IMG/VR virus record: IMGVR_UViG_3300015603_000058
Location: 1 to 26,205 of that record
From: a virus
DNA length: 26,205 bases
Strand: one strand, 5' to 3'
Below, one piece after another: positions 1 through 26,205 of this stretch (its first letter is position 1; each line of letters starts with the position of its first letter). The notes under the pieces are model-generated. The model did no database searches and was not told the DNA's origin. It was given only the letters and a program-made list of their open reading frames with translations. The translations under genes and the position numbers were made by a program.

Positions 1-2046
1 CCCGGTGACAGGCTGAATGAGTACCTTCAAAACCGAGGTCTTGAGCGTGTTTTTGATGGTGTCCCACAAGCCCTGAAAAAAGCCCTTGCCCGATTCAAAG
101 GCGCGCATCAGGGCGTCTTCCCAGTATTTGGATGACTCTTCGGCGGCTTTCTTGTTGGCTTTGGTGATGGCATCTGTAGCCTCTAGCCCCGCGCCGGTTG
201 TCAATTCCCCCGACAACTGGTGGCGCAGTGCGATTTGTTCACGCAGGGACTTGAGTTTTTCGCCCCACAGCGTCAGGGTTTGCTGGTCAAAACCGTCTTG
301 GGTGGCAGCGAGCGTGACAGCCGAATCGAGAATGTCGGCATTGCCTTGCAGCATGTCGGTGATTCGGTCTTGCTCGGCGCGTTTGGCCAGTTCGACCTGT
401 TCGGGGGTTTTGCCGATTTCGGCATTGTGCAGGCGCTGCGCATCAATGGCTTTGGTGAGCGATTCGGCCTCCTTGGCGGCACTGCTTTGTAGCCCCACAA
501 GAGCGTCATCATAGGCTTTGGTGGCAGTGGCTTGGTCTTTGGCAGCATCCACCATCAAGGGTTGTTTGGCCAGCAAGGCGTTAACCGCCTCGGCATATTT
601 CGCATAAGTGGGGATGAGGCCAGATTTATAGGCGGCGGCCAGCATGTTGTTTTCTTCGGCCCAGGTGGCGGTAAAGCCGGCGCTTTTGTCCATCAGGTCG
701 TTGTACTTGGCCAAGCCTTTGGCGGCTTCGGTGACAGCGGCTTTTGGGGTGGCTTCTTTGAACTTCTTTTCGATACCGGCAATGGTGTCGATGTAGGCTT
801 GTTTGTTTTTTGGGGTTTGCTCAACAGCAGCGAACTTTTCTTGCGCTTGGGCGATTTCGCGCTGCATTTGCACTTGTTTGGACAGGTATTTATCGTGCTC
901 CTGATCAAATATGGCCTGGGCATGAAGGGCTTTAACTTCAGCTTCTTTAGCTTCTGCACTGCGTTTCTGCATGCGCTCAGACTCACCGGCATAAGAGAGC
1001 TGTTCTTTGAGTACGCCTAGCGCTTCTTTTTGCCGCGCAAGTTCCAAGCCATTAAAACCTTGTGGTCCGGCTGAGATCGTCAATTCAAGATCGGCAACCT
1101 TCTTGCGAATTGCAATCGTCGGGTCGGCATCATCACGGCCCAAGCCTTTCATGGCGTTCCACGCGCCAATAGCCGCGCCTTTCACGCCACCCCAAGCGGC
1201 TTCGATATAGCCCAAATTTTCTTTAAGGCCGGTCAGGACAATTTTTTCAGAATCAGCACGCGCCTGCTGGGCCAGCGCGCCCGCTTCAAGCACTTGGCCC
1301 TGCTCCATCAAGGCCTTGATCTGCTCGTACACGCCCAGCGTCAAATAGTGGGTGCTGTCGTTGAGTTTGAGGCTGGCTTCCAGCGGGGCTTTGCCAAGTT
1401 CGGCAAATTCTTTGGCGGTGTCGGCCACAGCGATACCGGTGCGCTTTTGCAAGTCAATGGCCAGGGCGGAGAATTCTTCGATCTTGTTGGAGGCAATAGC
1501 GCCATTGGCGACAAAGGCGGTGACGGCTTCGGCGGCGGCACCGGTACTGGCGCTGGAGGTGGCGCTGATGTGCGCGGCCATGGCTTGCATTTGCGCCACG
1601 GTGGTGCCAGCGGCATTGCCTGATAACAGGATGGCTTTGCTGTATTCGTGCGCCTCTTGCGTGCCTTGGTAGTAAGCCACTGCCACCGCACTGAGGGCGG
1701 CACCGGCCAACATATACGGGTTGACCAACCCCATGATGTAGCCGCCCATGGCTTTGGCCGCTGGTCCGACGCCGCCAAACATGTCTTTAAGCTGTCCGCC
1801 TTGCTGCAGCATGACAGTCAACGGGTTTTGCCCGGCCTGCAAACTGACCACAATGTCAGTGAACTGCGCCGGGATGCCGCGCGTGGCAAAGGCGAGTTGC
1901 TTGGCTGAGATTTCACCTTTTTGCAGGTACTTTTCAACCTGCTCACCGGCGTCTTTGGCGGCAACAGCGGTGTCTTTAAAGGCTTTGACGCCAGAGTCAG
2001 AATTTCCCTTGATGACAAACCCGTATTCGGTGTTGCTGCTGCTCAT
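1..2046 (-). CDS. H: Phage tail length tape measure protein (C-terminus beyond window)
   Basis: This is the scaffold-ruler that sets tail length and is packed inside the tail tube. The frame is open for 682 codons from the ATG at 2046 to the left edge, so the C-terminus is missing. Residues about 45-100 contain QFTDIVVSLQAGQNPLTVML followed by QQGGQLKDMFGG, the signature of the lambda gpH-type tape measure domain. A hydrophobic, Gly/Ala-rich stretch follows (GGYIMGLVNPYMLAGAALSA). The middle is long, charged and helical, with many Lys, Glu and Gln, as expected for a coiled rod. The segment nearest the edge (ESGKGFFQGLWDTIKNTLK) resembles the conserved C-terminal region of this family. The gene lies just downstream of the G/G-T chaperone genes, as in lambda, where the G-T extension binds gpH. 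The start is 9 nt past the G-T stop. Confidence 0.93.
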   Translation of the reverse strand, partial: MSSSNTEYGFVIKGNSDSGVKAFKDTAVAAKDAGEQVEKYLQKGEISAKQLAFATRGIPAQFTDIVVSLQAGQNPLTVMLQQGGQLKDMFGGVGPAAKAMGGYIMGLVNPYMLAGAALSAVAVAYYQGTQEAHEYSKAILLSGNAAGTTVAQMQAMAAHISATSSASTGAAAEAVTAFVANGAIASNKIEEFSALAIDLQKRTGIAVADTAKEFAELGKAPLEASLKLNDSTHYLTLGVYEQIKALMEQGQVLEAGALAQQARADSEKIVLTGLKENLGYIEAAWGGVKGAAIGAWNAMKGLGRDDADPTIAIRKKVADLELTISAGPQGFNGLELARQKEALGVLKEQLSYAGESERMQKRSAEAKEAEVKALHAQAIFDQEHDKYLSKQVQMQREIAQAQEKFAAVEQTPKNKQAYIDTIAGIEKKFKEATPKAAVTEAAKGLAKYNDLMDKSAGFTATWAEENNMLAAAYKSGLIPTYAKYAEAVNALLAKQPLMVDAAKDQATATKAYDDALVGLQSSAAKEAESLTKAIDAQRLHNAEIGKTPEQVELAKRAEQDRITDMLQGNADILDSAVTLAATQDGFDQQTLTLWGEKLKSLREQIALRHQLSGELTTGAGLEATDAITKANKKAAEESSKYWEDALMRAFESGKGFFQGLWDTIKNTLKTSVLKVLIQPVTG

Positions 2047-2055
2047 GGCTAGCCC

Positions 2056-2448
2056 CTAGTCGCGTGTGTTGAGCACTTGCAGCGCGGCACGCTCCATCTG
2101 CTGGATTTGCCAGAACAAGAGTTTGGCATCGGGCGCGGGGGCGTCGTCAGGCGGGTCGGGCAGGTGCTGCTGCACGTAGTCAAGTAGCTCGTATTTGAGC
2201 CCTTGGTAATGCAGGCCCGCCATACCAAGCTGCATATTCCACTGGCTGGCCATGGCGCAAAACAGATCGCAGCAGCACTGGTGTTCGGGCCATATTTCGA
2301 CCTGGTTTTGCTCGATGTTTTGCAGTAGTTCAGCACGCTTTTGCTCCAGGACTTCGGGCGGCGCACCGCTGGCTTTGAGGCCATCGAGCGCGGATTCATC
2401 AACCGTTGCGGCGCCACCAGTAGCCCAGTGGCGGGCAACGGCGGCTAG
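2056..2448 (-). CDS. T: T extension of tail assembly chaperone, made by -1 frameshift (DUF1799-type)
   Basis: This 130-codon frame is read in -1 relative to the upstream chaperone gene and begins exactly where that gene's slippery site ends, giving a fusion of about 293 residues. It has no credible start of its own: the only internal ATG (2253) has no Shine-Dalgarno sequence and would cut off half the domain. The central part, with EIWPEHQCCCDLFCAMASQW followed by NMQLGMAGLHYQGLKYELL, matches the pattern of DUF1799 phage proteins, which sit in the gpT position between gpG-like and tape measure genes. In lambda the T part of gpG-T contacts the tape measure protein during tail assembly. The stop is 9 nt before the tape measure start. 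Family assignment is from memory of the motif; the frame geometry is seen directly. Confidence 0.85.
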   Translation of the reverse strand, partial: LAAVARHWATGGAATVDESALDGLKASGAPPEVLEQKRAELLQNIEQNQVEIWPEHQCCCDLFCAMASQWNMQLGMAGLHYQGLKYELLDYVQQHLPDPPDDAPAPDAKLLFWQIQQMERAALQVLNTRD

Positions 2449-2454
2449 TTTTTT
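2403..2454 (-). other. Programmed -1 ribosomal frameshift signal (slippery heptamer plus hairpin)
   Basis: On the minus strand the zero-frame codons GCA AAA AAC TAG contain the classical X XXY YYZ heptamer A AAA AAC (2454-2448), with the zero-frame stop directly after it (2447-2445). Six nucleotides after the heptamer a stem begins: CCGTTGC (2441-2435) pairs perfectly with GCAACGG (2409-2403), and inside it CGCCAC (2433-2428) pairs with GTGGCG (2417-2412) around a 10-nt loop. That gives 13 base pairs, mostly G-C, at the usual 5-9 nt spacing. A -1 slip leads straight into the 130-codon T frame. Heptamer, stop, spacer, stem and downstream frame all agree. Confidence 0.88.
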
Positions 2455-2936
2455 GCGGCGAGGTGGGCGCTGGCCGTGGGGCTGAAGGAGCCATAAAACG
2501 CATTCACTGCGGCCGTCAGCAAGCCAATGTATTCGTCGCAGATTTCAAAGAAACCAGCATGAGTGAAAGCAATTGGGTTTTGCCCTTCATCTTGCACGCC
2601 GCTCCAGCCGGTCATGTAGTTGGTCAGCAGCTCGGTAAAGTCAGCGCGGATGTCCTCATTGTTCTCGTCGGTGATTTGTGCGCAGGCGTCATCACTGAGC
2701 TGGTCGGACACGTCAAGCCCTTTTTCCAGGTCGGCGGCGCGTTTTTTGATGGGCGCGAGCTTTTTGTTGCGCTCGGCGTGCTTGATGGCGTTGGCTTTGA
2801 TCAGGGCGTCAAATTCGGTTTGCTTGATGCGCTTGAATTGGGCGTCAAACTTGACTTCTTTGAGGGCGCCACGGGCATCGAGTTGCTTCAAGGTGACAGG
2901 GGCGAAGAACTTGGGGCTGGCAGTTTTGACAAGCAT
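2445..2936 (-). CDS. G: Tail assembly chaperone (gpG-like)
   Basis: This 163-residue protein occupies the lambda G position between tail tube and tape measure genes. The motif TNYMTGWSGVQDEGQNPIAF (about residues 107-126) is typical of phage tail assembly chaperones, which coat the tape measure protein and recruit tail tube subunits but are absent from the virion. The N-terminal half is rich in Lys and Asp/Glu and helical. The zero frame ends on the slippery AAA AAC TAG, so most ribosomes should make this short form and a minority the G-T fusion. The start ATG (2936) has a pyrimidine-rich leader with no visible Shine-Dalgarno sequence; no better start exists in frame. Assignment rests on context and motif. 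Confidence 0.85.
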   Translation of the reverse strand: MLVKTASPKFFAPVTLKQLDARGALKEVKFDAQFKRIKQTEFDALIKANAIKHAERNKKLAPIKKRAADLEKGLDVSDQLSDDACAQITDENNEDIRADFTELLTNYMTGWSGVQDEGQNPIAFTHAGFFEICDEYIGLLTAAVNAFYGSFSPTASAHLAAKN

Positions 2937-2968
2937 GGTAGGTGGGGCGTAGGTGGGTGAGGCATTAA

Positions 2969-2987
2969 CCGGGGTGATTGGCCCCGG
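2969..2987 (-). terminator. Hairpin between tail tube and chaperone genes
   Basis: Perfect CCGGGG/CCCCGG arms (2969-2974 and 2982-2987) with a 7-nt loop lie between the tail tube stop and the chaperone start. On the minus strand there is no real U-run after the stem, so this is more likely an attenuator or RNA-processing and stability hairpin that keeps tube protein more abundant than chaperone. That role is inferred. Confidence 0.35.
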
Positions 2988-2995
2988 CGTTTGGC

Positions 2996-3973
2996 TTAGA
3001 AGCTGGTGACGATGCGCAGTTCGTTGTTACCGGCACCGGTAGGCGGCAGCACCAGTTTGAAGTTATTCATCAACTTGCCATTGAGGTCGCCGTAGGCGGG
3101 GCTGATGAGCTGCACGCCAGGGGCGAAGATCAGGGTTTTGTTGCCAACAGTGGTACCGTGCACCAGGCCCATGCTTTGCAGGGTGTTGGCTTTGACGCTG
3201 GCCATGAAGGTCACGTCTTGCGCAGCGGTCAAATCGACCTCGAGGTCGCCAGTGATCTTGCGGTCCATGATTTCGACCGACTCACCGCCGATCAAGGGGA
3301 TGAAGGGAGCGTCGACACCAAAGTCAAACGTCAGCTTGCTGTAGGGGGTGACGGTACCGGCCGCCAATGCCGGGGCCACAGTGGGCGCATGGGTGCAACC
3401 GAGCAACAAGTCAGCAGTGTTGGCATCAGAGACCACTTGCGGGGTTTTCCAACTGGTGTAATCAACGCCAGCCGGGGCATCAGCGGCGACACCGCCGTCA
3501 ATGCCTTTGAATTGGAATTTGATCTTCGGAATGACGCCAGCGCTCAGGTCGAGTGAGGCGGTGCCACGGCAGCCCAGCAGTTTGTGCAACACGCCGTCAG
3601 CGTAGTAATACATGTCAACCCACTCAAAAGCGGTACTGATGGGTAGGTAGTCGACCCGCGTGAGGGCTACCAGTGTTTCGGCAAAACCGCAGGCGCGCAG
3701 CAGCGACCCCCAGGACGGCGCGATGCCTGCTGTGCCAGAGCCGACTAACTCAACACTGAAGCCGAGCGATTTAAAGGCGGTGCCGACCAGGTTTTCACTG
3801 GCGCCCATGTAGGCGCGGATGAAATTACGGTCGACGTTGGTCGCTTCCAGTGGCGTGAAGGACACGTCACTGGCCAGGATGGCGTTGGCAGCACCCGTGG
3901 GGATGATGTCAGTGCCATAGATGGCGCCGAGTTTGGCGAGGATGGTGGTGTTTTTAAGGCGACGTGTGGCCAT
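2996..3973 (-). CDS. V: Major tail tube protein (gpV-like)
   Basis: This 325-residue protein is the likely tail tube subunit that polymerises into the hollow tail shaft. It begins MATRRLKNTTILAKLGAIYG and has features common in siphophage tube proteins: an early TDIIPTGAANAILASDVSF segment, a stretch with SLLRACGF, and a predominantly beta, Gly/Thr/Val-rich composition. It lies directly before the G/G-T chaperones and the tape measure gene and 3 nt after a small upstream gene, which is the standard lambda order. It is longer than lambda gpV (246 residues), which usually reflects an added surface domain; many betaproteobacterial prophage tube proteins are of this size. No catalytic motif is expected. 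Confidence 0.82.
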   Translation of the reverse strand: MATRRLKNTTILAKLGAIYGTDIIPTGAANAILASDVSFTPLEATNVDRNFIRAYMGASENLVGTAFKSLGFSVELVGSGTAGIAPSWGSLLRACGFAETLVALTRVDYLPISTAFEWVDMYYYADGVLHKLLGCRGTASLDLSAGVIPKIKFQFKGIDGGVAADAPAGVDYTSWKTPQVVSDANTADLLLGCTHAPTVAPALAAGTVTPYSKLTFDFGVDAPFIPLIGGESVEIMDRKITGDLEVDLTAAQDVTFMASVKANTLQSMGLVHGTTVGNKTLIFAPGVQLISPAYGDLNGKLMNNFKLVLPPTGAGNNELRIVTSF

Positions 3974-3976
3974 GAT

Positions 3977-4168
3977 TTACTCCTGAGTGGGGGTATTGGA
4001 AAGGGGTGCGGCGGCAACCGGGGTAGCCTCTACGCCAGCGCATTCGATCAGTGTGGTTTTGCCTGTGGCTGGGTCAAAGCGGTAGCTGCCGCCTTGGCCG
4101 AAGAAGGGGTGCTTGGGGTCGTCGACAGCGGCCTCGTTGGCGGGTTTGATGGGGAGAATGGTGGCCAT
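3977..4168 (-). CDS. Small phage protein between tail terminator and tail tube genes
   Basis: This 63-residue protein starts MATILPIKPANEAAVDDPKH and contains HPFFGQGGSYRFDPATGKTT. It is soluble, with no membrane segment, signal or recognisable enzyme motif. It sits 13 nt after the tail terminator stop and 3 nt before the tail tube start, so it is almost certainly cotranslated with tail genes. I do not recognise a family; small proteins at this position are common in prophages with this tail module. The leader has no clear Shine-Dalgarno sequence, so expression may depend on coupling to the upstream gene. Confidence 0.65.
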   Translation of the reverse strand: MATILPIKPANEAAVDDPKHPFFGQGGSYRFDPATGKTTLIECAGVEATPVAAAPLSNTPTQE

Positions 4169-4181
4169 GGGGGTTTTCCGA

Positions 4182-4643
4182 TCAGGTAGTAATCAGGTTG
4201 GCAAAAGGGGTTCGGTGCGTCAAGGTAAACAGGCATTGGCAGGCGCCCAGCGTGGTGTCGGCTTCGTCTTCGGCCCATTGCATGGCGCCGGGGTTGATCT
4301 CGCTGATGAGGGCGCACAAAGCGGCATTGGTCAGCAGGCTTTGCTGCACACTGGCGGCGAGCAGGCTGGCGGCGTCAAAGGCTTTGAGGGGCACATCCCC
4401 CAACACATCACGCGCCAGGCATTCAACCCGGATGCGAGTGGTCCAGTCGACCGGGGCACTGCCGCCAATCAACGGCCGGGGCAGGCTTTGGTCAAGGAAC
4501 ACCCGTATCTGGCTGGCCACGTCTTGCGCCATAGGGCGGCGGCTGTCGCGCATGGTCTTGATGGCAACACCAGCCAGTTCGGCACTGGCGCCGAGGGCGG
4601 CCACGGCTGCGTCATAGACGATCAGTTGTGCGGTGCTGATCAT
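4182..4643 (-). CDS. U: Tail terminator / minor tail protein (gpU-like)
   Basis: This 153-residue protein probably caps the growing tail tube and stops polymerisation, as lambda gpU does. The pattern TTRIRVECLARD (about residues 67-78), then a helix with ASLLAASVQQSLL, and near the end a Trp, an acidic DEAD-TTLGA stretch and a C-terminal beta segment ending in FTLTHRT, is the pattern I associate with prophage gpU-type proteins. Its start overlaps the stop of the FII-like gene by ATGA, a head-tail junction order that matches lambda (FII, Z, U, V), except that the Z-like gene is elsewhere in this window. Confidence 0.68.
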   Translation of the reverse strand: MISTAQLIVYDAAVAALGASAELAGVAIKTMRDSRRPMAQDVASQIRVFLDQSLPRPLIGGSAPVDWTTRIRVECLARDVLGDVPLKAFDAASLLAASVQQSLLTNAALCALISEINPGAMQWAEDEADTTLGACQCLFTLTHRTPFANLITT

Positions 4644-4948
4644 GCCAGTTCCAATAATAAGGTGGACAGGCCGAAGCCGTCGGGGTTGTGCACAGCTACG
4701 GTGTAATTGACCGCATTGACAACTAATGCCATATCAACCACGTCAACCGGAACGTTCTGAGTAGCAAGAACCAAGGTAGGCTGGCTAGCCTGAATGTCTG
4801 AGCCCAGCAATTTGATGTTTTCCAACGGGTCAGAAAACAAGCATGGCAAGTCAACCCCGCCCATATTTACCAGCACATTGCCGAGCATGGGCGCAATGAC
4901 GGCGTTCATGTCGGCGATGGCTTGAGCAAATAAAGGCAGAGCAGTCAT
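4640..4948 (-). CDS. FII: Head-tail joining protein (FII-like)
   Basis: This 102-residue protein lies between the major capsid gene and the tail terminator, where lambda encodes FII, the neck protein that makes the finished head ready for tail docking. It has the helix-then-beta layout of that family: an N-terminal helix (residues 5-22), then VNMGGVDLPCLFSDP and a C-terminal beta region NAVNYTVAVHNPDGFGL. Length is close to lambda FII (117). The stop overlaps the next start (ATGA), so translation is coupled. The assignment is by position and general pattern more than by a diagnostic motif. Confidence 0.62.
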   Translation of the reverse strand: MTALPLFAQAIADMNAVIAPMLGNVLVNMGGVDLPCLFSDPLENIKLLGSDIQASQPTLVLATQNVPVDVVDMALVVNAVNYTVAVHNPDGFGLSTLLLELA

Positions 4949-4959
4949 GGTGCAGCTTC

Positions 4960-5970
4960 TTAAACCGTGGCGCCCAGGCTGGCGTTGACGCGGTACGGCA
5001 CCGTGAGCGGGGCGCTTTGCAGCAGCAGCAGGCGAACGGCTGGGTCTTCTTCAATCCAGCTCTTGGAGAAGTAGGGCATGGCCTGAAAGCCAGCAGCCTC
5101 ATCCTTGATGGCACCGTAGGCGCGCGTGCCTTCAACGTCTGCACCCAGAACCAGCACGGTGCGTGCGGGCAGGTAAGGTGTGAGCACCAGGGTGTCCGGG
5201 TGCTCATACCAACCGGCATAAACCCAGATGTCAAACGTGCCGATGTTGCCCATGTAGCGGCCGCCTTCACCAGTGACGGTGGGCACCAGTTGGTCGGTAC
5301 CCCGGAAACGGTCCAGCAGATTTTGCACCTTGGTGCTGGCAGAGAACAGTTTCCAGGCCTCCACGTCCATGACCAGGGTGTTGGCGGCACTGGCGCTCTT
5401 TTCTGTAACCAGCATGGACCAGGTTTGCACGTCGTCCAGCGGTTCAACACCCGCAGCGCCCCACAGGGTGGCACCAGCCAGGGTGACTGTCAAAGCAGCA
5501 TCCCGGCCAAAATCGACAACCTGGGTGGGGTACAAGTCGCCAGCCACAGTGACAGCCCCAGTACGCAGCGCCTCAACTGCCATGACCTCTTGCCGGCGTG
5601 TGAGCATAGCGATCTGGTCGATCAGGTTGTTAGTGAGTGCTAATTGCAGGCGCTGGGCAGGAGAGAGTTCGCCTCCGATACGCTCACCAATAGCCCGCTT
5701 GAAAGGTCGGCTGGAGTCAAATACGCGCTTGTCTTTGATGTAGGCCGGGGCGAATGTCTTGGTGGTATAACCCTTGTCGAGCACAACCTTACCGGCCACG
5801 ATGGGCGCGACAAAGGGGGCCAGACGGCGCCGGTTGGAGTCCACGTCGAAGTGAATTTCTTCGCTGGTCTCCGTTTGGATGTTGCGGAAAAAGCTGTTCA
5901 GGATGAACGGTGCGGGGGCTGGCAGCGCGGAGATAACCCGGCTGAGTACGGCGGTGGAAAAGATGTCCAT
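4960..5970 (-). CDS. E: Major capsid protein E family
   Basis: This 336-residue protein is the HK97-fold shell subunit of the lambda E family. Supporting features are length (lambda E is 341), the N-terminal MDIFSTAVLSRVIS, FLNSFF-type segment (here FILNSFFRNIQTETSEEIHF), DVDSNRRRLAPFVAPIVAGK, the TKTFAPAYIKDKR segment, and a C-terminal LLLLQSAPLTVPYRVNA. It follows the decoration protein gene, the order E after D seen in lambda. Expression should be very high at late times. Nothing is missing or unusual in the reading frame. Confidence 0.92.
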   Translation of the reverse strand: MDIFSTAVLSRVISALPAPAPFILNSFFRNIQTETSEEIHFDVDSNRRRLAPFVAPIVAGKVVLDKGYTTKTFAPAYIKDKRVFDSSRPFKRAIGERIGGELSPAQRLQLALTNNLIDQIAMLTRRQEVMAVEALRTGAVTVAGDLYPTQVVDFGRDAALTVTLAGATLWGAAGVEPLDDVQTWSMLVTEKSASAANTLVMDVEAWKLFSASTKVQNLLDRFRGTDQLVPTVTGEGGRYMGNIGTFDIWVYAGWYEHPDTLVLTPYLPARTVLVLGADVEGTRAYGAIKDEAAGFQAMPYFSKSWIEEDPAVRLLLLQSAPLTVPYRVNASLGATV

Positions 5971-6013
5971 GGGAGTGGTCTTTCAGTAAGTTAAAGGGTG
6001 GGCTGGGCCTGGC

Positions 6014-6529
6014 TTAGCCGACAGCGGCCAGCAGGGTGATGCCTTTGGCGCGCAAGCCTTCAGCAATACTGGCGGCGCTGTGCCCGGCGCCGATGGTGAG
6101 GGCGTTGGTGGTGAAGTCGCCACGGGCATAGGCCAGCACGGCGACATCGGCCGCTGTAGCATCGACGGCCTCTGCCAGGATCAGGTCTGGCACTTCGCTA
6201 CCATCAACGGCAGCGAGCAGAGATTCAATATATTTGCCGCTGGCGGTAATCTTGCCCAGTACCGCCCCTCGCGCAAGAACCTGACCGGTCAGGATGGTGA
6301 CTTTTCGGCCTACCAGTAATTCATGGTTGCCAGCAATGAGGGCATCAGGGGTATAGGTGCCTTCGGTGGAAAAGGCGGCGTAGGTCATGCCAACCCCCAG
6401 CATGGACAGCCCACTAGCCATGTCAGGCATCGGCAAGGAGGTAATATGCAAGCCAGCAGCCTGCGCGCCAAGAGAGAGCGCGGCAATAGCAACAAGTGCC
6501 AGCACAGCGAAAATTTTGAAGTGTTTCAT
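6014..6529 (-). CDS. D: Head decoration protein D with a signal-peptide-like N-terminal extension
   Basis: The last ~115 residues match the lambda D (HDPD) pattern that stabilises the expanded capsid: GTYTPDALIAGNHELLVGRK, RGAVLGKITASGKY, AVDGSEVPDLILAEAVDATA and ARGDFTTNALTIG. I chose the ATG at 6529, giving 171 residues, because it has a good ribosome site (AGGAAA, 6 nt before). A longer frame upstream to 6736 only reads through the scaffold gene in another frame. The chosen start adds about 55 residues beginning MKHFKIFAVLALVAIAALSL followed by GAQAA, which reads exactly like a Sec signal peptide with an AQA-A cleavage site. That is odd for a capsid protein (lambda D is 110 residues). A later start at the Met of GMTYAAFSTEG would remove it but lacks a ribosome site. 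Confidence 0.85.
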   Translation of the reverse strand: MKHFKIFAVLALVAIAALSLGAQAAGLHITSLPMPDMASGLSMLGVGMTYAAFSTEGTYTPDALIAGNHELLVGRKVTILTGQVLARGAVLGKITASGKYIESLLAAVDGSEVPDLILAEAVDATAADVAVLAYARGDFTTNALTIGAGHSAASIAEGLRAKGITLLAAVG

Positions 6530-6569
6530 GATGTTTCCTGAGGGGTTGAGTGAGGGATTGAGTGCTGTG

Positions 6570-7013
6570 TTACGCAAAGCTGCGCATGGTTTCAAGCACC
6601 TGGGCGGCCATGGCGGCGGCTTCGGATTCGGGGCCGGTGTTGGCGCTGCCTTCAATGCCGTTGACGGCGGGGTTGGCAATACCCGCCATGGCTGCGGCGA
6701 ATGGGCTGGCAGCGGCGGCAGGTTGCGCGCTGCCAACTGCAGCGCCGAGCATGGTGGCAGCTTGTTCAGCCGTCATGCCGGTGTCAATGCAGGCTTTGAC
6801 AATGCCGGGCTGGGCGCTGGCGTTGGCGTGCGACTGGATGGTGCTGATGCGGGTGCGCTCAGTGGCGGCGCCTGCTGCCATGGCGCTGACGGTGGCCGAG
6901 TCAAGCTCGGATTGAGTAAAGGTTTTCATGGTGGGGGCGTCGGGTTGTGCCAAGGTGGCGGGGGCTTGCGGGTTGGCGGACAGTTGACCGCCTGGGGTGC
7001 TGGTTTGGCTCAT
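6570..7013 (-). CDS. Nu3: Internal scaffold protein Nu3-like, nested in frame in the protease gene
   Basis: An in-frame ATG at 7013 is preceded by ACAGGAGCCCAC, a strong Shine-Dalgarno sequence (AGGAG) 6 nt away, inside the protease gene. Starting there gives a 147-residue protein beginning MSQTSTPGGQLSANPQAPAT, ending with the long Ala-rich helix that closes the protease. This repeats lambda, where Nu3 scaffold is expressed from an internal start in C. The scaffold would direct capsid assembly and then be digested. A later ATG (6929, MKTFTQSELD) has no ribosome site. The internal start is strong by sequence, but its use is inferred. Confidence 0.7.
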   Translation of the reverse strand: MSQTSTPGGQLSANPQAPATLAQPDAPTMKTFTQSELDSATVSAMAAGAATERTRISTIQSHANASAQPGIVKACIDTGMTAEQAATMLGAAVGSAQPAAAASPFAAAMAGIANPAVNGIEGSANTGPESEAAAMAAQVLETMRSFA

Positions 7014-7946
7014 GTGGGCTCCTGTGTCAGCGGTGGATGAAAGGGCGGTCTTTTGCCCGGTGGGAAACGTCTTGCTGCGCTTGGCGGCCAGCTCGGCGAT
7101 GAGGGCGTCAGCGGTGCTGATGCGGTCAGCCAGGCCGACTGTTATGGCGGCTTGGCCCCGGTAGGTGGCAGCCTCGGTAGCGCGCAGGGCTTGTGGGCTG
7201 AGGTGGCGGGCGGTGGCCACAGCATCAATAAAGGTGGTGTACAGGCTGTCAATTTCGGCCTGAAAGTCGGCGCGCACAGCGGAACTGAGCGGCTCGAAGC
7301 TGTTGCCGTCGATCTTTTTGGCACCGGCAAAAATTTGGGTGACGCGCACGCCATCTTTGACAAGGGCGGCAGATACATCAACATGGCGCATCACAACACC
7401 AATGCTCCCGGCATAGCCGGTGCTGGTGATAGCCATCATTTCAGCGGCACTGGCACCCAGGTAACCAGCGCTGGCAGCCATGCCGTCGGCAATAGCGTAA
7501 AAAGGTTTTTTGCCGCGCAGGGCCAGCGCTTGTTCGGCGTACTGGAAGGCGCCTTGGGCTTCGCCGCCGGGACTGTCCCAGACTTGCAGCACGGCGTGTA
7601 CATCGGGGTTGTCCATGGCGTGCGCCAGGTCGGCATAGATGCTGTTGTAGCCCAGTAAGGTGGTGCTGTCGGCTTCCATGCGGGTTTTGTGTACCAGTGC
7701 GCCATTGACATTGAGTACCGCTACGCCGTCGACCACTTGGTAACCAAGTTCAGAGCGTGGGCCTTTGCGGCTGGTGAAGAGTTCAGGCGCGAGCAGGCTG
7801 GTCGCTTGTTCGCCTTGCGCGAGGGGGGTACCCAGCAGGCGCTGGCCCAGGCCGGCAATGATGGCGTCGAGCTTTTGCGGGTGGACCAGCAGCGCCACAT
7901 TGAAGATGCGCGCGGCCAGGTGCGGGTAGGCAGAAAAGTGACTCAT
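6570..7946 (-). CDS. C: Capsid maturation protease, S49 family (gpC-like), with scaffold tail
   Basis: This 458-residue protein is the prohead protease that processes the scaffold during head maturation. Residues about 70-290 form an S49 (SppA/ClpP-like) domain: DSPGGEA at 124-130, the nucleophile Ser159 in GMAASAGY, TGYAGSIGVV at 177-186, and the general-base Lys at 210/211 in AGAKKIDGN. From about residue 312 the sequence is low-complexity Ala/Gln-rich and helical, the scaffold part. The start overlaps the portal stop by ATGA, so it is coupled to portal translation. Length and two-part layout match lambda C (439), whose C-terminal third is also made separately as Nu3. Confidence 0.9.
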   Translation of the reverse strand: MSHFSAYPHLAARIFNVALLVHPQKLDAIIAGLGQRLLGTPLAQGEQATSLLAPELFTSRKGPRSELGYQVVDGVAVLNVNGALVHKTRMEADSTTLLGYNSIYADLAHAMDNPDVHAVLQVWDSPGGEAQGAFQYAEQALALRGKKPFYAIADGMAASAGYLGASAAEMMAITSTGYAGSIGVVMRHVDVSAALVKDGVRVTQIFAGAKKIDGNSFEPLSSAVRADFQAEIDSLYTTFIDAVATARHLSPQALRATEAATYRGQAAITVGLADRISTADALIAELAAKRSKTFPTGQKTALSSTADTGAHMSQTSTPGGQLSANPQAPATLAQPDAPTMKTFTQSELDSATVSAMAAGAATERTRISTIQSHANASAQPGIVKACIDTGMTAEQAATMLGAAVGSAQPAAAASPFAAAMAGIANPAVNGIEGSANTGPESEAAAMAAQVLETMRSFA

Positions 7947-9679
7947 TTGGCGGGGCCTTTGGCTTTGCGTTTGGCGGCGCGGGCGGCTGGTTTTTGGGCT
8001 GGTGCGGGTGCTGAATCAGCCGGGTCTTGTGTGTCATCCACAGGGGCGGTGTCGCCGGGAAAGGTGTCCGGGTTGTCTTCGGGGTCAACCACAGGGGCGG
8101 CGGCGGGCGCTGTCTGACTGGCTTGCGCGCCAGGCTGAGGCAGGCCGCGCTCGGCGCGCATGGCGGCCTCAATGGCTTGTTGGTCGAGGATTTCTTCGTA
8201 GTCTTCGCCCTGCTCTGCGCATTCTTTTTCAAGCGTGGACAGGCCGCAATCGATGCGGATTTGCGCGGCGGTGGCTTCCTTGACCGGATCAACCCAGCCA
8301 CGGCCACCAAAGATGAAGCGCGCGCGCTGGTAGGCGTAGCGGTTCTGGTAGTAGTCGGGGGCCTGAATGTGGCCGTTGCCGATGGCTTCTTCAAGCCAGA
8401 GTTCGTAGACCGGGCGCAGCCAGGTGTCGGTGAGCCAGCGCCTGCGGCCGTTGAAGTAGCGCCAAGCCTCCAGCATGGAGGCGCGGGCGCTGCTGTAACT
8501 GGTTTTGCTGAAGTCTTTGAGCAGCAGCTCATAAGGCAGATTCATGCCAGCGGCAATGTGGCGCAGGGTAGCCAGCATGAAGGCTTCAAAACTGGGGTTG
8601 GGGCGGCCTGGGGCAACGGCATTGATGCGCGTTCCCGGTGGCAGTGGAACGATGCCGCCACTGCTCATCTTGCGGGTGGTGATGCCCATGGTTTTGGCAG
8701 CGGCTGTGTTTTGTGCCCAGGCTTGGCGTGGGTCTTGGCCAAACAGGGCACTGGCGCTTTCGGTGTCGAGGTCGGTTTCCAGAAACGCGGCGACCAGGCT
8801 GTTGCTGACGCTGGCTTGAAGTTCGTTGTGGGCGTAGTCGCCGGCCATGCGGATTTCACGCATGACGGCGCTGACCACGGGCTTACCGCGGCTTTGGCCG
8901 GTGCGCTCTTTGTCATGTAGGTGGATGACACGGCGCCGACCAAATTCGGTACGGGCCGGGACGCGCTCATATTCGGTATTGGTCATGGCGGCAAAATTGA
9001 AGATGTCGCCGGGGTGCTGCTTGAGGATGTAGTACGCCACCGGGGCGCCATAGGCGTCGAACTCGATGCCGCCACGAATGTCCGATCGGTGCGACAGCGC
9101 CAAGGGTGTTTGCAGGCGATCAGACTCGATCAGCATCAGACGAGTATTCCAATTGGCACCGGGGCGCGGTAGCCACAGCGGCAGCGCCAGGGCGTCGCCA
9201 TTGAGCATTGCGCCCCCCAGAGCTTGCAGGCTCATGCCCAGCAGGTTTTGGGTATCAGCGGCGTCGCATTCAGTGGTGTCGCCCCAACTGCGGAATTTGC
9301 TCTCGGTGGTGTTGGACCACTCGTGCGCCTGTTCGCGGCTCCAGCCCAGCAGGCGGTAGTCAGGGGCGGCGCTCAGGCGCAAGACGGCGCCGATGATGTT
9401 GTCGCGCAGGGTTTGCTGGGCGCTAGCCATCAGGCCGTTGTTGCGCCCCAGGTCGCGCGAGCGTGCCGTGAGCATTCCCAGGTCGGGCAGCAGGTCGGCA
9501 TCGGCGCTGTAGGCGCCGGGCATCCAGTCAGACAGATTGGGCTCGCTAAAGCTAGCTGATTTGTGGCTGTTCAGGCTGGTGCCAGGTGCTGCGGCATCCC
9601 CGCTCGCCAGCGCCGCACTAACGGCGGCGCTGGCGCGACTGGCGCGGCGGGGTTTATTGGGGGTGGCCAGTGTTTGCAT
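7943..9679 (-). CDS. B: Portal protein, lambda B family
   Basis: This 578-residue protein forms the dodecameric ring at the unique capsid vertex through which DNA enters and leaves. Family hallmarks include ARSRDLGRNNGLMASAQQTL (about 72-91), IIGAVLRLSAAPDY, the QALGGAMLNGDALALPLW segment (149-166), ESDRLQTP, GGIEFDAYGAPVAYYIL, HLHDKERTGQSRGKPVVSAV, and the late SYSSARASMLEAWRYF helix. Length is close to lambda B (533) with an extra Pro/Ala-rich tail rich in Lys at the end. The stop overlaps the protease start (ATGA) and the gene follows the gpW-like gene with a 3-nt gap. Confidence 0.93.
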   Translation of the reverse strand: MQTLATPNKPRRASRASAAVSAALASGDAAAPGTSLNSHKSASFSEPNLSDWMPGAYSADADLLPDLGMLTARSRDLGRNNGLMASAQQTLRDNIIGAVLRLSAAPDYRLLGWSREQAHEWSNTTESKFRSWGDTTECDAADTQNLLGMSLQALGGAMLNGDALALPLWLPRPGANWNTRLMLIESDRLQTPLALSHRSDIRGGIEFDAYGAPVAYYILKQHPGDIFNFAAMTNTEYERVPARTEFGRRRVIHLHDKERTGQSRGKPVVSAVMREIRMAGDYAHNELQASVSNSLVAAFLETDLDTESASALFGQDPRQAWAQNTAAAKTMGITTRKMSSGGIVPLPPGTRINAVAPGRPNPSFEAFMLATLRHIAAGMNLPYELLLKDFSKTSYSSARASMLEAWRYFNGRRRWLTDTWLRPVYELWLEEAIGNGHIQAPDYYQNRYAYQRARFIFGGRGWVDPVKEATAAQIRIDCGLSTLEKECAEQGEDYEEILDQQAIEAAMRAERGLPQPGAQASQTAPAAAPVVDPEDNPDTFPGDTAPVDDTQDPADSAPAPAQKPAARAAKRKAKGPAK

Positions 9680-9682
9680 GGC

Positions 9683-9913
9683 CTAGATGACGTAAAACGT
9701 CCGGTTTTGCGCCGAGCGGCCTTCACGGCGGTCTAACTCGTTGTCGATGGCGGCGATTTCACGCTTGATGTCAGTGGTGCGCTGGGCGTACTGAGCGCGT
9801 GTGCCACCGTGGTCAATCTCGGTCGGTTGTGTCAGCCGCTTGTGCAGGGAGTCGCGCAGATCGGCGCGCTGCGTGGTGAGTTGTTCGGTGGTGTCGCGGC
9901 TGTAAAGTCCCAT
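9683..9913 (-). CDS. W: Head completion protein (gpW-like)
   Basis: This 76-residue protein sits directly before the portal gene, the lambda W position; W proteins bind the portal after packaging and prepare it for FII and the tail. The sequence has two helices flanking a short charged middle: TTEQLTTQRADLRDSLHKRL near the N-terminus and AQYAQRTTDIKREIAAIDNE in the second half, which fits the small alpha/beta gpW layout. It ends in an aromatic/hydrophobic FYVI tail. The assignment is by size, position and helix pattern; the primary sequence is not strongly diagnostic. Confidence 0.68.
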   Translation of the reverse strand: MGLYSRDTTEQLTTQRADLRDSLHKRLTQPTEIDHGGTRAQYAQRTTDIKREIAAIDNELDRREGRSAQNRTFYVI

Positions 9914-9964
9914 AGGGGTGGACTTTGCCGGGGTGGGAGGGAAATGTTAAGAGGAACTATTTCA

Positions 9965-10306
9965 CTATTTTGTTTCACTACTGATGTTTTCTTGACACCA
10001 GATGGTTAACTTTGCAGAAGCAATGATATTTCTGATTTGCTTTTCACTCAAGCCATGCTTGTGCGCCAGTTCGCCGTAGTTTCGGCCATCGAATTCCTCA
10101 ACAATCTGCAGGTTTCGGGCCTTGGCATTTTGTGTAGTAGCACTGGCGATGTAGATGGTGGTGCCGCCCAGACAAGCAACGATGCGACTGGTGAGCGCTG
10201 CGGCCATGTCGCTCGCACAGGCAATTCCAAAACGCACAGCAATGTTCTGGGCCTCGCGCTCGATGATGTCAAGGGGCTGGAGTTCAAGGGTTTTTTGTTG
10301 GATCAT
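9965..10306 (-). CDS. Mor-family transcription activator
   Basis: This 113-residue protein resembles the Mor/C activator family of Mu-like phages, which bind imperfect palindromes upstream of weak promoters and recruit RNA polymerase. The supporting pattern is an N-terminal helical dimerisation region containing CLGGTTIYIASAT (about residues 45-57), followed by ARNLQIVEEFDGRNYGELA and HKHGLSEKQIRNIIA, a clear helix-turn-helix. The gene lies inside the late operon, 8 nt after the large terminase and 51 nt before the gpW-like gene. A late-gene activator encoded in the operon it may control would give positive feedback; that is an inference. It is slightly shorter than Mu Mor (129). Confidence 0.75.
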   Translation of the reverse strand: MIQQKTLELQPLDIIEREAQNIAVRFGIACASDMAAALTSRIVACLGGTTIYIASATTQNAKARNLQIVEEFDGRNYGELAHKHGLSEKQIRNIIASAKLTIWCQENISSETK

Positions 10307-10314
10307 GGGGTGTA

Positions 10315-12474
10315 TCAGGCGAGTGAGTAAAGGTTGGCAATGACAGCGGGGTCGTCCAGGTCGTAATAAGGGGCTGCGGTATCAAAGTTGTTGGCGGTAC
10401 TGCTGGTGGCAATAGGCGGAGGCGCAGCCATCGGCAGGGCCAGGGGCTGATGCATACCACTGGCCACAGCTACCGGTGTAGTGGCAACTGCTGGCATAGC
10501 CCGCTCAAACAAATTGGGTTCAACCTGCGCTTCAAGTTGCCGCCATCGGCGCTCGTCATGGCGGTGCAGGTCGAGTACATGGCTGATGAAGATGGAATAG
10601 ACGGTGCCGTCAAGTGCCTCATTGCGCTGCTTTTTGGGGTTGACCCAGCGGTATTGGTCGCCGCTGGCGGTGCGGGCGAGCACGCGCACCTCGGCCGTCA
10701 AGCCTTTGTAGAACGCTACCGGCAAGTCGGCGCTGAAATGCACGTAGCCGGGGCCGGGCTGGGTGACTTTGAGGCGGCCAAAAAACAGGTCTTTGGCGGT
10801 GTCGGTGCCGACCATCCAGAGTTTGACGCCGCGTTTGACGATGCGCCCGGCGTGGTTGATGTCTTGGTACGCGCCTTTGCCTTTGATGGCGTCGCCTTGT
10901 TTGCTGGAACCCTTGAGGGCGATCAAGCGCATGGGGCTTTTGTTGGCGTAGGCGTGGACAAAGCTGTAGGCCTGGTGGGTGAAGTGGCCACCGGTGTCGA
11001 CCCCAGCCCCGGCGATGCTGATCAGCGCCCCGTTTTCGTGTTGCAGTGGGGTTTGTAGTACTTGCCAGAGTTTGTGCCAATCTCGCTCATCAGCCGGGTT
11101 GGCGTCCAGCACGATGTAGCCCACTGCCCACATTTCTTCGCCCCGGCCAAAGGCCCACAGGATGATTTCAAAGCGGTTGTCTTGCACGTCAACCCCAGCA
11201 GCGACAACCAGCCCGGCGGCGGGCACGGTCAAGCAGGGGTAGGCTTCGGCGCGGCGCTGGAGCACATGGGCCTCGGCCTTTTCTACTTCGTCTTCCCAGG
11301 TTTGGCCCAGGGTCTCATTGATGAAGGCTTTGAGCGGGCCGCGCATGCCGTTTTTGTTGGCGGTTTGGGCATCCAGAAACTCACGCACCACCGAGCCCCA
11401 GGTGACTTGCGGGCTGATGGCGGTCCAGCCGTGCAGGCCGACATGGCGCGGTGCCAGGCAGGGCGTGCCGTCGCCGGTAGTCCATTGGCTGGTGGGTTTG
11501 TCGGGGTTGCTGGCGTCATGGGTCAAGCGCCACAGGCCGCAGTCACTGACCCAAGCGCCAGAGTCGGCCACTTTGAGGTATTGGGCCTGCGTGTAGCCTT
11601 GCAGGCAGTGCGGGCAGACGTGGCGCACGCTGGTTTCGGGCGCTTCAATGTCCCACTTGAAACCGTGTTGCACGGCTTTGCCGCCCCACTGCAACGGGTG
11701 TTCAACACCGCAGTGCGGGCAGGCGCACTGATACGTCATGCGCACAGTGGCCGCGGCCATGCGGTTTTCAATGTGCGACAAGCCTTTGATGCGCGGGGTG
11801 GTGCCGCAAATCAATTTAGGGAAGGTGGCGCCTTCCAGGCGTTTGTGCGCCAGTGTCCAGGGGTCGCCGGCTTTTTCGATCTCCCAATCAAAGCCGTCGA
11901 GCTCATCCAGAATGGCTACAGCAATGGTCAGGCGGCGGAAGTTGCCAGCGGCTTTTCCCCCGCGCAGTTTGAGCACCGAGCCGAGGAACTTCTTTTGTTG
12001 CAGGGTGTTGCTTTTGCTTTTGGCCAGCGCTTGCGGAAAGACTTCGCGCATGATGCGCACGTCGCGCAGCATGGGTTCGACTTCGGTTTTACAAAAGTCA
12101 TCGCTGTCGTCGTCGGTGGGCTGCCAGACGGCCTGGTTACGCCGACGGTGCTGACCGGTGTAGCCCATCATGGCGAGCAGGCATTTGGTGTAACCCAGGC
12201 GCGCAGATTTTTGGAAGTCGACTTCCTCAATGTCGTCATTGCTCATGCAGTCCATGATGCCGATCTGGTAGCCAAAGGCGCGCCACTTTTGCGTTTTCTG
12301 GCTCGATTCGGCGGACAGGTAGAAGTGTTTGGCCGCCCACTGGGACAGGCTCAGGGGCTCAGGCACCTTGAGCGCCTCGAGCCCGCGCGCTACCGACTCG
12401 CGCAGCGACTGGCGCAGCTCATGGGGGAGGTGCGGCCAGAGTTGGGCTAAGGGGATGGCGGGGTTTTGACTCAC
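10315..12474 (-). CDS. A: Terminase large subunit, GpA family
   Basis: This 719-residue motor cuts concatemers and pumps DNA into the prohead. The Walker-A-like QKSARLGYTK (residues 88-97) is the lambda gpA form of the motif; the Walker B is AILDELD (187-193) with Asp190-Glu191. Paired CPHC sites (252-255 and 287-290) suggest a zinc-binding insert. The nuclease domain begins near VVAAGVDVQDNRFE, with a likely metal ligand Asp429. The start is GTG at 12474, 8 nt after the methyltransferase stop; there is no other start near the N-terminus. Length is close to lambda A (641), with a Pro/Ala-rich tail. The lambda-type terminase implies cohesive-end (cos) packaging. Confidence 0.93.
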   Translation of the reverse strand: MSQNPAIPLAQLWPHLPHELRQSLRESVARGLEALKVPEPLSLSQWAAKHFYLSAESSQKTQKWRAFGYQIGIMDCMSNDDIEEVDFQKSARLGYTKCLLAMMGYTGQHRRRNQAVWQPTDDDSDDFCKTEVEPMLRDVRIMREVFPQALAKSKSNTLQQKKFLGSVLKLRGGKAAGNFRRLTIAVAILDELDGFDWEIEKAGDPWTLAHKRLEGATFPKLICGTTPRIKGLSHIENRMAAATVRMTYQCACPHCGVEHPLQWGGKAVQHGFKWDIEAPETSVRHVCPHCLQGYTQAQYLKVADSGAWVSDCGLWRLTHDASNPDKPTSQWTTGDGTPCLAPRHVGLHGWTAISPQVTWGSVVREFLDAQTANKNGMRGPLKAFINETLGQTWEDEVEKAEAHVLQRRAEAYPCLTVPAAGLVVAAGVDVQDNRFEIILWAFGRGEEMWAVGYIVLDANPADERDWHKLWQVLQTPLQHENGALISIAGAGVDTGGHFTHQAYSFVHAYANKSPMRLIALKGSSKQGDAIKGKGAYQDINHAGRIVKRGVKLWMVGTDTAKDLFFGRLKVTQPGPGYVHFSADLPVAFYKGLTAEVRVLARTASGDQYRWVNPKKQRNEALDGTVYSIFISHVLDLHRHDERRWRQLEAQVEPNLFERAMPAVATTPVAVASGMHQPLALPMAAPPPIATSSTANNFDTAAPYYDLDDPAVIANLYSLA

Positions 12475-12482
12475 GGCGCGGG

Positions 12483-13880
12483 TTAGGTGAAGTCGAAGGC
12501 AGGTTGATGGCCTTGGCGCCGGGCGCTGTCGATGCGGGCACGGGCGATGGCGATGTAATCTGCGTCACGCTCAATGCCGATGTACTGGAAGCCTTCAAGC
12601 ACTGCAGCGCGTCCGGTGCTTCCGCTGCCCATAAAGGGGTCGAGCACGATACCGCCTTTGGGTGTGACCAGGCGGCACAGGTAGCGCATCAGGTCGGTGG
12701 GTTTGACGGTGGGGTGGTGGTTTTTGCGGGCTTGTGCGCCACGGTTGCGCGGGTTATCGCCACCGGGGTCGCCTGCTTTGCGGGTTGGGTCTTGCTGCAC
12801 ACTGGTGGCGTTGTACATTCCCTCGTTTCGATCTTCGCTGCTGGCTTTGGCGCAGTAGAAGAAGCGGGCGGCGGAGCCGAAGTCATTGCGCGCAGCGGTC
12901 GGTATGCGGCCGTATTCACCATAGCAGTTGGTGTTGTCGTCCCCGGTATGGCTTGATTCGGTACCGCGCACGTCGCCTTGTTGCCCTGCGGATTGAGGGA
13001 ATTCCGCCAGCACTTCGGCGCTGCCGTCGTGGATCAGGTTGGCGGGCCAGCGGCCAAGGCCATTCGGATTGCGTTCACCACTGCCGTCTTTCGGCATATA
13101 ACTTGAACTTCTATCATCAGCCGCATTTGCATTCGCGTATCCATTCTGCTGTCGATAAAGTGGGTTTGTTGCTGGGTCTTTTGTGTCTTCGTAATCTACC
13201 CTGCAGCCATCAACATTCAACGCACCGGCACCGTGCTGCAACACATTCGCCGCCACTGTGCAGGCAAACGGTTTACGCGCCAGGGTGATGGGTTCGAGCG
13301 CGGGTTTCAGGGCGGTTCCCCAGCCTTGCCATTGTTTGGCGGATTCGGTGGAGGGGGCGGTGATGTCAAGTTCAATCTCACCCCGATTGGCTTGCGTCCA
13401 GACGTCTTGCGCAAAGGTTTGCGAGCCGCCGATACCGGCTTTGGTGCGCGTGCCAGTCACTTCGCGCTCTGCCCCCGCAGCCTTGTCAATCGCCTTGCTA
13501 ACGTCCAATGACTTCGGGAAGCCTGAGCCATAGACCCAGGCGATCATGTCGCGGATTTCAAACCCGGCGTCTTCAATCCGGCAGGCCATGCGGTGCTGGG
13601 TGCGGGTACCGGCAAAGGCCAGCAGGTGCCCACCGGGCTTGAGGACACGCAAGGCTTCGACCCAGACCGCCACGTCGGGCACGTCATAGTCCCACTTTTT
13701 ACCCATGAACGACAGGCCATAAGGCGGGTCGGTGACGATGGCGTCAACGCAGTTATCAGGCATGGCACGCAGCACATCCAGGCAGTCACCCAAGTGACAT
13801 TGATTGAGCCAGAAATTCATGTCAGCTTGCGCGGCGGCATCTGCAGCGCTGGCGGTGTTGGGTGTGGCGTTGGTGGTCAT
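12483..13880 (-). CDS. DNA methyltransferase, beta class, probably N6-adenine
   Basis: This 465-residue enzyme transfers methyl groups from S-adenosylmethionine to DNA. The catalytic motif DPPYGLSFMGKKWDY lies near the N-terminus (DPPY, 51-54) and the SAM-binding motif LDPFMGSGSTG near the C-terminus (about 413-423), with a 300-residue target-recognition region between: the beta-class order. DPPY rather than SPPY favours adenine. The insert includes ALNVDGCRVDYED and GRWPANLIHDG, seen in phage orphan methyltransferases. I chose the ATG at 13880 because it overlaps the stop of the 48-residue gene (ATGA); longer starts to 13937 lack a ribosome site and would overlap that gene. No restriction endonuclease is nearby, so it is probably an orphan that protects phage DNA or affects packaging. 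Confidence 0.87.
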   Translation of the reverse strand: MTTNATPNTASAADAAAQADMNFWLNQCHLGDCLDVLRAMPDNCVDAIVTDPPYGLSFMGKKWDYDVPDVAVWVEALRVLKPGGHLLAFAGTRTQHRMACRIEDAGFEIRDMIAWVYGSGFPKSLDVSKAIDKAAGAEREVTGTRTKAGIGGSQTFAQDVWTQANRGEIELDITAPSTESAKQWQGWGTALKPALEPITLARKPFACTVAANVLQHGAGALNVDGCRVDYEDTKDPATNPLYRQQNGYANANAADDRSSSYMPKDGSGERNPNGLGRWPANLIHDGSAEVLAEFPQSAGQQGDVRGTESSHTGDDNTNCYGEYGRIPTAARNDFGSAARFFYCAKASSEDRNEGMYNATSVQQDPTRKAGDPGGDNPRNRGAQARKNHHPTVKPTDLMRYLCRLVTPKGGIVLDPFMGSGSTGRAAVLEGFQYIGIERDADYIAIARARIDSARRQGHQPAFDFT

Positions 13881-14023
13881 GGTAAAGAGGCGTTGGGGCC
13901 GTCGACCCATTGGCAGAGATAGCCCAGGGTCAAACATAAAACGTTGGCAACAACAAGCAACGCGACGGCGGCAAACAGGGCGATCTCAAAAGGGAAGACA
14001 GCCAGGTGGCGCAGGGTTTTCAT
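13877..14023 (-). CDS. Small membrane protein (48 residues) between small terminase and methyltransferase
   Basis: This short gene is shorter than common gene-calling limits. Its ATG (14023) overlaps the Nu1 stop by ATGA and its TGA overlaps the methyltransferase ATG by ATGA, so it fits perfectly between two real genes as part of a coupled chain. The product starts MKTLRHLAVFPFEIALFAAV and continues with a long hydrophobic run to about residue 37, then a polar end (QWVDGPNASLP). It is one long or two short membrane segments, with the basic N-terminus likely cytoplasmic. It is too short to name; holin-like, antiholin-like or membrane-exclusion roles are possible but unsupported. Confidence 0.75.
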   Translation of the reverse strand: MKTLRHLAVFPFEIALFAAVALLVVANVLCLTLGYLCQWVDGPNASLP

Positions 14024-14505
14024 GCGCCCTCGCCTTCTTCGTCATCCATAGCGGTGAGGCTGGCCAGGCTCATGTTGGAGGCCAGGTTGAGCACTTCAAA
14101 GACGATGGTTTCTACCAGTTTGAGGTCGTCTCCGGTCAGGTGCGGGCAGCGCATTTTGAGTTGCACGACCAGTGATTGAAGGTGGTCGCGGATTTGGCTG
14201 GCAACGTGGGCGATGATTTGCTCAATCAGGGTGACGGCGGCGTATTCGCGGCGGTCTCTAGCGAGCTGGATTTCATTGCGTTCGCGCGAGACCTGGGTGG
14301 CTTTGGTGCGCTCGCGGGCCAGTTCACCGTCGGCGCCGCGGCCAGCCGCTTGTTCGCGCAGGTGCTCACAGTAGTCGAGCAGCCAGTGGCGGGCGGTTTC
14401 GCCGGGTTGCATTTCGCCGCTGGCGAGGTGGTCGCTGACGGCTTGCTGGCTAACGCCCACGAGTTCGCCAAATTGCTGCTGGGTGCAGGTGTCGTCGAGG
14501 TTCAT
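14020..14505 (-). CDS. Nu1: Terminase small subunit, Nu1 family
   Basis: This 161-residue protein recognises the cos site and loads the large terminase. The N-terminus holds a winged-helix DNA-binding motif, TQQQFGELVGVSQQAVSDHL (about residues 8-27), as in lambda Nu1. The middle is a charged helix (ERTKATQVSRERNEIQLARD, about 66-85), and the C-terminal part is helical with MRCPHLTGDDLK and an acidic end DDEEGEGA. Both ends overlap neighbouring genes by ATGA, tying it to the Z-like gene upstream and the small membrane gene downstream. The order Nu1, then A (with insertions between), is conserved. Confidence 0.85.
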   Translation of the reverse strand: MNLDDTCTQQQFGELVGVSQQAVSDHLASGEMQPGETARHWLLDYCEHLREQAAGRGADGELARERTKATQVSRERNEIQLARDRREYAAVTLIEQIIAHVASQIRDHLQSLVVQLKMRCPHLTGDDLKLVETIVFEVLNLASNMSLASLTAMDDEEGEGA

Positions 14506-15278
14506 GGCGCGGCCCGACTCAAAGCGAAGTCGCAGGACTCTTGCCAGCGCTGGTTGCCTTTGGCCGCAATGGTGTCGGCGATGATTTTGGGCATGTCCAG
14601 GCGCTTGTCATAACTGGCTTTCCGCACAAACTTGAGCATCTGCAGCAGTTTGTGGCCCGGTAGGTGTCGGTACACGCCAGGGGGCAGCCAGCCGCCGCCT
14701 TTGGCTGCAGTGTTTTTACCGGGTGCGATACAAAACATTTCGACTTGAACACCGAGTTTGCGGGCGCGCTTTTGGCTTTTTTCGTAGATTGATTTGCCTG
14801 TTGCGAAGGGTGTGCCTTTTTTGATCTGCAAGATGTTGATGATTTGCTTGTAGACGCTCCCGGGTATATTTCCGTTGGTGTCGACTGGCATAGCTTTGCC
14901 AGGCGTAGTGACCCATCCAGGTGGTAAAAAGCCCGTTCGCATCAACAAGACTTCAATCTTCTTTTGGTGCCGCGAGGGCGTACCCTGCACACCAGGGAGT
15001 AAATGTTCATTAAGGGATTTGCCCATGTCTTCCTGCGATTTTTTGAGGTAAATGCGCGACTCTTGGGTCTTTGGTGTGGCCATGTCGAAAGCCGGGGCGC
15101 GCAGGGTGAACAAGGTCGGCCCCTTGAATGCCACCGGCATCTGCGCGATGATTTCGTCTTTGGCATCTTTCGCCAGCGCGGTCAGCGTCTTGGCCATGGC
15201 AAAGTTCACCTGACGCGGGGCGATCTCGCCGAAGTCTTTGGCCGCCTGCCTGAAATCAACAGAGTGAGTGAGTTCCAT
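14502..15278 (-). CDS. Phage structural protein, possibly minor tail protein Z-like
   Basis: This 258-residue protein begins MELTHSVDFRQAAKDFGEIA; the N-terminal helix FAMAKTLTALAKDAKDEI and the segment PTLFTLRAPAFDMATPKT (about 55-73) resemble the layout of prophage gpZ-like neck/tail proteins. The rest is basic with a Gly/Pro-rich patch (KGGGWLPPGVYRH). It is the first gene of the late module and overlaps Nu1 by ATGA. In lambda, Z lies between FII and U, so the location here would be unusual; a head or packaging protein specific to this group is an alternative. The start is uncertain: ATG 15278 has a weak purine-rich leader, and in-frame starts up to 15323 (TTG) are possible. Confidence 0.6.
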   Translation of the reverse strand: MELTHSVDFRQAAKDFGEIAPRQVNFAMAKTLTALAKDAKDEIIAQMPVAFKGPTLFTLRAPAFDMATPKTQESRIYLKKSQEDMGKSLNEHLLPGVQGTPSRHQKKIEVLLMRTGFLPPGWVTTPGKAMPVDTNGNIPGSVYKQIINILQIKKGTPFATGKSIYEKSQKRARKLGVQVEMFCIAPGKNTAAKGGGWLPPGVYRHLPGHKLLQMLKFVRKASYDKRLDMPKIIADTIAAKGNQRWQESCDFALSRAAP

Positions 15279-15784
15279 ATCAGTCTTAGGTTTGTCGCAG
15301 CACATCCGCAACATCAACCCCAATACTGACTATGGGCTCCAGTGATGTAAAACCCCCCCTACCGCAAAAAAAGCAAGTTATTTTTTGATGTGTTGGGTTT
15401 TTGCCCGGCGGCAGCAGGGTGATTTGCTACTTTTTCCCAGCAACGCCCGGGTGATTTGTTAACCAATGAAGCCCGGTCGGCTTTTCAGTGGCGTGATTCA
15501 GGTCGTTTTTGATCGGCAACACATGGGCTGCTTTGTTGTCGGAGGCGCTTGAGTGGCTTTTTACTACTGTCGCCGGGCTGGTTTTGTTGCCGTAGCCGTG
15601 CTGGTAATGTGGCATTGCCGGTACAACCCCCTTGCACCCGCCCCGCATCTAGCCAATCTTCGCCGTCGAATTAACCCCCGAGGGGGATACCCCTGGGAGT
15701 ACCTTTGCATACTGGGTGGGGTATGCGGTTATGCACAGGCTCAGGACGCTATGAAATCCGGGTTGTGGACAAGTTGGGGACAGG
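15279..15784. other. Gene-poor control region with palindromes and DnaA-box-like sites
   Basis: No convincing gene lies between the late module and the plus-strand island. Seen directly: a CCCCCGAGGGGG palindrome at 15675-15686, GCATAC/GTATGC arms (15708-15713 and 15721-15726) around TGGGTGGG, TTATGCACA at 15729-15737 (matches the DnaA box TTATNCACA), and TTGTGGACAA at 15763-15772 (its complement contains TTGTCCACA, one base off). C-runs and A-runs occur at 15352-15387. The late promoter and the cos site are both expected near here by comparison with lambda, but I cannot point to either. A 73-codon minus frame (15427-15648) looks non-coding. Confidence 0.5.
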
Positions 15785-15812
15785 TTGACACGGTGCAACG
15801 CGCCTATACAAT
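15785..15812 (+). promoter_or_regulatory. Strong sigma-70-type promoter for a leaderless transcript
   Basis: A perfect -35 TTGACA (15785-15790) and a -10 TACAAT (15807-15812) are separated by 16 nt. The ATG of the next gene starts 7 nt after the -10, which is where transcription normally begins, and there is no Shine-Dalgarno sequence. The mRNA would thus start at or next to its AUG. Confidence 0.75.
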
Positions 15813-15818
15813 GCAGCC

Positions 15819-16193
15819 ATGACAAAGACCACCACCACACCAGACCCAGACACCGCACCAGGCAGCGCGAGCACTGGCACGACACCTGGCATCGCGAGCA
15901 CTGGCACGACACCAGGCAGCGCGAGCACTGGCACCACAACACCCGGCACTGCCAGCACATCGGGCGCCTACGCTTATCAGGCGCGCGAGCTGCTGCAGCC
16001 GACACCGGCCCAGGTGCGAGCAGCGCGCCTGCTTTGTGGCCAGACCCAGGCTGCAGCGGCGGCGCTGGTGTATCGTGACGACTCCGCCCGCTGGCGCGCT
16101 TGGGAGCGCGACCCCAGCCAGGCTGGACGCATCATTGATCTAGCCATATGGGAGCTGTACCTGATCAAATCAGGACTTAGGGTAAACACCTAG
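15819..16193 (+). CDS. HTH-type regulator with a repetitive Thr/Ser/Gly-rich N-terminus
   Basis: This 124-residue protein has two parts. Residues 1-48 are low-complexity, built from three copies of a 9-residue unit (GSASTGTTP, GIASTGTTP, GSASTGTTT) encoded by 27-bp tandem repeats. Residues about 62-120 resemble a helix-turn-helix domain: QVRAARLLCGQTQAAAAALV followed by YRDDSARWRAWERD and a helix DLAIWELYLIKSGL, similar to small XRE-like phage regulators. It is the first gene of the plus-strand island, under a strong promoter, with a start that suggests a leaderless mRNA. A regulator of the island is the simplest reading; the targets are unknown. The stop is at 16193 and the next promoter begins 20 nt later. 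Confidence 0.75.
   Translation: MTKTTTTPDPDTAPGSASTGTTPGIASTGTTPGSASTGTTTPGTASTSGAYAYQARELLQPTPAQVRAARLLCGQTQAAAAALVYRDDSARWRAWERDPSQAGRIIDLAIWELYLIKSGLRVNT
15861..15941 (+). repeat. 27-bp tandem repeat (3 units) in the HTH gene
   Basis: Three near-identical 27-bp units encode the 9-residue repeats GSASTGTTP, GIASTGTTP and GSASTGTTT. Differences are a few substitutions. The unit length keeps the reading frame, so copy-number change would lengthen or shorten the linker without breaking the gene. A degenerate fourth unit follows (PGTASTSG). Confidence 0.85.
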
Positions 16194-16212
16194 AAAATAA
16201 ATTGTGCTTTGC

Positions 16213-16243
16213 CTATTGACAATAGGGGCAATGCACCTAAGAT
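16213..16243 (+). promoter_or_regulatory. Promoter with palindromic operator over the -35 box
   Basis: TTGACA (16216-16221) and TAAGAT (16238-16243) are 16 nt apart. The -35 is embedded in the perfect palindrome CTATTG-A-CAATAG (16213-16225), a likely operator. A second palindrome, GCTTGCAAGC (16264-16273), lies in the predicted leader. It would drive the 84-residue gene and the polyvalent gene. Confidence 0.65.
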
Positions 16244-16314
16244 ATGGGACATGCAGGCGATCAGCTTGCAAGCCCTGCCAGGTGGCGCATCTGGTGAACT
16301 TTAGGAGTCGAATT

Positions 16315-16569
16315 ATGCGAATCAGAATAACACCCAAAATGATAGTCCTACGTTATACGGACTACAGGACGAAAGTGAGCGCAAATGAAGAGCGCCACGG
16401 ACCGGCCGATGTTTATTTTTTGATCTCTGATTTTAATAAAGCTGTTGCTCATTACGGATGGGGATCAGGTCGCCTACCGACAGACACCGTAAAACATATG
16501 GGGGACACTGTGCCGCTGATTGAGGTTTTATCTGACAGCATCGACCCAGTAAGAGTGCGTTATCTGTAA
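16315..16569 (+). CDS. Small unknown protein of the accessory island
   Basis: This 84-residue protein begins MRIRITPKMIVLRYTDYRTK and contains GPADVYFLISDFNKAVAHYG, a mixed alpha/beta soluble protein with no membrane segment. I chose the ATG at 16315 because AGGAG lies 7 nt upstream; a longer frame from 16204 would run through the promoter. The leader shares the 11-mer ACTTTAGGAGT with the next gene, suggesting a common origin or matched translation strength. I do not recognise a family. It is the first gene after the 16.2-kb promoter and 92 nt before the polyvalent protein gene. Confidence 0.7.
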   Translation: MRIRITPKMIVLRYTDYRTKVSANEERHGPADVYFLISDFNKAVAHYGWGSGRLPTDTVKHMGDTVPLIEVLSDSIDPVRVRYL

Positions 16570-16578
16570 CTGCAGCGC

Positions 16579-16641
16579 TTAGCCCTGCTGGCCAGGGCTA
16601 ATCAGTGCAATTTGCACCACCACCGCAAGCGCAGCGCTTGC
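16579..16641 (+). promoter_or_regulatory. Three successive hairpins in the leader of the polyvalent gene
   Basis: Three perfect inverted repeats are packed into 63 nt just before the ribosome site: TTAGCCCTG/CAGGGCTAA (16579-16601, 5-nt loop), GTGCAA-T-TTGCAC (16605-16617), and GCAAGCG/CGCTTGC (16625-16641, 3-nt loop). There is no U-run, so a simple terminator is unlikely. Attenuation, RNA processing or protein binding are possible. Confidence 0.65.
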
Positions 16642-16661
16642 ATACTTTAGGAGTTCGCATC

Positions 16662-18626
16662 ATGACAACTTACCGAATCGACGGCTTTAAATTCAACCGA
16701 GCAAATCTCAAGGGGATTGACGCGGATTGTGTGAAGGGGTTAAACGCTTTTTTGGCCAGCCGTGAAGCGATGATTAACAGCATCACTACCGAGTCTTATG
16801 CCTGCGCTGGTGGCCCGTTCCACGGGCAATTGATCGAGTTGGAGACCACCAGTGGTAAGGCTTGCAGCGCGGCTCTGAGTTTTGGCAAGTGGTCAGGGTT
16901 TTACGAAGTAATCGAACATAAAGAGGCGACAACTGGGGCTTATTTTGCCGCTGTCTGGCGTGGCAATGAGGCACTAGCGCCACAGGATGTGCAGTTCTAC
17001 GGATTGACCAAGGCGCCCAAAATTGCTAAATCGAATACGCTAAAAAAAGGGTTTACCGAATTGGATGAATTTTTGGCCCGTATGGCCGAAGACCCAGAAA
17101 CGACGACACACGCCGGGCAAGAAATGGCAATTTTTAGAATTGGCCGGTCGACGTATCGGGTACTCAATACACCGGCGGTAATTGAACGTCTGCGGGCCAA
17201 CATACTTAAAAACAAAAAATGGTTTGCAGATAAGTTCCTGCAGACTGCGCGCCCGGCGCAAAGCGCCGAAGACATAGCGCGTGACCTTGCACAGGTGGCG
17301 GCGATTGATACAGCCGCCAGCAGCGCTGCATTGTCCGAATTGGGCACAGTCGACACCAGCACAGCAGCGCAGGATGACACGCGCGAGCTGGCCACAGTTG
17401 ACGCGGACGAATGTGCCGCGGTTTGCGAATATGGCGGGCAGGATGGCAGCGGGCAGACTATCGGCCATGGCAGCACCCCACCAGCAGCGCGCGCCACAGC
17501 AGCGCCAGGGCAGCAGATCAACAGCAAGTCGGGCCATTGGCGCGCACGCTTTTATATTGGCCAGGATGGCGCGCCACGGATGGCGTTTAGTGTGGCCAGC
17601 GGCGCCGAGGGGGATTGGTCTTTTGAGTCCGGCCGCGAGCGTATGAAAGCGCTGCAGGTGATAGCCAAAAATGCCGACACGGCCGCGCGCCAGGCGGCAC
17701 CCGTGGTGCCAGCGCAGCCGATAGACCCGGCGGCGCAAGGGGTATTCACCAGCGCAAACGCACCAGGCGAACAAATCCCCGCGCCGGTATCCTCTGGCCA
17801 GTTTGAAAGCAAACCCGACACCGAAGCCAACCGGGTCGGCCTGGGCGTGTACTACCGGGGCGACTATGCCAACGCGGGCGGCAGCGGCGCCATTACCGCA
17901 GTTGGTCAATCTAACTATTACGGCGCTACAGTGGATGTAACGCTGGAATCTGGCGTGCAATGGCGCGCGCTGCGCTGGATTGATTTTGACGGCGCGGCGC
18001 GCTCCTCATTCAGGCTTGACGGCAAGATGCACGGCGCGCCCTATTTGGCGCAACTGGCCGGCGCTGCGGCGACCGTCAAAGCACAAGCCAGCGCGGCCCA
18101 AGAGCAGGCCACCAAAGCGCACGCAGCGGCGCTGGTGGATCTGGTGGCACAGTATCCGCAACTCAAGCGCTCCGAGACCAGCTACGCGGGCGGTAAGCTG
18201 GCGGCCGTCAATATGCGGACCTTGTTAAAAGCGGCGTTCAAAGGGATCAAATTCAGCGTGACCAGTGACTACGACAGCGTTCGCGTGAATTGGACAGACG
18301 GCCCCACCGATGCCGAGGTAAACGCCATTATTGGACGCTTTGACATTGGCGCCAGTGATATCCAAACAGATTATTTTTATACCATCAGCACCGCGTTTAG
18401 TGAATTGTTCGGCGGCTGTCAATACCTGAGTACCAGCCGGGCGCTGAGTGATGCCTTGATTTTACGTGCGCTTGGTGAATACTACCCGGACGCGAGCACG
18501 CGCCCAAGCCTTGAAGACTACCGCCATGGGCGCGGCGGGCTTGATTATTACGACAAATGCGGCGAGCGGCACCGGTTTGATGTGTACATTAACGCAAAAA
18601 TAACCGCGCCGAAGGCTGCGGGTTGA
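16662..18626 (+). CDS. Polyvalent-type protein with C-terminal LPD29-like domain
   Basis: This 654-residue protein is the largest in the island. The N-terminal ~200 residues (from MTTYRIDGFKFNRANLKGID) are alpha/beta with CAGGPFHGQLIELE and an EMAIFRIGRSTYRVLNTPAV segment; the middle (about 205-370) is Ala/Asp-rich and linker-like; residues about 385-460 look beta (GVYYRGDYANAGGSGAITAV). Residues about 490-595, with LKAAFKGIKFSVTSDYDSV and VNWTDGPTDAEVNAIIGRF, resemble the 'large polyvalent protein associated' LPD29 domain found in phage and plasmid polyvalent proteins that may travel with DNA into the cell. The ATG at 16662 has AGGAG 8 nt upstream; the 19-codon longer frame runs into the hairpins. 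The function is unknown. Confidence 0.8.
   Translation: MTTYRIDGFKFNRANLKGIDADCVKGLNAFLASREAMINSITTESYACAGGPFHGQLIELETTSGKACSAALSFGKWSGFYEVIEHKEATTGAYFAAVWRGNEALAPQDVQFYGLTKAPKIAKSNTLKKGFTELDEFLARMAEDPETTTHAGQEMAIFRIGRSTYRVLNTPAVIERLRANILKNKKWFADKFLQTARPAQSAEDIARDLAQVAAIDTAASSAALSELGTVDTSTAAQDDTRELATVDADECAAVCEYGGQDGSGQTIGHGSTPPAARATAAPGQQINSKSGHWRARFYIGQDGAPRMAFSVASGAEGDWSFESGRERMKALQVIAKNADTAARQAAPVVPAQPIDPAAQGVFTSANAPGEQIPAPVSSGQFESKPDTEANRVGLGVYYRGDYANAGGSGAITAVGQSNYYGATVDVTLESGVQWRALRWIDFDGAARSSFRLDGKMHGAPYLAQLAGAAATVKAQASAAQEQATKAHAAALVDLVAQYPQLKRSETSYAGGKLAAVNMRTLLKAAFKGIKFSVTSDYDSVRVNWTDGPTDAEVNAIIGRFDIGASDIQTDYFYTISTAFSELFGGCQYLSTSRALSDALILRALGEYYPDASTRPSLEDYRHGRGGLDYYDKCGERHRFDVYINAKITAPKAAG
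17786..17814 (+). repeat. Isolated copy of the 81-bp-array core inside the polyvalent gene
   Basis: The sequence TATCCTCTGGCCAGTTT followed by GAAAGCAAAC at about 17788-17814 matches the core of array unit 1 (at 19882) at 17 identical bases, then with single mismatches. Here it encodes SSGQFESK at the boundary between the linker and the beta module of the protein. Confidence 0.7.
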
Positions 18627-18664
18627 TTGCCCGGTTATTGGGCTTATTTTGATGGAGAAACACG

Positions 18665-19153
18665 ATGACACTTGACAAGAAACAAATGACAGAGCAGGAA
18701 CAGGTTGAATCTGGCCGAGCGATGCTTACTGCCGCACTTGAGGCACTTGGGGAATTTCCTGACGATGTTGACAAAGAGGACCAAGACGAAACAGCGCGGC
18801 GCGTGATTCTTGCGCTGGTTGCAGCTGAAAAGGCTAACCGAAGCGAGGAAAAGAGGTTCAGTGATTTATACGAAGACCGCCAATACATAAACACCGAGCC
18901 ACATGAGGCTGTGTCCACTGCGTTTTGGATGTGGTCTGAAAAAATTGATCTTGAGATTAGTGATGTTTCAGCATCATCCGTGGCTGGGGCGCGATACCTT
19001 GGATTTGCGCAGGGCTTAGCTGCTGCACGCGCAATGACAGAAGCGCTTGACATGCTGACCCATGGCTCAGAGTTCGCCTTTACCTCAAGGGGTGCTGAGC
19101 ACTTGGCCCCGAAGCCAGATAACGCCATAGAGCCAAGCCAGGTGGTGGCATAA
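18665..19153 (+). CDS. Unknown acidic helical protein
   Basis: This 162-residue protein begins MTLDKKQMTEQEQVESGRAM and is acidic and mostly helical: AALEALGEFPDDVDKEDQDE, then a long helix ILALVAAEKANRSEEKRFSD, then ARYLGFAQGLAAARAMTEAL near the C-terminus. No membrane segment, signal or catalytic motif is visible. The ATG has GGAGA 8-9 nt upstream. It follows the polyvalent gene by 38 nt and is probably cotranscribed with it. I do not recognise a family; small acidic phage proteins can be inhibitors of host or competitor DNA-binding proteins, but nothing here proves that. Confidence 0.7.
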   Translation: MTLDKKQMTEQEQVESGRAMLTAALEALGEFPDDVDKEDQDETARRVILALVAAEKANRSEEKRFSDLYEDRQYINTEPHEAVSTAFWMWSEKIDLEISDVSASSVAGARYLGFAQGLAAARAMTEALDMLTHGSEFAFTSRGAEHLAPKPDNAIEPSQVVA

Positions 19154-19270
19154 GTCCAAGCAGCATAGATGCCGCGCTGCGCTCGCCATAGCGGGCCAGG
19201 CGCGGGTTTTACCTTTGCTGGTGTACTGACGTCAGCAGCGGCAAGATTGACGATTTTTAAGGGGTAAATG

Positions 19271-19825
19271 ATGTCTACCAACATGACGGGCGCCGAACTG
19301 CAAACGCTGCGCGAGGGGCTTGGGCTCACGCGCGACGATTTGGGCAACCTGTGCCAGGTGGCTGGGCGCACGATTAAGCACTGGGAAAATGGCCGCGCGG
19401 GCGTGCCGGGTGACGTGGCGGCACTGGTGGCGCAGCTTGAGAGCCGGATACTACAAGCTGTTGCAGCGGAGATTTGCAACGAAGCGCCGGGGCTGGTATT
19501 GGTGCGCTACCGGCCAGGCGATGCGTGGCGCTATTTGCGCACGCTTTACGATTGGTTGCCAATGGCACCCAGTAAAACCAGCGAAGCCCAAGCGCAGGCG
19601 GTAGCAGCCCTGCATGGGGCAATGATTGTTCGATGGCGAGCAGCGCAGGCCAACACGGCACGCGCTGGGACTATGGAGCGCATCGTCTGGATGGATAGCG
19701 CAGCTTATGAGGTATGGTGCCAGGCGCAAGGCTTGCTGGATAACGGGAGCAGTCTGTCTCAATGGGCAGCGGGCCAGGTGGCAGCGCAGGCACTGCCGCA
19801 CCGAGGCGACCAGCCGGCGGATTAA
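19271..19825 (+). CDS. HTH transcriptional regulator, YdiL-like
   Basis: This 184-residue protein has an N-terminal helix-turn-helix: MTGAELQTLREGLGLTRDDL then GNLCQVAGRTIKHWENGRAG and VPGDVAALVAQLE (about residues 5-60), which follows the pattern of YdiL-type XRE regulators. The rest is helical with VRYRPGDAWRYLRTLYDWLP and a Trp-rich C-terminus (VWMDSAAYEVWCQAQGLL) of unknown role. AAGGGG lies 6 nt before the ATG at 19271; an adjacent ATG at 19268 is also possible but very close to it. It lies immediately before the 81-bp array, which could be its target; that link is only positional. Confidence 0.77.
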   Translation: MSTNMTGAELQTLREGLGLTRDDLGNLCQVAGRTIKHWENGRAGVPGDVAALVAQLESRILQAVAAEICNEAPGLVLVRYRPGDAWRYLRTLYDWLPMAPSKTSEAQAQAVAALHGAMIVRWRAAQANTARAGTMERIVWMDSAAYEVWCQAQGLLDNGSSLSQWAAGQVAAQALPHRGDQPAD

Positions 19826-19830
19826 TTCAG

Positions 19831-20064
19831 GGGGGTATCGGGTGCGGCGATCAAACCGCCAGGGTTAAAAGGCGATGCCCCTATCCTCTGGCCAGTTTAA
19901 AAGAAAAACGGCGGGGGTATGGGGGTGCCAGAACAAGGCCAACTGGTCAAACCCTTGTTACCTACCCTCTGGCTAGTTTAAAAAGAAAATGGCGGGGGTA
20001 TGAGGCCGGTGGAAGGCGCCCAGGGGCAAAAACCTTGTGGGCGTATCCTCTGGCTAGTTTAAAA
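19831..20064 (+). repeat. 81-bp-period repeat array between the HTH and Imm genes
   Basis: The core CCTCTGGC[CT]AGTTTAAA begins at 19885, 19966 and 20047, exactly 81 bp apart both times. Units 1 and 2 share about 40 bp including [AC]GGCGGGGGTATG, followed by a variable ~37-bp part with a conserved CAAACC/AAAACCTTGT patch before the next core. A degenerate half unit with GGGGGTAT (from 19831) precedes unit 1, and unit 3 breaks off before the Imm gene. Because 81 is a multiple of 3, one frame reads as a 27-residue repeat (YPLASLK-K-RGY). The array fills the 261-nt gap, which holds no other gene. Confidence 0.85.
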
Positions 20065-20086
20065 CTATTTTTACCAGGAGTTGATG

Positions 20087-20302
20087 ATGAACTTTACAAC
20101 CGCGTTGATGGTCTCTGCTGTGCTGCTGTCGGTGTATTTTTTGCCCTCTATCGTGGCTTATAGCCGGGGCCATTACAACGCTACATCCATTGCCATGACC
20201 AACTTGCTGCTGGGCTGGACGGGCATCGGCTGGATTGTGGCTTTGGTCTGGTCGGTGTCGGCTTTGCCAGCAGCCAAACCGGTGCTTGATCAACCGACAT
20301 AA
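20087..20302 (+). CDS. imm: Superinfection immunity protein (Imm family)
   Basis: This 71-residue inner-membrane protein resembles T4 Imm-type superinfection immunity proteins, which block entry of DNA from related phages. There are two hydrophobic segments: TALMVSAVLLSVYFLPSIVA (about 4-23) and LLLGWTGIGWIVALVWSVSA (about 42-61). The family pattern is YFLPSIVAYSRGHYN, then NLLLGWTGIGWIVALVWS. I chose the ATG at 20087, 6 nt after AGGAG; an ATG at 20084 and a TTG at 20081 are less well spaced. It closes the plus-strand island and follows repeat unit 3 directly. It is a plausible lysogen-expressed gene, but no promoter is clear immediately upstream. Confidence 0.85.
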   Translation: MNFTTALMVSAVLLSVYFLPSIVAYSRGHYNATSIAMTNLLLGWTGIGWIVALVWSVSALPAAKPVLDQPT

Positions 20303-20499
20303 ATGGCCCGCATTGGGGTTTGACGCTGCACTTGGCAGCGCTGCGGGCCGACCCTTGGCACTTGCTCTGCCAGGCGAAGAAGTGCGCTTCGCAGGGTGAC
20401 CGGTCATTTACCCCTGACCGGGCGCGGACAGATAACGCGCAATGCTGGGGTGGATTCATTCGGTGTCGCTGTCCAGTAGGCCGCTGCGCACGGCAAACG
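20303..20499. other. Convergent intergenic region with stacked inverted repeats
   Basis: This gap separates the Imm gene (+) from the replication operon's last gene (-). A composite hairpin has outer arms GGCCCGC/GCGGGCC (20305-20311 and 20343-20349) and inner arms CGCTGC/GCAGCG (20324-20329 and 20335-20340). A further GCGAAG/CTTCGC hairpin follows near 20375-20392, then the perfect palindrome TGACCGGTCA (20397-20406). No U-run follows, so termination is not certain; no gene is seen. Confidence 0.45.
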
Positions 20500-20841
20500 C
20501 TACCTCGTCGAACGAGAGCGCGGTTTCACCCTCGCTGGGGCGTCTGATGCCGACACTTTGGCCGGGCCAGGGGGTGGCACTGTCGCCGCCTGCGGGGTGC
20601 TGATGGCCAGTGTTCCTGCTGCCTGATGCGCTTTGACCAATGCCCTGATCTCGGCCTCGCTGTGGCCATACTCGACCCAGATAGCCAAATTGGCACGGCG
20701 GCGCTCTGAGCAGCTTTGCGCGCTGATCGGCAGGGTAGCCAGGTACTGGATGATGCGTGCCCCACAGTGCAGACAGGCGGGGCTGAATTGTGGGTAGCGC
20801 GGAACCTCTTTGGTGATTTGGCAGGGTTGGCATGGTGTCAC
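20500..20841 (-). CDS. Small phage protein with N-terminal zinc ribbon
   Basis: This 113-residue protein begins with a C4-X2-C7 ... C23-X2-C26 arrangement (MTPCQPCQ and CLHCGARIIQYL), a small zinc ribbon, followed by a helical region SERRRANLAIWVEYGHSEAE and a basic, Pro-rich end. The start is GTG at 20841 within GTGA, so it overlaps the stop of the 59-residue gene by 4 nt. It is the last gene of the leftward replication operon. The pattern is familiar from betaproteobacterial prophages, but the role is unknown; a DNA-binding or protein-binding accessory of replication is a guess. Confidence 0.72.
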   Translation of the reverse strand: MTPCQPCQITKEVPRYPQFSPACLHCGARIIQYLATLPISAQSCSERRRANLAIWVEYGHSEAEIRALVKAHQAAGTLAISTPQAATVPPPGPAKVSASDAPARVKPRSRSTR

Positions 20842-21017
20842 GCCGTTAGGCCCAAAGCAGCCTTGGCCATGGTTTTGGCTGTGGGGTTAACGCGCTCACC
20901 GGCAGCCACTTTAGCCATGATGCGTTTGGCCCAGGCTTTGGGGTCGATGGGTTCCACAGCGCCGGGCTGGGCGACTTTGGCCAAGGCAGATCGGTGCTCT
21001 AGGGTGCTGGCATTCAT
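20838..21017 (-). CDS. 59-residue basic protein of the replication operon
   Basis: This gene is just under a 60-residue limit but is tied in by overlaps on both sides: its ATG (21017) overlaps the replication protein's stop (ATGA) and its TGA overlaps the next GTG (GTGA). The product begins MNASTLEHRSALAKVAQPGA and continues with WAKRIMAKVAAGERVNPTAK, a basic amphipathic helix-rich protein. There is no signal or membrane segment. The function is unknown; small operon-internal basic proteins may bind DNA or a replication partner. Confidence 0.72.
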   Translation of the reverse strand: MNASTLEHRSALAKVAQPGAVEPIDPKAWAKRIMAKVAAGERVNPTAKTMAKAALGLTA

Positions 21018-21943
21018 GCGGACGCCTTTTGTGGTGCGAACTGCTGAGCGCGCGCCACACGCACCCGTTGGGTGTAGTTGCTGAAAAGCTCAACCGTGGG
21101 GTTATTGCACCAACCCCCGATACCCAGGCGCTGACCTTCGGACTCAATCGACGTTCGGCTGTTATCCCACTGCGTAAGGGCCACAGAGGGGGCCGCTGCC
21201 ACAGCAGTTGCCTCGCTGGACTGGCGTCGCACAATGCCGATGATGTAGGGTAAATCGGTTCGGCCTTTTCGCTTTGCCGTTTCTACCGCCGACACAAACG
21301 CCAACGCAGGCACACCGCCGTCAAGCAGCCGAAGCACAACGGGGTTTCCGACCTGTGCGTCGGTGATACCCGCCTGCTGCAACTGCGCCACCAGCGGTGC
21401 ATCTCGCGCCTCAGACCCGTGTGATAACGGGGCCTCGGGGGGTTGGTTGGTTTCTGAAAAATCAACACACACACTGGCCACAGCCTCGCGCCCGCCTGCG
21501 CTCGCGGTGTGTGTTTCTTTCTCTGTATCTGTATCTGTATCTGTATCTGTATCTAGCACCGTTACCGATGCGTTACCGAGTTTTTCCGCCTTTTTCCGTT
21601 CTTTGAATCTGCGTTGGCGGTCGGAATTGGTTGGGTCAACATCGCTTTTCATCTGCCGCTCGTCCCACGCTATGGGTTGATAGGTTTTCGCGTCGATCAA
21701 GCCCATACGCGACAAGCGGGTAATTACTTTTTCCAACTCAGAGCAGGTCAACCCCAGTTTGAGCGCCACCTTGCGCTGCATCATTTCAAAGTCATCGCCC
21801 GAATCCAGGATGCCCTTGCCCTTGATGCATAGTAGCGCGGTAAAGTGCCAGCGGTCTTCAAAGGCCAACAGGCCCAACTTTTCATCATCAATGATTTCGG
21901 TGTACAAGCGCAGCCAGGGCAACGGTTTGATATTTTGGCTCAT
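21014..21943 (-). CDS. Phage replication initiator with DnaD/O-like N-terminal winged helix
   Basis: This 309-residue protein probably recognises the phage origin and loads helicase. The N-terminus reads PLPWLRLYTEIIDDEKLGLL, then AFEDRWHFTALLCIKGKGIL and later LEKVITRLSRMGLID with AWDERQMKSD (to about residue 97), the pattern of phage DnaD-like/O-type replication proteins. A basic linker (RRFKERKKAEKL) leads into a Thr-Asp dipeptide run encoded by five TGTATC/GATACA hexamers, then a C-terminal helical domain and a final AQQFAPQKASA. No helicase or DnaC ATPase motif is present, so it is an initiator without its own loader. It overlaps both neighbours by ATGA. Confidence 0.78.
   Translation of the reverse strand: MSQNIKPLPWLRLYTEIIDDEKLGLLAFEDRWHFTALLCIKGKGILDSGDDFEMMQRKVALKLGLTCSELEKVITRLSRMGLIDAKTYQPIAWDERQMKSDVDPTNSDRQRRFKERKKAEKLGNASVTVLDTDTDTDTDTEKETHTASAGGREAVASVCVDFSETNQPPEAPLSHGSEARDAPLVAQLQQAGITDAQVGNPVVLRLLDGGVPALAFVSAVETAKRKGRTDLPYIIGIVRRQSSEATAVAAAPSVALTQWDNSRTSIESEGQRLGIGGWCNNPTVELFSNYTQRVRVARAQQFAPQKASA
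21524..21553 (-). repeat. Hexanucleotide repeat (5 units) in the replication gene
   Basis: Five perfect TGTATC units on the plus strand (GATACA on the coding strand) encode a run of Asp-Thr repeats in the linker between the two domains of the replication protein. Unit length keeps the frame, so slippage changes linker length only. Confidence 0.9.
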
Positions 21944-22308
21944 GCTGACAACCGGGTTTGCTGTGCAACTACCGAATATGTTTTTTGCATTCGGTTTGTT
22001 CCCAAATAAACCCGCTCCCCTGAAAATGCGATTTTTTTTGCCACACAGAGCTTTAAAAGTGGATCAGAAAACGTACTTGGGGGCTTGTATTTCCCGATGA
22101 TTTTTTCATATTGGTCGGCAATTTCGCTCGCCGTCATAGAGCGCACGCCTTGGCGCTGCATCATCACCAAGATATTTACAATTTCATCCTGGAGTGTTTT
22201 GTGGGCTTTGTTCCCAATTGCAGAAAATGACTGTGATTTAGTGTGCACATCACTATCTGATTTTGGTTTGATGCCAGCATAAAACTGTTGCTCAGGGGTT
22301 AGTAACAT
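21940..22308 (-). CDS. Small protein with a winged-helix-like region
   Basis: This 122-residue protein begins MLLTPEQQFYAGIKPKSDSD. I chose the ATG at 22308 because it has AGGAG 7 nt upstream; the longer frame to 22356 lacks a ribosome site and overlaps the upstream gene. The middle TLQDEIVNILVMMQRQGVRS followed by MTASEIADQYEKIIGKY looks like a winged helix (helix, helix, recognition helix, wing with FSGERVYLG). It overlaps the replication initiator by ATGA and so is translated with it. The role is unknown; a regulator of replication or an origin-binding accessory would fit its place. Confidence 0.7.
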   Translation of the reverse strand: MLLTPEQQFYAGIKPKSDSDVHTKSQSFSAIGNKAHKTLQDEIVNILVMMQRQGVRSMTASEIADQYEKIIGKYKPPSTFSDPLLKLCVAKKIAFSGERVYLGTNRMQKTYSVVAQQTRLSA

Positions 22309-22346
22309 GGCAGTCTCCTTTGAAAAAGATATTGCAGGGGATTGGG

Positions 22347-22634
22347 TCAGCGCCACACCTGGCGCATGAGGGCCAGCGCATCCAGCGGGGTGGGCTCGCT
22401 GGGGGCGTCAAAACGTGCAGCGGCGTACACCGCCCGGATGCAGCATGGAAAGATATTGCGCGGTGCCTGCACGCCAAGAACCTGCACCAGCCCGGCGCGG
22501 CGCATATTAGCCAGCGTGCAGCGCACCTGACTCTCAGGCAGTCCGCTGTGGCGGGCCAATACATCAAACGTGCCGCAATGCCCTTGGTGCAGCAGTTGCA
22601 ACAAGTGGCGCCGGGCCTCGCCAATGGGGCGCAT
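22347..22634 (-). CDS. Winged-helix DNA-binding protein
   Basis: This 95-residue protein starts MRPIGEARRHLLQLLHQGHC and has a compact wHTH: GTFDVLARHSGLPESQVRCT then LANMRRAGLVQVLG (about residues 21-55), similar in shape to MarR-like winged helices of phage early operons. The C-terminus is short and helical. Its ATG shares one base with the upstream stop (TGATG). The start and end leave a 38-nt gap to the next gene, which has its own ribosome site. It probably regulates or supports the replication operon; the target is unknown. Confidence 0.75.
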   Translation of the reverse strand: MRPIGEARRHLLQLLHQGHCGTFDVLARHSGLPESQVRCTLANMRRAGLVQVLGVQAPRNIFPCCIRAVYAAARFDAPSEPTPLDALALMRQVWR

Positions 22635-22954
22635 CAGGCGGCCAGTGATTTCGCCACGTAGGGCACAACAAAACCCGCCATTGGCACCGACGCGCGCGGC
22701 TGGTGAAAGAATACCCGCTTGTCCAATGTGTTGTCATTGTGAAAGCGCGCCGGGGCCTCGGTCTTCATCTGCTCAACCAACTGGTCCAGGTCATAGGTGT
22801 CGCTGCGCCGGGTACGAATCTCTAGCGCACATTGCTTGAGGCGTTCGGTTTGATCGAATAAGCTGATGGAACGAGGCATGGCGAGCTTTCTTTGGGTGGG
22901 TTGAAAGGCGGCAACTTGCGAATTTGCAAAGAAGCGATTTATTTCAAGGGTCAT
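22634..22954 (-). CDS. Unknown early-operon protein
   Basis: This 106-residue soluble protein begins MTLEINRFFANSQVAAFQPT and contains SLFDQTERLKQCALEIRTRR (about residues 31-50) and, near the end, HQPRASVPMAGFVVPYVAKS. The ATG at 22954 overlaps the upstream stop by ATGA; a later ATG (22879, MPRSISLFDQ) is possible but has a weak ribosome site. It is cotranslated with the winged-helix gene after it. I do not recognise a named family and see no motif that fixes a function. Confidence 0.65.
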   Translation of the reverse strand: MTLEINRFFANSQVAAFQPTQRKLAMPRSISLFDQTERLKQCALEIRTRRSDTYDLDQLVEQMKTEAPARFHNDNTLDKRVFFHQPRASVPMAGFVVPYVAKSLAA

Positions 22955-23184
22955 TTTTTAGCCCCTACTTGGTCTACCAATGGGCCTTTAAACCCCATGA
23001 TGGAACGGCGACTATTGGCCACATGTTCACCAAATGTTTCGCCATACAAATCCATGTAGATCAGGTCGCGCAGGTACTCGGCCTTGCGGCAACCAGCGCG
23101 GCACGACTTAACCAGCAGGTCGTCGGCGGCGTAATCGGGTACGGTGGTTTTCTCAACCACGGTGGGGCTGTGGGTGCGGCTCAT
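22951..23184 (-). CDS. Small early-operon protein, first gene of the leftward operon
   Basis: This 77-residue protein begins MSRTHSPTVVEKTTVPDYAA and contains KSCRAGCRKAEYLRDLIYMD, a helical segment, followed by GEHVANSRRSIMGFKG. The pattern suggests a small helical DNA-binding or protein-binding factor, but the match to any family is weak. No Shine-Dalgarno sequence is clear. It appears to start the minus-strand replication operon, whose promoter should lie in 23185-23285, opposite the start of a plus-strand gene; I could not identify a good -35/-10 there. Confidence 0.65.
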   Translation of the reverse strand: MSRTHSPTVVEKTTVPDYAADDLLVKSCRAGCRKAEYLRDLIYMDLYGETFGEHVANSRRSIMGFKGPLVDQVGAKK

Positions 23185-23226
23185 GGCTTAGGGGTTGGTT
23201 GTGGTGCTGTGGGTAGTGGCGGGGGT

Positions 23227-23284
23227 GGGCTTGCCAAGCGCCTTAAGATGCGAGTTCCTCAACACGCGAACGAAAGGCAAGCCC
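23227..23284 (+). promoter_or_regulatory. Long-range inverted repeat that could hide the ribosome site of the next gene
   Basis: GGGCTTGCC (23227-23235) and GGCAAGCCC (23276-23284) are perfect 9-bp complements separated by 40 nt. The right arm ends at the base before the TTG start codon (23285) and covers the end of the AAAGG ribosome site, so pairing would block translation. Confidence 0.5.
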
Positions 23285-23665
23285 TTGAAAATCAAACTCA
23301 TCCAGGAAAACACGCTGTCCAGCGTGCAAATACAGGCCAGCTTGACTGCGGCGGAAATGGACGCGCTGATCAGCGAACTGGCACAAGCGAGATCACAAAT
23401 GAATCCGTCAGTCTCACAAAGCAGACCCGACCCACGCGACCCGCTGGCAGCAGGAACGCCGGTCAGCATGGAAGATTCACCGTCCATGATGGCGGTGCGG
23501 CTGCGCGACGGGCGCATCCGCTTTTGGGCGCGCAGCGCCGGGTTTGGTTGGCTGGCGTTCAACCTGAGCACAACCGACGCAATGGCAATCAGGGACTACC
23601 TGGTGGCCAATGTGGATGGCGGTGCATCCGACCTCTTCGGCCAGGGCGATATGCAAAGGCACTGA
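23285..23665 (+). CDS. Conserved-looking phage protein convergent with the cro-like gene
   Basis: This 126-residue protein reads (M)KIKLIQENTLSSVQIQASLT from a TTG at 23285, with AAAGG 7 nt upstream. An amphipathic helix (AAEMDALISELAQARSQMN) is followed by a Pro/Asp linker and a C-terminal part MMAVRLRDGRIRFWARSAGF with GWLAFNLSTTDAMAIRDYLV. The shape is like small prophage proteins of Burkholderiales near the replication genes; I do not know a function. It lies on the strand opposite the operons around it and ends 8 nt from the stop of the cro-like gene, so transcripts from the cro promoter that read through would be antisense to it. The longer frame to 23195 has no ribosome site. Confidence 0.65.
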   Translation: MKIKLIQENTLSSVQIQASLTAAEMDALISELAQARSQMNPSVSQSRPDPRDPLAAGTPVSMEDSPSMMAVRLRDGRIRFWARSAGFGWLAFNLSTTDAMAIRDYLVANVDGGASDLFGQGDMQRH

Positions 23666-23673
23666 GCGGAACG

Positions 23674-23937
23674 TCATTGGGGCACCTGCCCTACCGCTTG
23701 GGTAGCTGGTTGGGAAAGGGTGGGGGCCAGCTCGGGCCAAATCTTTTGCCAGTCGTTGGGGCGCAGATCACGGCGGGTGACGGCCCCATGGGTTGCCGCT
23801 TCAATACCGGCGCAATGCTCAAGGGGAATGTTCCCCCGAGCCCTCCAGTTGCTTACGGCACTTTGAACCACACCAATGGACGCCGCCAGCTTGCCAACAC
23901 CCCCAGCGTGAGAAATAGCTCTATCAAGTTGATTCAT
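23674..23937 (-). CDS. Cro-like regulator of the YdaS type
   Basis: This 87-residue protein is a small HTH regulator: HAGGVGKLAASIGVVQSAVS then NWRARGNIPLEHCAGIEAAT (about residues 10-49), and then AVTRRDLRPNDWQKIWPEL, the pattern of YdaS/Cro-like prophage proteins. It faces away from the CI-like gene, with operator-like palindromes in between, which is the standard switch arrangement. The ATG is 7 nt from the -10 box, so the mRNA may start at the AUG with no leader. In lysogens CI would silence it; on induction it would repress the CI gene. YdaS proteins have also been described as toxin/antitoxin-like components, but no partner is visible. Confidence 0.82.
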   Translation of the reverse strand: MNQLDRAISHAGGVGKLAASIGVVQSAVSNWRARGNIPLEHCAGIEAATHGAVTRRDLRPNDWQKIWPELAPTLSQPATQAVGQVPQ

Positions 23938-23943
23938 GGCTGC

Positions 23944-23973
23944 ATTCTAATCACGTTCGTGATTGTTATGCAA
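23944..23973 (-). promoter_or_regulatory. Promoter of the cro-like gene with operator palindrome
   Basis: On the minus strand TTGCAT (23973-23968) and TAGAAT (23949-23944) are separated by 18 nt. The spacer holds the perfect arms AATCACG/CGTGATT around a 2-nt centre (23949-23964), a likely repressor site. The predicted start of transcription coincides with the ATG at 23937. On the other strand a second inverted pair, TTGTGAT ... ATCACAA (about 23979-23985 and 24002-24008), flanks an AT-rich stretch that could hold the CI promoter. Confidence 0.68.
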
Positions 23974-24010
23974 CACCTTTGTGATGAATATATTTAAGAC
24001 AATCACAACC

Positions 24011-24442
24011 GTGAAAACACTTAAAGAAAGATTGATCTACGCCCGCGAGCTGCGCGGTCTCACACAAGGCCAGCTAGCCAGGGACTCAAAATGCTCTCAA
24101 TCGGCAATTGGGAATGTTGAGAGCGGCATAAGAGAAACGCTTAAAAATGTTGTGATGGTTGCTAGGGCATTGGGCATTTCAGCCGATTGGCTTTATGACG
24201 GAAAAGGACCTGAGCCAAACAAATTTTCAGCCGTACCAACAAGACATCAACACTCGGTAAGTGACTACAACACGAATGAAAAATGGCCTTTTAAAACTGT
24301 CAGTCCTGATATTTTTGACCTACTGCTTGATACCGAAAAAGACCACATAGAAAAAGACATTTTGATGCGCGTACAAAACCGAGGTGATCCGCAAAAAAAC
24401 AAAACGCCCGCGAATTATTCATACGGTACAGGCCCAATTTGA
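24011..24442 (+). CDS. Short CI-like repressor (XRE helix-turn-helix, no peptidase domain)
   Basis: This protein of about 143 residues has an N-terminal HTH: LKERLIYARELRGLTQGQLA then RDSKCSQSAIGNVESG, followed by NVVMVARALGISADWLYDGK, the standard phage CI pattern (residues 1-65). The C-terminus is a short tail with WPFKTVSPDIFDLLLDTEKD and ends without the LexA-like S24 Ser/Lys peptidase domain of lambda CI, so RecA-driven self-cleavage is not expected. The start is uncertain: GTG 24011 suits the HTH boundary, while ATG 23984 would lie within the likely promoter. It is divergent from the cro-like gene. Confidence 0.8.
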   Translation: MKTLKERLIYARELRGLTQGQLARDSKCSQSAIGNVESGIRETLKNVVMVARALGISADWLYDGKGPEPNKFSAVPTRHQHSVSDYNTNEKWPFKTVSPDIFDLLLDTEKDHIEKDILMRVQNRGDPQKNKTPANYSYGTGPI

Positions 24443-24523
24443 CCTGTTTTCAGCGCGTATTTACTGTTTTCAATCGCACAAAAACAGCCGGGCGACGGCG
24501 TTGGAAATTAATAAAGGCACCCC

Positions 24524-25141
24524 GTGGAAAACTCAATAGCAATAGCAAAATCACAAGCTCACCAACGCGTCACAAAAGCCATTGAACACGTACTTGGCAT
24601 GGTCGAGGGCATGATTGCCGACAACCACCTGCATGATCTTGAAATCAAAATGCTTGCTACCTGGCTATCAGCCAATCCGGAAATCATTGATATTTGGCCG
24701 GCCAGTGTGATTGCTCGTAAAGTCAGTGACGTGTTGGCTGATGGCGTCATCACCGAGACCGAGCGAAGCTATTTGCTTGAGGTGCTTAAGGAGATTATTT
24801 CCAATAACTTTTCCGAAACCGGATCAGCCTCACCAGAGGCATCTACCCTGCCCATTGACGACTGTGTAACGGTCGATTTCAGAAACGCCGGGGTTTGCAT
24901 GACTGGTGAATTCATTTTTGGCACCCGCGCAGCTTGCGAGCGACTGACCTTAAAAGCGGGAGGAATGCCATTGGACAACGTATCAAAAAAGGTTGATATT
25001 TTGGTCATTGGTACCAGGGTGTCAGTAGACTGGGCGCATACTAGTTTTGGCCGCAAGATTCAAAGGGCGGCGGAGCTTCAGGAACAAGGCCATCCTATTG
25101 AAATTATTTCTGAGAGGCGTTGGCTTGAGGCGGTAGGGTAA
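24524..25141 (+). CDS. BRCT-domain protein with helical N-terminal domain
   Basis: This 205-residue protein has a helical N-terminal half (residues 1-95, with LEIKMLATWLSANPEIIDIW and VLADGVITETERSYLLEVLK; a two-repeat helical layout reminiscent of TerB-like domains), a short linker, and a C-terminal BRCT domain (about 118-205). BRCT hallmarks are VCMTGEFIFGTRAACERLTL, the KAGG turn, VSKKVDILVIGTRVS and the final WL. BRCT domains bind phosphoproteins or DNA ends and are typical of NAD-dependent ligases, but no ligase domain is here. The start is GTG, with AAAGG about 6 nt upstream. It lies after the CI gene and may be expressed in the lysogen. The function is unknown. Confidence 0.8.
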   Translation: MENSIAIAKSQAHQRVTKAIEHVLGMVEGMIADNHLHDLEIKMLATWLSANPEIIDIWPASVIARKVSDVLADGVITETERSYLLEVLKEIISNNFSETGSASPEASTLPIDDCVTVDFRNAGVCMTGEFIFGTRAACERLTLKAGGMPLDNVSKKVDILVIGTRVSVDWAHTSFGRKIQRAAELQEQGHPIEIISERRWLEAVG

Positions 25142-25149
25142 ATCAAAAA

Positions 25150-25168
25150 AACCCGTTAAATGCGGGTT
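25150..25168. terminator. Short hairpin after the BRCT gene
   Basis: AACCCG (25150-25155) and CGGGTT (25163-25168) form a perfect 6-bp stem with a 7-nt loop. An A-run lies on the left side, so it has a proper U-run only for minus-strand transcription; for the BRCT gene it would be a weak terminator. Confidence 0.45.
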
Positions 25169-25189
25169 CATCGTTAAAGGAGTCACACA

Positions 25190-25723
25190 ATGTTTCGTCG
25201 CGGTTTTTTGGTGGTTGGTCTATTGGCTATGTCGGCATCGGTATTTGCGCAAAGTGACAATTTTCCGGATCGCAAAGCCATTGTGCTCAACACATGCCCT
25301 TACGTGGAGTTGTCTGGGTTTTCGTTTCGCAATGTTCACGAAGATCGCGGCACCCGCTTTCACCAGGATATGCGCTGGAAAAATGTGGGAACCAAACCGT
25401 TGTCGGCGTTTGAAATCGTGGTGCTCAAATACGATGCTTTTGACCAGCGCGTGATCGGCTCGCGCTGGACCGTGACTGGCTATAACAGTGCCGACTGGAG
25501 TCATCTTGAACCGAGTCAGGAATCTGGTGATGGCACCCGCAGTTATGGATCAGAAGAAATCATGACCGCTATTGCCTATGTGCGTGCTGCCCGTTTGGAG
25601 GATGGCACCGTATGGCGCATCAATGAAGCTGAACTGACACAAAAGCTAAAGCAGGTGGCCCCCGGAATTAGAGACTTTGGCAATACTAAGCCAGATGCTA
25701 AGCCCGCACCCGAGCCAAAATAA
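25190..25723 (+). CDS. Secreted or periplasmic protein, likely lysogenic-conversion gene
   Basis: This 177-residue protein begins with a clear Sec signal peptide, MFRRGFLVVGLLAMSASVFA, cleaved after AxA (about residue 20). The mature part is beta-rich with aromatic residues (VELSGFSFRNVHEDRG, DMRWKNVGTKPLSAFEIVVL) and ends in a Lys/Pro/Ala tail. I do not recognise a family. The gene is a self-contained unit: AAGGAG 7 nt before the ATG, and a strong terminator after the stop, inserted between the repressor region and the next early promoter. This is the typical layout of a 'moron' that alters the host rather than serving phage growth. No promoter is obvious in the 48-nt gap. Confidence 0.8.
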   Translation: MFRRGFLVVGLLAMSASVFAQSDNFPDRKAIVLNTCPYVELSGFSFRNVHEDRGTRFHQDMRWKNVGTKPLSAFEIVVLKYDAFDQRVIGSRWTVTGYNSADWSHLEPSQESGDGTRSYGSEEIMTAIAYVRAARLEDGTVWRINEAELTQKLKQVAPGIRDFGNTKPDAKPAPEPK

Positions 25724-25753
25724 CTCAATTTTTAGCAACCATTGACTTTGCTC

Positions 25754-25778
25754 AATAACCCGCCGATAGCGGGTTATT
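25754..25778 (+). terminator. Strong intrinsic terminator after the secreted-protein gene
   Basis: AATAACCCGC (25754-25763) and GCGGGTTATT (25769-25778) form a perfect 10-bp stem with a 5-nt loop, followed by T-rich TGTTGT. It lies 31 nt after the stop codon and isolates the gene from the promoter downstream. Confidence 0.8.
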
Positions 25779-25807
25779 TGTTGTCTAAAAAATAAATCAC
25801 AAATGTG

Positions 25808-25836
25808 TTGACACGACAGAACACGTTCGTGATAAT
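25808..25836 (+). promoter_or_regulatory. Strong early promoter with repressor-site core
   Basis: TTGACA (25808-25813) and GATAAT (25831-25836, preceded by TG overlap) are 17 nt apart, an almost perfect consensus. The spacer ends with CACGTTCGTG (25822-25831), the same core as the palindrome in the cro promoter, so the CI-like protein probably represses it. It drives the gene at 25875 to the right. Confidence 0.8.
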
Positions 25837-25874
25837 CCACTCCAACCCCGCACAACGCGGGCAAGGAGTGACAA

Positions 25875-26205
25875 GTGAAGCTATCCACCTACCCCACATT
25901 CAGGCTGAAATGCACCGTCGGCATCATTCTGCCCGGCAACACCTCCTGTAAACCAGACATCACGCTCGCGGTGTCTTTGTACGTGAACCACTGGAACGAT
26001 ATTCAAAGCAGCGCCATGCGTGAGGCTGTCTACCGGCTGGAGATGCTTGGTGTTGACAAAGACACACTCAAAAATGCTGAGTTTGAAGTTGATGATTGCA
26101 GCTACATTGCCTTGGAGCCACGCGGTGTGCGCCGTGAATACGGCGTGCCAGTGGAGGCTTTTTACCACCACGACCCCAAAAAACGTGATGTACTGATCCG
26201 TCAGC
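25875..26205 (+). CDS. Unknown early gene, cut by the right edge
   Basis: The frame is open from a GTG at 25875, with AAGGAG 6 nt upstream, to the window end (110 codons). The product starts (M)KLSTYPTFRLKCTVGIILPG and continues with CKPDITLAVSLYVNHWNDIQ and a charged region (EVDDCSYIALEPRGVRREYG, VEAFYHHDPKKRDVLIRQ). It has Cys residues but no regular spacing, no signal and no membrane segment in the visible part. It is the first gene after the repressed 25.8-kb promoter, the position of rightward early genes such as recombination, integration-control or anti-host functions. I do not recognise a family. Confidence 0.72.
   Translation, partial: MKLSTYPTFRLKCTVGIILPGNTSCKPDITLAVSLYVNHWNDIQSSAMREAVYRLEMLGVDKDTLKNAEFEVDDCSYIALEPRGVRREYGVPVEAFYHHDPKKRDVLIRQ

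Follow-up and report, generated by a model that had tools for sequence, protein, structure and literature searches.

Frameshifting in phage tail-chaperone genes was first seen in phage lambda. Low-level -1 ‘G-T’ frameshifting is widely conserved among long-tailed phages, and the mechanism of lambda gpG/gpGT, the roles of G and T and the molar ratio in lambda (30:1) have been reviewed (PMC5009743). In work with GeneTack, frameshifting of 6-7% was measured in two phage tail-chaperone genes (PMC3711429). Public records also place a -1 frameshift product before the tape measure gene in HK97 (gp13/gp14) and in P2 (E/E'). P2 uses the heptamer TTTTTTG with a stop 18 nt downstream, and the slippery site of HK97 was not resolved by our heptamer scan. 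In the Rhodobacter phage RcapMu (genes 49/50, NC_016165), the record annotates a ‘potential -1 frameshift’ at a junction homologous to the one described here, where the downstream frame belongs to the family DUF1799. Other deposited records of this pair of families (Phage_TAC_4 followed by DUF1799) give two separate coding sequences, and the one paper found to mention DUF1799 says nothing of a frameshift.

Here, we report on such a pair in a viral contig of 26,205 bases (IMG/VR virus record IMGVR_UViG_3300015603_000058, positions 1 to 26,205; hereafter the window). The phenomenon is already established and widely conserved, and the locus adds a member to it. A preliminary description, made from the letters of the DNA, had read the locus as a programmed -1 frameshift making a G-T tail chaperone fusion, and this interpretation is correct as to type: the two protein families and the position between the tube and tape measure genes support it. 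From sequence comparison, we put the probability at about 94% that a programmed -1 ribosomal frameshift yields a pair of tail assembly chaperones from a single mRNA, in the manner of lambda gpG/gpG-T.

All genes of the locus are read from the minus strand, in the order tail tube (3973-2996), G (2936-2445), T in the -1 frame (to 2056) and tape measure (from 2046). The upstream neighbour of G (2996-3973) matches Pfam Phage_tube_2 (E 5.1e-12). The tape measure gene (1-2046), which runs off the window, matches TMP_2 (E 3.2e-71), and its product is the expected client of the G and T chaperones. The two frames are therefore flanked by the tube and tape measure genes, as in lambda, where the order is major tail protein, G, T, tape measure. 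Both halves are placed under tail functions in PHROGs. The window also carries head genes, namely those for a capsid E protein, a head maturation protease, a portal and a large terminase. A homologue of a minor tail protein (14505-15323, minus strand; phrog_1924, E 8.6e-39) is found upstream of the small terminase gene (14023-14505), apart from the other tail genes.

The zero frame encodes a G-type tail assembly chaperone of 163 residues (2445-2936, minus strand), running from ATG 2936 to TAG 2447-2445 and matching Pfam PF08748 (Phage_TAC_4; E 1.2e-5, 25.9 bits against a curated cut-off of 21.1). The T-type extension in the -1 frame (2056-2448, minus strand) starts at CTA 2448-2446, stays open to 2059 and ends at TAG 2058-2056. 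Its 130 codons match PF08809 (DUF1799; E 1.6e-13, 51.1 bits against a curated cut-off of 26), as the preliminary description had proposed for both length and content. In lambda, by contrast, gpG and gpT have families of their own. AlphaFold models of both proteins are confident (pLDDT 92 for T and 91 for G). In fold searches, the T model weakly resembled viral ‘tape measure chaperone’ models (E 0.15 with probability 0.98, and E 0.42 with probability 0.77) and had no PDB match, while the G model had no convincing PDB match; PDB sequence searches returned no usable match. The fold evidence is compatible with a tail chaperone identity, without deciding it.

The last codons of G, read directly on the minus strand, are GCA AAA AAC TAG. 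This places a slippery heptamer, A AAA AAC, at 2454-2448 in the X XXY YYZ phase and the zero-frame stop (2447-2445) 0 nt 3' of it, exactly as claimed beforehand. The -1 direction, a heptamer of this type near the end of G and a T that is read as a fusion are all shared with lambda. What differs is the heptamer itself (G GGA AAG in lambda), the distance to the zero-frame stop (15 nt in lambda) and the presence in the window of a strong predicted downstream stem-loop. The motif A AAA AAC is not rare by itself, as the window holds 11 copies where 6 are expected, and this count is not significant. It is the phase, the flush stop, the open -1 frame with its domain match and the conservation in 44 loci that are above chance. 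The joined frames would make a G-T fusion of 293 residues (163+130), in line with the earlier estimate of about that length.

For the comparison, 44 G/T pairs were gathered from viral contigs, bacterial genomes and named phages, with a copy identical to the window (L001) counted among them. The pairs are partly non-independent (L001 equals the window, and L025 and L026 are near copies), and one marginal homologue that may not belong (L047, E 2e-4, below the Pfam cut-off) is counted within the 44. Besides the identical copy, the window has two close relatives (L002 and L009) and a distant one (L005). Recruitment of loci went by the T frame, and only afterwards was the heptamer sought around the start of T, so a universal heptamer was not built into the search. 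A phased heptamer is nonetheless present in all 44 pairs: AAAAAAC in 29, GGGAAAC in 14 and AAAAAAG in one (L038, A AAA AAG, with its stop 18 nt away). Its phase is kept even where the identity of G to the window drops to roughly 13-60% in diverged relatives. Most homologous G proteins end in KN or GN, and in an alignment of 36 sequences T begins with KKL or GKL throughout, the invariant columns being K2, L3 and one Trp.

Of the DUF1799 loci examined, just one (L017, G150:C92) lacks the heptamer. It has no upstream G either and, resembling a prophage fragment that has been rearranged or has decayed, was excluded from the 44. A match in a genome contig (L004, a Curvibacter MAG) was discarded because it is not a tail gene pair. 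Searches by tblastn with the window's own T and G gave no matches in named phages, which were reached only with the T proteins of relatives (L009 and L016). RcapMu shares with the window a homologous DUF1799 frame, a phased heptamer, a flush stop (TGA) and a downstream stem, but it is a Mu-like phage with GGGAAAC in place of AAAAAAC, and its proteins are only remotely similar (its T is about 31% identical to that of L009). As a separate observation, the DNA identity of the window to L002 is very high on the minus strand between the heptamer at 2454 and about 2260, that is, over some 190 nt of T, and well above that of the flanks. This may reflect recombination as well as constraint.

The following sequence of events would account for these features. 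Most ribosomes would stay in the zero frame, meet TAG straight after AAA AAC and release the G protein of 163 residues. A minority, which the stem-loop and perhaps also the stop codon would hold up at the heptamer, would let both tRNAs slip back by one base (from A AAA AAC to AAA AAA C) and continue through CTA GCC GCC into the fusion of 293 residues. By analogy with lambda, G and G-T would together form a coat on the tape measure protein, with the T domain recruiting tail tube subunits. The slippage, its efficiency, the fusion protein and the roles of the two proteins are thus what we infer, from sequence elements, conservation in homologues and domain identities that are directly observed. 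Tandem slippage of two tRNAs is favoured over slippage on a homopolymer because GGGAAAC and AAAAAAC interchange among homologues. A point that counts against frameshifting is that, in E. coli, A AAA AAC is reported to shift much less readily than A AAA AAG (PMC5009743).

Downstream of the heptamer lies a putative stimulatory stem-loop (2402-2442, minus strand). Folding of positions 2395-2460, a check suggested in the preliminary description, gives a hairpin of 8 bp (2442-2435 with 2409-2402) and 9 bp (2433-2425 with 2420-2412) closed by a tetraloop (2424-2421), with a predicted energy of -28.6 kcal/mol. The GC-rich stem announced there is present, whereas its dimensions (7+6 bp after a spacer of 6 nt) were a slight undercount, because the outermost of the 8 pairs is G-U: the spacer is 5 nt to this pair and 6 nt to the first C-G. 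The stretch of 66 nt scores z = -2.25 relative to dinucleotide shuffles, and the 50 nt after the heptamer score z = -4.06 (computed on the identical copy L001). Taken alone, the stem of the window does not reach significance when the T codons are recoded synonymously (z = -1.16, p = 0.12); in GC-rich DNA, the codons for LAAVARHWATGG therefore account for a part of it.

At the level of the family, the signal is clearer. Across all 44 loci, the stretch of 50 nt that follows the heptamer has a mean z of -1.4 against dinucleotide shuffles and a mean energy of -20.3 kcal/mol, compared to -13.7 kcal/mol in other windows from the region. Its stability also exceeds that of synonymous recodings of the T frame, with a mean z of -1.0 where control windows give -0.2 (p 2e-6), and 16 of the loci are individually at p<=0.05. 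On the other hand, a clear hairpin is absent in several of them (e.g. L016, L023, L025 and L029), so the alignment of homologues that had been proposed as a check upholds the heptamer but not a general stem. Covariation amounts to one compensatory pair in L009, where a C-G of the lower stem has become G-C through a change of both bases and some pairs of the same drawing are broken; the sample of three close relatives is thin. An Rfam search found nothing. The stem likely stimulates the frameshift, though not universally: being strong in many relatives and weak or absent in others, it would be a stimulator in a subset rather than an obligatory part.

The less familiar feature is the flush stop of the DUF1799 lineage. 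The zero-frame stop directly follows the heptamer in 37 of the 44 pairs, while it is 15 nt away in lambda and 18 nt away in P2, and mean heptamer-to-stop distances of 26 and 36 nt were found for two phage sets with PRFect (PMC10885494). By this comparison, the flush stop marks the TAC_4/DUF1799 lineage. Codon choice carries a sign of selection on it. Nearly all loci have Leu as the third T-frame codon counted from the heptamer, and if the codon after it begins with G, CTA is the one choice that yields a flush stop (TAG). CTA is chosen in 8 of the 11 cases that need it (nominal p 7e-8, relatedness ignored), even though it makes up 3% of CTN codons in the structural genes of the window and 7% in the pooled loci. 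Where the codon after the Leu begins with A, the stop-giving CTA or CTG is used by all 29 loci, against a background of 59% (here too, p-values ignore relatedness).

This pattern hints at competition with release factors and leads to a version of the frameshift explanation, compatible with it, in which termination is the main gate: the flush stop would be selected, and release-factor kinetics rather than the stem alone would set the ratio of G to G-T. Several homologues keep the flush stop though they have no clear stem, and stop codons that promote frameshifting (‘shifty stops’) are known from other genes (PMC5009743), so the flush stop would not be a new kind of mechanism. The support for this version is purely comparative, however. 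Selection could instead be for a clean end of G that adds no residues, and the flush stop is absent in 7 of the 44 loci as well as in lambda and P2. We regard gating mainly by termination as a tentative idea, with the odds against it. If it were true, such coupling could tie tail assembly to the translational state of the host.

The remaining alternatives do away with ribosomal frameshifting altogether, and the homologues speak against each of them, most of all because AAAAAAC and GGGAAAC replace one another at the same place. First, T could be translated from a start of its own (ATG 2253 or a non-standard one), perhaps by reinitiation after the G stop, the heptamer being incidental. An ORF of 65 residues does begin at ATG 2253, as the preliminary description had noted, and several deposited phage records give the DUF1799 frame as a separate, shorter coding sequence. 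Yet ATG 2253 is the earliest in-frame ATG, GTG or TTG of T and lies about 65 codons inside it, where initiation would truncate the DUF1799 match. The starts also differ between homologues, while it is the region right after the heptamer (KKL or GKL) that is conserved. The earlier claim that the -1 frame has no start of its own is borne out in this sense, and independent initiation appears very improbable.

Second, a sequencing or assembly indel might have split one continuous gene, a run of six A being a common site for such errors. The identical arrangement recurs in an independent contig (L001), the same break is found in diverged relatives (L002, L009 and L005) and many relatives break at GGGAAAC, where there is no long homopolymer; this explanation has next to no credibility left. 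Equally implausible is a mixed mRNA pool from transcriptional slippage, for although RNA polymerase slips on A or T runs, six A are short for this, and the GGGAAAC of 14 homologues is no homopolymer and suits tandem tRNA slippage.

With the programmed frameshift as the preferred reading, the TAC_4/DUF1799 pair, often deposited as two proteins, is better viewed as one frameshifted tail-chaperone locus, which spans diverse phages and prophages of Pseudomonadota. A likely role for DUF1799, a family of unknown function, therefore follows. Annotators may look for a simple signature: AAAAAAC or GGGAAAC and then a stop, mostly at once. Moreover, the flush stop makes a role of release factors directly testable.

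Elsewhere in the window, a few other features can be recorded. A perfect 6-bp tandem repeat of 5.5 copies (21522-21554; TCTGTA on the plus strand) lies in a gene resembling those of replication proteins (21017-21943, minus strand), where it codes for an Asp-Thr repeat. A 27-bp tandem repeat of 3.1 copies (15856-15938), within a plus-strand ORF (15819-16193), codes for a repeat rich in Thr, Gly and Ser. Finally, a protein of 205 residues (24524-25138, plus strand) strongly matches phrog_3989 (E 4e-60), whose function is unknown, and its C-terminal half shows a weak similarity to DNA polymerase III epsilon and LigA models at their C-terminal end.
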